Below are positions 1-64,000 of a DNA stretch of 64,000 bases, piece after piece; within the stretch, counting starts at the first letter, position 1, and the number at the start of each line of letters is the position of its first letter. The DNA lies in the NCBI GenBank assembly GCA_913019975.1, contig CAJWBH010000018.1, positions 1-64,000 of the forward strand. Reading direction: 5' to 3'. The position numbers and the translations under genes were made by a program. Under the pieces are notes generated by a model. It was not told where the DNA came from, made no database searches, and saw nothing but the letters and a program-made list of their open reading frames with translations. Origin of the DNA: Thalassolituus maritimus. Its GTDB lineage: Bacteria; Pseudomonadota; Gammaproteobacteria; Pseudomonadales; Oceanobacteraceae.

Positions 1-58
1 AAGAGCGGCGCATTATAGAGATGCGGCGATTTGGGTCAACTACTTTCTGTAATAATTT

Positions 59-676
59 TCAGGAAGTTCTGGCGCGTTTCTTCTTAGCAAAAAACCATAG
101 TCTTAACGCCAGTAGGAATGCAGCTATAAGAGTGTAGGCAACAGGCTCAAACCAGCTAGCCCTGATTTGTAATAAATAGTGAACGGCTGCGAGGGCTACG
201 ATTACATAGATGAGTTGGTGTAGTTGCTTCCAACGCCTCTTCAGCCTTCGCTGCCACGTTTTCGTCGAGGTGATCACCAGCGGCAACAAGAGCAACCATG
301 ATAAAGCCCCAACCAAGAGGTATGGACGCTCCACGACCTCACGACCTAACTCACCCCACTGCCACCCCAGAAGGAAAGCCAGGTACGCTAATGCGTGCAA
401 AGATACATAGAAGGCCGCGTAGAGGCCCAACATCCTCCGGTGTGGCATCAGCCACTTCTGTTTCGTAAGCCTTACTATCGGTGTCACTGCGAGAGTCAGC
501 AGCAAGAAGTTGAAGCCCCATGTGCCTGTAAAGTGGGTAATTGCCTTGCCAGGTTCCGGCCCTAACAGGTTCCATTCGCCTGTCTGCACCCGGACTATTG
601 CCTGCACTATGTATATGAGTGGTAGTGCGCAGGCGATACCGATAAGCCACCTACGCCCAGTCAGCGTTAGTACCAT
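59..676 (-). CDS. msrQ: MsrQ, haem-binding membrane subunit of the MsrPQ methionine sulfoxide reductase
   Basis: Inner-membrane b-type haem protein that passes electrons from the respiratory chain to periplasmic MsrP for repair of oxidised methionine. The 205-residue product has about six hydrophobic segments and family-typical patterns such as HRRMLGLYA and WKQLHQLIYVI, whose histidines are the expected haem ligands. Its ATG lies inside the last codons of msrP (10-nt overlap), so the two genes are translationally coupled in the usual msrP-msrQ order. Length matches E. coli YedZ. The identification rests on family similarity and on the msrP neighbour. Confidence 0.95.
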   Translation of the reverse strand: MVLTLTGRRWLIGIACALPLIYIVQAIVRVQTGEWNLLGPEPGKAITHFTGTWGFNFLLLTLAVTPIVRLTKQKWLMPHRRMLGLYAAFYVSLHALAYLAFLLGWQWGELGREVVERPYLLVGALSWLLLLPLVITSTKTWQRRLKRRWKQLHQLIYVIVALAAVHYLLQIRASWFEPVAYTLIAAFLLALRLWFFAKKKRARTS

Positions 677-1671
677 TTACGCAGATCCATACCTTTATAC
701 AGGTGAGCAACCTGTTCGCCGTACCCGTTAAACATTTCAGTCGGTATCCGATTAGGGCTGAAGATACTGTTAGGCAGGCGCCTCTCAGAGGCCTGACTCC
801 ATCGCGGATGATCGACTTCCGGATTTACGTTGGCATAGAAGCCATATTCCTGTGGCGCAAGATCGTTCCATGTCGTCGGTGGCATGGTTTCGCGGAAACG
901 GATTTTCACGATCGACTTAATGCTCTTGAAGCCGTATTTCCACGGAACAACAAGGCGCATCGGCGCTCCGTTCTGATTTGGCAGGACATTGCCGTACATC
1001 CCTACTGCCATGAGCGTCAGTGGATTCATGGCCTCATCCATTCTGAGCCCCTCTCGGTAAGGCCAATCGATAGTAGAGAATACCGAGCGCTGCCCCGGCA
1101 TTTCTTTTGGTCGCTCAACAGTCACGAACTCGACGTACTTGGCTGAAGATAAGGGCTTGAAGCGTTTAATCAGCTCAGCCAGTGGGAAACCTACCCAAGG
1201 GATCACCATTGACCACGCCTCTACACAACGCAGTCGATAAATCCGCTCTTCCAGGTCGATTCCCTTTAGAAGATCTTCGAGCGCGAAGGAGCCTTTCACC
1301 TCGCACTCACCTTCAACAGTCATGTTCCATGGGTCTGTCGTGAACTTACCTGAGTTTTCGAATGGGTCCGACTTACTCATCCCGAACTCATAGAAGTTGT
1401 TGTACTGCGTAGCAGAGCTGTAAGGCGCTGGCTTTTCACCAGTACCAAAGGACGTTTCAGACGCATTAACGACAGCCTTCTCCAGCCACTCAGGGCCTTC
1501 AGGTATACGACTACCTCCCTCAGGTGACACAAGCGCCTGTGCCTGTATTGTACTGAGCGCCGCTGCCGCAGTGAGGCTGCCCTTCATAAAGAGCCGCCTG
1601 TTTACGTACAACTCTTCTGGCGTGATCTCTGAAGGATCGATTTTGGGGTAGCGACGCTTTGGAATCAGCAT
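667..1671 (-). CDS. msrP: MsrP, molybdopterin-dependent periplasmic methionine sulfoxide reductase
   Basis: Catalytic subunit that reduces methionine sulfoxide in periplasmic proteins using a molybdopterin cofactor. The N-terminus carries a twin-arginine signal (NRRLFMKGS) followed by an alanine-rich hydrophobic stretch. The oxidoreductase domain contains RLRCVEAWSM, whose cysteine is the expected Mo ligand. An upstream in-frame GTG at 1677 is possible, but the ATG at 1671 has AAGAGG five bases before it and is preferred (334 aa). It heads the msrPQ pair. Function is established for the family. Confidence 0.95.
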   Translation of the reverse strand: MLIPKRRYPKIDPSEITPEELYVNRRLFMKGSLTAAAALSTIQAQALVSPEGGSRIPEGPEWLEKAVVNASETSFGTGEKPAPYSSATQYNNFYEFGMSKSDPFENSGKFTTDPWNMTVEGECEVKGSFALEDLLKGIDLEERIYRLRCVEAWSMVIPWVGFPLAELIKRFKPLSSAKYVEFVTVERPKEMPGQRSVFSTIDWPYREGLRMDEAMNPLTLMAVGMYGNVLPNQNGAPMRLVVPWKYGFKSIKSIVKIRFRETMPPTTWNDLAPQEYGFYANVNPEVDHPRWSQASERRLPNSIFSPNRIPTEMFNGYGEQVAHLYKGMDLRKWY

Positions 1672-1702
1672 ATGCACCTCTTAATGGCTGAATTACTCTG
1701 AC

Positions 1703-1730
1703 AAAAAAGCCCGGTTGTTGTGCCGGGCTT
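1703..1730 (-). terminator. Rho-independent terminator after pssA
   Basis: On the minus strand AAGCCCGG pairs with CCGGGCTT around an 8-nt loop and is followed by a T run. It lies just past the pssA stop and before msrP, so the two genes are probably separate transcription units. Confidence 0.85.
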
Positions 1731-1763
1731 CTTTCCATATTTATGTCTACATTCGTATAGTCG

Positions 1764-2537
1764 TTAATCAAACAACTTTTCTTTCACCGCCCATGCCGGG
1801 CCAGATAATGCATACAACATAAAGACAGCCAGCAGGACCGTTGCGGGATCAATCGATACAATCGCAAAGCCCATAACAATGGCCAGCAAGGCGACAAAAG
1901 GAATCTTGCCGCGCAGATCCAGACCTTTGAAACTGTGGTACTTGAAGTTGCTGACCATTAACAGGCCCGCTGCGGTCACGATAATAGCCATCCACCAGGC
2001 AGCATCAGCTCCCTGCGTGCCCGACTCTGTGAAGACCCAGATATTCCCAGCAACAATTGCCGCTGCAGACGGGCTGGCCAGCCCGGTGAAGTAGTTTTTA
2101 TCAGCCACCGCCAGCTGAGTATTAAAGCGCGCGAGACGTAGAGCTGCCCCCGCACAGTAGACGAAAGCTGCGACCCAGCCGACTTTACCCAGATCCTGCA
2201 ACGCCCAGCTGAACGCGACCAGCGCAGGCGCCACACCAAAAGAGACCATGTCGGCGAGGCTGTCATACTCTGCGCCGAAATCACTCTGGGTATTCGTCAT
2301 ACGCGCAACGCGACCATCAAGTCCATCCAGCACCATGGCGACAAAAATTGCGATGGCTGCATTCTCAAAATCGCCGTTCATGCCGGCAACGACGGCGTAA
2401 AATCCTGAAAACAATGCACCCGTCGTAAACAGGTTAGGCAAGAGGTAAATCCCCTTCCTGTCCCTTTTGGTTGCTACCGGTACCTGAGCGTCTTCGTTAT
2501 CACTCACACTATGATCCTTAATGTGTTCGGCCCGCAT
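1764..2537 (-). CDS. pssA: CDP-diacylglycerol-serine O-phosphatidyltransferase (PssA, membrane type)
   Basis: Makes phosphatidylserine from CDP-diacylglycerol and serine, the precursor of phosphatidylethanolamine. The CDP-alcohol phosphatidyltransferase motif is visible as DGLDGRVAR, then eight residues, then GAEYDSLAD. The rest is hydrophobic, with about seven or eight membrane segments. This is the integral-membrane type, not the E. coli phospholipase-D-like enzyme. The start is uncertain: the ATG at 2537 has no clear ribosome site, whereas a GTG at 2507 follows AAGGA by seven bases. Confidence 0.93.
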   Translation of the reverse strand: MRAEHIKDHSVSDNEDAQVPVATKRDRKGIYLLPNLFTTGALFSGFYAVVAGMNGDFENAAIAIFVAMVLDGLDGRVARMTNTQSDFGAEYDSLADMVSFGVAPALVAFSWALQDLGKVGWVAAFVYCAGAALRLARFNTQLAVADKNYFTGLASPSAAAIVAGNIWVFTESGTQGADAAWWMAIIVTAAGLLMVSNFKYHSFKGLDLRGKIPFVALLAIVMGFAIVSIDPATVLLAVFMLYALSGPAWAVKEKLFD

Positions 2538-2596
2538 GAGCTGCGGGTTTTAAAGTTCTGCGGCTATTATGGGCGAAACCAGTCCATCTGGCCATG

Positions 2597-3472
2597 TCAT
2601 CGCCCCGCGGTTTGCCAAAGCGCCTGTAAGACTGGCTCATTGAGTCGTTCCGTCCGCGAGCAGAGTCCAATATGAAAGGGCTCCAGTTCAGGCGCTACCG
2701 ACAACACCCGCACACGATTAAGAAGTGGGCTGTTCTGTAAAACAACCTGAGGGACAACCCCCACACCCACACCCAGAGCCACCATACTGACGATGGCTTC
2801 GTGCCCCGTTACCTGTGCGTAGATGTTGGGCGTCAGACTACGTGAAGCAAACCATTGGTTTACGCGTGTACGTGCCAGACCAGTCTCTGAGAGCACCATA
2901 GGCACCTCGGCCCACGATATGTCTGATTGTGAGAGCTGAGGAACAGTTCCCACCGTTCTTGGTGCGATAAACAGCAACGGCGACTCAGAAATCCCCCTGA
3001 ACGTCAGGTCAGGCGACAATTGTTCGGGCCGTGCAGCGATCACGACATCCGCATCCCCGGTGGCGACTCTGGGAATAGACTCGGCGGCATCCCCCGTATG
3101 AATCCGCAGATCAACTTTAGGATATTGTTCCCGGAACCGGGCCAAAAGGTCAGCCAGAAAAGAATAACTGGCGGTGACAGAACAAAAAAGCGTCAGCGAC
3201 CCCTCCAGGTCACTTACCTCCGCATTTACCGCGGAGCGCAGCGATTGCCAGGCATCCAGTGTCTGCTCCGCATGCTGGCGAAACAGCTCGCCGGCTGGCG
3301 TTAAGGTTAACGGCCCGCTGTCACGTACCAGTAACTGAGCACCCGCATCCTGTTCCATACGACTGATACGACGGCTGAGTGTTGAAGGGCTCATATGTAA
3401 TTGCTGCCCCGCCCGTCCGAGATGCTGAGCTTCAACGACGGTAAGGAAAACCCGTAAGTCTTTGTATTCCAT
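2597..3472 (-). CDS. ilvY: LysR-type activator IlvY
   Basis: Regulator that activates ilvC in response to its substrates acetolactate and acetohydroxybutyrate (established for E. coli IlvY). The 291-residue protein has an N-terminal winged helix-turn-helix (about residues 1-60, with HLGRAGQQLHMSPSTLSRRI) and a LysR substrate-binding domain. It is transcribed away from ilvC across 328 bp, the classical ilvY-ilvC arrangement. Candidate operators lie immediately upstream of its start. Confidence 0.93.
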   Translation of the reverse strand: MEYKDLRVFLTVVEAQHLGRAGQQLHMSPSTLSRRISRMEQDAGAQLLVRDSGPLTLTPAGELFRQHAEQTLDAWQSLRSAVNAEVSDLEGSLTLFCSVTASYSFLADLLARFREQYPKVDLRIHTGDAAESIPRVATGDADVVIAARPEQLSPDLTFRGISESPLLFIAPRTVGTVPQLSQSDISWAEVPMVLSETGLARTRVNQWFASRSLTPNIYAQVTGHEAIVSMVALGVGVGVVPQVVLQNSPLLNRVRVLSVAPELEPFHIGLCSRTERLNEPVLQALWQTAGR

Positions 3473-3498
3473 AGGCTAAATAGGTACCTGACTCGACA

Positions 3499-3534
3499 TT
3501 GCAGTATTTGCAACAACTGCTAGCAATAATAGCA
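3499..3534. promoter_or_regulatory. Candidate IlvY operators
   Basis: Two imperfectly similar inverted repeats lie close to the ilvY start. The first is TTGCA-N5-TGCAA at 3499-3513. The second is TGCTA-N7-TAGCA at 3518-3534. LysR regulators bind paired dyads of this kind next to their own gene. Assignment to IlvY is inferred from position. Confidence 0.6.
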
Positions 3535-3696
3535 TTTTACGCAACGACGCTCATCACCTATCATTCGTCTCGAATTTTTATATCAACCACTAGCTACACA
3601 TCGCACCGTCTCGGAAGCGTAACCGAGGCAGTCAGAGCAAGGCGAGTGGTTTAACTTAACTGCGAAAGCGTCGGCGAAGATGGCCTGGCAAGGCGG

Positions 3697-3751
3697 CGGT
3701 TCAGTGGGAGCGCGGAGCTTATTGTAATAAGTGAGCACTCACAGTGAACCG
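3697..3751 (+). promoter_or_regulatory. Structured 5' leader of ilvC
   Basis: CGGTTCA at 3697-3703 pairs with TGAACCG at 3745-3751, and an inner CTTATT/AATAAG stem (3718-3731) sits inside. The structure ends 49 bases before the ilvC ATG. It could be leader RNA with a regulatory role; no leader peptide or known riboswitch is recognisable. Confidence 0.4.
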
Positions 3752-3800
3752 GCAACACAGTCAGGGCGATGCAGCCAGCTTTCATTACAGGAGAATTGTG

Positions 3801-5291
3801 ATGGGTCAGAACTACTTTAATACTCTGAACCTCCAGCAAAAGCTGGATCAACTCGGCCGCTGCCGTTTCATGGACCGTTCTGAATTCGCTTCTGAAGCTG
3901 AATTCCTGAAAGGTAAGAAAGTTGTCATCGTTGGTTGTGGTGCTCAGGGCCTGAACCAGGGCATGAACATGCGCGACTCTGGTCTGGACGTATCGTACGC
4001 TCTGCGTGAAGCTGCAATCGCTGAGAAGCGTCAGTCATGGAAAAACGCTACCGAAAACGGCTTCAACGTTGGTACTTACGAAGAGCTGATCCCGACTGCT
4101 GACCTGGTGATGAACCTGACTCCAGACAAGCAGCACACTGCAGTAGTTACTGCTGTTATGCCTCTGATGAAAGAAGGCGCTTGCCTGGGTTACTCCCACG
4201 GTTTCAACATCGTTGAAGAAGGCATGCAGATCCGTGAAGACCTGACTGTTGTTATGGTTGCACCTAAGTGCCCTGGTTCTGAAGTACGTGAAGAATACAA
4301 GCGTGGTTTCGGTGTTCCGACTCTGATCGCTGTACACCCGGAAAACGACCCTAAGGGCGAAGGCTGGGACATCGCTAAAGCATGGGCTGCAGCGACTGGC
4401 GGTCACCGCGCTGGCTGTCTGGAATCTTCTTTCGTTGCTGAAGTTAAGTCTGACCTGATGGGCGAGCAGACCATTCTGTGCGGTATGCTGCAGACTGGCG
4501 CGATCCTGGGCTTCGAGAAAATGGTTGAAGACGGTATCGACGAAGGCTACGCAGCTAAGCTGATTCAGTACGGTTGGGAAACTGTGACTGAAGCTCTGAA
4601 GTACGGCGGCATCACTAACATGATGGATCGTCTGTCTAACCCAGCGAAAATCGTTGCGTTCGACATGGCTGAAGAACTGAAAGAACTGATGCGCCCTCTG
4701 TTCCGCAAGCACCAGGCCGACATCATGGAAGGCGAATTCTCCCGTACCATGATGGAAGACTGGGCGAACGACGATGCTAACCTGCTGAAATGGCGTGAAG
4801 AGACGGCAGAAACTGGCTTCGAAAAAGCACCAGCGTCTGACGTTCAGATCGACGAACAGGAATACTTCGACCACGGCATCATGCTGGTTGCTATGATCAA
4901 AGCCGGTGTTGAGCTGGCGTTCGAATCTATGGTTGAAAGCGGCATCGTTGAAGAGTCTGCTTACTACGAGTCTCTGCACGAAACGCCACTGATCGCGAAC
5001 ACTATTGCACGTCGTAAGCTGTACGAGATGAACGTTGTTATCTCTGACACGGCTGAATACGGTAACTACCTGTTCTCTCACGCTGCCGTACCTCTGCTGC
5101 GCGAGAAGTTCATGCCACACATCAGCACTGACGTGATCGGTAAAGGCCTGAACCTGAAGTCTAACTCCGTAGACAACGCTCGTCTGATCGAAGTTAACGA
5201 AGCTATCCGTAACCACCCAGTTGAGTGGGTTGGTGCTGAGCTGCGTGGCTACATGACTGACATGAAGCGTATCGTTGAAGCGTCTAAATAA
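3801..5291 (+). CDS. ilvC: Ketol-acid reductoisomerase, class II
   Basis: Second enzyme of isoleucine/valine synthesis: NADPH-dependent isomeroreduction of acetolactate or acetohydroxybutyrate. The 496-residue length is that of the long class II (E. coli) type. The Rossmann motif [14 protein letters not shown] is clear near residue 35. The reading frame opens earlier, at 3744, but the ATG at 3801 follows AGGAGAATTGTG and matches the conserved N-terminus. Codon choice is strongly biased to CTG, GGT, CGT and GAA compared with its neighbours, which suggests high expression. Divergent ilvY controls it. Confidence 0.97.
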
Positions 5292-5311
5292 GACCTGCTT
5301 TAACTAGCAAA

Positions 5312-5349
5312 TAAAAAGCCCCGCCAGTGCAGACTGGCGGGGCTTTTTT
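5312..5349 (+). terminator. Rho-independent terminator after ilvC
   Basis: AAAAAGCCCCGCCAGT and its complement ACTGGCGGGGCTTTTTT enclose a GCAG loop. The T run makes a strong terminator for ilvC. Confidence 0.95.
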
Positions 5350-5426
5350 GTTTACTTCACACAATCGGAATTGCGCTGTAAAAGGGCTATAATGCGCGCT
5401 TTCTGAACAACAAGACCGGAAGCGGC

Positions 5427-6620
5427 ATGAACCCAGATCTGAGCAAACTCCAGCCTTATCCATTTGAAAAACTGGCCAAACTGAAGGGCGAAGTCACGCC
5501 TCCTGCAGATCTGGAGCACATCGCCCTGTCGATTGGCGAACCCAAGCACCCAGCGCCGGAGTTTGTACTCGATACCCTACGAACAGAACTACAGCGCGTT
5601 GAGAACTACCCGACAACGAAGGGCCTGCCAGAGTTGAACTCGGCCATTGCCAGCTGGCTGGAACGCCGTTTTTCGCTGGAGAACGTCGATCCGGTATCTC
5701 AGGTCATTCCGGTCAACGGTACCCGTGAAGCCATCTTTGCTTTTACTCAGGCAGTCGTTAATCGTAGCCAGTATCGTCCTCTGGTTGTTTCTCCTAACCC
5801 CTTCTACCAGATCTATGAAGGCGCGGCGTATCTGTCAGGTGCGGAACCACACTTCTTACCATGCCTTGAGGAAAACGGCTTCAACCCGGATTACGATGCT
5901 GTGCCTGAGGATGTGTGGCACCGCTGCCAGCTTTTGTTTGTCTGCACTCCTGGCAACCCGACCGGCTCAACCCTGAAGCTGGACGACTTCAGAAAACTGA
6001 TTGAACTGGCCGATAAATACGATTTTGTACTCGCCAGCGACGAGTGCTATTCAGAAATTTATGTGGATGGTGCCGATGCACCGATGGGCCTGCTGGAAGC
6101 CTGTGAGCAACTCGGCCGCAAAGACTTCAAACGCTGCGTGGTATTCCACTCGCTGTCTAAACGCTCAAATCTGCCGGGCCTGCGCTCTGGCTTTATTGCC
6201 GGCGACGCCGATCTGCTGAAGCCGTTTTTGCTCTACCGTACTTACCATGGTTGCGCGATGCCGGTTCACACTCAACTAGCGAGCATCGCAGCCTGGAACG
6301 ATGAAAGCCACGTACAGCAGAATCGCAGCGAGTACACTCAGAAGTTCCGCTCAGTTCTTGAGATTCTCAGCCCGGTACTGGACGTTAAACAGACGGAAGC
6401 GAGCTTCTATTTATGGCCCAAAACGCCGATTAACGAAGAAACATTTGCTCAGCAGCTGTTTGCTCAACAGAACGTGACTGTACTGCCGGGCTCATACCTT
6501 TCGCGTACAGTCGAAGGTATTAACCCTGGTGAGCACCGTATTCGCATGGCGCTGGTTGCTGAAACATCGGAGTGCATTGAAGCGGCTCAGCGTATTCGCA
6601 CATTCATTGAATCTCTATAA
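5427..6620 (+). CDS. dapC: Succinyldiaminopimelate aminotransferase DapC
   Basis: PLP-dependent aminotransferase of the lysine/diaminopimelate pathway that transfers an amino group from glutamate to N-succinyl-2-amino-6-ketopimelate. The 397-residue protein shows the fold type I signs: PNPFYQIYEG, CTPGNPTGS and the PLP-lysine motif SLSKRSNLPGLRSGF. The N-terminus MNPDLSKLQPYPFEKL is typical of proteobacterial DapC. GGAAG precedes the ATG by six bases. The next gene follows after 9 bases. A related aminotransferase specificity is possible but less likely. Confidence 0.9.
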   Translation: MNPDLSKLQPYPFEKLAKLKGEVTPPADLEHIALSIGEPKHPAPEFVLDTLRTELQRVENYPTTKGLPELNSAIASWLERRFSLENVDPVSQVIPVNGTREAIFAFTQAVVNRSQYRPLVVSPNPFYQIYEGAAYLSGAEPHFLPCLEENGFNPDYDAVPEDVWHRCQLLFVCTPGNPTGSTLKLDDFRKLIELADKYDFVLASDECYSEIYVDGADAPMGLLEACEQLGRKDFKRCVVFHSLSKRSNLPGLRSGFIAGDADLLKPFLLYRTYHGCAMPVHTQLASIAAWNDESHVQQNRSEYTQKFRSVLEILSPVLDVKQTEASFYLWPKTPINEETFAQQLFAQQNVTVLPGSYLSRTVEGINPGEHRIRMALVAETSECIEAAQRIRTFIESL

Positions 6621-6629
6621 GGAGCGCAT

Positions 6630-7058
6630 ATGTCTATCGAAAGTCCTTTTGGAAACAGTATTACCAGCGAAGACATCGTCGATACTCTGAGCTTCTTCGA
6701 TGACTGGGAAGAGCGCTATAAGTACATTATTGACCTGGGGAAAGAACTTCCCGGAATGAGCGACGACAAGAAAACCGATGAATTTCTTCTTCGTGGCTGC
6801 CAGAGCCAGGTATGGATCGATCACAGCACGGAAGATGGAAAGCTTGTCTTTGAGGCTGACTCCGATGCCCATATTGTTCGGGGGCTGCTGGGCATGGTGC
6901 TGGCTGCATACAACTTTAAAACGCCAGCAGAGATTCTTACTTTCGACAGTGATGAGTACTTTAAGCAGGTCGACTTAGTGAAGCACCTTAGCCCGACACG
7001 AGGAAATGGTTTGCGGGCCATGGTACAGAAAATTAAAGATACTGCAGCGGCTGCTTGA
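6630..7058 (+). CDS. SufE/CsdE-family sulfur acceptor
   Basis: Small protein that takes persulfide sulfur from a cysteine desulfurase (SufS or CsdA) for Fe-S cluster or other sulfur transfer. The 142-residue product has the family pattern with the acceptor cysteine, Cys57, in RGCQSQVW. AAGGAG precedes the ATG. It forms an apparent operon with dapC. No suf genes are nearby, so SufE and CsdE cannot be told apart. Confidence 0.9.
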   Translation: MSIESPFGNSITSEDIVDTLSFFDDWEERYKYIIDLGKELPGMSDDKKTDEFLLRGCQSQVWIDHSTEDGKLVFEADSDAHIVRGLLGMVLAAYNFKTPAEILTFDSDEYFKQVDLVKHLSPTRGNGLRAMVQKIKDTAAAA

Positions 7059-7071
7059 CAGCCGCACTACG

Positions 7072-8304
7072 TCATTCAGTAAACGTTGCTAATGGCTGCG
7101 GGCGAGATAAAAGATAGCCCTGCCCGTAGCCTATAAACAGCGTCTCTAACTCAGCGAGTTCGCTTTCGGTTTCTATCCCCTCGGCGACAACTTTATATCC
7201 CTGAACTTCGGCAAAGCCCCTCAGCGCAGCAACCAGAGACTGCTTATCTCTGTCCTGATCGATGTCACGGATCAAACTCATGTCCAGTTTCAACATATCC
7301 GGGCTGAGTAAAAGAATGTGACGCATGCTCGCATAGCCTGCACCCGCATCATCAATGGCCAGACGCATCCCCGAATCCCGAAGCGGTTTCAGGCGGGCGT
7401 TTAAGAGGTCATAGTCCGCGATTTCTTCATGCTCTGTCAGCTCGAGAACAATACGCTTTGCTTCTTCAGGGGTGTAAATTCCTGAAATATCACATTGGAG
7501 AAGGAAGGCCGGCGTTACGTTGATAGAGACATATGCGTTAGCAGGTAGCACCGCCAGAGCCTCTTTAGACTTCTCTACTACTCTGAGGCCAATCGCCGAC
7601 GACAGGCCAAGGCGATCCGCATCAATAAAGAGTTGAGCCGGTGACAGATCAAGGTCTGTCGATAAACGCGCCAGTAATTCAAACCCCTTAACGGAACGGT
7701 CTGTCAGAGCACAGATTGGCTGGGCGTGCAGAAGTAACTCATCACGCTCGAGAATATCGAGAATGACTTCCTGACGCTGGCGATTTTCTTCGCTGCCTTT
7801 ACGAGCATCTTCAATCAAAGCCGCAATAACATCAGCGAAAACCCGTACGAGCATCAGGCTACGATTATTAAGTTTTGGCTTAACCTCACGACTGAAAATA
7901 CAGAACGTACCGAAGGTATGGCCATCAGACAAAACAACAGGAACACTGACGTGGGATTTAACGGGAATCGTCGTAAATTCGGGAACCAGGTCTGTTTCGC
8001 CACTTACTTCAGTATCCGGTACCAGCTGCTTAAGGCGGCCATCGGCGATCATCTCACAGAAACTATCTTTTAATGGGCCACAGCTGTCTTCAGACACCAG
8101 ATTGGCATCACTGGCGCAATCGACGAAACGGAATACCCGCTGATCCTGGCTGAACTCAGATAAAAAACCCACATCCATATCAAGCCGATCACGTACAGAA
8201 CGTATAAGACTCGAGATCGCTGTTTTCAGTGTTTCCGGGCTTTTAGGAGCAGGCTCATTGATCACCTCTGCGAGCTGTCTCGCGACATCCGGGCGCTTTT
8301 CCAT
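7072..8304 (-). CDS. GAF-EAL protein, probable c-di-GMP phosphodiesterase
   Basis: A 410-residue cytoplasmic protein with an N-terminal GAF domain (about 20-165) and a C-terminal EAL domain (about 180-405). The expected catalytic residues are all present: Glu209 (in the variant FELLARL motif), Asn262, Glu288, Asp318-Asp319 (IDDAGAG), Lys339, Glu375 (VAEGIE) and Gln395. It should therefore hydrolyse c-di-GMP, with the GAF domain sensing an unknown ligand. It lies next to a paralogue of the same architecture, transcribed in the same direction about 290 bases upstream. Confidence 0.88.
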   Translation of the reverse strand: MEKRPDVARQLAEVINEPAPKSPETLKTAISSLIRSVRDRLDMDVGFLSEFSQDQRVFRFVDCASDANLVSEDSCGPLKDSFCEMIADGRLKQLVPDTEVSGETDLVPEFTTIPVKSHVSVPVVLSDGHTFGTFCIFSREVKPKLNNRSLMLVRVFADVIAALIEDARKGSEENRQRQEVILDILERDELLLHAQPICALTDRSVKGFELLARLSTDLDLSPAQLFIDADRLGLSSAIGLRVVEKSKEALAVLPANAYVSINVTPAFLLQCDISGIYTPEEAKRIVLELTEHEEIADYDLLNARLKPLRDSGMRLAIDDAGAGYASMRHILLLSPDMLKLDMSLIRDIDQDRDKQSLVAALRGFAEVQGYKVVAEGIETESELAELETLFIGYGQGYLLSRPQPLATFTE

Positions 8305-8595
8305 TAAGTAATACCTTCAGACTCTTCACCATGGAACTATAGCACTCTGTCGGAATTAAACATGCCCCACAAGGTGACACCTCCCAGCATTCTCCAGTCA
8401 GGTCAAATATGGAGCGTTTGTACGGATTATTTCTGCAAAGCGTGAATAAATCTTCAACGGTCATTCAGGCAAATATCGTATTTTCAGCTCGGTTTATGGT
8501 GATTGAACCGACGATAGAAGACAAAATACGCCAAACTATGGCCAGCTTCCCAAATAAACTTAAACGCAAGAATCTACTGCTCAAGATATGTAGAA

Positions 8596-9813
8596 CTACT
8601 GGCAATATTGCCCAAGTGATATCCCGGAGTGGAGCAGGTAGTCCTCATCCTGTTTATCCGATATTCCATCCGCAACTAAGGTGCTTCCCTGAGACCTTGA
8701 GAACAGCAAAAGAGCCTGCAGCATCGCCTGCTGGCCGGTGTCTGAGGCGATGCCACAAGTAAGGCCACTATCCAGTTTTACGAACTCAGGCTGTAGCTGC
8801 AATATATGCTGCATCGATGCAAATCCGGCCCCCGCATTATCAATAGACAACCGGATACCAGATTGACGCAGCGGCTGTAGTATTCGCTTCAGTTCATGAT
8901 AACTGGCGACGCGGTCGTGTTCAGATATCTCAAAAACTATCCGGCCACAAAGATCATCATTGAGCCAAGCTGTAAAATTAAACTCTGCGAGAAATTCTGG
9001 CGTAACGTTAACTACTACATGTCTTTCATGGGGTGATGCTGATAGCTCAGCCAGCAATTGCTCAATTAAATTTACACCTATCAGATTTGCGAGACCTAAA
9101 CGAACAGCCTGGTGCACAAGCAGTAGTGGGCTCGCTATGTTATCTGTTGCCCTCACCAGGCTCGGTATTAACTCCGTGCCCTCTTGCTTACCAGTATTAA
9201 GATTAACCAGCGGAACCCGAACATACTTCAGTCTATGTGTGGTGATCAGCTCGGTAACTTCGCTTTTCAATTGAATACGATGCTCAGATTCATACTGAGG
9301 TAAAGCCTCTGCCTCTTCGATCATAGTCGCGATCGCATCAGCAAACACCCGGCACATCGCCAGGCTTCGATAGTTAAGCTCAGGGATGGAATAACGACTG
9401 AAAACACAAAAGGTGCCAAACACAGAGCCGTCAGAGAACACGATAGGAACACTGATATGAGCCCCGACCGGCACCAGTTTCACAGCGGTGAGGTCACTTG
9501 CCCCGGAGGTCTGTTGTGCATCTCCTATCAGTTGCGGTGCGCGGCCATCCACGACCCTCTGACACAGGCTTTCACCCCGGTAATCCGATCCGCCAGACCG
9601 GACAATATCAACACCCGGAGCCGAATCTACCAGATAGAAGGTCCGCATATCCCCATCGAAGCGCGATATAAAGCCGACTTCCATTCTCAGCTTTGTTCGT
9701 GCGGTACGGAGTAAGCTCAACAGACTTTGCTCTAGCAGCTTACTGCCCTTCAGCACAGCAACCGGGTCAAAGGCGTGGGTAAGCTGCTCCAGAGCATCGG
9801 ATAGGTCAGACAT
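8596..9813 (-). CDS. GAF protein with degenerate EAL domain
   Basis: A 405-residue paralogue of the downstream GAF-EAL gene; the two align end to end, including MEVGFISRFD, VFGTFCVFSR and GAGFASMQHIL. Key EAL residues have changed: the EAL motif reads ELIPSLVR, the metal-binding Asp pair is Asp324-Asn325, and the VAEG glutamate is Asp382. The last strand is short. Catalysis is unlikely; a binding or regulatory role is more plausible. It could act as a partner of the intact paralogue, but that is inference. Confidence 0.82.
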   Translation of the reverse strand: MSDLSDALEQLTHAFDPVAVLKGSKLLEQSLLSLLRTARTKLRMEVGFISRFDGDMRTFYLVDSAPGVDIVRSGGSDYRGESLCQRVVDGRAPQLIGDAQQTSGASDLTAVKLVPVGAHISVPIVFSDGSVFGTFCVFSRYSIPELNYRSLAMCRVFADAIATMIEEAEALPQYESEHRIQLKSEVTELITTHRLKYVRVPLVNLNTGKQEGTELIPSLVRATDNIASPLLLVHQAVRLGLANLIGVNLIEQLLAELSASPHERHVVVNVTPEFLAEFNFTAWLNDDLCGRIVFEISEHDRVASYHELKRILQPLRQSGIRLSIDNAGAGFASMQHILQLQPEFVKLDSGLTCGIASDTGQQAMLQALLLFSRSQGSTLVADGISDKQDEDYLLHSGISLGQYCQ

Positions 9814-9903
9814 ACTAAAGGCCCAAAAGGAAAACCCTTAGAGTATATGCTGGAATTTCGAAAAGTGTTCCGACCCGTGACTAAGGCCGTACACCAGGAT
9901 GCC

Positions 9904-10365
9904 CTAGAGCCATCGCCTGACCCTGGCCTGATAATCTGAGTAATCCTGACCAAAGAGCATGAGCAGGATTCGCTCTTCCGGAATTATCTGGAAGCGGGTG
10001 ATGTACCCCACAAAAATGGCAGGCCCAATGAAGGCCGCCGGGCTCTGAAGCCACACACCCAGCGCACTCAGCAGGAAGGCCATTCCCAGGTACATGGGAT
10101 TGCGGGTAAATCGATACACTCCACCGGTGACCAGCGCTGACGCCTTTTCAATTTTGATCGGGTTGATTGTGGTTTTACTGCGGATAAACGAGAGAAGCCC
10201 ACCGGAATCCAAAAACAGACCGATGACGACTAAAACACCTGTCACTATTTGTGCAGTTACTCCCCACCAGTGTATTACCGGCGTCTGTGTGCTTAACCCC
10301 CACATCAGTAGTGCGCATAGAAGGCCAACCAAGGGAGGGGGTATTTTGTGCTCTAGCCTGTTCAT
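9904..10365 (-). CDS. Isoprenylcysteine carboxyl methyltransferase (ICMT)-like membrane protein
   Basis: Four-to-five-segment membrane protein of about 153 residues with the ICMT/PEMT signature: GVYRFTRNPMYLGMA followed by IIPEERILLMLFGQDYSDY. These residues bind S-adenosylmethionine in the family. The bacterial substrate is usually unknown. The frame opens at 10371, but AAGGA fits the second ATG at 10365 better. It lies downstream of fba, past the fba terminator. Confidence 0.8.
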   Translation of the reverse strand: MNRLEHKIPPPLVGLLCALLMWGLSTQTPVIHWWGVTAQIVTGVLVVIGLFLDSGGLLSFIRSKTTINPIKIEKASALVTGGVYRFTRNPMYLGMAFLLSALGVWLQSPAAFIGPAIFVGYITRFQIIPEERILLMLFGQDYSDYQARVRRWL

Positions 10366-10413
10366 CTTCATTCCTTTTTGGTTATATTTTTATGGTGCAG
10401 GAAATACAGGCAA

Positions 10414-10439
10414 TAAAAAAGGCGCCGAAGCGCCTTTTT
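10414..10439 (-). terminator. Rho-independent terminator after fba
   Basis: AAAAAGGCGC pairs with GCGCCTTTTT around a four-base loop, 22 bases after the fba stop. U runs exist on both strands, so it may work in both directions. Confidence 0.9.
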
Positions 10440-10460
10440 ACTATCAACTGGATCAACAGA

Positions 10461-11525
10461 TCAGCTGATTTTTGGATCAAGAGCACCGCTCTGGTACTTC
10501 TCAAACATATCGTCAAGAGAGATCGCTTTGATCTTAGACGCATTGCCTGCAGTACCGAACGCTTCATAACGGGCGATACAGATTTCGCTCATCGCTTTCA
10601 CTGATTCTTTCAGGTACTTACGTGGGTCGAATTCAGCAGTGTTCTGAGCCATGAAACGACGGATCGCACCGGTAGATGCCAGACGCAGGTCAGTATCGAT
10701 GTTTACTTTACGAACGCCGAACTTGATACCTTCAACGATCTGCTCGACTGGCACACCGTAAGTTTCCGGGATTTCACCACCGAACTCGTTGATCACCGCC
10801 AGCCACTCCTGAGGTACTGAAGACGAACCGTGCATAACCAGGTGAGTATCCGGGATACGCTTGTGGATCTCTTTGATACGATCGATGGCCAGAATGTCAT
10901 CCGTTGGCGGACGAGTAAACTTGTAGGCGCCGTGTGAGGTGCCGCAGGCAATCGCCAGCGCATCTACCTGAGTCTTGCGTACGAAGTCAGCGGCTTCTTC
11001 TGGGTCAGTCAGCATCTGATCGTGAGAGAGAGTGCCTTCTGCTCCAATACCATCCTCTTCACCGGCCTGACCAGTTTCCAGAGACCCCAGACAACCCAGC
11101 TCGCCTTCTACCGAAACGCCGCAAGCGTGCGCCATTTCAACGGTGCGACGGGTTACATCAACGTTGTACTCGTAATCGGTCGGCGTTTTGCCGTCTTCAC
11201 CCAGAGAACCATCCATCATCACTGAGCTGAAGCCCAGCTGGATAGAACGCTGACATACCGCCGGAGAGGTACCGTGATCCTGGTGCATACATACCGGGAT
11301 GTGCGGGAATTCTTCGATGGCAGCCAGAATCAGGTGGCGCAGAAACGGAGCACCTGCGTACTTACGGGCACCTGCAGAGGCCTGCACAATCACAGGAGAA
11401 TCCGTTTTGTCTGCCGCTTCCATGATGGCGCGCATCTGTTCGAGGTTGTTTACGTTGAACGCTGGTACGCCGTAGCCGAACTCGGCTGCGTGGTCCAGCA
11501 TCTGACGCATGCTGATCAATGCCAT
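10461..11525 (-). CDS. fba: Fructose-bisphosphate aldolase, class II
   Basis: Zn-dependent aldolase that interconverts fructose 1,6-bisphosphate with glyceraldehyde 3-phosphate and dihydroxyacetone phosphate. The 354-residue length is that of the longer class IIB-like subfamily. Visible motifs include [10 protein letters not shown] (metal and catalytic region), [29 protein letters not shown] and [12 protein letters not shown] lies eight bases before the ATG. It follows pgk but is separated from it by a terminator, so it probably has its own promoter in 11526-11640. Confidence 0.96.
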
Positions 11526-11644
11526 GAGAATACCTTCAATGGGTCTATAAAATGGGGACTAAAAAATATCCGGGTATTCTAGCGATTAAAGGAGGGGATA
11601 GAAACCTCGAGGGAAGAATGTCGCTTCGCAAGGTGGTCAATACG

Positions 11645-11670
11645 AAAAACCCCAGCATTGCTGGGGTTTA
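11645..11670 (-). terminator. Rho-independent terminator after the pgk-lipoprotein unit
   Basis: CCCCAGCA and GCTGGGG form a tight stem on the minus strand, followed by TTTTTC. It separates pgk and the small lipoprotein gene from fba. Confidence 0.88.
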
Positions 11671-11716
11671 AATAGAGACGATATTTCTAAGCTAAACCTT
11701 TTCTTTCGGCTAACGC

Positions 11717-11884
11717 TTAATAAAACGGCGCCTGCGGTTGAGGCTGGTGATTCCTCGGCACGCCCATCGTCTCAAAATGCCTGTTCTGCTGATCCACCGA
11801 TTGCTGAACGGCTGAGTCCTCATCGATGGTGTGCTGTGCGCAAGCCGTGAGCAGGCAAACAGCAATCAACAGTAACGCTTTCAC
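11717..11884 (-). CDS. Small lipoprotein, 55 aa, coupled to pgk
   Basis: An unlisted short gene. It starts with GTG inside the pgk stop (the sequence GTGA is shared) and ends with TAA at 11717. The product begins [17 protein letters not shown], a lipoprotein signal with lipobox LTAC and the lipidated cysteine at residue 15. The remaining 40 residues are polar and Gln/Pro-rich and end in QAPFY. Function is unknown. The +2 residue is alanine, so outer-membrane targeting is expected by the E. coli rule. The start overlap and downstream terminator support a real, co-expressed gene. Confidence 0.72.
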
Positions 11885-13041
11885 TTCGCGCGCTCTTCCA
11901 GAATCGCTACTGCTGGCAATACTTTGCCTTCTACGAATTCAAGGAATGCACCACCACCAGTCGAGATGTAAGACACCTGCTCAGCAATGTTGTACTTGTC
12001 CACGGCTGCCAGGGTGTCACCGCCACCCGCGATGGAGAAGGAGTCAGAGGCAGCGATTGCCAGAGACAGAGCTTTGGTGCCTTCGCCGAACTGATCAAAT
12101 TCGAATACACCCACTGGGCCGTTCCAGATGATGGTTTTCGCTTCTTTCAGCTGTTCTGCCAGTGCCTTGGCTGAGTCTGGGCCGATGTCGAAGATCATGT
12201 CATCAGCTTCAACGTCGTCAGCAGACTTCAGAGTCGCTGCTGCGGTTTCAGAGAATTCTTTACCACACACAACGTCGGTTGGTACTGGAATAGAAACCTT
12301 TTCCATCAGCTTTTTCGCCGCTGGAATCAGGTCTTCTTCGTACAGTGACTTACCAACTGGCTTGCCTGCTGCTGCCAGGAAGGTATTAGCAATACCGCCA
12401 CCTACGATGATCTGGTCACAGATGTCGGACAGACTTTCGAGTACTTCAAGTTTGGTGGACACTTTAGAGCCACCAACGATGGCGACCAGCGGACGAGCAG
12501 GCTTATCCAGAGCCTTACCGAGTGCGTCGAGTTCAGCGGCCAGTAGAGGCCCTGCGCAAGCAACGGGTGCAAACTTAGCGACACCGTGGGTAGACGCCTG
12601 AGCGCGGTGCGCGGTACCGAAGGCGTCCATCACGAAAATATCGCACAGTTCAGCGTAGGCTTTGGCCAATTCGTCTTCGTCTTTCTTTTCGCCTTTGTTA
12701 AAGCGCACGTTGTCGAGCAGTGCAAGCTCACCATCGGCCAGTTCGATGCCAGCGCGGAAGTCTTTCACAACGTTGACGTCGCGGCCCAGCAGGCCAGCGA
12801 GGTGATCAGCCACAGGCTGCATGGAGAACTCTTCGGCGTATTCGCCTTCGGTCGGACGACCCAGGTGAGACATCACAATGACTTTGGCACCGGCTTCAAG
12901 CGCGTGCTGAATGGTTGGCAGTGACGCACGGATACGCACATCAGAAGTCACCTTGCCGTCTTTTACCGGCACGTTCAGGTCTTCGCGGATCAGAACCCGT
13001 TTTCCTTTCAGGTCCAGGTCGGTCATTTTCAAAACAGTCAT
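11881..13041 (-). CDS. pgk: Phosphoglycerate kinase
   Basis: Glycolytic and gluconeogenic enzyme that transfers phosphate between 1,3-bisphosphoglycerate and ADP. The 386-residue product has [12 protein letters not shown] at the N-terminus, the substrate motif MSHLGRP, and the nucleotide-site region ending in [14 protein letters not shown]. The frame opens at 13047, but the second ATG at 13041 has GGGA at good spacing and matches E. coli. The upstream 340 bp contains palindromes. The stop codon overlaps the GTG of a small lipoprotein gene. Confidence 0.97.
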
Positions 13042-13047
13042 AGTCAT

Positions 13048-13389
13048 GTCCCAGATAATGGAGTCTTTTAAATTCTTCAGCGTGATAGTGCATAGCCATG
13101 CTGAGACGCGGTGGATACATCCCTGTACGCTCGGCTGTCGCGTCCATGCGACAGACGCTCAGCCTGACTCCGCACTACCCCACTTCAAACGGACACCGCG
13201 CGGCGGTCAAAGCGGAGCGATGCCAATAAGTTGGTTAGAAATCGCGCGGGAGTATACCAGCATGAACAGTGCGTTTCATCGGCACACACATGACAATCAC
13301 CGCCCAGAACTGACCTTTACCTTGTTTACCTCGGTCAGTGCCGATAGCCTGCTTACCCTTTTGTGTAATTACAGTTCAAAGGCTTTCTG
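13048..13389. other. Divergent pgk/ABC-exporter intergenic region with nested palindromes
   Basis: No convincing gene. It must hold the pgk promoter on one strand and the ABC exporter promoter on the other. CTGTCGC/GCGACAG (13135-13154, 6-nt loop) sits inside GCTGAG/CTCAGC (13100-13163), so a nested hairpin could form about 60-120 bases before pgk. Confidence 0.5.
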
Positions 13390-15129
13390 ATGCTGCGCTG
13401 GCTCTGGCAATTTATCCGCCCTTACAAACTGCGTTTAACCATTGCAGTGATCGCACTGGTGACTACGGCTGGCCTGACGCTCAGCCTTGGTCAGGGCGTT
13501 CGCCTGATGATCGATCAGGGGTTTGCGGCCAGTTCAGTCGAAGGCCTGAAAGACGCGGTGATCTTTTTCGCCGTATTGGTGGTTGCAGTGTCAGTCGGGG
13601 CTTACTTCCGGTTCTATATGGTGTCCTGGCTTGGCGAGCGGGTGGTCGCTGACATCCGTAAAACCCTCTACCGACACTTAGTCACTCTGCCGCCTTCCTT
13701 CTTTGAAGATAACCTGTCTGGCGAAATCCAGAGCAGGATCACTACCGATACTGCGCTCCTGCAAACCGTGATTGGTTCATCGTTTTCCTTTGCTCTGCGC
13801 AATGCCCTCACGTTTGTGGGCGGCATTACCCTGATGTTTATCACCAACCTCAAGCTCAGCCTGATCGTTTTAGTGGCGGTGCCTCTGGTGGTATTTCCCA
13901 TGGTGTTCTTCGGGCGCAAAGTGAAAAAACTCTCACGCGAAAGTCAGGACAAAGTTGCCAGCGTCGGCGCCTGGGCGGGTGAAAGTCTGCAACACATCAA
14001 AGTTGTGCAGGCCTTTACCCGTGAAGACAGCGTGAATAAACAGTTTGGCGACGCGGCGGAATCCGCCTTCGATGTGGCCTTGCTGCGCATTCGCCAACGC
14101 GCGTTTATGATCGCGCTGGTGATGATTCTGGTGATGGGGTCGGTCGCAGGCATGTTGTACGTCGGTGGTCACGATGTGATTACCGGCAGCCTGAGTGGCG
14201 GCGATCTGGCCGCCTTTGTGTTTTACGCCATCATGGTCGGCGGCTCGCTGGCCGCGGTGACCGAAGTCTACGGAGAAGTTCAACGCGCGGCAGGCGCAGC
14301 AGAGCGTATTCGTGAACTGATGGCGGCGGAGTCTGATATACGATCACCCGCCGACACTATGACGCCTCCGGTAACGCACAGCGATACTCAAATTGCGTTT
14401 CAAGAGGTCAGTTACCACTATCCTTCCCGCCCGGACAAAGCAGCCTTAACAGAACTCAATCTCGAGGTACGCGCTGGCGAGCGCATTGCCTTGGTCGGGC
14501 CATCTGGGGCAGGCAAATCCACCCTGTTCGATATGCTGCTGCGCTTTCGTGATCCGCAACAAGGGCAAATTCTGGTAGAGGGCACACCATTACCTGAATG
14601 GCAGTTACAGAGCCTGCGCAGTCAGTTTGCTCTGGTGCCTCAACAGCCGGTACTGTTCAGCACAAACGTGCTGGAAAACCTGCGCTACGGCCGACCTGAC
14701 GCCTCCGATGCGGATATTCTCGCTGCCGCCAAAGCGGCGCATGCCGATGAATTTATTCAGCAGCTGCCGGAACAATACGAGTCGTATCTGGGAGAAGGCG
14801 GCGTGAAACTGTCAGGGGGTCAGAAGCAACGTCTGGCCATCGCCCGTGCGATTCTGCACGATCCGAAAATCCTTCTGCTTGATGAAGCCACCAGCGCCTT
14901 AGACGCCCAGAGCGAATACCTTGTGCAACAGGCGTTAGATAAACTGATGCAGAATCGAACAAGCTTTGTGATCGCGCATCGTCTGTCGACCATTAAACAC
15001 GTCGACCGCATCGTTGTGATGGATCAAGGGCGTATAGTAGCTGTCGGCACGCACGATGAACTACTTGAACGCTCGCCCTTGTATAAGCGGCTGGCCGAGT
15101 TGCAGTTTGGGGAAGAGAAAAGCGCTTAA
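13390..15129 (+). CDS. MsbA-like ABC exporter (fused membrane and ATPase domains)
   Basis: A 579-residue half-transporter that would act as a homodimer. The N-terminal half (about 1-310) has six membrane helices. The ATPase has Walker A GPSGAGKST, signature LSGGQKQR, Walker B ILLLDEATSALD and the H-loop IAHRLST. It belongs to the broad MsbA/lipid-A-exporter-like group, but it is not clearly MsbA itself, and its substrate is unknown. AAAGG precedes the ATG by seven bases. It is inserted, in opposite orientation, between pgk and epd, and its stop abuts the epd stop with no spacer. Confidence 0.88.
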   Translation: MLRWLWQFIRPYKLRLTIAVIALVTTAGLTLSLGQGVRLMIDQGFAASSVEGLKDAVIFFAVLVVAVSVGAYFRFYMVSWLGERVVADIRKTLYRHLVTLPPSFFEDNLSGEIQSRITTDTALLQTVIGSSFSFALRNALTFVGGITLMFITNLKLSLIVLVAVPLVVFPMVFFGRKVKKLSRESQDKVASVGAWAGESLQHIKVVQAFTREDSVNKQFGDAAESAFDVALLRIRQRAFMIALVMILVMGSVAGMLYVGGHDVITGSLSGGDLAAFVFYAIMVGGSLAAVTEVYGEVQRAAGAAERIRELMAAESDIRSPADTMTPPVTHSDTQIAFQEVSYHYPSRPDKAALTELNLEVRAGERIALVGPSGAGKSTLFDMLLRFRDPQQGQILVEGTPLPEWQLQSLRSQFALVPQQPVLFSTNVLENLRYGRPDASDADILAAAKAAHADEFIQQLPEQYESYLGEGGVKLSGGQKQRLAIARAILHDPKILLLDEATSALDAQSEYLVQQALDKLMQNRTSFVIAHRLSTIKHVDRIVVMDQGRIVAVGTHDELLERSPLYKRLAELQFGEEKSA

Positions 15130-16149
15130 TCAGGCCTTGATCACAATCATCTCACAGGCCGTATCCAGCATACGGTTAGCAAAGCCCCACTCGTTATCAA
15201 ACCAGACCAACAGTTTGAGCAAGCGTCCGCCGCTGACCCGGGTCTGAGTCGCATCCACAATGGCCGAACGCGGATCATGATTAAAATCGATAGAGGCGTG
15301 GGCTTCACGGGTCAGCCCCAGAATACCGTCGAACCTCTGATTAGCCGCTGTCGCCAGTAACTGATTCACCGCTTCGGTATCTGTCGCTTTGTTGAGTTGC
15401 AACGTGATATCCAACGCCGAGACATTGATGGTAGGCACACGCACGTGCAGGCTCTCTATTTTGCCGGCCAGTTGCGGCATCAGGCGCTCGATCCCCGCGG
15501 GTAACCCGGTATCGACAGGAATAATGCTCTGCACAGATGATCGGGTACGACGCAGGTCTGAGTGGTAGGCATCAATCACTGGCTGATCATTCATCGCGGA
15601 GTGGATGGTGGTCGTGACCCCGGCTTCAATGCCATAGGCCTGATCGATCAATGTCAGTACCGGAATCAGAGCATTGGTCGAGCAGGAACCGCTAGAAACA
15701 ATGCGCTGATCCGCCGCCAGTGAGTCATGGTTGTGACCATAAATGATGGTGTTATCGACTGCGCTGTCTGCCGGGTTCGAAATCAGTACTTTCTTCGCAC
15801 CGCGGCTGAGGTGCAGCTCGGCATCTTCGCGTGAGCGGATCTGGCCGCTGCATTCCAGCACCAGGTCCACGTCCAGCGCAGCCCAATCCAGTTCTGCCGG
15901 ATCACTGATATGACGAACACAGATACGATCGCCGTTGACCATCAGGTGCTGCTGATCAGCGATGCTGACGGTGCCATTGAAGCGACCGTGCGTACTGTCG
16001 TAACGCAGCATGTAGCTCAGCGACTCAATGTCTGCCAGCTCGTTGATCGCGACCACTTCGATGTCCTGCCGGTAACCGTTTTCATAAAGCGCACGCAGCA
16101 CACAGCGGCCGATACGTCCAAAACCGTTGATGGCGATACGGGTTGTCAT
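15130..16149 (-). CDS. epd: Erythrose-4-phosphate dehydrogenase
   Basis: NAD-dependent GAPDH homologue that oxidises erythrose 4-phosphate for pyridoxal phosphate synthesis. The 339-residue protein has INGFGRIGRCVLRALYENG, VVAINELAD, active-site SGSCSTNAL and the Epd-like stretches TTTIHSAMNDQPVIDAYH and TQTRVSGGRLLK. These favour Epd over GapA. The epd-pgk-fba gene set supports this, although an exporter gene separates epd from pgk. A dual or GAPDH role cannot be excluded from sequence alone. Confidence 0.88.
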   Translation of the reverse strand: MTTRIAINGFGRIGRCVLRALYENGYRQDIEVVAINELADIESLSYMLRYDSTHGRFNGTVSIADQQHLMVNGDRICVRHISDPAELDWAALDVDLVLECSGQIRSREDAELHLSRGAKKVLISNPADSAVDNTIIYGHNHDSLAADQRIVSSGSCSTNALIPVLTLIDQAYGIEAGVTTTIHSAMNDQPVIDAYHSDLRRTRSSVQSIIPVDTGLPAGIERLMPQLAGKIESLHVRVPTINVSALDITLQLNKATDTEAVNQLLATAANQRFDGILGLTREAHASIDFNHDPRSAIVDATQTRVSGGRLLKLLVWFDNEWGFANRMLDTACEMIVIKA

Positions 16150-16269
16150 GGGTTTGTGCGCCTCATTACTGTCTCATGATTGCCGGGCTTCTCAGAAGCT
16201 GGATACTATGCACTCTATTGTCGCGGAATTGGTCGCCGTAGGCAAAATGCACACACCGGAATACCCGAC

Positions 16270-16926
16270 ATGACTTATCCCCCCTGCCCTTTGTGCCACG
16301 AAACAGAGCAGATTTCGGTTCTCGACAGCGCCATGCCGCGTCGTTATCTCGCCTGCGGGCAGTGTTATCTGGCGTATATGCATCCCAATGACTACCTGAG
16401 TGCAGATGAAGAGAAAGCATACTATGCAACCCACGAGAACAGCATAGATGACGAAGGCTATGTCGGGTTTCTGAATATTCTGCTGGCGCCGTTATTAGAT
16501 CTCATCGAGCAGAAAGAAAAGACAATAGCGCTGGACTATGGTTGTGGTCCGGGCCCCACCCTTTCTGTGTTGCTTGAGCAGAACGGCATCCACTGTGATA
16601 ACTATGACCCGTTTTTCTTTCCGGAGGGCGTATCTCCGCCCTACGATGTCATCACGGCTACTGAATGCTTTGAGCACTTCCACCACCCGGAAAATGAGCT
16701 TAAAAAATTAGTATCAATGTTAAAGCCGGGAGGCCTTCTGGCTTTAATGACAAGTCGCTGGAGCAATGCCGAAAAATTCATGCACTGGCATTACAACCGT
16801 GATCCGACCCACGTCATTTTCATGCATAAAAAAACGACTCTGTTTATCGAAGAAAATTTCGGATTAGACAGTATTTTTCGTGATAAAAAACGCGTCATTA
16901 TTTTCAGAAAAAAGAAACAAATATAA
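16270..16926 (+). CDS. Class I SAM-dependent methyltransferase with N-terminal zinc-ribbon-like motif
   Basis: A 218-residue protein. Residues 1-50 carry CPLC and CGQC pairs, a possible zinc site. The methyltransferase core follows, with SAM motif I ALDYGCGPG and motif LKPGGLLALMTSRW. The open frame extends upstream to 16180, but MTYPPCPLC is the sensible start. The C-terminal 30 residues are lysine-rich and end in an A-rich stretch, so base composition drops sharply here. The substrate is unknown. It converges on an AraC regulator. Confidence 0.78.
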   Translation: MTYPPCPLCHETEQISVLDSAMPRRYLACGQCYLAYMHPNDYLSADEEKAYYATHENSIDDEGYVGFLNILLAPLLDLIEQKEKTIALDYGCGPGPTLSVLLEQNGIHCDNYDPFFFPEGVSPPYDVITATECFEHFHHPENELKKLVSMLKPGGLLALMTSRWSNAEKFMHWHYNRDPTHVIFMHKKTTLFIEENFGLDSIFRDKKRVIIFRKKKQI

Positions 16927-16982
16927 AAAGAAATAAATAGAAAAAACAAAAAAGGAAATTAATAAAACCTGAAAAACAGAAA

Positions 16983-17909
16983 TCAACGCGACGCAAATTC
17001 TCTCGGCGTCATGCCGTACTGCTGATGGAAGCGACGGGAAAAATGACTTGGATTAGAAAACCCGAGTTCATAACAGGTACTGGTAATACTTTTTCCGCTA
17101 CGGATAAGTTTGCAGGCGTGTTCTAAGCGACGCTGCTGCTGGTATTGGGCTGGGCTGCACCCAAGGCTATTTTTAAACTGCTGAAAAAGCTTAGTGCGCG
17201 ACATACAGGCAACACGCGCAAGCTGATCAATATCCACCGACTGTGCAAGATTCTCTTCAATATAAGCCACGGCATTCGTCAGGCCCGACTGGGTCGGGTT
17301 CTGTTGCACACAACGCAGTAAGAAATCCCGCCCCTGCTGACGTAGCATCCGCGCTACCAGCTCATTTACTCCGAAGTTCAATACCAGGTCACAATCGTCT
17401 TCTTTCTGTACGTGGCTGGCGACGATACGCTCTAGTAGCTGCTGAGTAGCATCGGTGTGAGCGAGATGCCACTGACGTGTCTCGACTTCCCACTCACCCA
17501 GATCTTTCGGTCGCTCGCTGACAGTATTCAGCTGATCGCAGACTTTCAGCAGAGTCTCACGGGGTATTTCCAGCGTCATACAGGTGGTGGGGGTATCTAA
17601 CGTGGCTTCGGGGAAATCGATTTCAACGTATTCGCCGGGCGCAACAACGAAGGACTCATGAGGAAGAAATTCTGTCGAAAAGCCATCCATACCGTGCATG
17701 ACTTTCCGGCCGGTCATCATGCCGCAGTACAACAACTCACCAGCATCCAGACGGATACGATCGGCCTGTTCATAAGTGTCATACACAGATAACTCGGCTA
17801 ACTGGCTGGCATATACCGTGCGGTTTTCTATTAATTCGCTGGGGACGACTTTCTGGCGATGAGCACCTGCGAGTGCAGCCATACTGCCCGGTCGATGTTC
17901 TGTAGTCAT
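16983..17909 (-). CDS. AraC-family transcriptional regulator of the adjacent aldehyde dehydrogenase
   Basis: A 308-residue protein with an N-terminal effector domain (about 40-190, AraC-binding-like) and a C-terminal double helix-turn-helix (about 205-308) ending in the classic GFSNPSHFSRRFHQQYGMTPREF. It is divergent from the aldehyde dehydrogenase gene across a 267-bp region with two perfect inverted repeats. The probable role is aldehyde- or alcohol-responsive control of that gene; this is inferred from position. Confidence 0.85.
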   Translation of the reverse strand: MTTEHRPGSMAALAGAHRQKVVPSELIENRTVYASQLAELSVYDTYEQADRIRLDAGELLYCGMMTGRKVMHGMDGFSTEFLPHESFVVAPGEYVEIDFPEATLDTPTTCMTLEIPRETLLKVCDQLNTVSERPKDLGEWEVETRQWHLAHTDATQQLLERIVASHVQKEDDCDLVLNFGVNELVARMLRQQGRDFLLRCVQQNPTQSGLTNAVAYIEENLAQSVDIDQLARVACMSRTKLFQQFKNSLGCSPAQYQQQRRLEHACKLIRSGKSITSTCYELGFSNPSHFSRRFHQQYGMTPREFASR

Positions 17910-17978
17910 AAGAAATGCGCCGTCGTCGTTACATAGAGTCGTTCTAAGAAAAAGCCTCTGTCTGCCAATCCGCTCTCG

Positions 17979-18003
17979 TGTGTAATTGCGGGCCAGTTAC
18001 ACA
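17979..18003. promoter_or_regulatory. Candidate operator, TGTGTAA-N11-TTACACA
   Basis: A perfect 7-bp inverted repeat with an 11-bp spacer lies in the divergent region, about 70 bp upstream of the araC-type gene. Its geometry suits a dimeric regulator. Which protein binds is unknown. Confidence 0.5.
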
Positions 18004-18115
18004 TCCTGACACCAGCGGGACTCAGAGAACATTCTTGCGGACTGTCGTGCAAGTCATCACCCCAATAGACCACATACTCTGGAGTCACACAACAGAAAAC
18101 GCCGGCAGATCGGGC

Positions 18116-18133
18116 CGACTAATACTTTAGTCG
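18116..18133. promoter_or_regulatory. Candidate operator, CGACTAA-N4-TTAGTCG
   Basis: A perfect 7-bp inverted repeat with a TACT centre ends 43 bases before the aldehyde dehydrogenase ATG, where it would overlap the promoter or early transcript. It differs from the repeat at 17979-18003, so two regulators may be involved. Confidence 0.5.
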
Positions 18134-18176
18134 AAGACCTGAAAGGACCGGTAAGAATAACAACGGAGATAACACC

Positions 18177-19697
18177 ATGATCTATGCAAACCCAGGACAG
18201 CCGGGCGCTGTCGTATCCTATAAAGAACAGTACGGTAACTACATCAACGGTGAGTTCGTTGCTCCGGTTAATGGCAACTATATGGACAATGTCAGCCCGG
18301 TAAACGGCGAAGTGTTCTGCCGCGTTGCCCGCTCTGACGCCGACGATATCAATAAAGCACTCGATGCCGCACACGCTGCAGCGGCTGCATGGGGCAAAAC
18401 CTCAGTGCAGGAGCGCTCAAACATTCTTCTCAAAATTGCAGACAGAATGGAAGCAAACCTCGAAATGCTGGCCGTTGCCGAGACCTGGGACAACGGTAAA
18501 GCCGTGCGCGAAACTCTGGCGGCGGATATTCCTCTGGCCATTGATCACTTCCGTTATTTCGCCGGTTGCCTGCGCTCACAGGAAGGCAGCATGGCTGAGC
18601 TGGACGAGACCACTGTGTCTTACCACGTTCACGAACCTCTGGGCGTTGTTGGCCAGATCATCCCATGGAACTTCCCGATCCTGATGGCCGCCTGGAAACT
18701 GGGCCCAGCACTGGCGGCAGGTAACTGCGTAGTGATGAAGCCTGCCGAGCAGACGCCTGCATCCATTCTGGTACTGATGGAGCTGATCGGTGATCTGCTG
18801 CCACCAGGTGTTGTAAACATCGTTAACGGCGTGGGTGAAGAAGCAGGTCAGGCACTGGCCACCAGCAAGCGTATCGCCAAGCTGGCTTTCACTGGCTCAA
18901 CACCAGTAGGCCAGCACATTCTGCGCTGTGCAGCAGAAACTCTGATTCCAAGCACCGTTGAACTGGGTGGTAAATCACCTAACGTCTATTTCGAAGACGT
19001 CATGCAGATGGAAGACGACTACCTGAGCAAAGCCGTCGAAGGCACCGTGCTCGCCTTCTTTAACCAGGGCGAAGTCTGTACCTGCCCATCCCGCGCTCTG
19101 ATTCAGGAAAGTATTTACGACGAATTTATCGCCAAGGTCGTTGAGCGTGCTCAGACCATCAAGCGTGGCAACCCACTGGATACTGACGTTCAGGTCGGTG
19201 CTCAGGCCTCGCAGGAACAGTACGAGCGCATCATGAAGTACATTGAAATCGGTAAACAGGAAGGCGCTGAAGTCCTGATCGGTGGCGCGCCAGAGAAACT
19301 CGAAGGCGACCTGCAAACCGGTTACTACATCCAGCCAACCGTATTTAAAGGCAATAACCAGATGCGCGTGTTCCAGGAAGAGATCTTTGGCCCAGTCATC
19401 AGTGTGACTACCTTCAAAGACGAGGCCGAAGCCCTGCAAATCGCCAACGATACTGAGTTTGGTCTCGGTGCTGGCGTCTGGACCCGCGACATGAACCGCG
19501 CCTATCGCATGGGCCGTGGCATTCAGGCTGGCCGGGTATGGACCAACTGCTACCACGCTTATCCGGCACACGCTGCCTTCGGTGGTTATAAGAAATCCGG
19601 TATCGGTCGCGAGACGCACAAAGTAGCACTGGAGCACTATCAGCAGACCAAGAACCTGCTGGTCAGCTATGCCACCAGTCCCTTAGGCTTTTTCTGA
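18177..19697 (+). CDS. NAD-dependent aldehyde dehydrogenase (ExaC/AldB-like)
   Basis: Oxidises aldehydes, probably acetaldehyde, to carboxylates. The 506-residue protein has the N-terminus [20 protein letters not shown] seen in ExaC/AcoD-type enzymes. Catalytic features are Asn165 (PWNFP), Glu262 (VELGGKSP) and Cys301 ([12 protein letters not shown]), with a second cysteine two residues on. GGAG precedes the ATG. The divergent AraC regulator suggests induction by alcohols or aldehydes. Exact substrate preference is not readable from sequence. Confidence 0.93.
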
Positions 19698-19759
19698 AAT
19701 CAGATTTCTTCTAAGGTCGGTTTCTTTTAAGGAACAAAACTTTACCTCTCCTCTGGTAT

Positions 19760-19776
19760 GAAATGCGCTGCATTTC
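19760..19776. repeat. Perfect inverted repeat GAAATGC-GCT-GCATTTC
   Basis: A 17-bp palindrome with a 3-bp centre lies between the aldehyde dehydrogenase stop and its terminator. It is not a terminator, because no T run follows. It may be a protein site or a small hairpin in the mRNA tail. Confidence 0.35.
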
Positions 19777-19835
19777 TCCTCCTGGGCTGATGTCGGTTTG
19801 TTGGGAGACCCGGCATCATTAAGGCCCTTTTTTTA

Positions 19836-19864
19836 AGCACCCGTTCGCGGGTGCTCTTTTTTTA
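19836..19864 (+). terminator. Rho-independent terminator after the aldehyde dehydrogenase gene
   Basis: AGCACCCG pairs with CGGGTGCT around a stable TTCG tetraloop, followed by CTTTTTTT. Confidence 0.92.
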
Positions 19865-19944
19865 TCTCGGGCCTGCTCTGGTATACATACGCCACAATCA
19901 ATAATACCCTATCAATATACTCAGTTATTATTGGTTGCATCGCT

Positions 19945-21471
19945 ATGCCTGTCGTCTTCCCGTTCGAAAACATCTACGCGCAACTCCCTGAGCAGTGTTT
20001 CGAACGCGTTATGCCCACACCGGTGAAAACTCCGACGCTGATTCGTTTCAATGCGCCCTTAGCGACCGAATTAAATATCGAATTCAGCGATGCCGGTGAT
20101 GAAGAACTCGCTCAGGTATTTTCCGGCAATCTGGTGCCACACAATGCCGACCCACTGGCGATGGCGTATTCCGGGCATCAGTTTGGCAACCTGAATCCAC
20201 AACTCGGGGATGGCCGCGCAATCCTGCTGGGTGACCTTTACGACAGCGACGCGAAACTGAAAGATATCCAACTCAAAGGATCTGGGCGCACTCCCTTTTC
20301 GCGCGGTGGAGACGGTCGCAGCCCGCTCGGGCCCGCGCTGCGCGAGTACATTCTGTGCGAGGCCATGCATGCCTTAGGTATTGCGACCACTCGGGCACTC
20401 GCGGTGGTCAGCTCAGGAGAACATGTGATTCGCCAGCAGCGCGAACCCGGTGCAGTATTTACCCGTGTGGCCTCCAGTCATATCCGAGTCGGGACGTTTC
20501 AGTATTTTGCGATGCGCAGAGATCATGTCGCCCTGAAAGCACTGGCAGATCATGTAATTGACCGGCATTTCTCTGAGCTTAAAAGCAGTCCTGAAAGCGA
20601 GAATATTTATTTATCACTGTTTAAAAATATCGTTAAAAAACAGGCAGAATTAATTGCATCATGGATGAACCTTGGATTTATTCATGGCGTGATGAACACC
20701 GACAATATGACCGTCAGCGGCGAGACAATTGATTACGGCCCCTGCGCATTTATTGATGCGTTTAATCGCAAAAAAGTTTTCAGCTCGATTGATCAACAAG
20801 GGCGATACGCTTACATCAACCAACCCGCGATTGGCCAGTGGAACCTGACCCGTCTGGCTGAAGCCATGCTGCCTTTGTTTATGAATGACACAGCCAGCGA
20901 AGCGGCAGAGAAACAGGCGATTGATGACGCCACTCAGATTCTCAATGACTATGTCCAGATGCACCAGAATGCCTGGGAATCCGGCATAGCGAAGAAGCTT
21001 GGCTTCAGCTCAGTCGAGACTGGCGACCGGGAGTGCTTCGAGTCTCTGCTCGATCTTCTTGATGAAAGCCGTCTCGACTTCACGTTGTTTTTCCGCCGAC
21101 TGAGTGACTGTACAGACCCGAATAATGATACCAGCGCTCTGTTTACCCTCTTTGATTCACCTGATGCCCGTTCAACGGATGACATCAAGCAGCGCCTTTC
21201 AGACTGGATCAGCAAATGGCAGGCACGACTGAGCGAACGCGAAGAACTGAAAGTGGTTGAAGAGCGGATGAAACAGAACAATCCTGCCATCATCCCACGC
21301 AACCATCAGGTGCAGGCGGTGATCTCGGCGGCGGAAGAAGGGGACTACGCTCCATTTGATGCTTTACTCGGCGCGCTGAAGTCACCCTACGAGCAACATG
21401 CCGAATACGCTGCGTATGAAGCGCCTCCACTGCCAGCAGAGCAGGTGTTCAGGACCTTCTGCGGCACCTGA
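19945..21471 (+). CDS. selO: SelO/YdiU-family protein adenylyltransferase
   Basis: Pseudokinase-fold enzyme that transfers AMP from ATP to protein hydroxyl groups (established for E. coli SelO). The 508-residue length fits. Recognisable stretches are AYSGHQFGNLNPQLGDGRAI, LKGSGRTPFSRGGDGRSPLG, FIHGVMNTDNM and DYGPCAFIDAF. The C-terminus is RTFCGT: a single cysteine three residues from the end, where redox-active Cys or selenocysteine often occurs in the family. The ribosome site is weak. Confidence 0.94.
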   Translation: MPVVFPFENIYAQLPEQCFERVMPTPVKTPTLIRFNAPLATELNIEFSDAGDEELAQVFSGNLVPHNADPLAMAYSGHQFGNLNPQLGDGRAILLGDLYDSDAKLKDIQLKGSGRTPFSRGGDGRSPLGPALREYILCEAMHALGIATTRALAVVSSGEHVIRQQREPGAVFTRVASSHIRVGTFQYFAMRRDHVALKALADHVIDRHFSELKSSPESENIYLSLFKNIVKKQAELIASWMNLGFIHGVMNTDNMTVSGETIDYGPCAFIDAFNRKKVFSSIDQQGRYAYINQPAIGQWNLTRLAEAMLPLFMNDTASEAAEKQAIDDATQILNDYVQMHQNAWESGIAKKLGFSSVETGDRECFESLLDLLDESRLDFTLFFRRLSDCTDPNNDTSALFTLFDSPDARSTDDIKQRLSDWISKWQARLSEREELKVVEERMKQNNPAIIPRNHQVQAVISAAEEGDYAPFDALLGALKSPYEQHAEYAAYEAPPLPAEQVFRTFCGT

Positions 21472-21592
21472 TCAACAGGCCATATGGCTTGGTTCCATGA
21501 CCGCTTGCAACCCATTGTTCCAGAATCGCGGTTTTTTACCCATGCTGTCCGCTGCTAATCTGAACAGAATATGATGACCAAGAGAGGCTCCG

Positions 21593-22585
21593 ATGGGACT
21601 GCTGGTAAAAGGTGAGTGGCACGACAAATGGTACGACACCGATAAATCAGACGGTGCGTTCGAACGCGAAGACGCGCAACTACGAAGCTGGGTAACGGCA
21701 GACGGCAGTGCTGGTCCTTCCGGGAATGCCGGTTTCAAGGCCGAGTCGGGCCGCTATCACCTCTATGTCTCTCTCGCCTGCCCCTGGGCACACCGCACCC
21801 TTATATTTCGTCAGCTGAAAGGACTTGCTGGCCATATTGGTGTGTCTGTCGTATCTCCCGATATGCTGGACCACGGCTGGACCTTTGATACCGAGGCAGG
21901 CAGCTCTGGCGATCCGCTTTATCACAGCGACTTTATGCATCAGATTTATACCCGCAATAAATCGGATTACACGGGCCGGGTAACTGTCCCTGTGCTCTGG
22001 GATAAACAGCAGGAATGTATCGTCAGCAACGAATCTGCTGAGATCATCCGTATGCTGAACAGCGCCTTTAACAATATTACCGGCGATCAGCAGGATTTCT
22101 GCCCCGAGCATCTAAAACCTCAGATCGATGAAGTGAATGAGCGGGTTTACCACACGATCAATAATGGCGTGTACAAAGCCGGCTTCGCTACGAAAGCAGA
22201 GAAGTATGAAGCTGCCTTCAGCGAATTATTTGACTCACTGGACTGGCTAGAGGAACGACTGACGCAGCAGCGTTATCTGGTCAGAGATGGTGACAAAAGT
22301 GTACTGACAGAGGCTGACTGGCGCCTGTTCACAACGCTGATCCGCTTCGATGCCGTGTACTTCGGTCACTTCAAATGCAATCTGCGCCGTATCGAAGACT
22401 ATCCGGCGATCAGTGGCTACGTGCGCGACCTGTATCAGCATCCGGGCGTTGTGGAGACGGTCGACTTCTCCCACATCAAGCGTCATTACTATTACAGCCA
22501 TGACATGATCAACCCAACGCGCATCGTGCCCGTCGGCCCTGCGCTCGACTTTAACCGGGCGCATGGTCGAGAGTCACTCAAGTGA
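21593..22585 (+). CDS. yqjG: Glutathionyl-hydroquinone reductase (YqjG/Xi-class GST)
   Basis: Cytoplasmic glutathione-transferase-fold enzyme that reduces glutathionyl-hydroquinones. The 330-residue product has the catalytic SLACPWAHRTLI motif, the MLDHGWTF and YTRNKSDYTGRVTVPVLWD stretches and the C-terminal helical GST domain with DWRLFTTLIRFDAVYFGHFKCN, all typical of the Xi class. GAGAGG precedes the ATG. It stands alone, 121 bp after selO. Confidence 0.92.
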   Translation: MGLLVKGEWHDKWYDTDKSDGAFEREDAQLRSWVTADGSAGPSGNAGFKAESGRYHLYVSLACPWAHRTLIFRQLKGLAGHIGVSVVSPDMLDHGWTFDTEAGSSGDPLYHSDFMHQIYTRNKSDYTGRVTVPVLWDKQQECIVSNESAEIIRMLNSAFNNITGDQQDFCPEHLKPQIDEVNERVYHTINNGVYKAGFATKAEKYEAAFSELFDSLDWLEERLTQQRYLVRDGDKSVLTEADWRLFTTLIRFDAVYFGHFKCNLRRIEDYPAISGYVRDLYQHPGVVETVDFSHIKRHYYYSHDMINPTRIVPVGPALDFNRAHGRESLK

Positions 22586-22695
22586 TCGTCGTCAAAGACG
22601 ACAATTGAAATAATTCCGACATCCGGATTGTGCTAGCGTAGTCGACCTTCAAACATTTTTGCCTGCTGCCCATGCAGGCATCGCAGGGACACACT

Positions 22696-23415
22696 ATGAG
22701 CACAATCCACTTTATTGGTGGCGAAAAAGGCGGTGTCGGTAAATCCGTATTCTCCCGCCTGCTGTCGCAGTACTTTCTTGATAACAACATGCACTACGCA
22801 GGGTTCGACGCGGATCAGTCCCACGACACCCTGACCCGCTTTTATCCTGAGTTCACCCAACCAGTAAATCTGGATAAGTTCGAGAGCGCGGACCGTATTG
22901 TTGAAACCGCCCTGGAGAACGACGTTAACGTTGTTGTAGACCTACCGGCTCAGAGTGAACGTTTCCTTAAGCGCTGGATGGATGACAACGACGTCAGCGC
23001 CTTATGTGAAGAAACCGGCGTGAAGTGCTATTTCTGGTACGTCGTCGACGATGGCATGGATTCAGCGCGACTGGCTGCTGCTTTTCTCGATCGCTATCAG
23101 GATGAACTCCCATGTGTCATGGTTCACAACTATGGCCGTGGTGGCGATTTCAGTAGCCTTGAGAAGACAATCGCTGATGCAGGGATTACCCCAAAAGCAT
23201 CCATTGCCATCAATGAGCTACACGACGGCACCATGCGTAAAATCGACAAACTGTCGCTGAATTTCTGGGCTGCCGGGAATCTTACCGAACGCGCAGAGGG
23301 CACGCTGTCGTTAATGGAACGTCAGCGGACGCGCGTCTGGTGTAAAAAGTCTTACGCTGAGATTGAGAAAGGACTTCAGGCACATACATCGAGTCTTGCC
23401 CCACAAATCATCTGA
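22696..23415 (+). CDS. ParA/MinD-like deviant-Walker ATPase, stand-alone
   Basis: A 239-residue SIMIBI-class ATPase. Residues 8-17 form the deviant Walker A GGEKGGVGKS with its signature lysine. FDADQS and VVVDLPAQSE provide the next nucleotide-site motifs. No ParB partner or partition site is evident, so chromosome or plasmid partition is unlikely. Similarity is to mobilisation- or cargo-associated ParA-like proteins. The ATG at 22696, after AGGGA, is preferred over an earlier one at 22672. Function is unknown. Confidence 0.75.
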   Translation: MSTIHFIGGEKGGVGKSVFSRLLSQYFLDNNMHYAGFDADQSHDTLTRFYPEFTQPVNLDKFESADRIVETALENDVNVVVDLPAQSERFLKRWMDDNDVSALCEETGVKCYFWYVVDDGMDSARLAAAFLDRYQDELPCVMVHNYGRGGDFSSLEKTIADAGITPKASIAINELHDGTMRKIDKLSLNFWAAGNLTERAEGTLSLMERQRTRVWCKKSYAEIEKGLQAHTSSLAPQII

Positions 23416-23419
23416 TTCT

Positions 23420-23460
23420 GAGGCAGCGGAAGATCATTTAGTCTTATCTTCTGCTGCCTC
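23420..23460. terminator. Shared hairpin between convergent genes
   Basis: GAGGCAGC-G-GAAGAT pairs with ATCTTC-T-GCTGCCTC (15 pairs with one G-T) around an 11-nt loop. It sits just past the ParA-like stop and covers the last codons of the minus-strand gene. No long T run follows, so termination strength is uncertain. Confidence 0.55.
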
Positions 23461-24027
23461 CTTTCCTTCTGCTGTAGCGTCACGCTTGCCCGAGCCAGGC
23501 TTGTCCTTTTGGCGCTCGTCTTCCTCAACCTGATCCGCCACACGATTAATAATCTGAGGAACGAAACGCTCCGAGAATCCTGCAACAAACGACCAGAACA
23601 GAAGCTTGGCCATATCCTGACCAGTTGCTGGATAGGTCTCGGTCAGAAAAGAGACAATATAGGCATTATCAGGATTCCCATGCGGTTCAGGAATATAGAA
23701 CCAGGGGAACATATGTCCTGAAATAATCCCGGAAAGAAAGAGGCTATAGAGCACGAGGGCAAAAAGGCCACCAAAGATAGGTATCAGCAGAATCTGGAAC
23801 CAGGAACGGGTAAGCAACCGCAGCTCCTGATCCGTGACTGTTTTTACTCGCTGCTGAATACTGACAAACCCACCCAGAATACCGCAAACAAACACAGCCC
23901 AACTGACCATCAAGCGGCCTTCGTGTAAGAAGGTTGCGGAGAACAACGCGGTAAAAATGCAGATCGAAACGGCTGTCATAATGATCAGCCGCTTCGTAAG
24001 AATATACACACCTGTAACACGATCCAT
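23434..24027 (-). CDS. Membrane protein of unknown function
   Basis: A 197-residue protein with three or four membrane segments (about 12-32, 40-55, 78-100 and a weaker one near 140-160) and a highly charged tail of about 35 residues rich in Glu, Asp and Lys. It contains FVAGFSERFVPQIINRV, a stretch that I associate with small bacterial membrane proteins of unknown role. AGAGG precedes the ATG. It converges on the ParA-like gene. Confidence 0.6.
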   Translation of the reverse strand: MDRVTGVYILTKRLIIMTAVSICIFTALFSATFLHEGRLMVSWAVFVCGILGGFVSIQQRVKTVTDQELRLLTRSWFQILLIPIFGGLFALVLYSLFLSGIISGHMFPWFYIPEPHGNPDNAYIVSFLTETYPATGQDMAKLLFWSFVAGFSERFVPQIINRVADQVEEDERQKDKPGSGKRDATAEGKEAAEDKTK

Positions 24028-24110
24028 ATGCTGCCTCTCTTCCTGAATACTTTGTATGACTGACTATACCCGTTTATAGCCAGCCTACCATTTACCGCTT
24101 TTTCACGAGT

Positions 24111-24650
24111 TCAGAGAACCGCTGCCAGAACCACAAACACCAGAATACCTGCTGCCGTCAGACCGATGGTTGGTTTCTTCAACAGAGGAGACTTCAGACC
24201 AATAATCAGGCCAGAAATCAGAATCAGGATCAGACCAAGCGCGGTCACTTGCTCAAGAATACGAAACAGGCCCGGTCCATGACCTTTGTGTAGTTCCATC
24301 AATGAAGCAACAAGGTCTGGCGATACCGGCGTGATCTTCATGCCCTGCGGCGTCGGTTCGAGCTCGTAGTAGTCGCGACTAGTAGGCCGTGTCTGCAACA
24401 GACGTCCACGGTCTTTAACGTATTCAAAATCAGGGTCCAGCCCTGCCTGTTCCAGAATACTCTGGACCTGTGGTTCTTTCTCCGCATCTGCATCAATGGC
24501 CACAGAAGGTAAAAATATGCTTTCACCCTTTTCCACACTCCCCTTGACGCCCGTCAGGTAAAGGCCACCAGAGACTGCAAATAACAGCATGATCGGTGCA
24601 AAGAAAGCAGCGAGATAAAGGTGAATGGTCATAAGCGTTTTGCGTGACAT
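24111..24650 (-). CDS. PepSY-associated membrane protein
   Basis: A 179-residue protein with an N-terminal anchor (about 8-33), a periplasmic segment with a PepSY-like pattern (SILEQAGLDPDFEYV), a conserved MELHKGHGP stretch, and two C-terminal membrane helices (about 133-178). It resembles the first part of PepSY-TM proteins, which are often linked to iron or flavin reduction. It is shorter than the classical family. Function is unproven. Confidence 0.65.
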   Translation of the reverse strand: MSRKTLMTIHLYLAAFFAPIMLLFAVSGGLYLTGVKGSVEKGESIFLPSVAIDADAEKEPQVQSILEQAGLDPDFEYVKDRGRLLQTRPTSRDYYELEPTPQGMKITPVSPDLVASLMELHKGHGPGLFRILEQVTALGLILILISGLIIGLKSPLLKKPTIGLTAAGILVFVVLAAVL

Positions 24651-24755
24651 ATTTCTAAGCCTGTTTTTAAAAGAGGAAAGTCATCCAGGATGTGTTCAGA
24701 GTGACTATACCGTTGAACAATTCGGGCGTCAGTAGAGAGTCGCTTTTATCCTGAG

Positions 24756-25625
24756 TCAGATCAGATTCTGACTCAGAATGTTAACTCCGTCGGCTTTGCC
24801 CATGGCATAGGCTTCGTCCAGAATCTGCATATCTGTAGTAAATTGTCCGGCGGAGAACGCTTCTGGTGGACACAACTCGATGACCTGGCAGTCGTCAGGT
24901 GGGTTGCGAATAAAGTCGAGCGCTTCGTTGTATTCAATATGACGCCGCTGCAAACGACGCGCTACCGCCGGGTACTGCCGTAAGATATAAGGAAAGAGGT
25001 GCCGGAAACGGTAAGCCTGCTTACGGTAAGAAGCCGGATTAGAACGTATCACCATAATTTTACGTGCACCGCGACGATAGGCTTCTTTTACCGGGAGGGA
25101 GTCGGCGACACCGCCATCCAACCAGGTACGTCCACGAAACCTGATGGAGTCTCTGAACGCCAGAGGCATAGCGGCAGAACACTTAATTGCCTGAAACAGT
25201 TCGTGACGCTCAGGAGCAATGTAGTCAGCCTCTCCTGTTTCGGCATCAGTAACAACGGCAAGAAAGCGGCCTTTGTGCTTATCGATTTCGTCGAGACCAA
25301 TATCAAGCTCGCGCTCGGTAATATCCCACAACCACTCAATATCGATCAGGTGGCCGCCACGTAGAAAGCGCCGAAGGCTTTTAAACTCGGGCCGCCGGCA
25401 GTAGTCGGTGATGACTTTATAATTGCGCCCATATTTTTTTCCGATATAGGCCGCTGTATTCGACGCGCCCGCCGATACACCGAAATACCAATCAAAGGGA
25501 TAATGATCTGCACGGATAAACTCATCGAGGACACCTGCGCTGTATATCCCGCGCATGGCTCCCCCTTCCACGATAAGGGCCGATTCCACCTTGCTTACCT
25601 CTGGTATCTGCGCCGCCTCAGTCAT
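24756..25625 (-). CDS. Patatin-like phospholipase family protein (YjjU-like)
   Basis: Predicted lipid acyl hydrolase of 289 residues. The oxyanion motif EGGAMRGIYSAGVL, nucleophile elbow GVSAGAS and catalytic DGG (LDGGVADSLP) make up the patatin Ser-Asp dyad. No signal peptide is visible, so it is cytoplasmic or peripheral. Its ATG overlaps the end of the upstream thioesterase gene by 8 bp, so the two are probably co-translated. Confidence 0.87.
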   Translation of the reverse strand: MTEAAQIPEVSKVESALIVEGGAMRGIYSAGVLDEFIRADHYPFDWYFGVSAGASNTAAYIGKKYGRNYKVITDYCRRPEFKSLRRFLRGGHLIDIEWLWDITERELDIGLDEIDKHKGRFLAVVTDAETGEADYIAPERHELFQAIKCSAAMPLAFRDSIRFRGRTWLDGGVADSLPVKEAYRRGARKIMVIRSNPASYRKQAYRFRHLFPYILRQYPAVARRLQRRHIEYNEALDFIRNPPDDCQVIELCPPEAFSAGQFTTDMQILDEAYAMGKADGVNILSQNLI

Positions 25626-26133
25626 TTGAATAACTGTGTCCGTAATCGTGTGATGAGGAGAATGTACAGGTCATTGCGTCCAGATCCTCTTCGCCGACCA
25701 GCCCTAACTTAAGGAACTGATCTTTATCGAACATAGCGAATTCGGACGATGAAGAAGCCAGTAACTCTCCGCTTTCGTCATGCAGCTCGCCGACGAGGAG
25801 AAACTTCCGACGATTTTTCTGCTCCTTGATCCAGCCCGTTGCCGTTACCGTCTGGTCGACGTAAACAGGCTTCTGGAACGTGACGTTCAGGTCTCTGGTC
25901 AGTGGGTACTTATTAGTGAAATACATACTGGCCCAACCCATCACCTCATCCAGAATGGTTGAGGTAACTCCACCATGGGCAAGCTTCGCCCAACCACGAA
26001 GGTGCTCCGGAATCGTCACAACCGTTCTGACCTTCTCGCCATCAGTCTCGAAATTCATATTCAGGCCGTGTGGATTTTCTGTACCGCAGCCAAAACAGCG
26101 GTGGTCAGCTTTGCTGATGGGTTGCCAGGGCAT
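25618..26133 (-). CDS. PaaI-type hotdog thioesterase
   Basis: A 171-residue acyl-CoA thioesterase-like protein with a single hotdog domain. LAHGGVTSTILDEVMGW is the active-site helix region. An N-terminal CFGCGTENPHGL motif occurs in a subset of this family. GAGAG lies upstream of the ATG. The gene is coupled to the patatin gene, which suggests linked lipid or acyl-CoA turnover. Substrate unknown. Confidence 0.85.
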   Translation of the reverse strand: MPWQPISKADHRCFGCGTENPHGLNMNFETDGEKVRTVVTIPEHLRGWAKLAHGGVTSTILDEVMGWASMYFTNKYPLTRDLNVTFQKPVYVDQTVTATGWIKEQKNRRKFLLVGELHDESGELLASSSSEFAMFDKDQFLKLGLVGEEDLDAMTCTFSSSHDYGHSYSND

Positions 26134-26277
26134 GATGCGCTCTCTTACCGGGAAAAATAATCAGGACAGCATTATGCAAAGTCGGGCAGGATTTGTCCCC
26201 GTCTGGCCGCAATTGGCCAGCCCGAGACGCGCACCAGTCTGTTCCAGAGATCTGATTACCGGCAGAAACGAATCCCG

Positions 26278-26319
26278 GATGGCTACTGCAAGATGGCTTT
26301 TGCCAGATGGTTACTGCAA
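26278..26319. repeat. Three tandem 14-bp units at the alr 3' end
   Basis: GATGGCTACTGCAA, GATGGCTTTTGCCA and GATGGTTACTGCAA follow one another without gaps. The last unit covers the alr stop codon. It looks like local duplication, with no obvious function. Confidence 0.7.
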
Positions 26320-27381
26320 ATTAATACGAGGCACTCTCTGCGTCAGTCGACAATAAAGCTCGTAGCTGATCGTCCCTGCCAATCTTGCTACCTCATCCAC
26401 ATCCACCAGCTCCCCCCAGAGCTCAACTGGAGAACCGATGGTCGCTTCTGGAACATCCGTAATATCGACGGTCAGCATATCCATGGATACTCGCCCAACC
26501 AATTCGCAACGCTGGCCAGCGACATTAACGGGCGTTCCGCTGGGGGCATGACGCGGGTAGCCATCACCGTAGCCGATGGCGACCACACCAATACGGCTGT
26601 CACGAGGCGCCGTCCACGTGCAGCCATAGCCAACAGTGTCTCCCGCCTTTACGGTGTGCACACTGATCAAAGCCGACTGCAGCGTCATTACAGGTTTCAG
26701 ACCTGCCTCGCCTGCACTGATGTCTTCGCAAGGGGAGCTTCCGTACAGCATGATACCGGGACGCATAACCTTTTCTTCCGCAACGCCACCACGGATGACA
26801 GAGGCACTGTTACTTAGACTGAGAGGAACCGGCCAGGCATGACTGATCATCCGCTGCTTCTGCTCTTCGTAGAAAGAGGTATCCGCCTCATCCGAGGTAG
26901 CAAAGTGGCTCATGACATGCCGGAGGATCAGACCGCGATCATTGCGGATGCGAGCAATCATTTCAGGGGCATCTTCCAGCTTTACGCCGAGTCGGTTCAT
27001 CCCACTACTGACCTTGAGCCAGACCGCCACATCATCAGAAAGTTGAGCTTCTGCACGATCTTTCAGTTGTTGAGGGTGATGAACCGCAAGCTGAATATGG
27101 TGCTCTGATGCCTGCTCCCATTCCTCAGCATCGTAGGCGCCTTCTAAGACAAGAATAGGCTGACGGATACCTGCATTGCGCAGTTTTACCGCTTCATCAA
27201 CACAGGCAACGGCAAACCCATCGGCTTCACCACTGAGTGCATTGGCACAGGCCACCATGCCATGGCCATAGCCGTCGGACTTGATCACGGCGTACGCCTC
27301 ATGAGAGGTAGCTTCGCGTGCTTTTCGATAATTGTGACGCAGATTCGACCATTTCAGCAGGGCACGTGTCGGACGGGTCAT
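26311..27381 (-). CDS. alr: Alanine racemase
   Basis: PLP enzyme that converts L-alanine to D-alanine for peptidoglycan. The 356-residue protein has the PLP-lysine motif AVIKSDGYGHG (Lys34), the second-base region YGCTWTAPRDSRIGVVAIGYGDGYPR, and SMDMLTVDITD. Length is normal for the biosynthetic or single enzyme. In many gammaproteobacteria alr lies near dnaB, as here, but it is now separated from dnaB by the putative loader genes. Confidence 0.95.
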   Translation of the reverse strand: MTRPTRALLKWSNLRHNYRKAREATSHEAYAVIKSDGYGHGMVACANALSGEADGFAVACVDEAVKLRNAGIRQPILVLEGAYDAEEWEQASEHHIQLAVHHPQQLKDRAEAQLSDDVAVWLKVSSGMNRLGVKLEDAPEMIARIRNDRGLILRHVMSHFATSDEADTSFYEEQKQRMISHAWPVPLSLSNSASVIRGGVAEEKVMRPGIMLYGSSPCEDISAGEAGLKPVMTLQSALISVHTVKAGDTVGYGCTWTAPRDSRIGVVAIGYGDGYPRHAPSGTPVNVAGQRCELVGRVSMDMLTVDITDVPEATIGSPVELWGELVDVDEVARLAGTISYELYCRLTQRVPRINLQ

Positions 27382-27490
27382 AGGCGTATGAAGATTCCTG
27401 AAAATCAGTACAATGTTGGGTTCGCGCCGGTGCGAACACCGGAGCGCTTATGTCATTATGTCAGCCTTACTTACACCCCGGAAGTCGTTC

Positions 27491-28675
27491 ATGCCCGTTC
27501 ATCCGCTAATCAGCGATCATGCCATCAGTCTCTCTGCGACACTCGCGGCAACGATCGGGCTCGAAGAAGCAATACTGCTGTCGGTTCTTAATGACGCCGC
27601 ACGCCTGCAAACCCAGCCTCAGGCACGTCTGAACAGCGATACTCTCCGGCGCCAGGTGCCGTTCTGGGACGACAGCACCATAGTGCGGGTACTGGATTCC
27701 CTGACAGCCAAAGGATTGTTGCAGTTGCACGGCCCGGCTTTTACTCAGGCTGCGGGCATCGTATTCAGCTTTGGTAATGCCCCTACGCCTCAGATCGCAC
27801 CCGAGCGCAATACATCCCCTGCTCAGTCAGTGACGGTTCAACGAGTAGCTGCGCAGCCGCAGAGTAAGCCACAACCGACCCGTCCTGCGCCTATGCCTGA
27901 GCAATGGCAACCCTCTGAGGAAGCCGTTCAGCGACTTGAGCAACATGGCATTCCTCGCGCGTTTTCGTTTTCACAGCTTGATGCCTTCATACTGCAGGGG
28001 CAGGAACAGGGCTCAAACCGTAATGACTGGAACACACGCTTCTTCCGTTTTATAAAAAATCAGTGGGTCTATGCGCAGAACGACGCTGGCCGTTTCCGGC
28101 GACAGCAGGAACGGACAGGCTTTCAGCCAACTCAGGAAGAAGCCCAGCCCATTACCGGAGACTGGCAACCCAGCAGCGATGCATTGCAGATCCTGCAGCG
28201 CGCGGGTATCGATCCGCAGTTTATTGAAGATGCAGTGCCCGAATTTGTTCTCTATTGGCAGGAGCGCGGCGACGTATTCAAAACCTGGAACAGCAAATTT
28301 ATTCAGCATGTCCGCCAACAGTGGGCGCGTTACACCGCCGCCGTTGAACACTCACCTATGCCTACCCGCATCGAGAGCAACTGGCAGCCCGCCGAAGACT
28401 GTTACGACATTCTGGGCATGGGCCATATTCCACGCGAATTCGCCAGCGCACTGGTCGCCGAGTTTGTTTTATACTGGCGGGATTCGAATCAGGTACACAA
28501 CAGTTGGAATAGCCGCTTCTTACAATACGTGAAGCAGCAATGGGCGAAACGACACGCTCAATCCTCTGGCAATCCAACAGGAGCCAACAATGGACAGCAA
28601 GCAGGTACTCAACCGGGTTACTCAACAGCTGAAGCAAGCGTCAGCCGACTCAGTGACACCAGCTGGGCAAAATAG
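27491..28675 (+). CDS. DnaT-like protein with three tandem ssDNA-binding-type domains
   Basis: A 394-residue protein. Residues about 10-80 look like a winged helix. After a Pro/Gln-rich linker come three copies of a DnaT-type domain, at about 137-193, 223-281 and 296-353. Each copy has the pattern WQPS/A...L...I...F...EFVLYW...WN-S-F...V-QQW. E. coli DnaT has one such domain and helps load DnaB at restarted forks. The start at 27491 is chosen over 27413 on protein similarity and a CGGAAG site. The helicase-loader-like gene overlaps its end by 86 bp. A primosome role is inferred. Confidence 0.82.
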   Translation: MPVHPLISDHAISLSATLAATIGLEEAILLSVLNDAARLQTQPQARLNSDTLRRQVPFWDDSTIVRVLDSLTAKGLLQLHGPAFTQAAGIVFSFGNAPTPQIAPERNTSPAQSVTVQRVAAQPQSKPQPTRPAPMPEQWQPSEEAVQRLEQHGIPRAFSFSQLDAFILQGQEQGSNRNDWNTRFFRFIKNQWVYAQNDAGRFRRQQERTGFQPTQEEAQPITGDWQPSSDALQILQRAGIDPQFIEDAVPEFVLYWQERGDVFKTWNSKFIQHVRQQWARYTAAVEHSPMPTRIESNWQPAEDCYDILGMGHIPREFASALVAEFVLYWRDSNQVHNSWNSRFLQYVKQQWAKRHAQSSGNPTGANNGQQAGTQPGYSTAEASVSRLSDTSWAK

Positions 28676-29237
28676 CGCGCCAAGCGACGACCAGCTGTCT
28701 GCCATTAACCAGATTTTTGAGCTCTTCAGATTTAACTATCACAACCAGTTTCTGAAGGCGTTTCCCGACCTCGACACCATGAATATGGCGAAACGACTGT
28801 GGTTGCGCCTGCTCGGGGACTACAGTGGTGAAGTCATCATGCGTGCCGCTGAAAAAGCGGTAAAAGAAAATGGCTGGCTACCTAACGTTCACGAAGTACT
28901 GGCACGCTGTGACGTTGCTGAAGTACTGGGCCTTCCCGCCGCTCACGCAGCTTACGTCGAAGCCTGCCGGGCACCATCGCCGAAGAAAGAGTTTAACTGG
29001 AGCCACCCCGCGGTCTATTTCGCCGGGCGCGCAACTGACTGGTTTTTTATTGCCAACGAACCCGAAGAAAAAGTCTTCCCGGTTTTTAAAAGAAATTACG
29101 ACCTCTTATTAAACCGCATACAAAATGGCGAAGATCTGGAAATTGATCTTCCTCGTGCTCTCCCACAAGAAACCACAACGCCGCTTTCCCGTGATGAGCA
29201 AAAAGACCGCTTGAAAAACCTTATGGCAGACCTCTGA
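28590..29237 (+). CDS. Lambda-P-like replication protein, putative DnaB loader
   Basis: A 215-residue protein whose central region (about 35-110, with FRFNYHNQFLKAFPDLDTMNMAKRLWLRLL, split here as FRFNYHNQFLKAF and LDTMNMAKRLWLRLL) resembles the replication P family of phage helicase loaders. It lacks Walker motifs, unlike DnaC. AGGAG lies six bases before the ATG, inside the DnaT-like gene, and the 86-bp overlap implies coupling. The dnaB gene lies 1.5 kb downstream on the other strand. No phage structural genes are near, so it appears to be a resident gene. Confidence 0.72.
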   Translation: MDSKQVLNRVTQQLKQASADSVTPAGQNSAPSDDQLSAINQIFELFRFNYHNQFLKAFPDLDTMNMAKRLWLRLLGDYSGEVIMRAAEKAVKENGWLPNVHEVLARCDVAEVLGLPAAHAAYVEACRAPSPKKEFNWSHPAVYFAGRATDWFFIANEPEEKVFPVFKRNYDLLLNRIQNGEDLEIDLPRALPQETTTPLSRDEQKDRLKNLMADL

Positions 29238-29238
29238 C

Positions 29239-29433
29239 ATGTTTCTTGAAGAGCAAGGTATTCACTGTCCGTATTGTGGCGAATATCAAACCGTCTTTAT
29301 TGATCCGAGCGATGTGGAAGAAGAAAACTATATTCAGGATTGCCAGGTCTGCTGCCGGCCTATCCATTTTCACTTGTCCGAGGAATTCGATGGCAGCGTG
29401 TCGTTGAGTATCTCTCACGAGAACGACTCCTGA
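29239..29433 (+). CDS. CPXCG-motif cysteine-rich small protein
   Basis: A 64-residue protein with two cysteine pairs, CPYCG at the N-terminus and CQVCCRP in the middle, expected to bind zinc. It belongs to a small family of unknown function. Its ATG lies one base past the stop of the loader-like gene, so it is part of the same operon. Confidence 0.82.
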   Translation: MFLEEQGIHCPYCGEYQTVFIDPSDVEEENYIQDCQVCCRPIHFHLSEEFDGSVSLSISHENDS

Positions 29434-29458
29434 AGACCGAGCTTTACTCTTGCATCAT

Positions 29459-29486
29459 AAAAAAGGCCGCATCTGCGGCCTTTTTT
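29459..29486. terminator. Bidirectional Rho-independent terminator
   Basis: AAAAAAGGCCGC-ATCT-GCGGCCTTTTTT has T runs on both strands. It serves the DnaT-like operon on one strand and the GNAT pair on the other. Confidence 0.93.
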
Positions 29487-29507
29487 ATTCTGTCAGCGAG
29501 CGTGAAA

Positions 29508-30047
29508 TTACGCCTTCAGCTCTCCTGTAAGTAAGGAGTAAACATCCAGATCAATATCTTCGCCTTCAAACTCCTGCTGAGAAGGCAGCGTGCCTTCGCA
29601 TGAAAAGCCCAACGCAGTCAGTAGCTTGCTCTGACCGTCACTACCCGCTCTCAAACGCATTTCCAGGCGATGTAAATGCAGGTCCTGTGATAGGTAATTT
29701 ACAATAACAGGAAGCACTTCCTGCAATTCTTCAAGACCACACCGGTCCGACAGCTCCCATTGCATCTGAGCGTTCAGCATCATCCAGTTGATGTACTGAA
29801 TGCCGATACGTGCAATAACGTCTCCGTCTGACTTACGTTCGATCAACCAGAAGGCCGCTTCACGCGTCTCGAATCGCATTGCGATTCTACGTAATTCATC
29901 CAGCGCCTGAGCTTCAACAGTCATAGGCAAACGCGGAATATGAGCTACTGTCGAGTTTTTACTCAGCAGCTTAAACAGTGCTGCTCCGTCCTCATCAGAA
30001 ACCGGCAGGCGAATAAAAAAGTGTTCTGTTTCGAAGTTCCAACTCAT
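29508..30047 (-). CDS. GNAT-family acetyltransferase (RimJ-like)
   Basis: A 179-residue protein with the RimJ/RimL-like GNAT layout: TEHFFIRLPVSDEDGAAL at the N-terminus, a central acceptor region and the C-terminal LHRLEMRLRAGSDGQSKLLTALGF that forms the acetyl-CoA site and terminal strand. Substrate unknown. Its ATG overlaps the stop of the upstream GNAT gene by one base (TGATG). Confidence 0.8.
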   Translation of the reverse strand: MSWNFETEHFFIRLPVSDEDGAALFKLLSKNSTVAHIPRLPMTVEAQALDELRRIAMRFETREAAFWLIERKSDGDVIARIGIQYINWMMLNAQMQWELSDRCGLEELQEVLPVIVNYLSQDLHLHRLEMRLRAGSDGQSKLLTALGFSCEGTLPSQQEFEGEDIDLDVYSLLTGELKA

Positions 30048-30649
30048 CAGGACTCCCCTCTTTTATTTGCATTGAGGTTCTGGCCCAGTTCGTCATCGTC
30101 ACCCAGTTTTCTCGGTACGGGCTTATCGTCACTGGACACCCAATGATATTGCTCTACATCTGAGAACTCGGTATTCCCAGTGCGCCAGCCGTCGCGCAAG
30201 CGCGCAGCCAAAGTAAAACCACATTCTGAGAGCGCGACTTTAATATCGTCAGACTGACCTTCAATCCACTGATAAGCAAAATTACGGACGTGGTATTTTT
30301 TGCTCAGGAATCCGATCGCTGCTTTCAATGCCCCCGCTCGCTCTTCTACCGTTAAAGCGGGTAAGCCATCAACGCGCATCACAATTCGCAGATTTGACGG
30401 CTGCCAGTCAAATCCACTGACCATGCCTTTGATCTGCCCGTCCGTTTCGATAGCCCACATCATCCCACGCTGAGTGGCAGCCATCTGAACACTGTAATCA
30501 ATCATACGATTCAGCTGCTCTTTGTCTTCAAGAGGGCGCTGGCCGGGTATTTCAGGATGTTTGTACAGTTCGAATAAACCGTCGATATCGTCGTATTGCA
30601 GCGGTTTGATGCAACCGCCCGGGATCTCCAGCTCGGGAGTAAATTTCAT
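30047..30649 (-). CDS. GNAT-like acetyltransferase
   Basis: A 200-residue protein of the same general fold as its downstream partner, with IKPLQYDDIDGLFELYKHPE at the start and the core strand GQIKGMVSGFDWQPSNL. The C-terminal 35 residues are polar and charged. The acetyl-CoA loop is not sharply recognisable, so activity is uncertain. It is transcribed from the dnaB side and coupled to the next gene by a one-base overlap. Confidence 0.68.
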   Translation of the reverse strand: MKFTPELEIPGGCIKPLQYDDIDGLFELYKHPEIPGQRPLEDKEQLNRMIDYSVQMAATQRGMMWAIETDGQIKGMVSGFDWQPSNLRIVMRVDGLPALTVEERAGALKAAIGFLSKKYHVRNFAYQWIEGQSDDIKVALSECGFTLAARLRDGWRTGNTEFSDVEQYHWVSSDDKPVPRKLGDDDELGQNLNANKRGES

Positions 30650-30687
30650 GGGAACTACCTACTGATTAAAATCGGGCTGATGACGAA

Positions 30688-32076
30688 TCAATATTCGTCA
30701 TCACCGTCATAGCCATGAGCAAGGTTTTCGAATCGGGTGTATTTACCAATAAATGCCAGACGGTCGATACCAATCGGACCATTACGGTGTTTACCGGTAA
30801 TAATTTCGGCAATGCCTTTATCGGGAGAGTCTTCGTTATAGACCTCATCACGATAAATAAACTGAATAATATCCGCATCCTGCTCGATCGCACCGGATTC
30901 ACGCAAGTCAGAGTTCACTGGCCGCTTATTCGGACGCTGCTCCAGTGACCGGTTAAGCTGTGACAGGGCAATCATTGGGCAGTTAAATTCTTTGGCGATG
31001 ATCTTAAGGGTTCGCGAGATTTCAGAAATCTCCTGCGTCCGCCCCTCAGAAGGGCCTGATACCCGCATCAACTGAAGGTAGTCGACCATGATCATGGCCA
31101 GATCATTATTGTTCTCGCGGTACACTTTACGTGCACGGGCACGCATTTCCTGTGGCGTGAGGGCAGCGGTGTCATCAATGTACAACGGCAGGTCTTTCAG
31201 CATATTTACCGCAGCTGACAGCTTCGGCCAATCTTCATCAATTAACTTACCGGAGCGGATACGGGTCTGGTCGATTTTCCCGATCGAAGACAGCATACGC
31301 ATCACGATAGACTCTGAAGGCATCTCAAGACTAAACACCAGACACGGTCGCTTGGTCGCCAGAAGCGCATTTTCGACCAGATTCATGGCGTAGGTGGTTT
31401 TACCCATGGATGGACGTGCCGCCACAATCACCAGGTCGGCTTTCTGGAAGCCCGAAGTCCTGTTATCAATCTCAGTGAAACCCGTTGTCAGACCTGTCAG
31501 CCCTTCAGGCTGATTGAACATCTGATCAAGCTGCTCAAGCGTATTTTTGAGGATAGGAGCGACCAGTTCAGGGCCACCATCCTTGCGGTTGCCTTCTGCA
31601 ATCTGGGCGATGGACTTTTCTGCATCAGACACCAGCGTGAGAGCGTCTGCGCCGCCTGGCTCATAGGCCTTCTCGATGATGTCACTAGCGGCTTCGATCA
31701 GGCTACGCTGCTGTGAGCGTTCCGCGACAATGGTTGCATAGGCTGCACAGTTGTCGATTGAAGGGGTCATATCAACGAGCCGACTCAGATAAGAGGCCCC
31801 GCCTGCTTTCTCAAGCTGTCCGCGCTCTTCAAGCTCTTCTGCGACAGTCACAACGTCAATCGGCTGTTCCTGAGCGACGAGATGCTGAATAGCCCGGAAG
31901 ATGATCCGGTGATCGTGACGGTAGTAATCGGTATCCAGCAGGGTTTCTGAGACAGTCTCCCAGGCGCGCTCATCCAGCATCAGGGAGCCCAGCACTGATT
32001 GCTCTGCTTCAACTGAATGGGGTGGCATACGGCTACTGCCGACGCTTTCTGTATCCTGTCCGAATTCTTCGTTCAT
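30688..32076 (-). CDS. dnaB: Replicative DNA helicase DnaB
   Basis: Hexameric 5'-3' helicase of the replication fork. The product is about 462 residues from the ATG at 32076; an earlier start at 32139 would add 21 atypical residues. The N-terminal domain begins PPHSVEAEQSVLGSLMLD. The RecA core has Walker A ARPSMGKTTYAMN, Walker B MIMVDYLQLM and SQLNRSLEQRPNKRP. It follows rplI after a terminator. The putative loader and DnaT-like genes lie just downstream on the opposite strand. Confidence 0.97.
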   Translation of the reverse strand: MNEEFGQDTESVGSSRMPPHSVEAEQSVLGSLMLDERAWETVSETLLDTDYYRHDHRIIFRAIQHLVAQEQPIDVVTVAEELEERGQLEKAGGASYLSRLVDMTPSIDNCAAYATIVAERSQQRSLIEAASDIIEKAYEPGGADALTLVSDAEKSIAQIAEGNRKDGGPELVAPILKNTLEQLDQMFNQPEGLTGLTTGFTEIDNRTSGFQKADLVIVAARPSMGKTTYAMNLVENALLATKRPCLVFSLEMPSESIVMRMLSSIGKIDQTRIRSGKLIDEDWPKLSAAVNMLKDLPLYIDDTAALTPQEMRARARKVYRENNNDLAMIMVDYLQLMRVSGPSEGRTQEISEISRTLKIIAKEFNCPMIALSQLNRSLEQRPNKRPVNSDLRESGAIEQDADIIQFIYRDEVYNEDSPDKGIAEIITGKHRNGPIGIDRLAFIGKYTRFENLAHGYDGDDEY

Positions 32077-32095
32077 ATCTTCAATGCAAAAAATA

Positions 32096-32127
32096 AAGGC
32101 ACTATCAGTGGGAACCAATAGTGCCTT
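32096..32127 (-). terminator. Terminator after rplI
   Basis: AAGGCACTAT and ATAGTGCCTT form a 10-bp stem around a 12-nt loop, followed on the minus strand by TATTTTTT. It separates the ribosomal genes from dnaB. Confidence 0.85.
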
Positions 32128-32133
32128 AATCTG

Positions 32134-32155
32134 CCGCAATGAGCCATCATTGCGG
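32134..32155. repeat. Second hairpin in the rplI 3' region
   Basis: CCGCAATGA and TCATTGCGG pair around GCCA. There is no T run. It may stabilise the ribosomal mRNA end ahead of the terminator. Confidence 0.5.
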
Positions 32156-32173
32156 CCACCGCGCGGTAATTAC

Positions 32174-32620
32174 TTATTCAGCAACTACGTGCAGTTTCAG
32201 TACTGCTTCAACTTCTGGGTGCAGACGGATGGTGATGTCGTACTCACCTACCTGACGCACTGGGCCTTCTGGCAGCAGTACTTCAGATTTAGCCAGCTCA
32301 ACACCAGCGGCAGAAGCCAGGTCTGCGACGTCACGGTTACCCAGTGAGCCGAAGAGCTTGCCTTCGTCGCCTGCTTTAACTGCGGCAGACAGTTCAATTT
32401 CGTTGATCTGCTCAGCGCGGGCCTGAGCGGCAGACAGCTTATCAGCAGCCTGAGCTTCCAGTTCTGCACGACGTGCTTCGAACTGTTCAACGTTTGCTTT
32501 AGTCGCAGGAACCGCTTTGCCCTGTGGGAACAGGAAGTTACGAGCGTAACCCGGACGAACAGTTACCTGATCACCCAGTGAACCCAGGTTTGCGATTTTT
32601 TCCAGCAGAATGATTTGCAT
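32174..32620 (-). CDS. rplI: 50S ribosomal protein L9
   Basis: Large-subunit protein of 148 residues. The N-terminal domain [19 protein letters not shown] and [16 protein letters not shown] are diagnostic, followed by the long connecting helix and the C-terminal RNA-binding domain. GAGGA precedes the ATG. It ends the rpsF-rpsR-rplI operon. Confidence 0.98.
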
Positions 32621-32747
32621 GATGATTCCTCATTACAGGGTGACTTACTTATGAATTAATAAGCCACCGTGTCTTTTTGTCTCCCGACATTCATTCACGG
32701 ATGCCGGGCTACGAAAATTAGTAATGATACAGTGTTAACCGTATCTC

Positions 32748-32978
32748 TTATTTGTCGTGCTGATCAGTGTATGGCAGCAGAGCAATGTAGCGAGCACGCT
32801 TGATTGCTGTAGAAAGCTGACGCTGATACTTTGCACGGGTACCGGTGATACGGCTTGGTACGATTTTGCCAGTTTCAGTAACGTAGCCTTTCAGAGTGTC
32901 CAGATCTTTGTAATCAATCTCGGTCACACCTTCAGCGGTGAAACGGCAGAACTTACGACGACGGAAAAAACGAGCCAT
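32748..32978 (-). CDS. rpsR: 30S ribosomal protein S18
   Basis: Small-subunit protein of 76 residues with [17 protein letters not shown] and the conserved [20 protein letters not shown] core. It pairs with S6 on the ribosome. It sits 14 bp after rpsF, with GGAG before the ATG. Confidence 0.98.
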
Positions 32979-32992
32979 GATCTGATCTCCTA

Positions 32993-33424
32993 TTACTCAG
33001 CGTTGTCTTCAGCTGAAGATTCTTCTTGTTCAGCCTTTTCTTCAGACTGTTCGGTTTTCGCTTCAGAAGCTTCGTTGCGCTCAGCGCGACGACGGTCTTC
33101 ACGGCTTTCTGCCGCTTTGATTGGAGACATTTCAGTCACAGCTTCGTCACGACGGATAACCATGTTACGCAGAACAGCGTCGTTGTAACGGAAGTTAGTA
33201 GTCAGTTCATCCAGCGCTTCCTGAGTACATTCAACGTTCATCAGGATGTAGTGCGCTTTGTGCACATCGTTGATTGGGTATGCCAGGTGACGACGGCCCC
33301 AGTCTTCGTAACGGTCGATCTTACCGCCAGTAGATTCGATGGTGTTGGTGTAACGCTCAACCATCGCAGGTACTTGTTCGCTCTGGTCCGGGTGAACCAG
33401 GAAAACGATTTCATAATGACGCAT
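32993..33424 (-). CDS. rpsF: 30S ribosomal protein S6
   Basis: Small-subunit protein of 143 residues. [19 protein letters not shown] and [20 protein letters not shown] are diagnostic. The C-terminal tail of about 35 residues is Glu-rich and longer than the E. coli acidic tail region. AAGGAG lies before the ATG. It is the first gene of the rpsF-rpsR-rplI operon. Confidence 0.98.
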
Positions 33425-33447
33425 TTTCAGCTCCTTATGGGTTTATA

Positions 33448-33471
33448 GCCTTCCGGCCCATCCGGTAAGGC
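33448..33471 (-). promoter_or_regulatory. Candidate S6:S18-type leader hairpin of rpsF
   Basis: In the rpsF leader, GCCTT/AAGGC and an inner CCGG/CCGG form a hairpin with an unpaired A and a short loop. Known S6:S18 leader motifs carry a CCG-containing bulge that mimics the 16S site and allows feedback control. Match to that motif is by eye only. Confidence 0.45.
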
Positions 33472-33778
33472 AAGGAGTCCGGATTTCCGTGCCATCACAG
33501 GGCACAGAAAAACGAAGGGCGGCGATTATATGTGATCAGGCCAGTGGATTCAATCCCGGACTGCGACACTCTGCCACATCCCCAGCGTTAACTACGGGCC
33601 CTACTATAGATAAGGGCTATGAGGGTAGCCTGACCCACGCAGCTACTGGGGCAACTGTCTGTCCGTTGGCGGTAGCTGCGTACGTCATCCCCCAGCTCTT
33701 TCTTCAACCCCGGAACCCTCCTACACTGATAGCCTGACATCATTAACGGAACCGGGCCCATGCCCGACAGCCTCAAAC
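33472..33778. other. Intergenic region upstream of rpsF with a long stem-loop
   Basis: No gene seen. It should hold the rpsF operon promoter on the minus strand. ACGCAGCTAC (33637-33646) and GTAGCTGCGT (33672-33681) form a perfect 10-bp stem with an inner CAAC/GTTG stem (33652-33668). No T run follows on either strand, so it is not a standard terminator. Confidence 0.5.
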
Positions 33779-34036
33779 ATGGCATTGAAAGAGTGGATCA
33801 TTGCAAAACAGGGTAAAGAGCGGCGATATCTGACCCGTTTCTCAATTGGCGCCACACTGTTTTTTGCCGGCGCAGGCGCCATGCTTTTCGCCGATAACCG
33901 AATATCGCCGTCTCTGGCTCAGGAAGTCGTGACGCTGATCGGTCTGACGACCGCAGCAAGCGGTGCCCTTATTTCTCTATGCGCCTATATAATGCTCACC
34001 CTACTTCGACTGTTTTCGGATACCCGCAATGACTGA
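33779..34036 (+). CDS. Small membrane protein of unknown function
   Basis: An 85-residue protein with two membrane segments (about 20-40 and 48-77) separated by a short loop, and a basic N-terminus. No family recognised. The ribosome site is weak. Its end overlaps the next gene by 8 bp, which supports a two-gene operon. Confidence 0.55.
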   Translation: MALKEWIIAKQGKERRYLTRFSIGATLFFAGAGAMLFADNRISPSLAQEVVTLIGLTTAASGALISLCAYIMLTLLRLFSDTRND

Positions 34037-34397
34037 ACGCTTCCCGGACCTTGAGATTTACCTGATGAAAGGCGACCCAGCCAAAGTTACCGAGTGGCTA
34101 CGTTCCGTGCTGGGAGAGATCAACACAATAAAGGACACCGGCGCTCATCAACACTGGCGTTCAGGCGGTATGGACATCTATATGAACGCCAACGCTGAAA
34201 AGAACTTCTCCAGCCTCTGGTTCAAACAGAACGATACGCCGTGGAATACCGACCTGGAAGCAGCACGAGCTGCCTGGCAAGCCTTAGAGACCGAAGTCCG
34301 CTGTAGCGACAGTGGCTGGGAAGAATCAGAAAGCGACTCCGGAAAAGAAGGCTGGGTGAAACTGAACGCCCGGGGCGAGAAGCCTTTCAACTGGTAA
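34029..34397 (+). CDS. Hypothetical cytoplasmic protein, 122 aa
   Basis: Soluble acidic protein with many tryptophans (HQHWRSGG, SSLWFKQ, TPWNTD, EGWVKL, ending in NW). No membrane segment or signal. I do not recognise the family. It overlaps the upstream membrane-protein gene by 8 bp and is probably co-translated. Confidence 0.62.
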   Translation: MTERFPDLEIYLMKGDPAKVTEWLRSVLGEINTIKDTGAHQHWRSGGMDIYMNANAEKNFSSLWFKQNDTPWNTDLEAARAAWQALETEVRCSDSGWEESESDSGKEGWVKLNARGEKPFNW

Positions 34398-34472
34398 TTT
34401 TGCTTTTTCTATCGAATGTGGCTTTTTTATCGAAGCAGCTTTCACTATCTAAAAGCCAATTCTGATAGATAT

Positions 34473-34495
34473 TTGCAATAAGCCAAATATTGCAA
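34473..34495. repeat. Perfect inverted repeat TTGCAATA-N7-TATTGCAA
   Basis: An 8-bp repeat with a 7-bp spacer ends two bases before the Fur-box-like sequence. It may be a second operator in the same promoter. Confidence 0.5.
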
Positions 34496-34497
34496 CT

Positions 34498-34516
34498 GAT
34501 AATAATTCGCATTAAC
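34498..34516 (+). promoter_or_regulatory. Candidate Fur box
   Basis: The 19 bases GATAATAATTCGCATTAAC match the classical Fur consensus GATAATGATAATCATTATC at 14 positions. The site ends 28 bases before the next ATG, where repression of a promoter would be expected. This suggests iron control of the two small downstream genes. Confidence 0.62.
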
Positions 34517-34544
34517 TTATTCTTATCCGATGGAGGAAGAGCTA

Positions 34545-34952
34545 ATGCGATCCATGCAACCAGTCCCAGACGACCCAAAGCCCTGTGATACTACCCCTGG
34601 TTTGTCCCGGCACGATCAATTTACAGTGCTTGAACTGAGCATCACCAATTACCGTTCGCTGAATAGTGAATTGTTGGATCATTATCTGGACACAGGCCTT
34701 GACCTTGCCATCAAGGCTGGAACCTCAGGCTTAACACGCTTGCAGGAAAGCTGGCTGCGCAGAATCTACACCACCCTACGTTCAATCAGCCTCGACCCAG
34801 AGTGCGAGGAAGCCTCCCGCACCCTCTGCTTCGATGCTCTGTATCAGGTGTTCTTTGCCCTACGCCATATGTACAAGGCTCGCCCAGGTGGTGAGCGCTG
34901 TTTACGCAATCTTGTCCGCGAGATGCAGTTCATCAGCCACCACCTGGTGTAG
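34545..34952 (+). CDS. Hypothetical protein, probably Fur-regulated
   Basis: A 135-residue soluble protein, mostly helical, with central LDHYLDTGLDLAIKAGTSGL and Arg-rich LQESWLRRIYTTLRSI. No family recognised. An upstream ATG at 34530 is possible, but GGAGG eight bases before 34545 favours the later start. The gene lies behind the candidate Fur box and is followed after 5 bases by another unknown gene. Confidence 0.62.
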   Translation: MRSMQPVPDDPKPCDTTPGLSRHDQFTVLELSITNYRSLNSELLDHYLDTGLDLAIKAGTSGLTRLQESWLRRIYTTLRSISLDPECEEASRTLCFDALYQVFFALRHMYKARPGGERCLRNLVREMQFISHHLV

Positions 34953-34957
34953 CTGCT

Positions 34958-35386
34958 ATGCTCAAGCGAATTCCTTTACGTCCGACCGTCGAAAACCCTG
35001 CAACCACGGCCAGCGTTCCGATGTCTTGCGCAGCTTTGATATGCACCGCTGGTTGCCCAGCAGACATTACCGAAAAACTCGCAGAGTCTCTGCCTGATGT
35101 CTGCTTTGACTGTTATTCGTCAGAAGTCACCAGCGCGCAGAATATCTGCCCATACAAAGATATTTATCTGCTGATTTCGGCGGAAGACATTATTGGTATT
35201 GAGGAAGACTGGCTGAATACCACAACGGCGTTCAAAGGCATCAGTCTGAAAGAACGAAATGTCTTTATTCAGGGTTATCGTAACGAATTATTAAGTCCCG
35301 ACTGGGAAGCATTGTTGAGTAGCTTCGCCAGCCGGGGCGCTCTGCCTGTGCTGCTGGAGTCAGCACAGGCACAAGTTAATTTCTGA
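34958..35386 (+). CDS. Hypothetical protein, second gene of the Fur-box operon
   Basis: A 142-residue protein with several cysteines in its first half (MSCAALICTAGC, VCFDCYSS, NICPYKD), which could bind metal or a cluster, and an acidic second half. No recognised domain and no clear signal peptide. The ribosome site is poor, so translation may depend on coupling to the preceding gene. Confidence 0.58.
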   Translation: MLKRIPLRPTVENPATTASVPMSCAALICTAGCPADITEKLAESLPDVCFDCYSSEVTSAQNICPYKDIYLLISAEDIIGIEEDWLNTTTAFKGISLKERNVFIQGYRNELLSPDWEALLSSFASRGALPVLLESAQAQVNF

Positions 35387-35420
35387 TCTGCCTACGACTG
35401 GCGCATGACATGCTCAGAAG

Positions 35421-38201
35421 TTAACGTCCAAACAGCCAGGAAAAGATTGAGCGGAATAACTCAATTATCCTGCTGAAAAAATTCGTCGCCGGGCGCTCAT
35501 CCCGGATGTCGACCACCAGCTGAACACTCTCTGCCCCATCACTGACTTCAATAGTTGCAGTCGCAGGTAGCTGATTCAGCAGATCACGATCCGCCACACC
35601 AGAGAGAACCCCCATCGCACTCAGTGTCATGCCTTCTGGAAGCGTTAAGGCCTCATAAGACAGAAGGTCACCGTCAGCATCGCTCACATAAGTACTGAGG
35701 TCCAACTCGATGTTTTCATTGCGACGGGTAATCTCAATCGCAGGAATATCGGCTATCTGTTCTAGTGCAACATTGGGCGCTTCGATCATCAGACCAACGA
35801 CAATCGGATCATGATCAGATGAACGGTAAGCATCTGGCGCGGCGTAGTTATCAACAGATGAATACGGCTGACCATTGGCTTCGGTCAGATAATCCACCAG
35901 CGAGTCTTCCACCGAATTGATGTGCCAGGCATCGACACTCACCACCTGAGCCAGCAGATCGCTCGTCGCCAGTGCATGATCCAGAGAACCTAACAGGCCC
36001 GAAAAGGTATAGCTGTATGGCTGTTCTTCGGTGGCTGCTTCCGTGTACTTAAGATTGGTAAAACCAGCACTGTAGAAAGCCTGCATCGGGTCTTCCTGGC
36101 TGTAGGCATTCAGATCACCCAGAATCATGACCTGTTCATCGTCAGCAAGAAACTCGACCAGCGCCTGAGCTGCACGAGTACGGTTGATGTTGCAATTACC
36201 CTGACCATCGGCACCTTCGTTAGGCTCGTTACATGCTGAGCCCTTGGACTTCAGGTGGTTAACGGCAAAGGTAATTTCCTGACCATCAACATTAAAGGTC
36301 TGAATAAGCGCAGGACGGTTTTTGGTGTCGTCAAACAGTGGAGTGTTACTTTCATCCAGCGGTGAATTGCTGGAATCAAGGACACGAGCCGCACCGGTAG
36401 GCGATACGCGATCAGCGCGATAAATCAGACCGACGGCAATAGCATCTGTACCTAACCCTGAAGCCGCAGCGTCCGGATTAATAACCGAATATTCATCGCC
36501 CGGCGCCTGAACGGCGTTCAATGCTTCTGTGAGTTCAACGATGGCGCTTTCAGGACCCCAGCCGTCGTTTTCCAGCTCCATCAGACCAATAACATCGGCA
36601 TCCATGGCATCCAGAGCGGCAACGATTTTTGCCGTCTGCATATCGAGTGCGTCCTGAGTCGGTGCGCCACGAGAGGTCGGGAAGCCGCCACCCATGCCAT
36701 CACCATTAAAGAAGTTGAGCACATTCATGCCGACAACAACCAGATTCGCCTGCTCAGACACCTGCGGCGCCAGTGTGCGTGGGTGTGTCGGATCAATGGT
36801 GACGGCCGAAGGAATAACCGTGTAATTATCGCGGAACGCGTTCATCACACCCTGGAATGCAGGGACGGAATAACCGATACGTACCGGGTTATCCGCAGAG
36901 AAACCAGAGGCATCCGGGAAAGGAATATATTCCGGATACGACGCCGACACACCGTCATCAACCAGCAGAGTATCAAGTACACGATTGGGCTCTGCGGCAA
37001 GCGCTTCTGGCGAGCCGGGTAACGCTATCTCAGTGCCCTGAAAATGCAGGCGGGATGACACGGCAAACTGTCCGTAATTTCCGAAGCCATAACCGGTACC
37101 AAACAGGTCACTGATCAACAGCGACTGGTCGCTTTCAACCAGCATACCTTCGACCGCCTCAAATTCTGCCAGATCAGCAACCGGCAGAGTCACTTCAACA
37201 GCAGTTGGAAGCGCATTACCACTTGAGCAGACTGCGATGTCAGAGATATTGCTCAACTGAGTGACATTATTGTACTCACCGACGGTTGCCTGCAGACGTA
37301 CACGATCACCAACAGAGACGTTTTCACTGTAGTTGTATACGAACACACCTTCGGATGTCATCGGGTCAGCGTCAGCTTCGCTATCCGCCTGCTGTAACCA
37401 GAAGCCGCTGTACTGATACGAATAATCGCCGTTCGCCAGAGCGCCGCCCTGAAGGTCTGTTGTAACAATGGCTTCGACAATCACCTGCTGGCCATTTAGC
37501 GGGCTGGCATCATTGGTGATATCTGTAATCAGGCCCTGTATCGCACTGATCGGCGTCGCGGCGTCACCGCACGCACCCAGCGTTGGCTCAGGCTCGCTGC
37601 CGCCACAGCTGTTCGCCTCCCCCGGGGTTGGCAGGTCGGCGACAAATCCTTCGGTCTCCCGCGCACCACCAGAACAACGCTGCAGTGAGTGCTGATCTTT
37701 ATTGCCGCTCATTGCCTCGTTCAATTGAGGCTGACCAGAATTCAGTAATACCAGCAGAGCGTCGTCATCACTGTCGTTAGTGTCGTAAACGACAGCGTCG
37801 ATCAGGCCGTCAGTCGTAATCGGCGTATCATTCGGAAAATCTGAAGCCGGGCGGGAAAAAAGCGCAACCGCATCCGCGCCGTTCTGAATCAGGTTACTGT
37901 CTGGTGACAGATCCAAATCACAGTTACTGACGTTAGTGTCGTCACCGCAAACAACAAAGTAGCCGTCTGCATTGGTTTGAAAGCCATTCAGCGAAATAGA
38001 TTCATAGCTGGCATCATCGCTGCCATTAAACAGAACCAGTGACAGTCCATTGAGTGACTGAGCACCGATGCCGCCATCATACAGCTCAATAAATTCGGCC
38101 GTATCTGTGCTGGGGTTATCAGCATCGGTTTCATTAATAAGAATATCGGCATGAGCGGCGCTCGCAGAGAACATCGCCAGCCAGAGAAGAGAATGTTTCA
38201 T
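35421..38201 (-). CDS. ExeM/NucH-family extracellular endonuclease
   Basis: A 926-residue secreted nuclease. Signal peptide (MKHSLLWLAMFSASAAHA), then a lamin-tail domain (about 19-130), an OB-like region, and an endonuclease/exonuclease/phosphatase domain (about 480-800) with LMELENDGWG, NHLKSKGS, ILGDLNAYSQEDP and SSDHDP. A cadherin/Ig-like repeat (YVSDADGDLLSYEAL) follows. The end is a short amphipathic tail with FSWLFGR, not the Gly-Gly membrane anchor common in ExeM. It likely degrades extracellular DNA as a nutrient source. Confidence 0.9.
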   Translation of the reverse strand: MKHSLLWLAMFSASAAHADILINETDADNPSTDTAEFIELYDGGIGAQSLNGLSLVLFNGSDDASYESISLNGFQTNADGYFVVCGDDTNVSNCDLDLSPDSNLIQNGADAVALFSRPASDFPNDTPITTDGLIDAVVYDTNDSDDDALLVLLNSGQPQLNEAMSGNKDQHSLQRCSGGARETEGFVADLPTPGEANSCGGSEPEPTLGACGDAATPISAIQGLITDITNDASPLNGQQVIVEAIVTTDLQGGALANGDYSYQYSGFWLQQADSEADADPMTSEGVFVYNYSENVSVGDRVRLQATVGEYNNVTQLSNISDIAVCSSGNALPTAVEVTLPVADLAEFEAVEGMLVESDQSLLISDLFGTGYGFGNYGQFAVSSRLHFQGTEIALPGSPEALAAEPNRVLDTLLVDDGVSASYPEYIPFPDASGFSADNPVRIGYSVPAFQGVMNAFRDNYTVIPSAVTIDPTHPRTLAPQVSEQANLVVVGMNVLNFFNGDGMGGGFPTSRGAPTQDALDMQTAKIVAALDAMDADVIGLMELENDGWGPESAIVELTEALNAVQAPGDEYSVINPDAAASGLGTDAIAVGLIYRADRVSPTGAARVLDSSNSPLDESNTPLFDDTKNRPALIQTFNVDGQEITFAVNHLKSKGSACNEPNEGADGQGNCNINRTRAAQALVEFLADDEQVMILGDLNAYSQEDPMQAFYSAGFTNLKYTEAATEEQPYSYTFSGLLGSLDHALATSDLLAQVVSVDAWHINSVEDSLVDYLTEANGQPYSSVDNYAAPDAYRSSDHDPIVVGLMIEAPNVALEQIADIPAIEITRRNENIELDLSTYVSDADGDLLSYEALTLPEGMTLSAMGVLSGVADRDLLNQLPATATIEVSDGAESVQLVVDIRDERPATNFFSRIIELFRSIFSWLFGR

Positions 38202-38347
38202 TACATCACCGTCCGGTAGAAAAACCAGCGGGTATTCAGTCAGAAACAGATGTCAGTGCCGGGTCACTTTTTTTACGGTTTTGCGGCGTATTTATTACCG
38301 TTTATTAAACGTATTTTTTATAAGGTTTCCCGGCAATCAGTAATAGC

Positions 38348-38848
38348 TTAGGAATTTTTCCGATCGAGCCAGCGCTGAACAATTTTACCCGTAGCCGAGC
38401 CCCAACCTTTCAGTTTCTCAACGGGAATAATTTTGTATTCATCCAATTCGTTTTCATCCAGGGTAATGACCCCTTCGGCATAGACATAAAAGCCGATGAT
38501 AATCTGATTGTATTCATGGCCATTAAAGCCTTTGCCATCAAACAATTCGAAACCAATAAACTCCGCTCGTTCACCACGCAGGCCCAACTCCTCTTCGGTT
38601 TCCCGTAGCGCACAGATTTCCGGCGTCTCGCCACGCTCCAGAAAGCCAGTGATAATGCTGTACTTACCCGCAGGCCAGAGCTTGTTGTGTGCTAATACGA
38701 CACCGCCTGGTGTTTCCACGACCACCGCCACGACCGGTGTCGGGTTATCCCAGAAAACAAAGCCGCACTGAACCGAACAGGCACGCCGCTCTTCACCATC
38801 AATGACCTGAACATTAATATCGGCTTTGCATTGCGGGCAATATTTCAT
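38348..38848 (-). CDS. Nudix hydrolase with N-terminal zinc ribbon
   Basis: A 166-residue protein. The zinc ribbon has CPQC and, further on, two more cysteines. The Nudix box reads GFLERGETPEICALRETEEELGL (shown in parts: GFLERGE, then seven residues, then RETEEELGL), complete with the catalytic glutamates. Substrate could be NAD(H) or another nucleotide. The ATG at 38848 follows GGAGGG and overlaps the stop of the G3E GTPase gene (ATGA), so the two are co-translated. Confidence 0.87.
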   Translation of the reverse strand: MKYCPQCKADINVQVIDGEERRACSVQCGFVFWDNPTPVVAVVVETPGGVVLAHNKLWPAGKYSIITGFLERGETPEICALRETEEELGLRGERAEFIGFELFDGKGFNGHEYNQIIIGFYVYAEGVITLDENELDEYKIIPVEKLKGWGSATGKIVQRWLDRKNS

Positions 38849-39837
38849 GATTCCCTCCGACACTTTTTAAGTGAGACTTCCAGAGCGCCGGTATCCGGTG
38901 TCGCCTCGGAAATAATTTCCAGCCGGCTTTCTTCCAGCGCGCGCGTTGGCATCTCCGACAGTACACCATCCCGCCAGTTGAGGACATAATGCCCCTGCTC
39001 TGTGCGGATTAACGCTTTTGCGCGCACCACTTTGTTCTCACCCGACTCCAACTGATCAAACCAGTGGCGCAGAGCATCCAAAGAAAATACCCACTCACCG
39101 GAGATCAACCAACCGCAGGAAAAATGCCCTTCGCCATGACTCTCAAGGCGACGCAGCTCTTCACCCGGCGATAACGCCACCGGCGCACTCGCCTCTTTGC
39201 TGTGGTGATGATGGTGACCACGATCCTTCAGCTGCAGACGGTCAGGGTTTGTTGGCAACGCCAGTAAGCCTACATCGACCTGCCCCTGTACCGTACGCAC
39301 ACTCGCTGCTTTGGCAGGCTTAGCCGACGCCACCAGTGCATCGAATGCGGCAAGATCATCAGGCGAGCAGAGGTCGGTTTTATTGGCAACCAGGACATCA
39401 GCCAATGTGATCTGATCATTAAACGTATCGTTGTCGGTGTAACGCGGGTCTTTAAGGTGGCGAGGGTCTATTAAGCAAAGATTAGCACCTGCCGTCAGTA
39501 GCTCGCGGTAGTCATCGCTGCGCAGTGTTGTCAGCACTTTACGGGGATGACCTAGACCGGTGGGTTCAATCAACAGGACGTCTGGCTTCTCTTTGGCCAG
39601 CAACATATTCAGCCCCATCTGAAACGGCAGCCCCGACACGCAACACAGACAACCACCCGGGACTTCACGTACTACTGCGCCGCTGGCTTCGAGGATGGCG
39701 CCATCGACTCCGACTTCTCCAAACTCATTGACTAACACCGCCCACTTCTCGTTGTCGGGTGATTGCTGCAAAAGGTCCAGAATGGCAGTCGTTTTGCCTA
39801 CGCCCAAAAAACCAGTAATCAGATGTACTCGTGTCAT
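38845..39837 (-). CDS. G3E-family GTPase (CobW/YjiA-like metal chaperone)
   Basis: A 330-residue GTPase. Walker A GFLGVGKTT (residues 9-17), the metal-binding CLCC motif (Cys63, Cys65, Cys66), LLIEPTGLGHP and NKTD are clear. A histidine cluster (HHHHH) precedes the C-terminal CobW_C domain, as in zinc-handling members. The start at 39837 is preferred over 39879. Probable role: zinc or cobalt delivery. It is coupled to a Nudix gene. Confidence 0.88.
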   Translation of the reverse strand: MTRVHLITGFLGVGKTTAILDLLQQSPDNEKWAVLVNEFGEVGVDGAILEASGAVVREVPGGCLCCVSGLPFQMGLNMLLAKEKPDVLLIEPTGLGHPRKVLTTLRSDDYRELLTAGANLCLIDPRHLKDPRYTDNDTFNDQITLADVLVANKTDLCSPDDLAAFDALVASAKPAKAASVRTVQGQVDVGLLALPTNPDRLQLKDRGHHHHHSKEASAPVALSPGEELRRLESHGEGHFSCGWLISGEWVFSLDALRHWFDQLESGENKVVRAKALIRTEQGHYVLNWRDGVLSEMPTRALEESRLEIISEATPDTGALEVSLKKCRRES

Positions 39838-39967
39838 ACCCGTTGCTCTGACCCTAAAAAGATACAGTGTAACACTCAATCACTCTCACGCCCCCGATAA
39901 GCTCACTGGTCAGCCCGGTTTTGTGAGCGCATACTCACAGGCAATGAATTCTGCTGGTGAATGAATC

Positions 39968-40771
39968 ATGCACGAGACCAACATTCTGACTCTGGCGCTA
40001 CGTTTGGCGAAAGAAGCCGGCGACCTGATTGCGAGCCAAAGAAAGTCGCTGTCGCTGACATACAAAAATGGCAATGAACTGGTGACTCAGGCCGACGTCG
40101 CGGCTGACGAGCTGATTACAGCGGCTATTCGGCGGAACTACCCTGATCATCAGATTCTGTCCGAGGAATTAAATCCTGATGAACTGAACAAAGCCGGGCA
40201 GCATGAGCACCTCTGGATCGTCGATCCTATTGATGGCACGGTGAACTTTGCTCATGGTCATCCACAGGTCGCAGTTTCAATTGCTTACTACCACAATGGC
40301 AAAGCGCGTGTGGGTGTCGTACATAATCCGTTTACGAATGAGACCTTTCATGCTCAGGCTGGGAAAGGAGCCCGTCTCAACGATGTACCGGTTCATTGCA
40401 CCGAAAAAGCAGACCTTTCCCGCGCAATAATCGCCACCGGTTTTCCCTACGAGATTGATAACTTAGCCTTGCTCATGCGACGGCTCGAACAGGTTCTTGC
40501 GAATTGCGCTGATATCCGGCGCCTGGGTGCTGCTGCACTGGATATATGCTGGGTAGCCTGCGGACGTCTGGATGGCTACTACGAATCAGTAAAGCCCTGG
40601 GACTTTGCCGCTGCACAACTGATTGCCCGTGAGGCTGGGGCTTCGTTCGGCCATATTCAGCCATTATCTGTAGAGGTAAACCCTCAGCTTTGCGGCGACA
40701 ATATTCTTATTACCGCAGCACCGCTGTTCAATCCGCTGCAAGCTCTTCTTCGTGAGGCAGAGGAGAAATAG
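39968..40771 (+). CDS. Inositol monophosphatase-family protein
   Basis: A 267-residue Mg-dependent phosphatase-fold protein. Metal and active-site motifs are ILSEELNP, WIVDPIDGTVNFAHG and VKPWDFAAAQLIAREAG. It could act on inositol monophosphate, 3'-phosphoadenosine phosphate or a related compound. Its 3' end overlaps the 3' end of the convergent lipase-chaperone gene by 44 bp. Confidence 0.88.
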   Translation: MHETNILTLALRLAKEAGDLIASQRKSLSLTYKNGNELVTQADVAADELITAAIRRNYPDHQILSEELNPDELNKAGQHEHLWIVDPIDGTVNFAHGHPQVAVSIAYYHNGKARVGVVHNPFTNETFHAQAGKGARLNDVPVHCTEKADLSRAIIATGFPYEIDNLALLMRRLEQVLANCADIRRLGAAALDICWVACGRLDGYYESVKPWDFAAAQLIAREAGASFGHIQPLSVEVNPQLCGDNILITAAPLFNPLQALLREAEEK

Positions 40772-41735
40772 CGCTGCTTTCCGGTATTTGTGCAGACCTA
40801 GCCTGTAAGGCTGCATCGATCCGCTTCTGCTCCACCACTGAGAAATTTTCTGCGCGGTAGGCTTCAGCCAACTCATCAAAGTTCTGCTTAGCGGAGTTGC
40901 GTTCAAGGAAGTCATGGTAGTCTGTAAGTCTGGCCTGCCACTGCTGTCGCTCTGCATCCAGAATCGCCAATCGGTCGGCGGCTGCCTCGCCAAACTGTTC
41001 TTTTCGCGCTTGCCAGAGTGCCTCAGGGTCATCGATAGAATCCCGCAGGCTCTGAGACGTTTCAATGGCTCGGGCTTTCTCTCGTGCAACACGAAGGTGA
41101 AGCGGAAGTTCTTTTTCCAGCTGCTGCATAGCTTCTGTATCGCCGCTCTGTGCAAGGCGCATTCTCTCCAGAGAGTAGCGATCCAAAGCCTCATCATCAC
41201 CAAAAAAAGCGGCAATAGTAGCGTCAGCGAAGTACACCCGCCGCAGATCTTCCAGCCATTCCATACGCGCTGTAAGGCCGGCCAGATCGGCACCATTTAT
41301 TTTCCTTCCGCTAACTTCATCGTACCGGGAAATATCATCGAGATACGCAAGATACTTATTCAAAAGATCCAGCGCCTGCTGATCTGCAGGCGCTGGCAAG
41401 GTGCGCATCTCTGCTTCCATAAATTCAGTGATTTCTTCGATACTGAATTCACCCACAGAGCTGAGATAAAAATCCATCCAACGTTTCAGATCGCGATTGA
41501 CCATCAGGGCACCATTCAATACCTGCAACCGCCCATCGGGTGATGCCCCTCTGAACGTTGCGGATTGATTAATGCGAGCATGCATAGGGGTGGCCGCTAT
41601 GGGCTCCCGATAGTCATCTGGCTGCGAGGACAATGGATCTGACTGGCTGATCACAAGATCACCTTGCGGCAGCCAATAAAATCCAGCGACGGTCGCTGAC
41701 AACAGCAGAACGACAACGACTATGCTGGTTTTCAT
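40728..41735 (-). CDS. Lipase-specific foldase (Lif)
   Basis: Inner-membrane-anchored periplasmic chaperone that folds the partner lipase before type II secretion. The 335-residue product has an N-terminal anchor (about 3-20), the Lif-family start region FRGASPDGRLQVLNGALMVN and the WMDFYLSSVGE stretch corresponding to the conserved Lif motif, followed by long charged helices. It starts one base after the lipase stop. The last 44 bp overlap the convergent phosphatase gene. Confidence 0.9.
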   Translation of the reverse strand: MKTSIVVVVLLLSATVAGFYWLPQGDLVISQSDPLSSQPDDYREPIAATPMHARINQSATFRGASPDGRLQVLNGALMVNRDLKRWMDFYLSSVGEFSIEEITEFMEAEMRTLPAPADQQALDLLNKYLAYLDDISRYDEVSGRKINGADLAGLTARMEWLEDLRRVYFADATIAAFFGDDEALDRYSLERMRLAQSGDTEAMQQLEKELPLHLRVAREKARAIETSQSLRDSIDDPEALWQARKEQFGEAAADRLAILDAERQQWQARLTDYHDFLERNSAKQNFDELAEAYRAENFSVVEQKRIDAALQARSAQIPESSAISPLPHEEELAAD

Positions 41736-41736
41736 A

Positions 41737-42672
41737 TTACAGTCCGTCGTTCTTCAAACGGTTGGCGTGTGTACGGAATACCGTCAATGGGTCAGTTTCA
41801 TTCAGGTCATGAATGCCGAGCATCTGATTGACTTCATCCAGATGAGTCATCGCAAAGTCATTGCGAATGACCATACCCAGGTTGCTCGTGCACGGGTCCA
41901 CGAAACCATCGTTAGCGACCCCGTCCGGGAAGAACTGAGAAAATGCTATGGTGATCGGTTCCAGCGGATCCAGAAGGTTGGTTGCTGGTTTCGCCCCTGC
42001 CCAGGAGTAATAACGCACACCGTTATACTCATAATCGCCTTCACCGCACTCGCTGTCAGGAATCCCACCCGGATGCGCCGCGTTGAAGATAACCGATGCC
42101 TCCGTTGTCATAGAGCGGACAGACTCCACCGGCGCTAGTGGCAGATCACTGCCTGAAGCAAAAGAGATAAGTTCAGAAATACCAGAAATAAATACATCGA
42201 AGGCAGTACCGAACACTTCAGAATTATCTGACCATTCAATCAGTGTATCGGCCACTACAGTGCCTTTGTTAACGCCAGAAACAGAGGATACAGACGCAAT
42301 AATGTCAGGTCTTACTGAACCGGCATAACGCGTCGTAGGGCCACCATGACTATGACCAATCAGATTTACTTTTTCTGCGCCCGTAATCGCCAGAATATCT
42401 TCAACCTGATCAATTAACTGCTCTCCACGAACTTCCGGGTAGTTCGTATTTGAAACGGTTGCGACAAAGACTTCTGCACCATCCTGCTGCAGTGTTTCTG
42501 GAATTTTGTACCAGTAATCAACTCCCACCAGCTGTTCAAACCCGAGAAAGCCATGCACAAGCACGATAGGATATTTTGTTTCGGTATAACCGGTATCTAA
42601 GGTTTCTGACATCGCCAGTGCCTGAGAAGACACAGTAACCGCTGCTACCGCGGTAAGCAGATATTTTTTCAT
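41737..42672 (-). CDS. Secreted triacylglycerol lipase (family I.1/I.2-like)
   Basis: A 311-residue extracellular lipase with a signal peptide (about 1-20). The catalytic triad is Ser108 (GHSHGG), Asp255 (NDGFVDP) and His277 (MTHLDEVN). Cys209 and Cys261 probably form the disulfide typical of these lipases. AGGAA lies before the ATG. It is followed immediately by its Lif gene. Secretion should need a type II system, which is not in this window. Confidence 0.93.
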   Translation of the reverse strand: MKKYLLTAVAAVTVSSQALAMSETLDTGYTETKYPIVLVHGFLGFEQLVGVDYWYKIPETLQQDGAEVFVATVSNTNYPEVRGEQLIDQVEDILAITGAEKVNLIGHSHGGPTTRYAGSVRPDIIASVSSVSGVNKGTVVADTLIEWSDNSEVFGTAFDVFISGISELISFASGSDLPLAPVESVRSMTTEASVIFNAAHPGGIPDSECGEGDYEYNGVRYYSWAGAKPATNLLDPLEPITIAFSQFFPDGVANDGFVDPCTSNLGMVIRNDFAMTHLDEVNQMLGIHDLNETDPLTVFRTHANRLKNDGL

Positions 42673-42953
42673 TTCCTGTTCCTCACCCTATTATTTTTTT
42701 TTGGTGCTTTGGCCAGAGCGGGAATGAGTATACGAGCGGTTTTTTATCGAAAAATGCTTTTTTCGGACATAAAAGGATTTATGAAGACAGGGTTACAAAA
42801 GGACTACGGGAATCCGTGCATTATCCGGACAGCCTCATACCTAAGAATGAATTTGGCCAGAAAAAACCGGAAAGATCACCTCAAAAAAGTGTAACCGAAA
42901 AGAGGGGTATAAAAAGAAAGGCAGACTATCCGAAGATAGCCTGCATGGCGTCA

Positions 42954-43988
42954 TCAGGAAAAAAAGCGGTTATTGCTTTCATGCATCGCTTTAGCGTCCG
43001 CCAGGATACGATCAACCAGCTCCTGCACCGTTGGGATGTCTTCAATCAACCCCTGGGTCTGACCAATAAACTGAACACCCTTATCAAGGTCGCCATCAAT
43101 GGTCGCAGCCTGTAAGCGAGGAACGCTGGCACCAAAGTACGCCAGCAGTTTGATTTTATCTAGCATAACTAACATGCCCAGCATGATCTTCCAGACCGGC
43201 TGTTTTACTATCTTTGCCGCTTTCGTCGCTTCGAGGCCCGCCATGATGAGATTCATAGGGCGTTTGGTTTCTTTAATTGAGCGTGGCGTTTTCATTACGC
43301 GAGCCCAGAGGCCATCAAAGTTCTTTGAGTAGATAGTTTCCTGCTCCGACTTTTTAACCACCGTTTCTTTCACGTGATTATGCAGAGGGCTATCAGCGCT
43401 GGTTGCAAAGCGTGAGCCCATCGCCACAGCCTCTGCCCCCAGAGACAGCGCAGCCATCAGGCCACGTGCATCAGCAAAGCCCCCGGTAGCAATGACCGGA
43501 ATATCGACTTTACTGGCAATCGACGGCACCAGAACCAGAGAAGTCACATCACCGCCATGGGCTGCCGCCTCATGGCCAGTGACCAATAAGGCATCCGCAC
43601 CGATGCTTTGGGCTGACAGTGCATGTTTCTCGGAGACAACCGTCGCGATGACTTTGCCGCCGTATTCGTGGGCTTTTTTCACCAACCAGTCACCTTTACC
43701 CAGTGAAAAGTTAATCACTGGCACCTTTTCTTCCAGAGCGATCATGGCGTTTTCTTTGGCGCCAGGCATCAGCAGGGTAACACCCACGCCGAAAGGCTTG
43801 TCCGTCAGCTCACGGATCTCTCGAATAGAAGTTCGGGTTTCTTCCGGAGTCAGTGGACCGCTGGCAAGGATACCTAAGCCGCCCGCATTCGAGACTGCGG
43901 CGACAAGCTGAGGGGTAGAAATCCAGCTCATACCCGGAAGGATCAGGGGAGCTTCGATACCTAAGAGTTCAGTGATACGTGTTTTCAT
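42954..43988 (-). CDS. NAD(P)H-dependent flavin oxidoreductase (nitronate monooxygenase-like)
   Basis: A 344-residue FMN-binding TIM-barrel protein. Family features are APLILPGMSWISTPQLVAAVSNAGGLGILAS (given as PLILPGMSWIST and NAGGLGILAS), DALLVTGHEAAAHGGD and ATGGFADARGLMAALSLGAEAVAMGSRF (seen as GGFADARGL and GAEAVAMGSRF). It may oxidise nitronates or, as an enoyl reductase-like member, act on lipids. GGGAA lies before the ATG. Confidence 0.87.
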   Translation of the reverse strand: MKTRITELLGIEAPLILPGMSWISTPQLVAAVSNAGGLGILASGPLTPEETRTSIREIRELTDKPFGVGVTLLMPGAKENAMIALEEKVPVINFSLGKGDWLVKKAHEYGGKVIATVVSEKHALSAQSIGADALLVTGHEAAAHGGDVTSLVLVPSIASKVDIPVIATGGFADARGLMAALSLGAEAVAMGSRFATSADSPLHNHVKETVVKKSEQETIYSKNFDGLWARVMKTPRSIKETKRPMNLIMAGLEATKAAKIVKQPVWKIMLGMLVMLDKIKLLAYFGASVPRLQAATIDGDLDKGVQFIGQTQGLIEDIPTVQELVDRILADAKAMHESNNRFFS

Positions 43989-44079
43989 GCTGGTTTCCCG
44001 AGATTAGACGGGCAACACTGTATCGACTGGATGGCATTTGTCCATTGCCGAAATGACGCAATTCTTAAGGGAGGGATTT

Positions 44080-44370
44080 TTAGCGGCGACGCTCAGCGTC
44101 CTGAACGAAGTTACGGAACATCTCCTGGCGCTGCTCCGTCGACATATCACGCAACTGCTCAAGGTGACGTTGCCGTTCATTGATATCAGAGCTACCAGCA
44201 CCTGGTGGCATTTCTTGCAGCGCCTGATAGAAGTTATCCAGTGCCTGACGTTGTTCTGGTTGGCTGTTACTCCACTCAACCGACATATCCGGGCGCGCGC
44301 CTGACTGCGGCGGATTGGCCAGAGCCAACGCCGGAAGACACATCAAAACAAGAGTGGAAATTAAACGCAC
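44080..44370 (-). CDS. Small periplasmic protein downstream of CpxRA-like genes
   Basis: A 96-residue protein with a signal peptide (MRLISTLVLMCLPALALA) and a helical, Gln/Arg-rich mature part containing QPEQRQALDNFYQAL and LRDMSTEQRQEMFRNF. The helical repeats recall CpxP/Spy or DUF3106 proteins, but the classical LTxxQ motif is not exact. The start is GTG with AGG upstream. It follows the sensor kinase gene by about 95 bp and could be an envelope-stress accessory factor; this is inference. Confidence 0.65.
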   Translation of the reverse strand: MRLISTLVLMCLPALALANPPQSGARPDMSVEWSNSQPEQRQALDNFYQALQEMPPGAGSSDINERQRHLEQLRDMSTEQRQEMFRNFVQDAERRR

Positions 44371-44466
44371 AAAGACAACCTGCTTATTTTTCTAGACTTG
44401 TATTGTAACGGCAGCCCAACAATTTATTACAGCAGAGACAAGTAAACCCAACGTAAAGAGGCCAAT

Positions 44467-45819
44467 TCAACCCGCCGGGGGTAGATCAATTGTGACCATC
44501 AGGCCACCATCGCGATGATTACGCAGCGTAATCTGGCCTCTATGATGGGACACGACACGATGCGCGATCGCCAGGCCCAGACCAAAACCCCGATGCCCCT
44601 GCCCAAGGCGCTCGCGCGCAGATTCCGCACGAACAAACGGGCGCAGCAGATCGTTCAGCTTATCCTCAGGTACCCCCGGTCCATGGTCACGTATCACTAC
44701 CCGGATCAGGCCGTTTTTCATCCGCGCCGAGAGATCAACACTCGTGCCTTCCTGAGTGTGCAACAGGGCGTTCCGGGTAATATTTTCAAAGGCAGACTTC
44801 AGTAATTTTCGATCACCAAAGATCACGGGTAGCCCTTCTGCGAGAGTCAGGTTCACGTTACTGTCAGGATGTTCAAACCGGGCATCATCGACGACCTGTT
44901 GTAGCACGTTATCACAATGGACATCCGACCAGTGACTGTGATCCTGCTGAGCATCCAGCTTTGCCATATTGAGCAGGTCTTCGATCATCTCGTTGAGTCG
45001 CTTGGTTTCGAGTTCTATTCGATCCAGATGCTCTTCCTGATCTGGCACAGCGTCCAGGCGGGCAAGCTCCAGAGCGACCGTACTGCGTGCCAGTGGTGAA
45101 CGCAGCTCGTGGGACACATCACTGACAAGCTGCTTCTGATCATGAATCAGGCGTTCGATGTACCCAGCCATGTGGTTAAATTCGCGGCTCAGCTCACCAA
45201 GTTCATCGCGTCGCCTTAATGAGCGAGGGTCCATCCGGGCGCGCCAGTCGCCGCTCGCAAAGGCCTGAACAGTTTTTTGCATAAAACGCACGGGGCGCGT
45301 CAGATAACCTGAAAGTAACAGACTCCAGATTGCGAAAATCAGAAACGATGCGAGTAACCCCCAGCCAAGATAGGCCGGGAGGTTAAACACCACCAGCGGA
45401 TGCATAAACTCTACGACGAGGAGGTATACCCGCCCCTCGACACTTTCAATCGGCGCTTTCACCAATATTTCGGAACGACTGAGGGGGCTGACCTGAGCCT
45501 CGTAGCTCTCCGCCGACAATGCATAGCTGACAACCGCCGCTGGCGGATCTGGGAGCAGACTCAGTCCCTGATCATCAAATACATAGGCATTAACGCTGGG
45601 GTGTCTTTCAAACCTCAATAGCCACTCGAGCAGCAAAGGCTCGCCGCCCTGCTGAAGAATCAATTCAGCGGCAGAAATATAACCCCCGGTCGGGGCGATC
45701 AGGTTCACTGAGTCGTTAGACCACTGACGATAGTATGCGGCCAGAGTAATGGTGACTGCGGTCGTTACCAGAGCAGTCACCATAAAGGCGAGGTAGATTT
45801 TTAGAAATACGCCGCGCAT
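44467..45819 (-). CDS. CpxA-like sensor histidine kinase
   Basis: A 450-residue inner-membrane kinase: two membrane helices (about 8-28 and 150-170) flank a periplasmic sensor region, then HAMP (about 170-222), the H-box with His237 (SDVSHELRSPLAR) and an ATPase domain with N, G1 (DHGPGVP) and G2 (GHRGFGLGLAI) boxes. The H-box region and layout resemble CpxA. Its start overlaps the stop of the response-regulator gene by one base. Envelope stress sensing is the likely role. Confidence 0.85.
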   Translation of the reverse strand: MRGVFLKIYLAFMVTALVTTAVTITLAAYYRQWSNDSVNLIAPTGGYISAAELILQQGGEPLLLEWLLRFERHPSVNAYVFDDQGLSLLPDPPAAVVSYALSAESYEAQVSPLSRSEILVKAPIESVEGRVYLLVVEFMHPLVVFNLPAYLGWGLLASFLIFAIWSLLLSGYLTRPVRFMQKTVQAFASGDWRARMDPRSLRRRDELGELSREFNHMAGYIERLIHDQKQLVSDVSHELRSPLARSTVALELARLDAVPDQEEHLDRIELETKRLNEMIEDLLNMAKLDAQQDHSHWSDVHCDNVLQQVVDDARFEHPDSNVNLTLAEGLPVIFGDRKLLKSAFENITRNALLHTQEGTSVDLSARMKNGLIRVVIRDHGPGVPEDKLNDLLRPFVRAESARERLGQGHRGFGLGLAIAHRVVSHHRGQITLRNHRDGGLMVTIDLPPAG

Positions 45820-46514
45820 CAGGCTTCAGCTGATCCCTGCTCCATCTGGTACATGTAACCCACACCACGAACGGTCTTGATACGTTGCTCTCCACCCGGC
45901 GAAGGCCCGAGTTTTTTGCGCAGATTACTGAGGTGCATGTCGAGACTGCGATCAAACAAGGTCAGTGACCGTTGCATCGACTGCTCAGCGAGACGATTTT
46001 TGTCGACAACTTTCCCGGCTTCACGCACCAGTACGCCCAGTATGTTGAACTCGGTCACGGTGAGATCAAGCTCCTCGCCATTGCGATGCACGATATGTTT
46101 ATCGAAGTCGATCACCAGATCTTCCACTTCGAGTGTTGCCGAGATCACATCGGCGGAACGCCCGCGACGCAGAATGGAACGCAGCCGGGCAGATAACTCC
46201 CGCGGATTACATGGCTTAGGAATATAGTCATCTGCGCCTATCTCGAGTCCTTGAATGCGATCCATTTCATCGCCTTTCGCGGTCAGCATCAGAACAGGAA
46301 CATCACTGCGGGTACGGATTTGCCCAAGAATGTCGATACCGCTACCGCCGGGGAGCATCACATCCAGCACAACGGCCTGGTAACGCGCGCTCAGGGCCTC
46401 TGCCAGGCCTTCTTCTGCGGTATGGACGGCAGTTACTTTAAACAGTTCACGCTCAAGGTAACGGGTCAGCAGTGCCGTCAGTTCAGTATCGTCATCCACC
46501 AATAAGATATTCAT
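45819..46514 (-). CDS. CpxR-like response regulator (OmpR family)
   Basis: A 231-residue regulator. The receiver domain has the acidic pocket VDDDTEL and phospho-acceptor Asp51 (VVLDVMLPGGSGID); TARGxE-like LTAKGDEMDR and GADDYIPKPCNPREL resemble CpxR closely. The C-terminal winged helix ends in IKTVRGVGYMYQ. The frame opens with TTG, but the ATG at 46514 follows GGAG at good spacing. It is co-transcribed with the kinase. Confidence 0.88.
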   Translation of the reverse strand: MNILLVDDDTELTALLTRYLERELFKVTAVHTAEEGLAEALSARYQAVVLDVMLPGGSGIDILGQIRTRSDVPVLMLTAKGDEMDRIQGLEIGADDYIPKPCNPRELSARLRSILRRGRSADVISATLEVEDLVIDFDKHIVHRNGEELDLTVTEFNILGVLVREAGKVVDKNRLAEQSMQRSLTLFDRSLDMHLSNLRKKLGPSPGGEQRIKTVRGVGYMYQMEQGSAEA

Positions 46515-46597
46515 CAATTACTCCATCAGGCAGCCACTGAACCCGGCATGCCAATCCTGTCTTATTATTCAAACCTGCCGTTACAATAATACGCTGG

Positions 46598-46894
46598 TCA
46601 GCCGATGTCATTGCCCGCGTCGTCTTCCCGCCGGTGGGAGTCGACAAACCGTATCGCATCTGCGACACCGTCCCGCACCCGTTGACGTGTCATCATCAGC
46701 TCATCCGGAGACATGTAAAACGCCATATCCACCTCATACCGGATGTATTTAGGTGGGAGCCTGTTGAGAGCTACGCAAGCAATATCAGCCATAACGCCGG
46801 TCGACACATCACGCCCCGCGGCATGCAGTTGAGTGACGATTTCTTCGGCCACCATCTGCTCGTAGTAGTTACGGATACTGTCAGAAAAACTCAT
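46598..46894 (-). CDS. ComFB-family protein
   Basis: A 98-residue protein with the ComFB pattern: NYYEQMVAEEIVTQL at the start and MADIACVALNRLPPKYIRYEVDM (seen as DIACVALNRLPPKYIRYE) in the middle. The family was named after B. subtilis competence. As I recall, cyanobacterial members have been proposed as cyclic dinucleotide receptors; I could not check this. A textbook AGGAGG lies before the ATG. No competence genes are near. Confidence 0.85.
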   Translation of the reverse strand: MSFSDSIRNYYEQMVAEEIVTQLHAAGRDVSTGVMADIACVALNRLPPKYIRYEVDMAFYMSPDELMMTRQRVRDGVADAIRFVDSHRREDDAGNDIG

Positions 46895-46975
46895 GAAACC
46901 TCCTGTCCGGCGTGACTATCTGATTTCAGAATAGCAGCTCCACGGTTAAGTGCTTTACTTTAGGTCAGGTAATCA

Positions 46976-47407
46976 ATGAGATCTGAAAATATGCGAATCG
47001 TAAGCGACATCATGACCCGCGACGTCAAAACACTCGGCACCGGATCAACTCTGCGCGATGCCGAAGAGTTGATGCGTGAACACCATGTACGACATATTCC
47101 GGTCGTCAGTGATACAGGCGCCATAAAGGGCGTACTGAGTCAGAAAGAATTCCTGCGGGAAGCGTTCCGGATTACGGATAAGTTCGGTGCCCACCATCTG
47201 CAGGACTATCTTGCGAAAACTCCTGTTCTGGACTGTCTCGACCGAGAAGTCGAGACCCTGCCAGCGGATACGCCGCTGAAAACCACGGGTGAACGATTAA
47301 GGGCTGAAAAAGAAGGATGCCTGCTGATCGCAGATGACGCAGGCAACCTGCTCGGCATTGTCACCTCACAGGATTTCGTCAGACTGGCGCTGGATCTTCT
47401 GGACTGA
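46976..47407 (+). CDS. CBS-domain protein
   Basis: A 143-residue protein made of two CBS motifs (about 8-60 and 75-140), with VSDIMTRDVKTL, MREHHVRHIPVVSDTGAIKGVLS and LLGIVTSQDFVRLALDLL (quoted as VRHIPVVSDTGAIKGVLS). Such stand-alone pairs bind adenine nucleotides and regulate partners. An alternative start lies at 46991. It converges on glmU with 25 bases between. Partner unknown. Confidence 0.85.
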   Translation: MRSENMRIVSDIMTRDVKTLGTGSTLRDAEELMREHHVRHIPVVSDTGAIKGVLSQKEFLREAFRITDKFGAHHLQDYLAKTPVLDCLDREVETLPADTPLKTTGERLRAEKEGCLLIADDAGNLLGIVTSQDFVRLALDLLD

Positions 47408-47432
47408 CCAGCCCAGAAGTACAGCCGTAATT

Positions 47433-48791
47433 TTACTGATCGCTGGGTTTCTTCCAGCCAGCGATATTGCGCTGTTTACCGCGGGCAACCGCCAGCTCGT
47501 CAGCACCAACATCCTTAGTAATGGTCGAGCCTGCCGCTACTGTCGCGCCGTCGCCCACCGTCACTGGCGCAACCAGTGACGAGTTGGAGCCGATAAAAGC
47601 ACCGTTCCCGATCTCAGTCCTGAATTTATTCACACCGTCATAGTTGCAGGTGATGGTACCGGCACCGATGTTTGCTCCCTCACCAATGACCGCGTCACCT
47701 ATGTAGGTAAGGTGATTCACTTTAGAGCCTTTACCGATCCGTGATTTTTTCACTTCGCAGAAATTGCCCACACGAGCACCGTCCGCCAGTTCAGCACCAG
47801 GACGCAGCCGGGCGTAAGGGCCAAGATTGCAGGCCTGAGCCACAACGGCTTCCTCTATATGGCAAAAACTTTCAACCTGGACCCCTTTGCCTAGTTTACT
47901 GTTACGGATCACGTTGTAAGCACCGATCTGAACATCGTCGTCAAGGATGACATCACCCTCGAATACGCAGCCAACGTCAATACTCACGTTACGCCCCACC
48001 GTCAGAGTACCGCGAACATCGATTCGCGCAGGGTCCGCCAGAGCCACCCCCTGCACCATCAGGCTGTCAGCCTGCTGACTCTGGAACTCCCGCTCAAGAG
48101 CTGCAAGTTGGCGACGGTCGTTCACGCCTTCAACTTCTGTTGCTGACGAAGGCTGTAATGCATTCACGGCCACACCATCAGCAACAGCCATAGCGATCAC
48201 GTCCGTCAGGTAGTATTCACCCTGCGCATTATCCGCCGACAACGCTGGTAGCCAGCGTTTCAGATAACGCGCAGGCATGGCCATGATGCCGGTATTGACC
48301 TCGCAGATCTGTCGCTGTTCATCGCTGGCATCTTTATGCTCAACAATTGCCTGCACTTCATTCTTATCGTTGCGAACGATACGGCCGTAGCCGGTCGGGT
48401 CGTCAAGGGTTACGGTCAACAGAGCCAGTGCATTCTCAGCAACGGCAACCATACCTGCCAGGGTTTCAGTGCGGATGAGAGGAACATCTCCGTACAATAC
48501 GAGAACCAGCGCATCATCAGAAATATCTGGCAAAGCCTGCGCGACAGCGTGCCCTGTGCCCTTCTGCTCCATCTGAACCGCCCAGGTCAATGGGCGGTCA
48601 GTGAACATCTCACGGACTAACTCAGCACCGTGACCAATGACAACATGCTGGGTGGCGCCATCGAGCTGCTCAGCAGCATCCAGTACGTGACCCAGCAGTG
48701 GCTTCCCAGCCAGACGATGCAGCACCTTAGGGAGATCAGACTTCATCCGCGAGCCTTTGCCCGCTGCCAGAGTAACAACTGCCAATGTCAT
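47433..48791 (-). CDS. glmU: Bifunctional UDP-N-acetylglucosamine pyrophosphorylase / glucosamine-1-phosphate acetyltransferase
   Basis: Makes UDP-N-acetylglucosamine for peptidoglycan and lipid A. The product is about 452 residues. The N-terminal uridylyltransferase has LAAGKGSRMKSDLPKVLH; the C-terminal half is a left-handed beta-helix of hexapeptide repeats with the catalytic region HLTYIGDAVIGEGANIGAG. MTLAVVTLAAGKG at 48791 is preferred to an upstream ATG at 48806. No atp genes adjoin it here. Confidence 0.96.
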   Translation of the reverse strand: MTLAVVTLAAGKGSRMKSDLPKVLHRLAGKPLLGHVLDAAEQLDGATQHVVIGHGAELVREMFTDRPLTWAVQMEQKGTGHAVAQALPDISDDALVLVLYGDVPLIRTETLAGMVAVAENALALLTVTLDDPTGYGRIVRNDKNEVQAIVEHKDASDEQRQICEVNTGIMAMPARYLKRWLPALSADNAQGEYYLTDVIAMAVADGVAVNALQPSSATEVEGVNDRRQLAALEREFQSQQADSLMVQGVALADPARIDVRGTLTVGRNVSIDVGCVFEGDVILDDDVQIGAYNVIRNSKLGKGVQVESFCHIEEAVVAQACNLGPYARLRPGAELADGARVGNFCEVKKSRIGKGSKVNHLTYIGDAVIGEGANIGAGTITCNYDGVNKFRTEIGNGAFIGSNSSLVAPVTVGDGATVAAGSTITKDVGADELAVARGKQRNIAGWKKPSDQ

Positions 48792-49246
48792 ATTGATTGC
48801 CCACATGTTTCAGAATCAGCCGCGTATTGTAGAGAGGCCCCATCGCGTTGCAACAAAGCAACATACTTCTGTCATGGCACTGCTTAAAATCAAAATCCCT
48901 TCAGACTTCCCTAAACAGGTCAATTCCTGCAAAATAAGGGTTATGCAAAGCCATATCGGGCCCGTATGGCTTATTCAAACCCTACAATGTCACAATTATG
49001 ACCAGTGTCATATTAGGGAGGAATACCGCTCTGATACCTTTATCAAAACGCTGGTCACTGGCCCGAAAATATAATTAACATAAGTTCACAGATCACAAAT
49101 ACGAACAGTTTCTCCCGGCCGCTGGCCCCGGAGCAGCTGCTTGAAGGACACCTGGTTCTGGTCAGGTTAAGACAATGGATTGCAGATTCCGCCCATCCTG
49201 TTTGGCGAGGCGGTTATAAAAACAATAAAAAAATATCGAGGCTACA
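48792..49246. other. Intergenic region with a long imperfect palindrome
   Basis: No gene supported. AGGGTT (48937-48942) and AACCCT (48978-48983) flank an inner AAGCCATA(T)CGGG / CCCGTATGGCTT pair (48948-48972), so a cruciform or long hairpin of about 47 nt can form. The region must also carry the glmU promoter on one strand and the promoter of the gene cluster at 49247 on the other. Confidence 0.5.
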
Positions 49247-50017
49247 ATGACTAAAAAAGCGAAACTCACCTGTCGTTTCTTTCCTATCAACGAAATAAAC
49301 ATCGCTAAGCTTGTCGAAATGCACAGCATTTTCACCCGTTTCTACGAGAACGCCGATCTCACAACCTTTATTAAGGATATGAGTGAAAAGAAAGGCGTCA
49401 TGATCCTGAAGAACAAGACCACCGGGAAAATCGTGGGATTCAGTACTTACAATGAAGTCGAATTGATGCACCAGGGCAAGAAAGCCATTGGCGTATTCAC
49501 TGGCGATACTATTGTTGAGCCTGAATTCTGGGGCAACAAAACATTGCATACTGCGTTCGCAATGAAAATGCTGAAAGCGAAGATGTTACGCCCTACCACG
49601 CCGATGTTCTGGTTACTGATTTCGAAGGGTTACAAAACCTATCTGCTGATGGCCAATAACTTTCAACGCTTCTATCCACGCCACGATCACCACGACCATG
49701 AGATGGAAGGTCTGATGCAGCAATACTGCCAGAAGCTGTACCCGACTTACTATAAAGAAGAAGAGAAGATCCTCGACTTCGGCGAGGGCTACCATGCGCT
49801 GAAAGAAGATGTCGCGGACATCACGCCTCGCATGCGTGCCAGCAACTCATCCATCCGTTTCTTTGAGGAGCGCAATCCTGAATGGCGTCGTGGCACTGAG
49901 CTGCCCTGCGTTGGTGAAATCGGCCTTTCGACGATCGGGATTTTCTTCAAGAAACTGATGCGCAGCACCTTCGGGCGGCGTCGTCCAGCCCGTAAGAACC
50001 TTCGTCAGGCGGCATAA
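49247..50017 (+). CDS. GNAT-like acyltransferase-type protein, first gene of the GH3 cluster
   Basis: A 256-residue protein. Residues about 40-125 look GNAT-like: KNKTTGKIVGFSTYNEVEL, then GVFTGDTIVEPEFWGNKTLH in place of the acetyl-CoA loop. A middle part has many aromatic residues and a histidine patch (RHDHHDHE), and the tail is strongly basic (RRRPARKNLRQ). I do not recognise a named family. GAGG precedes the ATG. It leads a run of five same-strand genes. An acyl- or acetyltransferase role is plausible but unproven. Confidence 0.62.
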   Translation: MTKKAKLTCRFFPINEINIAKLVEMHSIFTRFYENADLTTFIKDMSEKKGVMILKNKTTGKIVGFSTYNEVELMHQGKKAIGVFTGDTIVEPEFWGNKTLHTAFAMKMLKAKMLRPTTPMFWLLISKGYKTYLLMANNFQRFYPRHDHHDHEMEGLMQQYCQKLYPTYYKEEEKILDFGEGYHALKEDVADITPRMRASNSSIRFFEERNPEWRRGTELPCVGEIGLSTIGIFFKKLMRSTFGRRRPARKNLRQAA

Positions 50018-50026
50018 CACCGCCTG
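50006..50026 (+). repeat. Hairpin over a stop codon, CAGGCGG-N7-CCGCCTG
   Basis: A perfect 7-bp stem with a 7-nt loop that contains the TAA stop of the preceding gene. No T run follows. It may protect the mRNA end or slow ribosomes. Confidence 0.5.
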
Positions 50027-50299
50027 CAGCTGGCCTGAAGTGTGACATAGTACGTAATATGCGCCAAAGACACACTCAGACCAGCTGGGGCAATTCAGTT
50101 GCCTAAGACTTTATGGTTAAATCGCAGGCCCGTTCTGATCTCCGCACCTGGCGAAGGAAGCACGGATAATAATAAACAATAGTGCCTTTCATCTAATTGT
50201 CAGATTCCGGTTTTTTGATACCGGCCAGTGCTGCCGGGCTCAGAGCCTGACACCGATGAAAGTCTTCACCACACAAAGAAAGATACAGGAGCCTGTCAG

Positions 50300-51964
50300 A
50301 TGTCTGCTCTGAAGAACCTGACCACGTCGCTGCTTCATTTTGCATCATCCACGCTGACCCGTAAGGGCGCACGAAAATTCATTGACGCCAGTTATGACGT
50401 TGAGAGCGTTCAGCGTTCAATTCTTAGCGACACCCTGAACATGGTTGTGGGTGCGGAGTCCGCCGTTAAGCATAGCCTGCGTAAGGATATGACGGTCGAG
50501 GAGTTCCGTCAGCAGGTGCCCATCACAGACTACAACTACTGGCACGACATGATTGTCGAGCAGCAGAAGAGCGGTAAGCCGATGCTGACGACCTCAAGCT
50601 GTGATCGCTACCAGCCAACATCAGGCTCCACCTCGAAAATCAAATGGATTCCATACACGCGTCCATTTCTGGATCAGGCCGATGAAGCCATCAGCCCATG
50701 GATGTCTGACCTGTACGCCAACTTCCCGGGGATAAAGAAAGGCCGTCACTACTGGTCTCTGTCCTGGGTGCCAAGTGACCTGCGCGACCAGGTCAGTGAA
50801 AGTATCAACGACGACATGCAACTGCTGCCTTGGTGGAAGCGACTGTTTATGGCCGGCACCATGGCGGTACCCGAAGGCGTATCTCTGGCTGAAAGCTCAG
50901 ACGAGTCATTCTTCGCGACGTCCTGTTATCTGGTTGCCTGTACTGATCTTTCCTTTATGTCGGTCTGGAGCCCAACCTTCGCCATGAGCCTGTTGCAGGT
51001 TATGCAGGAACACCGCGAGAAAATCGCCGAAGTGCTCGAAACTGGCCGATGGGTAGCTCCGTTCGATAGCCTGAAAAATATCGAACCTCCGAAGAATGAG
51101 GCTGCCGCCGCTTATATGCGAAAGTGGGACGGAGAAATCACTCCGGCCTTCACCAAAGCTATCTGGCCAAACCTGGCACTGATCAGCTCATGGGACACCT
51201 CTTCATCGAAAGGCTGGGCAGAGAAACTGCAGGCGATATTCCCGCACAGCGGCTTCCAGGGCAAAGGCCTGTTCGCAACCGAAGGTGTTGTGACCTTCCC
51301 AATGGGTGACGAGTATCCACTGGCGTTCACCAGCCACTTCTATGAGTTTGAAGACCTCGATACCAATGAGATTCTGTGCAGCTGGGAACTGAAGAAAGAC
51401 ATGCGCGTGCGGCCAATCATCACGACCGGTAATGGCCTCCTACGTTATCAGACCAAAGATATGCTGCTCGTCACTGACTTTATTAATCAATGTCCGTGCC
51501 TGCGCTTTATCAGCCGTATTGACGGTGTTGATATGGTCGGCGAAAAATTATCGCCAGATGCAGCGGTTAAACTGATCGATCACTTCAGTGGCAACATGGG
51601 GCTGTCCCCTGTGACCCTGATCGCTATTCCACAGTCAGACCTGCGCGCTAAGCCCGTCTATGGCCTGCTGTGTTCGGGCAGTGCAGATGCTATCGCTGTA
51701 AGGGAACCTCTTGGCGCGCAACTGGAAGAGCAACTGAACCAGCACTTCCATTACAAACTTGCACGTGAGCTGGGGCAGCTGGGCCATGCAGAAATGCTGA
51801 TCGTGCCTGACGCGATGGAAGTGTATACCGAACACAAAATTGCCGGTGGAATGGTCGCAGGCAACATTAAGATTGAACCGCTCGCACTCTGGCAGAACGA
51901 TCAGATGCCAGGCGCCGTCAGCGACATACTGAGAAACTCAAAACCGGCGGAGGCCGATGCATGA
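50300..51964 (+). CDS. GH3-family acyl-acid amido synthetase
   Basis: A 554-residue member of the GH3 (auxin-responsive promoter) adenylating superfamily, which joins carboxylic acids to amino acids through an acyl-adenylate. Motif 1 is TSGSTSKIKWIPYT, motif 2 FATEGVVTFPMG, and the region LRYQTKDMLLV then FISRIDGVDMVGEKLS holds the catalytic Asp and hinge. Substrates are unknown in bacteria of this type. The ATG at 50300 follows AGGAG; an earlier ATG at 50228 is less likely. Its stop overlaps the next gene (ATGA), so the two are co-translated. Confidence 0.85.
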   Translation: MSALKNLTTSLLHFASSTLTRKGARKFIDASYDVESVQRSILSDTLNMVVGAESAVKHSLRKDMTVEEFRQQVPITDYNYWHDMIVEQQKSGKPMLTTSSCDRYQPTSGSTSKIKWIPYTRPFLDQADEAISPWMSDLYANFPGIKKGRHYWSLSWVPSDLRDQVSESINDDMQLLPWWKRLFMAGTMAVPEGVSLAESSDESFFATSCYLVACTDLSFMSVWSPTFAMSLLQVMQEHREKIAEVLETGRWVAPFDSLKNIEPPKNEAAAAYMRKWDGEITPAFTKAIWPNLALISSWDTSSSKGWAEKLQAIFPHSGFQGKGLFATEGVVTFPMGDEYPLAFTSHFYEFEDLDTNEILCSWELKKDMRVRPIITTGNGLLRYQTKDMLLVTDFINQCPCLRFISRIDGVDMVGEKLSPDAAVKLIDHFSGNMGLSPVTLIAIPQSDLRAKPVYGLLCSGSADAIAVREPLGAQLEEQLNQHFHYKLARELGQLGHAEMLIVPDAMEVYTEHKIAGGMVAGNIKIEPLALWQNDQMPGAVSDILRNSKPAEADA

Positions 51965-53061
51965 GTCAGCGCTTTATCATTCGCCCTACCATCGAAGAGG
52001 ATGCACCGGGGCTGAGTGAATTGCTGTCTGATACGCCACAGGAAGGCAGTATCCAGCTGAACTTTGAACGCGAGCCAAACTACTTCCATGCGACTGACGT
52101 AGGCACAACGACCCGCGACCTGTGGGTCATGGAAGACACCGAACAACATCGCATTGCCGGAGCCTTCAGCATGGGCTTCCGTGATGTGTTTGAAAATGGC
52201 CAGCGTAAATCCATGCGCTACGGCAGTGACCTGCGTATCCACCGTGATTATCAGGGTGGACGCACGCTGCTGCGTTTTTTTAAAACCGTCAAAAGCCTTA
52301 TTGGCAGTGATAATTACCAGACCGTCATTCTCGAAGAGAACAAAGCATCTCTCGATACCGTTGGCGGTAACCGCATTAAGGTACAGCCAACATACAATGC
52401 GTTTCGTCGTCATCGCACCAATATGATCGAACTGCATCGACGCGAGAAACATGTCATCAATCTTAATATCCGTCGTGCAACGAGCGCTGATATCCCAACG
52501 ATGCAGGCATTTTTTGATGCCAATGCCCCGAAAAAACAGTTCTACCCATGCTACGACTTCTCCAGAGTAGAAACCGGAGACAGTTACTACCGCGACATTA
52601 AACTAAACGACTTCTTGCTGGCGTTTGAAGGCGATGAATTGGTGGGAATGACCGGATTCTGGGATCAGAAGGCCTTTAAACAGACGCGAATCGCGGGATA
52701 TTCTAAGGCGATTCAGTACGCACGTCCGTTTTACAACGCATACACAAAGATCGCGGGAGGGTTGTCACTCCCACCTGCGGGCTCATTGACCAGCTATATT
52801 TATCTGCACTGTAATGTATTTAAAGACAATCGCAGTGATATCTTTGCAGATCTTCTCGCATACGCACGCAAGGAACTGAAAGATAGTGAGTATGATGCCT
52901 TAGTCGTTGGCTTCGATACGGAAGACCCTTTGCAAAAGGTAACCGATAAATACAAAAAAGAAGAATTATTCAGCCTTCACTTTATATGTGGCTACGGTGA
53001 CGACCCAACGCCCGACCTGAACCCTGAAGGGCTGATGTATCTCGAAACTGCGCGCCTGTAG
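51961..53061 (+). CDS. Double-GNAT-like protein coupled to GH3
   Basis: A 366-residue protein with two GNAT-like halves. The first (about 5-150) has IRPTIEEDAPGLSELL and SDLRIHRDYQGGRTLLRFF, a recognisable acetyl-CoA loop. The second (about 165-330) starts NIRRATSADIPTMQAFFD and is more divergent. It begins within the GH3 stop codon, so stoichiometric production is likely. It may supply or modify the acyl or amine partner of the GH3 enzyme; this is inference. Confidence 0.72.
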   Translation: MSQRFIIRPTIEEDAPGLSELLSDTPQEGSIQLNFEREPNYFHATDVGTTTRDLWVMEDTEQHRIAGAFSMGFRDVFENGQRKSMRYGSDLRIHRDYQGGRTLLRFFKTVKSLIGSDNYQTVILEENKASLDTVGGNRIKVQPTYNAFRRHRTNMIELHRREKHVINLNIRRATSADIPTMQAFFDANAPKKQFYPCYDFSRVETGDSYYRDIKLNDFLLAFEGDELVGMTGFWDQKAFKQTRIAGYSKAIQYARPFYNAYTKIAGGLSLPPAGSLTSYIYLHCNVFKDNRSDIFADLLAYARKELKDSEYDALVVGFDTEDPLQKVTDKYKKEELFSLHFICGYGDDPTPDLNPEGLMYLETARL

Positions 53062-53128
53062 CAAAAAATATTATCTGCCTCAGTAACACCGGCTGCCCGC
53101 GCGCTCGCTATTTGCAACAGAGAGCAAT

Positions 53129-54268
53129 ATGAAACAGTTGAAATTTTTTATCATCGGCCTGGTTATTCTCGCTGCTGCCGGATACGCCGGATACACCATG
53201 TACATCAATGCGCCTAAACCTCAGACTCAGGAAGTTAAGGTCGCAATTCCTCAGGTTCCGTACAAAGAGGTGCGTATCTCCACGCAGTCGATCCCTATTT
53301 TCAGCCGCGGACGGGTCTCGGCTTCACGCGTCCATAAGATAGCCAGTCAGGTATCTGGCCTGGTGACGGATATTGCTCCGGAGCTGAAAAAAGGCGAAAT
53401 CGTGAATGCTGACCAGTTGCTCGTTCAGATCGACGAACAGCCTCTTATTCTTGATATAGCCCAGAAGAAAGCGCAACTGACCCAAACAAAGTTACGGCTG
53501 GAAGAAACCGAAGCAAATGCACGCGTAGCTCGTCGTCAGGCAGGACGTAACGCATCAGACTATGCGCGCTTCGTACCTCAGCTTGCCTACGCAAACTCAC
53601 AGGTGGAAGCCGCAGAGGCCGCCCTGCAATACGCCTATGACCAGTTAGAAAATACTAAAATCAGCTCGCCGATCGAAGGCAAAGTCGTTGATGTATTCAT
53701 TAACGAGGGTGACCTGGTACAGACCGGCTCACCGGTTGCCGTTCTTTACGGTATGGATCAGGCTGAAATTCGTCTGCCATTAAACGATGCCGAACTCATG
53801 ATCATCGGTGTCGAAGAAAACACCAGCACTGAGAATGGGCCAAGCTTTATGCCGCAGGTAACTCTGCGTGACTATGAGAGTGGCGATGAATGGAGCGGCT
53901 ATATCGTACGCACCGACGGTGAACGCAGTGCAAACCAGCTCCTCTATATCATCGCTCAGGTCAACGGCGATGAAATGTACAGCAATACCGGTCGCTATCT
54001 CGTACCAGGCTCCTTCCTTGAAGCTGAAATCCGCGGCCAGGAAATTGAAAATATGCGTATCCTACCGCGAGAGGTCATCCTCTCTGGTGATGCCATCTGG
54101 ATGATTAACGCAGACAATACGATTCAGCGCCAGCCTGTGACCATCCGCTATCGCGGCAAGGAATTCGCCTATATTGATACTGCGCTGCCACCGGGCACCC
54201 GGGTAGTCGCTGGTAACTTTAACCGTCTTGTCGAAGGCATGACCGTCGAACCGATTCGCAAGAAGTAA
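53129..54268 (+). CDS. RND efflux periplasmic adaptor (MFP)
   Basis: A 379-residue membrane-fusion protein. It has an N-terminal anchor (about 5-25, no lipobox), a lipoyl domain split around a helical hairpin (about 70-195) and beta-barrel parts after that. VHKIASQVSGLVTDIAPELKKG and ISSPIEGKVVDVFINEGDLV are typical. It links the RND pump to an outer-membrane channel, not encoded here. It follows the double-GNAT gene by 67 bp and precedes the pump by 18. Confidence 0.93.
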   Translation: MKQLKFFIIGLVILAAAGYAGYTMYINAPKPQTQEVKVAIPQVPYKEVRISTQSIPIFSRGRVSASRVHKIASQVSGLVTDIAPELKKGEIVNADQLLVQIDEQPLILDIAQKKAQLTQTKLRLEETEANARVARRQAGRNASDYARFVPQLAYANSQVEAAEAALQYAYDQLENTKISSPIEGKVVDVFINEGDLVQTGSPVAVLYGMDQAEIRLPLNDAELMIIGVEENTSTENGPSFMPQVTLRDYESGDEWSGYIVRTDGERSANQLLYIIAQVNGDEMYSNTGRYLVPGSFLEAEIRGQEIENMRILPREVILSGDAIWMINADNTIQRQPVTIRYRGKEFAYIDTALPPGTRVVAGNFNRLVEGMTVEPIRKK

Positions 54269-54286
54269 CCTGCCGGAGGCTGACTT

Positions 54287-57200
54287 ATGAAACAGATCAT
54301 CCGTTGGTTTGCGGAGAACACCGTTGCTGCCAATCTGTTGATGTTCTGCCTGATTGCCCTTGGCTTGATGGCAGTACCTGAAACGCGCAAAGAACTTATC
54401 CCCAATGTCACCCTCGACCGCCTTAGCATTCAGACTAAACTGCCGGGTGGTAATGTTGAAACCATTGAAAACAGTGTCTGTAAGGCCATTGAGAACCGCA
54501 TTTACGATATTCAGGGTACGCAGAACCTGACCTCCTTTGCCTATGATGGCTTATGTAGCATGACGGTCGACATCGCCGACGGCTACGAAACTGATAAGAT
54601 TTCTGACGAAATATCCCGTCGAATTAATGAAGAGGGCCTGCTCCCTGACGACGCCGAAACACCGACGTTACAGGAGCTGTCTGTTAAAAACCGCGTTGCT
54701 AAATTAATTATTTACGGCAACACCAGTTACGCCGCTCTCGCAGAAACATCGCGTGAAATACGCAATGACCTGATGGACATGCCAGACATCAGCGTGATTG
54801 AGCTGCAGGATATGTCGAAGTCTGAAATCCGGATCGAAGTACCTGCTCACAACCTTGAAAAGTATGACCTAACATTCGACGATATTTCCGGAATGATCCG
54901 TCAGCAGACGGGCTTCCTACCCGGTGGTGTGCTGGAAACTCAGGACGGCGATATTCTGATTACCAGTGATGCGTACAAAGACTCGGCTGAAGCCTATCGC
55001 AATATCGTAATCTACTCAGATTCAACCGGTGCAGAGATTCTGCTACGCGATCTCGCGATCATCACAGATACCCGCTATGTCAGCGAGACGAACGCCAGCT
55101 TTGATGGCACGCCATCCGCCTCGATCGATATTTATCGGGTTGGCGATCAGAGCATTATGGACATCGCCGATGACCTGCACACCTATGTAGATGCCCTACG
55201 CTTACCTGAGACCATCAAAACACACGTCTGGCAGGATGAATCAAAGCACCTGCGCGAACGTATCAGCATGCTGCTGGAGAACGCACTTGCGGGTCTCGTG
55301 CTGCTCTTTATCACCTTGCTTCTCTTCCTGAATGGCCGTCTGTCGTTCTGGGTGAGTATGGGTATTCCGGTATCTTTCTTCGGTGCTCTGTTTGCGATGC
55401 CTATGTACGACGTCTCCATCAATGCGGTGTCATTGTTTGGTTTTATTCTCGTACTCGGGATCGTGGTCGATGATGCGGTTGTGGTCGCAGAGGCGATCCA
55501 CAACCGCAATGAAAAAGGCATTTATGGTACCGAGGCAGCACTTCAGGGAGCTTTTGAGGTTTATAAGCCGATTCTGTTCGCGGTAGTTACTACGGCCATT
55601 GCGTTTATTCCTTTGATCGGCCTGCCCGGCCCTGAAGGAAAAATGATGCAGGCGATTCCTATTGTTGTTATCGCCACGCTTATTTTCTCGGTGATTGAGT
55701 CCTTCCTGATTCTGCCGGCTCACTTGTCTCATGCGCAGAAAGTAAACGTTAAAAAAGAGCCGTCAACACTCGAAAAGATTCAATCAAAGTTTGATGGCGC
55801 CCTGCAGAGCTTTATGCGCACGATTTATCTGCCGTCACTGCGTGGTGCACTTCAGGCGAAAGGCATCATCATCCTGATATTCTCCATCACCTTCACCCTG
55901 ATGCTGGTCATGATGCTTACCGGGTGGATCAAGTCTTCTCTGTTTACACCGGTCGAAGCTGATTCGGTCGTAGCACGACTGGTTCTGCCAGAGGGCTCCC
56001 CGCGGGAAAAAACCGAAATGGCTGTTGAGCGCCTGACCAATGCAGCAGAGCTTCTGAAACACCGCTACGAAATGGAAGGTGTCGCAACCATTGACCATAT
56101 CTATGCGGTCATCGGGCCTAACGAATCCAAGAGTAATATGAAGAGCAGCCAGGACCGTGATCACCTGGCCAATATTACGCTGGAGTTGGTTTCTGACAGA
56201 ACCAGCCGCATCAGTGGCCGCGAGATTATTTCCAGCTGGCGTAATATTGCTGGAGATATCCCCGGCGTCAGCCAGCTGAGCTTCAGCGCCAGTCTTAACC
56301 CAGCCAGGCCCGATATTCAGATCGAGCTGTCAGCCAACGACCAGGAAGATCTGAAAGAAGCAGCCGATCAGTTAATGGTTCATCTGAAAGGGTTCGCGGG
56401 TGCATACGATGTGCGTCATACGCAGGAGAACACCAAACAGCAGGCCGATATTATTCTCCGCGACAATGCCAGCTCGCTGGGCCTGACGCAGCAAACCGTT
56501 GTTGCCCAGATCAACCAGGCCTTCCAGGGCAAGGTTGTTCAGAATGTACAGACCCGCGACGATGAAATCGAGGTTTGGCTGGGCCTGCCTGACGATGAGC
56601 GCGATTCTTCATGGCACCTCGAAAACATGCACGTGAAGTACGCTCCGGGGCAATATGTTCCTTTATCTGCGATCGCGGATATCGTGTATCAGGACGCACC
56701 GACACACATTAAGCGCAACAACCGCAAGCGCGTGGTCACGGTGACTTCCTTCATCGATACCGGCCGCAACTCGGTACAGAATGTTCAGCGTGTAGTTGAG
56801 AACGAAATACTGCCATCGCTGGTGCGTCAGTACCCAGGAATGGATTGGGCGAGAGGCGGTCAGCAGCGCGACCTGAGTAAATTTATGACGACCCTGTTCC
56901 AGTATTACATGGTCGCTGTATTGGCTATGTATCTGTTGCTGGCGGTTCTGTTCAAGTCGTACATGCAGCCTTTTATTATTATTTATGCCATCCCCTTCGG
57001 CATCATGGGCTCAGTCATTGGCCACCAGCTGTTCGGTATGGTCATCACATCCTGGTCATACATTGGCATGGTGGCTGTCAGTGGCGTTGTGGTGAACGAT
57101 AACCTGGTATTGATGGATTACATCAATAACCGCAGGGAAAAAGGAGCCAGTACATACGATGCCGTGATTGAAGCCGGTATCGCCCGTTTCCGGCCGATTC

Positions 57201-57550
57201 TTCTGACCTCACTGACCACGTTTGTGGGCCTGATACCCTTGATCTCTGAAACCAGCCTGCAGGCTCAGTTCCTGATTCCAATGGCTATTTCACTGGCGTT
57301 CGGCGTACTTTTCGCAACACTCGTCAGCCTCTTGTTGGTGCCATGTACTTATGTGTTTCTGGACGACATTCAGGTCGCCTTCCGCCGCGCCTTCAGTAGT
57401 GGTGGCGAAGAGAATGTGACCGTTGAGGATGCCTATGATGAAGGCTTCAAACAAGGTAATTCCAAAGCCCGCAAGGTAAATCCATATAGCTCAGATCTTC
57501 TCGCCGCGAGTTGGGATGCAGGGTACCAGGATGGGACCGAGGCCCGCTGA
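54287..57550 (+). CDS. RND-family efflux permease with RMF-like C-terminal tail
   Basis: A 1087-residue proton-driven pump of the AcrB/MdtB superfamily with twelve membrane helices and two large periplasmic loops. TM4 has GIVVDDAVVVAEAIHNRNEKG (read as GIVVDDAVVVAEAI plus NRNEKG) with the proton-relay Asp pair, and TM10-11 has GVVVNDNLVLMDYINNRREKG (GVVVNDNLVLMDYI). The last 39 residues are unusual: AYDEGFKQG, then NPYSSDLL, then SWDAGYQDG, a spacing like ribosome modulation factor. Substrate unknown; the GH3 neighbours suggest an amphipathic acid or its amide. Confidence 0.93.
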   Translation: MKQIIRWFAENTVAANLLMFCLIALGLMAVPETRKELIPNVTLDRLSIQTKLPGGNVETIENSVCKAIENRIYDIQGTQNLTSFAYDGLCSMTVDIADGYETDKISDEISRRINEEGLLPDDAETPTLQELSVKNRVAKLIIYGNTSYAALAETSREIRNDLMDMPDISVIELQDMSKSEIRIEVPAHNLEKYDLTFDDISGMIRQQTGFLPGGVLETQDGDILITSDAYKDSAEAYRNIVIYSDSTGAEILLRDLAIITDTRYVSETNASFDGTPSASIDIYRVGDQSIMDIADDLHTYVDALRLPETIKTHVWQDESKHLRERISMLLENALAGLVLLFITLLLFLNGRLSFWVSMGIPVSFFGALFAMPMYDVSINAVSLFGFILVLGIVVDDAVVVAEAIHNRNEKGIYGTEAALQGAFEVYKPILFAVVTTAIAFIPLIGLPGPEGKMMQAIPIVVIATLIFSVIESFLILPAHLSHAQKVNVKKEPSTLEKIQSKFDGALQSFMRTIYLPSLRGALQAKGIIILIFSITFTLMLVMMLTGWIKSSLFTPVEADSVVARLVLPEGSPREKTEMAVERLTNAAELLKHRYEMEGVATIDHIYAVIGPNESKSNMKSSQDRDHLANITLELVSDRTSRISGREIISSWRNIAGDIPGVSQLSFSASLNPARPDIQIELSANDQEDLKEAADQLMVHLKGFAGAYDVRHTQENTKQQADIILRDNASSLGLTQQTVVAQINQAFQGKVVQNVQTRDDEIEVWLGLPDDERDSSWHLENMHVKYAPGQYVPLSAIADIVYQDAPTHIKRNNRKRVVTVTSFIDTGRNSVQNVQRVVENEILPSLVRQYPGMDWARGGQQRDLSKFMTTLFQYYMVAVLAMYLLLAVLFKSYMQPFIIIYAIPFGIMGSVIGHQLFGMVITSWSYIGMVAVSGVVVNDNLVLMDYINNRREKGASTYDAVIEAGIARFRPILLTSLTTFVGLIPLISETSLQAQFLIPMAISLAFGVLFATLVSLLLVPCTYVFLDDIQVAFRRAFSSGGEENVTVEDAYDEGFKQGNSKARKVNPYSSDLLAASWDAGYQDGTEAR

Positions 57551-57569
57551 TCGCACTGGCAAAGGTCAT

Positions 57570-57612
57570 CCATAAAGTGCCGCTCTGAGCTGTCAGCGCG
57601 GCATTTTTATGG
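57570..57612. terminator. Bidirectional terminator between the RND pump and a membrane-protein gene
   Basis: CCATAAA/TTTATGG outside and TGCCGC/GCGGCA inside form a long stem, with a T run after the inner stem on the plus strand and an A-rich mirror on the other. It closes the GH3-RND cluster. Confidence 0.8.
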
Positions 57613-57623
57613 ATAAGAAGAAA

Positions 57624-58298
57624 TCAGTCAGCGTCTGATAAACGGATCGAGTGATAGTCGTGGCTGAGCTTCTGTAGCCATACAACCTCAAAGGTAATAC
57701 GTGCCGTCACAATATAAAAAACCAGATAAAACGCGTAGGCAGAAAAAGCCCACAACATGACGGTTTTAAAATCGGCAATCGTAGCTGCTGAGCTCATCAT
57801 ATACACAGCGGTCAGTTTGCAGACGTTGGCTGATACAAGCGACAGTGACCAGACAGGTAACAACCAGGCAGCCGGTTTATGATCATGATCAGGCGGAATG
57901 CTGTCGTAGCGCATCGCATCAATTAAGCGAGTAATTTTGTGCAGGCGCTTCAACAGGCTGAGAAACAGTTTAAAAGATTGCTTGGTACTGCGGGTATGCT
58001 CCTCAAAGAGCGACATCATATTGCGCGATGAATAATAGACCCAATACGTGTAAAAAAGTACCAGCACCAGGGTCGTCATGACCTGAGCTTCACGAATCAG
58101 GGTGTCTGTCTGCAACTGCTCACGTATACCCACAGTGAGCGATGTCAGTGCTGTACTGTCTTGCAATACTGACAGCTCCTGCCAGCTCCAGAAACCATGA
58201 ACCAGACCTGCAACACATAGCGCCCCCGGGAAAACAGAGACAATATTGGTCAGCCAGGTAAAACGGGTTAAGTCATAAAAGGGATAGCTCTGCGACAC
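57624..58298 (-). CDS. Polytopic membrane protein, DUF4328-like
   Basis: A 224-residue protein with four or five membrane segments (about 15-38, 70-92, 145-165, 180-210). The layout and the C-terminal YLVFYIVTARITFEVVWLQKL loosely recall DUF4328 proteins. Function unknown. The start is GTG with AGGAAG six bases before. It converges on the RND gene across a shared terminator. Confidence 0.6.
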   Translation of the reverse strand: MSQSYPFYDLTRFTWLTNIVSVFPGALCVAGLVHGFWSWQELSVLQDSTALTSLTVGIREQLQTDTLIREAQVMTTLVLVLFYTYWVYYSSRNMMSLFEEHTRSTKQSFKLFLSLLKRLHKITRLIDAMRYDSIPPDHDHKPAAWLLPVWSLSLVSANVCKLTAVYMMSSAATIADFKTVMLWAFSAYAFYLVFYIVTARITFEVVWLQKLSHDYHSIRLSDAD

Positions 58299-58353
58299 GC
58301 GATCTTCCTATTTATTTTATTATTCTGATACTTAGAAAGATAAATATACCGGT

Positions 58354-58376
58354 CTGGTCTTATGACGAAAGACCAG
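58354..58376 (-). terminator. Hairpin after znuA, probable terminator
   Basis: CTGGTCTT pairs with AAGACCAG around a 7-nt loop. The following bases on the minus strand are only weakly T-rich (TATATTTAT). Confidence 0.55.
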
Positions 58377-58386
58377 GCCCGATTAT

Positions 58387-59196
58387 TTATTCACTGAGGC
58401 AGTGTACCGCACGGTCGGCCATGTCCCGAAGAAAATAGGGATAACCGTCGCGGGAAAGAGAGATACTTCCACCCAGAGGATCAAGTTCACCCTGTTTTAC
58501 AGGGAGATCTCCAACCACTTTCACCACCAGTGCAGGAGAATATTCCGGTTCGCGAAAAATGCACGCTACCTGACCTGCTCTGAGCTGCTCACGCATCAGT
58601 TGTATTGTACGCATGCCAGGTTTCTGTTCAGGGGTAATCGTGAAAGCACCGACCTGATTTAGACCAAACTCGGTCACCCAGTGATCGTAGGCACGGTGGA
58701 AAACAAAGAAACCACGCTCTTTCAGTGGGGCCAATACCCGATCACTATACGCCACCGCCTGCGCGACCTGATCAGCGAAGTCCGTTGAATCAGCGCCAAG
58801 CACCTCCGCCAACGCCTTTTGTGCGGCGACGACAGCAGGTGGCGAAAGCCAATAATGCGGATCTTTGATACTCGCTTCTGAGGCGAAAGCTGAAATATCG
58901 ATCCAATGTTTGTCCGGCCAGCGGCGCGCGAACCCTGACAGATAAGGTTCTATTCGGGCACCTGACCAGAAGATGACGTCAGCCTCCTGCAGGCGATCAA
59001 TATCCGAAGGTTTCAAAGAGAAATCATGCGGGGTCACGCCGGGTTGCAGCAGAACATCGAGCTGCTCCGCGTCTACAACCGATGACGCGATCAACCCCAG
59101 AGGATGAATACTGGCGAGCACCTTGGGGGAATGATCGGCGTGGGCAAACAGTGATAACATGGTGAAACTCACCATTACAGCAAATCGTCTGAACAT
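58387..59196 (-). CDS. znuA: Zinc ABC transporter, substrate-binding protein
   Basis: Periplasmic zinc-binding protein of the ZnuABC importer, about 269 residues from MFRRFAV, which starts a clear signal peptide. Likely zinc ligands are the histidines of SIHPLGL, VTPHDFSL and VFHRAYDHW, plus the Asp of LDPLGGS. The His-rich loop that many ZnuA proteins have is missing. It is divergent from zur-znuC-znuB. An upstream start at 59271 would run into zur and is rejected. Confidence 0.93.
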   Translation of the reverse strand: MFRRFAVMVSFTMLSLFAHADHSPKVLASIHPLGLIASSVVDAEQLDVLLQPGVTPHDFSLKPSDIDRLQEADVIFWSGARIEPYLSGFARRWPDKHWIDISAFASEASIKDPHYWLSPPAVVAAQKALAEVLGADSTDFADQVAQAVAYSDRVLAPLKERGFFVFHRAYDHWVTEFGLNQVGAFTITPEQKPGMRTIQLMREQLRAGQVACIFREPEYSPALVVKVVGDLPVKQGELDPLGGSISLSRDGYPYFLRDMADRAVHCLSE

Positions 59197-59258
59197 AACT
59201 CTGGCTAAATTTATCGTCTTTCGTAAAATTGCAACATTATAACCTAAGGACTGGTCTG
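59197..59258. promoter_or_regulatory. Divergent znuA/zur promoter region with weak Zur-box match
   Basis: The sequence GTTATAATGTTGCAA, read on the minus strand near 59230-59244, matches one half (GTTATA) of the gammaproteobacterial Zur palindrome GTTATANTATAAC well and the other half poorly. The position, between znuA and zur, is exactly where Zur should bind. Confidence 0.45.
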
Positions 59259-59729
59259 ATGCCCGCTTCACAACAGCACGATCATAATCACTGCATATCC
59301 ACCGCTATGGACACCGCGCGAACTCTGTGTGAACAGCGTGGCTTACGCATGACGCCTGTGCGACGCAGGGTGCTTGAGCTGGTGTGGCAGAACCATAAGC
59401 CTACGGGTGCTTATGATCTTCTGGCGCAGTTAAGTGAAGAAGGGTTTAACTCAGCGCCTCCGACCGTCTATCGCGCCCTGGATTTCCTGCTCGAGCTGGG
59501 CGTCGTTCACCGCATCAGCAGCCTTAATGCGTTCGTCGGCTGTGATCACCCCGGCCATGAACACGACACCGGCTTCTTTATCTGCAAAGAATGCGGTAAT
59601 GCGACCGAACTGCCCGCGAAAGAGATCAAGAAGCTGCACGAGACTCTGGTGAAAAAATTCAGTTTCAGCATCGAAACCAGCAACCACGAACTGACAGGCC
59701 TGTGTCAGAACTGTAAGGCAACGGCATGA
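59259..59729 (+). CDS. zur: Zinc uptake regulator (Fur family)
   Basis: A 156-residue Fur-family repressor. The DNA-binding helix region is SAPPTVYRALDFLLELGVVH. Zinc-site residues include the histidines and cysteine of NAFVGCDHPGHEHD and the cysteine pairs CKECG and CQNC. The short N-terminal stretch QQHDHNHC is His-rich. It is identified as Zur, not Fur, by its place in the znu locus. The stop overlaps znuC (ATGA). Confidence 0.93.
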   Translation: MPASQQHDHNHCISTAMDTARTLCEQRGLRMTPVRRRVLELVWQNHKPTGAYDLLAQLSEEGFNSAPPTVYRALDFLLELGVVHRISSLNAFVGCDHPGHEHDTGFFICKECGNATELPAKEIKKLHETLVKKFSFSIETSNHELTGLCQNCKATA

Positions 59730-60493
59730 GTAAAGAGCCCATTCTGAGGGCCGACAATCTGAGCCTCACCTTTGGCCAGAAGAAAGTACTGGATCAGATC
59801 AGCCTGGATATTCAGCCACGCCAGATCATTACACTGATCGGCCCCAATGGCTGTGGTAAGTCGACTCTGACAAAAGTGTTGCTCGGCCTCGTCCGCCCGG
59901 ATTCCGGTAAAATTATTCGCTCACGGCAACTGCGTATCGGCTATATGCCGCAAAACCTGCCTCTGGATCAGCGTATGCCGTTGAACGTCGACGAGTTTCT
60001 GCGACTCACGCGACGTAGCACCCGTGCTGCGGTTGACCACTGGCTTGAGCGACTGAACATTACCAGCCTGAAGGACCAGAGCGTTCATGATTTATCCGGT
60101 GGTGAGTGGCAACGGGTACTGTTGGCCCGTGCCTTATTAGTGGAGCCTGAACTCCTTGTTCTCGACGAGCCGGTGCAAGGCGTTGATGTGCAGGGGCAAC
60201 TGGAGCTGTATCAGCTGATTCCGCAACTGCGCGACGAACTGGGATGTGCTGTGTTAATGATTTCGCACGACCTGCACCTCGTTATGTCGGCCACTGATGA
60301 AGTGATCTGCCTGAACGGCCACGTCTGTTGCTCAGGGCACCCGGAAACAGTCTCTGCCGACCCTGCCTATCTTGAGCTTTTTGGTCGCCGCCTTGACGAT
60401 GGTATCGCTTACTACACCCACCATCATGATCATGAGCACTGTGATCACGACCATAGCAGCGCGCACACCAGTACAGGACACCACCATGATTGA
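59726..60493 (+). CDS. znuC: Zinc ABC transporter, ATP-binding protein
   Basis: A 255-residue ATPase of the zinc importer: Walker A GPNGCGKSTLT, signature LSGGEWQRV, Walker B LLVLDEPVQGVD and H-loop MISHDLHLVM. The C-terminal 25 residues are an unusual His/Asp-rich tail (HHHDHEHCDHDH, then GHHHD), a likely zinc-binding element. It overlaps zur by 4 bp and znuB by 8 bp. Confidence 0.94.
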   Translation: MSKEPILRADNLSLTFGQKKVLDQISLDIQPRQIITLIGPNGCGKSTLTKVLLGLVRPDSGKIIRSRQLRIGYMPQNLPLDQRMPLNVDEFLRLTRRSTRAAVDHWLERLNITSLKDQSVHDLSGGEWQRVLLARALLVEPELLVLDEPVQGVDVQGQLELYQLIPQLRDELGCAVLMISHDLHLVMSATDEVICLNGHVCCSGHPETVSADPAYLELFGRRLDDGIAYYTHHHDHEHCDHDHSSAHTSTGHHHD

Positions 60494-61283
60494 CGGTTTA
60501 CAGACCTGGTGGCTGATGCCTCTCGTTGCCGGACTGCTTCTTGCGGTCAGTGCCGGCCCTCTGGGTAGCTTCGTTGTCTGGCGCCGCATGGCGTTCTTTG
60601 GCGATACCCTTGCGCACGGCGCCTTACTTGGTATCACCTTTGGTGTTCTGACCGACCTCGACCCAACGCTGGCCCTGGTGGTGGGTTCGGCGTCACTGGC
60701 GCTTATTCTTCTGCCTTTGCAACTCGCCAGCCGTTTGTCTGCTGACACACTGCTCGGCATCGTATCTCATGGCACTCTCGCAATCGGCCTGGTTGCTTTG
60801 AGCCTTGCGGACGGTATCCGGGTCGATTTGATGGGTTATCTGTTTGGTGACCTGTTGGCCATTAATGAGGGCCACGTGTATTGGTTACTGGGAAGCACCG
60901 CCATCACGCTGACCTTAGTGCTTTGTTTCTGGAATTCTCTGCTGGCGGTTACCGTCAGTCCGGAACTGGCCAGAATCGAAGGCCGGCCGGTGATGCTACT
61001 TGATCTGATGCTGATCCTACTGCTTGCCATGACAGTCGCTCTGGCGATGAAAGTCGTGGGGATTCTGCTGATCAGCGCCCTGCTGATTATGCCTCCAGCG
61101 GCCGCCCATGCACTGAGTAAAGGCCCCCGTCAGATGGCCGCTATTGCTTCGGTCGTTGGGATTGTGTCTGTTCTGCTTGGGATGTGGGCGTCGTTCCGTT
61201 GGGATACACCAGCAGGACCGAGTATTGTGGTCACCGCCATGTTGCTGTTTGTCGTTAGTCTGACGTTTCGCCGCAAGCGCTGA
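60486..61283 (+). CDS. znuB: Zinc ABC transporter, permease
   Basis: A 265-residue ABC-3-type permease with about eight membrane helices; WRRMAFFGDTLAHGALLGI is the conserved family start. The longer frame from 60372 is inside znuC; ATG at 60486, with AGGA upstream, is the proper start and overlaps the znuC stop by 8 bp. Confidence 0.94.
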   Translation: MIDGLQTWWLMPLVAGLLLAVSAGPLGSFVVWRRMAFFGDTLAHGALLGITFGVLTDLDPTLALVVGSASLALILLPLQLASRLSADTLLGIVSHGTLAIGLVALSLADGIRVDLMGYLFGDLLAINEGHVYWLLGSTAITLTLVLCFWNSLLAVTVSPELARIEGRPVMLLDLMLILLLAMTVALAMKVVGILLISALLIMPPAAAHALSKGPRQMAAIASVVGIVSVLLGMWASFRWDTPAGPSIVVTAMLLFVVSLTFRRKR

Positions 61284-61313
61284 GCCAGCAGCGAAACACG
61301 CCTCAGCCCCCTT

Positions 61314-61943
61314 TCAGGGTAAAGCCAGCAGAGACCGGATAACCGGCAACATCCGCTTCGGATCATGCGGGGGCTCAATATAGCCCCTGTAATTCAGCTT
61401 AGAATCCAGCAACACTATGTTGGCGCTGTGATCCATCAGGTAGCCGCCATCCTCCCGGTCGACATGGGCATAAAATGCATTCAGCTGTGCCGCGAGTTTT
61501 TTCATATTGTCAGGGTTGCCCGTCAGTGCGGTGAAATCCGGGTTGAAGTAATCCATGTACTGGCCAAGCTGCTCGGGTCTGTCACGTTCTGGGTCAACGC
61601 TGACAAGCACCACGTTCAACTGCTCACGCTCGTCTTCACTCAGGCGCTTCATCAGACGATTCATGTGCATCAGTGTCATTGGACAAATATCAGGGCAATA
61701 GGTGTAGCCGAAAAACAGAAGTGACCAGCGTCCCTTAAGATCCGCCAGCGATACGGTGTCTCCGTATTCATTGATAAACGTCAGCTCATCAACCTGGCCA
61801 CCAGCGAACATCTCAACACCCGCCGTACGTGTAAGACGCTCCTGTGGAGAGGGTGGCGCACTCAGCCATCCTGCGACAAATGCTGCCAGCAACACCGCAA
61901 ATAGTGCTGAACACAGTACAATAGCGCTTCTTTCACCACGCAT
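61314..61943 (-). CDS. SCO1/SenC-family copper protein
   Basis: A 209-residue thioredoxin-fold protein with one N-terminal membrane anchor (about 8-28). The copper site is CPDICP with a later His in LMDHSANIVLL. Family members deliver copper to cytochrome oxidase or act in periplasmic redox control. GGGGAAG precedes the ATG at 61943. It ends 30 bases from znuB and is divergent from the MATE gene with only 14 bases between the starts, so their promoters must overlap the coding ends. Confidence 0.9.
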   Translation of the reverse strand: MRGERSAIVLCSALFAVLLAAFVAGWLSAPPSPQERLTRTAGVEMFAGGQVDELTFINEYGDTVSLADLKGRWSLLFFGYTYCPDICPMTLMHMNRLMKRLSEDEREQLNVVLVSVDPERDRPEQLGQYMDYFNPDFTALTGNPDNMKKLAAQLNAFYAHVDREDGGYLMDHSANIVLLDSKLNYRGYIEPPHDPKRMLPVIRSLLALP

Positions 61944-61957
61944 ACGGCTTCCCCATA

Positions 61958-63346
61958 ATGACTTCAGGCGCCAGTGTAGCAGGTCAGACCACTTCTCTGC
62001 CTGCGGCAAATCAACGCACTGTCTGGGCCCTCGCCTGGCCCATCATTCTCAGTAACATCACAGTGCCTATGCTGGGTCTGGTCGACACCGCGATTCTTGG
62101 CCATCTCGACGACGTCCAACCACTAGCCGCCGTGGCCATTGGTGCTCAGATATTTACCCTGCTGCTCTGGAGTTTTGGTTTTCTGCGGATGGGGACGACA
62201 TCCGTCACGGCGCATGCTGTCGGCCAGAAAGGCATAGATAATTCCCTACCTCTGCTTCAGCAAGCCATCTGGCTGGCGATACCCGTGAGTATTTTCTGCA
62301 TTATTGCTGCACAGGTACTGACACCCTTGCTGCTGCCATTATTCGGAGATGACCCGACACTTCATGCGCTCACCGCCGACTACCTGAGCACCCGATTCTG
62401 GGGGATTCCGGTGACCCTGCTGCAATATTGCCTCATTGGCTGGTTTATTGGTCGGGGGGAAACCCGTATCCCCATGCTGATGCTCATCTCCGCCAACCTG
62501 CTTAATGCGGGTCTGGATTACTACTTTGTCTGGCACCTGCATATGGGCGCTACTGGCGTCGCGCTGGGTACTGTACTGGCAGACGCTGGCGCTCTGATGA
62601 TCGCACTGATTGCGGCGGTTCAGCGAGGCCTTACATTGCGTCTGCCACTACCCGACAGAGCCATCCTCAAGCGCATGATTGTGATCAACCGGGATCTGTT
62701 CATCCGCACCCTGACTTTGCTGATCGTATTCGCATCATTTGCCGCGCTCGGCGCCGCTCAGAGCACAGAAGTATTAGCCGCAAACGCCGTGCTAATCAGC
62801 CTGCTTCTTCTGATATCGAATGCCCTTGACGGTTTTGCTCACGCAGCAGAAAGCCTAGTCGGGCGCTTTCTGGGCGCTGCTCAACCACAACAGATGCGCA
62901 AAGCAATCCAGCTCACGGGCATAAACAGCCTGATTGCAGCCTTCATCCTCGTCGGACTCTTTGTACTCGCAGGCGACCACCTCTTCCGTTTGCTTACGGA
63001 TAACGAAGACGTGCTCCCCCGCCTGCAGGAAATGCATCTTTGGCTCTGGCTACTGCCCTTATCGGGCGTCGCCAGTTACTGGCTTGATGGTGTGATGGTC
63101 GGAGCTCAGGCAACCGCATCCATGCGAAATTCAATGCTGGCTGCGGCGGCGCTGGTTTTCTTTCCTATCGCCCTGCTTCCGGCACTACCTGCGGGGCAAC
63201 TCCCAGAGCTGCTTGCCGCTTGGGCAGTCAACGGCGAAGTAAGCGCTAACACCCTTTTATGGCTTGCGTTTCATCTGTTCCTTCTGGCCCGGGCGGCCTT
63301 TCTGATACCCGCGATACGCAGAGTCGTGCAGACAACGCAAAAATAG
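61958..63346 (+). CDS. MATE-family efflux transporter (DinF-like)
   Basis: A 462-residue antiporter with twelve membrane helices. WALAWPIILSNITVPMLGLVDTAILGHL (quoted as WPIILSNITVPMLGLVDTA) is the DinF-type start, and the second half has the repeat NALDGFAHAAESLVGRFLGA (20 residues). Substrate could be a drug or metabolite. No clear ribosome site precedes the ATG. Confidence 0.9.
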   Translation: MTSGASVAGQTTSLPAANQRTVWALAWPIILSNITVPMLGLVDTAILGHLDDVQPLAAVAIGAQIFTLLLWSFGFLRMGTTSVTAHAVGQKGIDNSLPLLQQAIWLAIPVSIFCIIAAQVLTPLLLPLFGDDPTLHALTADYLSTRFWGIPVTLLQYCLIGWFIGRGETRIPMLMLISANLLNAGLDYYFVWHLHMGATGVALGTVLADAGALMIALIAAVQRGLTLRLPLPDRAILKRMIVINRDLFIRTLTLLIVFASFAALGAAQSTEVLAANAVLISLLLLISNALDGFAHAAESLVGRFLGAAQPQQMRKAIQLTGINSLIAAFILVGLFVLAGDHLFRLLTDNEDVLPRLQEMHLWLWLLPLSGVASYWLDGVMVGAQATASMRNSMLAAAALVFFPIALLPALPAGQLPELLAAWAVNGEVSANTLLWLAFHLFLLARAAFLIPAIRRVVQTTQK

Positions 63347-63377
63347 CCTGATCCAGTCCGCTCTACACGAACCTACA

Positions 63378-64000
63378 TCAAGGCTGTATCCGACGACGCA
63401 GAAACTCCTGCAATGCCCTCACCCGCGCACTCTGGCGCATGTCTTTGTGGTACACCAACCACATTTGAGATGGCTCACTGTCCAGCGGTAACAGAATTTC
63501 CTGTAGAGGCTGCTCACGCCCATCCGGGTGTCTCATATTCACCACACTCATGGGGCCAATCCCCATACCTGCACGCACTGCCGCCTCGATGTCATTAAAA
63601 CTATTACTCTGGAAAGCAATCTGACCCGGAGCAACCTGCTCGATCAGTTGGCGTATCGCCGGAATCCGCGTTTTATCCCCTGTCGGTAACACCCATTGAT
63701 GCGCATTGATCTCAGTCATGTCCGCAGGCCGACCGAACTGATCCAGATAATCCTGCGACGCATAAAAGGACAGCCCGACCGGCATCAGCTTTCTTGCGAT
63801 CAGGTCGGGCTCTGAGGGTTCAGCACCGATACGTACTGACGCATGTACCTCACCATCTGCGAGCGACAGAATGTCATCTGTTGCAACGATCTGAACCCGG
63901 ATCTGTGGATATTCGCGCCGGAAGTCGTGCAGTAAGGGCGCAAAAAACGGCGAAAAATCGGTCACTGTCGAAATTCTCAGGGTGCCGCTGGGTGCGCTCT
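63378..64000 (-). CDS. LysR-family regulator, partial (effector domain)
   Basis: The C-terminal 206 or so codons of a LysR-type regulator; the frame stays open to the window edge. It opens with SGTLRIS, the standard start of the LysR effector domain, and ends normally at RRRIQP. The winged helix lies beyond the window. It resembles the group of LysR regulators with SFNDIEAAVRAGMGIGPM. Target unknown. Confidence 0.9.
   Translation of the reverse strand, partial: SAPSGTLRISTVTDFSPFFAPLLHDFRREYPQIRVQIVATDDILSLADGEVHASVRIGAEPSEPDLIARKLMPVGLSFYASQDYLDQFGRPADMTEINAHQWVLPTGDKTRIPAIRQLIEQVAPGQIAFQSNSFNDIEAAVRAGMGIGPMSVVNMRHPDGREQPLQEILLPLDSEPSQMWLVYHKDMRQSARVRALQEFLRRRIQP

Follow-up and report, generated by a model that had tools for sequence, protein, structure and literature searches.

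A GH3 enzyme with conserved GNAT-like neighbours and an RND exporter in Thalassolituus maritimus: a candidate acyl-amide biosynthesis-and-export unit

Introduction

Plant GH3 proteins are hormone- and acid-conjugating enzymes, and their conjugation reactions inactivate the acids; to our knowledge, none of them belongs to an export operon with multiple acyltransferases. In Bacteria, the closest described system is that of OlsH, a GH3 enzyme which makes N-acyl-ornithine in the ornithine-lipid pathway of the planctomycete Singulisphaera acidiphila and reportedly needs neither CoA nor a carrier protein (PMC12493201). The cluster analysed here resembles the OlsH/OlsI pair in that a bacterial GH3 would provide the ATP-dependent amide-forming step and in that a further acyltransferase would work on the GH3 product, as a single one does there (PMC12493201). 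However, the partner of OlsH is the alpha/beta hydrolase OlsI, whereas the partners in the cluster are GNAT-like or condensation-type proteins, and the cluster includes an RND pump, whereas no exporter is named in the available part of that account (PMC12493201).

The cluster and its GH3 enzyme

The window, a stretch of 64,000 nucleotides of T. maritimus DNA, contains five genes at positions 49247–57550, all on the plus strand, and the ORF list bears out the five same-strand genes described in the original prediction. The first, gnat1 (49247–50017), encodes a 256-aa protein of predicted GNAT fold, a putative N-acyltransferase. After a gap of 282 bp it is followed by the gene for a GH3 acyl-acid amido synthetase of 554 aa (50300–51964), for which we took the ATG at 50300 as the start, the ORF list also containing a longer GTG frame from 50228. 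The start of gnat2 (51961–53061; 366 aa, GNAT-like) overlaps the end of the GH3 gene by 4 bp at 51961–51964, which is the ATGA overlap expected from the original prediction. The genes for an RND periplasmic adaptor (membrane fusion protein; 53129–54268) and a HAE1-type RND inner-membrane pump (54287–57550) complete the set. The terminator claimed for the end of the cluster was also recovered, at 57560–57612, in the gap that separates the pump from a convergently oriented gene for a 224-aa protein: an intrinsic terminator, bidirectional in form, folds there with −24.6 kcal/mol, its T-run pairing with an A-rich arm, although a terminator pattern scan gave a weak site only.

The GH3 protein matches the N-terminal, middle and C-terminal GH3 domains of Pfam (PF03321, PF23571 and PF23572) with 138.1, 56.4 and 27.1 bits, each over its cut-off of 23.6, and can be assigned to family PF03321 as a putative acid–amine ligase. 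A search of the PDB with its profile returned 10 sequences at E ≤ 0.01, all of them plant GH3s (best 6avh, E 3.5e-21). Nucleotide-binding motifs I–III are kept (T107, G109 and K115; T327 and E328; G379, R382, Y383 and D387), as judged by eye against the published motifs, which are recognisable in the same manner from the plant enzymes AtGH3.15, JAR1 and GH3.12. These residues, together with K416 and K524, are identical in 87 of 87 GH3s, and the motif residues overall are invariant or almost so in this set. By contrast, the protein scores 15.1 bits against the OlsH family NF052613, whose cut-off is 620, and membership of that family was rejected; OlsH represents a different GH3 subfamily.

The GNAT-like proteins

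Neither gnat1 nor gnat2 reaches the cut-off of any Pfam or NCBIfam family. Since PDB sequence searches with gnat1 and with the sixth protein described below gave no meaningful match, we turned to structure prediction for both. The AF2 model of gnat1 (pLDDT 87.6) has an N-terminal GNAT core and a C-terminal extension of ~100 aa. At E ≤ 0.001, Foldseek gave 275 matches in the PDB, led by GNAT acetyltransferases (best E 2.1e-6); the 50 matches listed are mostly of this kind and include N-myristoyltransferases, with query TM-scores of 0.32–0.41 and alignments spanning about half of the model. The model thus assigns gnat1 a GNAT fold.

For gnat2, positions 4–108 in the N-terminal half match the GNAT protein 4ag7 by PDB profile (E 0.0026), and the C-terminal half shows a weak Acetyltransf_3 match in Pfam (E 0.08). 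In hhalign comparisons the N-terminal half aligned with gnat1 at a probability of 50.6 and, at 3.7, did not match its own C-terminal half. A duplicated GNAT is therefore not supported, and the "double-GNAT" label attached to this gene in the original prediction is not established, the profile support lying in the N-terminal half only. The broader description of two GNAT-like proteins holds for gnat1, by predicted structure, and for the N-terminal half of gnat2, the C-terminal half being uncertain.

Conservation of the core genes

A search of other genomes, named in the original prediction as its refutation test, came out in favour of that prediction, the neighbours of this GH3 subfamily being near-invariant in 80 named loci (the best 80 among 164 confirmed relatives): 78 of them have gnat1 and 79 have gnat2 (unfiltered counts, used here; 73 and 76 with overlap filtering). 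Since the profile that retrieved these loci was built from the GH3s of such clusters, this conservation speaks for the GH3 subfamily and not for all bacterial GH3s. Among the same best 80 of 164, gnat2 lies on the opposite strand in locus L098 and is weak in L119. Spacing is tight, with start codons set by script: gnat1 and GH3 overlap or lie ≤30 bp apart in 71 of 76 measured loci, against 282 bp in the window, and GH3 and gnat2 overlap in 43 of 77, by exactly 4 bp in 33 (three L121 proteins with ambiguous letters and the L064 gnat1, which lacks a start codon at a contig end, are excluded from these measurements, though seen in the locus counts above). GH3, gnat2, adaptor and pump occur together in 18 of 20 regions from relatives, the 20 being drawn from 25 GH3 matches; two relatives (L030 and L032) have no gnat1 beside GH3, and another GH3, in relative L045, lacks the cluster neighbourhood. 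Of 369 genomes sampled from the host's class, 10 contain a match to the GH3 profile (E ≤ 1e-30). The gnat2 profile (E ≤ 1e-15) matched in 8, every one of them among these 10, with both genes on one contig and no more than about 3 kb apart; the hypergeometric probability is 6e-15, rising to 2e-13 when the window's genome is left out, the genomes not being independent by descent. The GH3–GNAT neighbourhood is not a matter of chance, and the gene set is common to many other proteobacteria; named strains with the core genes occur in Thalassolituus, Alcanivorax, Marinobacter, Moritella, Aquabacterium and Pseudomonas.

In eight more distant loci (L173 and L181–L187) GH3 is present in all, gnat2 in seven and gnat1 in five; those without gnat1 are L173, which begins inside GH3, L182 and L185. 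Since these loci contain other enzymes, and no exporter was recognised among the proteins scanned, their products may differ.

Adaptor, pump and exporter exchange

The adaptor matches the RND adaptor family TIGR01730 (120.3 bits, cut-off 94.9) as well as HlyD_3, and the pump matches ACR_tran (PF00873) with 507.2 bits, over the cut-off, features shared with AcrB/MdtBC-type HAE1 pumps. The pump differs from these in scoring below the NCBIfam cut-offs of named pumps and in the character of its last ~45 residues, which resemble ribosome modulation factor, RMF (PF04957, about residues 1047–1086; 57425–57547, plus strand), which reached 27.4 bits in the Pfam scan of the window (cut-off 27.9) and 33.2 bits, over the cut-off, in the genome search. 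The tail motif is found in 31 of 47 RND ORFs of related loci; of these 47, one (in L065) is an RND ORF other than the cluster pump, and another (in L117) is truncated. None of the five cluster genes encodes an outer-membrane channel.

An RND system adjoins the core in 46 of the 80 named loci (best 80 of 164), spread over several families and with the pair inverted in three. In the same 80, HlyD and/or ABC proteins are found in six, HlyD with MFS in two Pseudomonas loci and an MMPL-type exporter in one (L067). Exporter linkage is not universal, since no linked exporter was recognised in the remaining 25: 20 belong to the Aquabacterium group, L098 and L119 are odd, and in L100, L114 and L118 the contig ends ≤1.6 kb from the GH3 frame. 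On the GH3 tree the exporter type changes state at least seven times, with "none" counted as a state and with these last five loci and the distant ones left unlabelled. The exchange of exporters around a constant core supports biosynthesis coupled to export, and to this extent supports the original interpretation in part; the acyl-amino-acid or acid-neutralising chemistry put forward with it is hypothetical.

A condensation-type acyltransferase in many relatives

Many relatives carry a sixth gene, which encodes a stand-alone NRPS-condensation-like acyltransferase of about 320 aa. Among 93 relatives it is found in 18 of 19 genomes with the core and in 1 of 74 others; the sole non-core match (G008) is partial, with 80.8 bits and near a contig end, and G091 has a core with RND and no sixth-gene match. 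The members scanned have no Pfam match over cut-off. The copy from L052 is predicted to adopt a condensation fold (best E 3.2e-10), and HxxxDG is invariant in 26 sequences; by fold prediction and motif the protein can be identified as a condensation-type acyltransferase. It shares both features with AzeD (8s6l) and the Cy domain 5t3e, and differs from the condensation-type domains of NRPSs in standing alone. In three Moritella loci the sixth protein and the adaptor lie in one open frame of ~800 aa (Pfam check in one). In eight loci, from Oleispira, Bermanella, Moritella and a Hahellaceae MAG, the pump gene is followed by a gene for a further HHxxxDG protein.

In the genome of the window the sixth gene is represented solely by a paralogue on another contig, which by eye keeps the motif as HADADG. 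Six relatives of the same genus without a linked copy (G001–G006) likewise have a match in trans, much weaker in G005 (120.9 bits); G002 and G003 have two neighbouring trans copies each. Simple loss of the gene was therefore rejected. Simple relocation was rejected too, as G007 carries both a linked and a trans copy, which identifies the trans gene as a paralogue. A tie between the trans gene and its TonB/PnuC-like neighbours was considered and dropped, these resembling vitamin-uptake genes as judged from sequence.

Proposed pathway and alternatives

We lean towards reading the five genes as one biosynthesis-and-export unit and judge it rather probable that they yield an exported, NRPS-independent acyl amide, probably lipid-like. 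Beside the observed gene content, its conservation and linkage, the exporter exchange and the intact GH3 motifs, we infer the following order of reactions, substrates and product. GH3 would activate a free carboxylic acid as an adenylate at the expense of ATP and couple it to an amine or amino acid, a chemistry in favour of which we count the OlsH precedent, with its fatty acid and amino acid (PMC12493201). One or both GNAT-fold proteins would then transfer acyl groups onto the same scaffold, which the stand-alone HxxxDG enzyme would also acylate in many relatives; in the window's genome the paralogue on the other contig may act in trans in place of a linked copy. The small acylated amide would leave through the RND adaptor and pump, and a TolC-type channel encoded elsewhere would complete the exporter.

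It is conceivable, if unlikely, that the cluster instead serves acid detoxification or overflow, in which GH3 would conjugate an amino acid with surplus or toxic carboxylic acids, for example fatty or aromatic ones derived from hydrocarbons, and the conjugate would be discarded as waste through the pump. Such a role would parallel that of the plant enzymes, and many hosts come from genera known to use hydrocarbons. An AlkB-like protein, searched for with the one of nine PF00487 matches that we take to be AlkB from its motif NYIEHYG, is encoded in 18 of the 19 relatives that have the core and in 31 of the 74 that do not; within the family the figures are 16 of 17 and 15 of 27 (Fisher p 0.007). 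However, the association is uncorrected for descent, so that the hydrocarbon link is only a lead, and detoxification leaves the two GNAT-like proteins, the condensation-type acyltransferase and the further HHxxxDG protein unexplained.

Decidedly improbable, in our view, is that the enzymes supply the cell's own membrane with an aminolipid, as OlsH and OlsI do, and that the RND pump delivers lipid to the outer membrane or the outer leaflet. Besides OlsH itself (PMC12493201), the MMPL-type exporter of L067 and the fatty-acid desaturases that L183 encodes close to its core genes are in keeping with a lipid of this kind. Yet GH3 falls far below the OlsH cut-off, Pfam finds no alpha/beta hydrolase of the OlsI type among the five window proteins, and HlyD with MFS in the two Pseudomonas loci fits, in our judgement, a soluble product better. 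Moreover, the window's genome contains one OlsB-family protein (PF13444, Acetyltransf_5), so that ornithine-type lipids would not call for a GH3. A general multidrug pump merely adjoining an unrelated biosynthetic trio would agree with the exporter-free gnat1, GH3 and gnat2 of the 20 Aquabacterium-group loci, but is very unlikely given the frequency of RND systems at the core across several families, the short spacings, the fused Moritella frame and the other exporter families in the same position.

Within the literature searched, on bacterial GH3s and also on RMF with RND and on the Alcanivorax glucolipid, with preprints and most subscription journals outside its scope, the cluster is undescribed. 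The original claim that no such bacterial system has been described stands for the composition and not for bacterial GH3 chemistry itself, which is described for OlsH (PMC12493201).

A bolder extension, which we offer tentatively and consider doubtful, is a new class of NRPS-independent natural-product pathways, in which evolution has paired a near-invariant GNAT/GH3/GNAT-like engine with a changing set of condensation-type acyltransferases, of tailoring enzymes and of exporters from four families (RND-HAE1, MMPL, MFS, ABC). Marine oil-associated bacteria might secrete an acyl-amide amphiphile that aids growth on hydrocarbons, and the RMF-like tail might couple export to the state of the ribosomes or of growth, or might dock the acyltransferases. 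A single knock-out combined with metabolomics in named host strains could reveal a new class of secreted metabolites. If a bacterial GH3 does work together with GNAT proteins and condensation-type enzymes, the known means of amide formation in Bacteria would be broadened, and the near-constant trio with its exchanged exporters offers a handle on related clusters, which genome mining keyed to NRPS and PKS genes may miss.

A recurrent gene cluster centred on GH3

The five genes of the cluster, which encode a GNAT-fold protein (gnat1), GH3, a 366-aa GNAT-like protein (gnat2), an RND adaptor and an RND pump, all lie on the forward strand at window positions 49247–57550, as open reading frame positions confirm. 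The identities of GH3, adaptor and pump are supported by Pfam and NCBIfam, and two further features of the original prediction, the ATGA shared at the GH3–gnat2 junction and the terminator 3' of the pump, are also present; the T-run of the terminator pairs with its own A-rich arm. The 3.49-Mb genome contains a single PF03321 match (window's contig, C18), and the closest named relative by GH3 is Thalassolituus maritimus L046 (99%).

Counting the window genome, 24 of 93 relatives have a PF03321 match. GH3, gnat2, adaptor and pump occur together in 18 of 20 fetched regions of relatives, 16 of which also have gnat1; the exceptions are L041, in which gnat1 and GH3 are followed shortly by the contig end, and L045, which has a GH3 of a different kind. 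Scanning of named genomes with a GH3 profile yielded 164 confirmed relatives, and the best 80 of these, from Thalassolituus, Oleispira, Bermanella, Bacterioplanes, Exilibacterium, Moritella, Alcanivorax, Alloalcanivorax, Marinobacter, Pseudomonas, Aquabacterium and other genera, were studied. Of these 80 loci, 78 have gnat1 and 79 have gnat2, counts that speak for one GH3 subfamily because the profile was built from clustered GH3s. The gnat2 gene of L098 lies on the other strand, and L119 has a weakly scoring gnat2 and no gnat1. In a sample of 369 genomes of the class, 10 match the GH3 profile; eight of these 10, and no others, match the gnat2 profile as well, with both genes on the same contig. 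The reading frames of GH3 and gnat2 overlap at 43 of the 77 loci measured. For gnat1 and GH3, an overlap or a spacing of ≤30 bp is seen at 71 of 76 loci; the remaining five all belong to the window's own clade. Among measured loci, the 282-bp gnat1–GH3 gap (window 50018–50299) is seen only in this clade and may contain an extra promoter. The cluster is more than a chance association, and the family is real and widespread; within the literature searched, no bacterial system of such composition has been described.

Predicted condensation-type acyltransferases

A sixth gene, coding for a protein of ~320 aa, is located 3' of gnat2 in 34 of the 46 RND-bearing loci among the best 80 of 164, and in 36 of 80 loci overall (upstream in L098, cut by the contig end in L114). 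None of five such proteins scanned against Pfam matched over cut-off. The predicted structure of the L052 protein (pLDDT 92.8) resembles condensation-type, cyclisation and epimerisation domains of NRPSs, with AzeD as the top match (E 3.2e-10), and all 26 sequences compared share the motif His-x3-Asp-Gly. In Moritella (L062, L063 and L065, about 12923–15468), the sixth protein and the RND adaptor share one open frame of ~800 aa, an apparent fusion of acyltransferase and export adaptor; the HlyD part was found by Pfam in the single member scanned. A further ~410-aa protein, 3' of the pump in eight loci (L052, L053, L054, L058, L062–L065), has PVDMR-like and HHxxxDG motifs, the latter read by eye. 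It is likely a second condensation-type acyltransferase; the single member scanned had no Pfam match.

The sixth gene is absent from the window, and an intact frame is present elsewhere in the genome, on contig C9 (L137:7923–8891). The family is found in 18 of 19 genomes with the core cluster versus 1 of 74 others among the 93 relatives. Genome G007 carries the trans gene in addition to a linked copy, which makes the trans gene a paralogue; we infer that in the window's genome it has replaced the linked one. Near the trans gene lies an SDR gene (L137:725–1534) whose product, possibly a pathway member, is 44% identical to the SDR of L098 (8384–9151); the L098 gene overlaps the sixth gene.

Exporters and the pump tail

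The RND pair adjoins the core genes (gnat1, GH3 and gnat2) in 46 of 80 loci and is inverted in L104, L105 and L108. HlyD and/or ABC genes adjoin it in six Aquabacterium-group loci, including L089, with an opposite-strand ORF in between, and L066, with HlyD alone before the contig end; HlyD and MFS do so in two Pseudomonas loci and MMPL in one gammaproteobacterium. Exporter labels derive from Pfam for some members and from similarity to those for the remainder. No exporter was recognised in 25 of 80 loci, 20 of them from the Aquabacterium group. With 'none' taken as a state, exporter state changes at least seven times on a quick GH3 tree with long branches. In 21 of 80 loci, almost all of them from Alcanivoracaceae, a divergent AraC-type gene, so labelled from Pfam on one member, precedes the GH3 frame by about 2 kb.

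The C-terminal end of the pump (window 57425–57547) resembles ribosome modulation factor (RMF), scoring 27.4 bits in one search (cut-off 27.9) and 33.2 in the genome search; the genome has one other RMF match. A tail motif, defined ad hoc from the pump sequences themselves, is present in 31 of the 47 RND ORFs from related loci. Seven of ten pump tails scanned match RMF, three of them over cut-off; the other three have no RMF match, and homology beyond the matched tails is therefore only suggestive.

Distant relatives

Eight distant loci retain GH3 (8/8), gnat2 (7/8) and gnat1 (5/8). No exporter was recognised among the proteins scanned, which include Rieske oxygenases, fatty-acid desaturases, FG-GAP/UnbV, SnoaL-like and B12-binding radical SAM proteins. 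These loci may make other products, or the trio may be a general module. L181–L185, L187, L041 and L119 carry differing sets of Rieske, B12-binding radical SAM, desaturase, SnoaL-like or FG-GAP/UnbV-RnfD-like proteins, which suggests larger related clusters around distant GH3 cores.

Putative product

All PDB structures hit by the GH3 profile at E≤0.01 are plant GH3 enzymes. Residues at the GH3 motif positions vary little or not at all across 87 sequences, and GH3 is therefore likely an active adenylating enzyme. Of the two proposed GNAT-like proteins, gnat1 has a GNAT fold in its predicted structure, with N-myristoyltransferases among the matches listed, and gnat2 is GNAT-like in at least its N-terminal half. 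Together with the condensation-type partners, GH3, gnat1 and gnat2 point to an amide with one or more acyl groups. The nearest published system is planctomycete OlsH of the ornithine-lipid pathway, a bacterial GH3 that couples free fatty acid to ornithine (PMC12493201). The window GH3 scores far outside the OlsH model. By analogy with OlsH, and given the exporter types and host habits, the product would be lipid-like. Of the 93 relatives, 49 encode an AlkB-like protein (E≤1e-60), namely 18 of the 19 core genomes and 31 of the 74 others; these raw counts ignore shared descent, so that a link between the core cluster and hydrocarbon use is a lead only. Overall, the cluster likely functions in amide synthesis followed by export.
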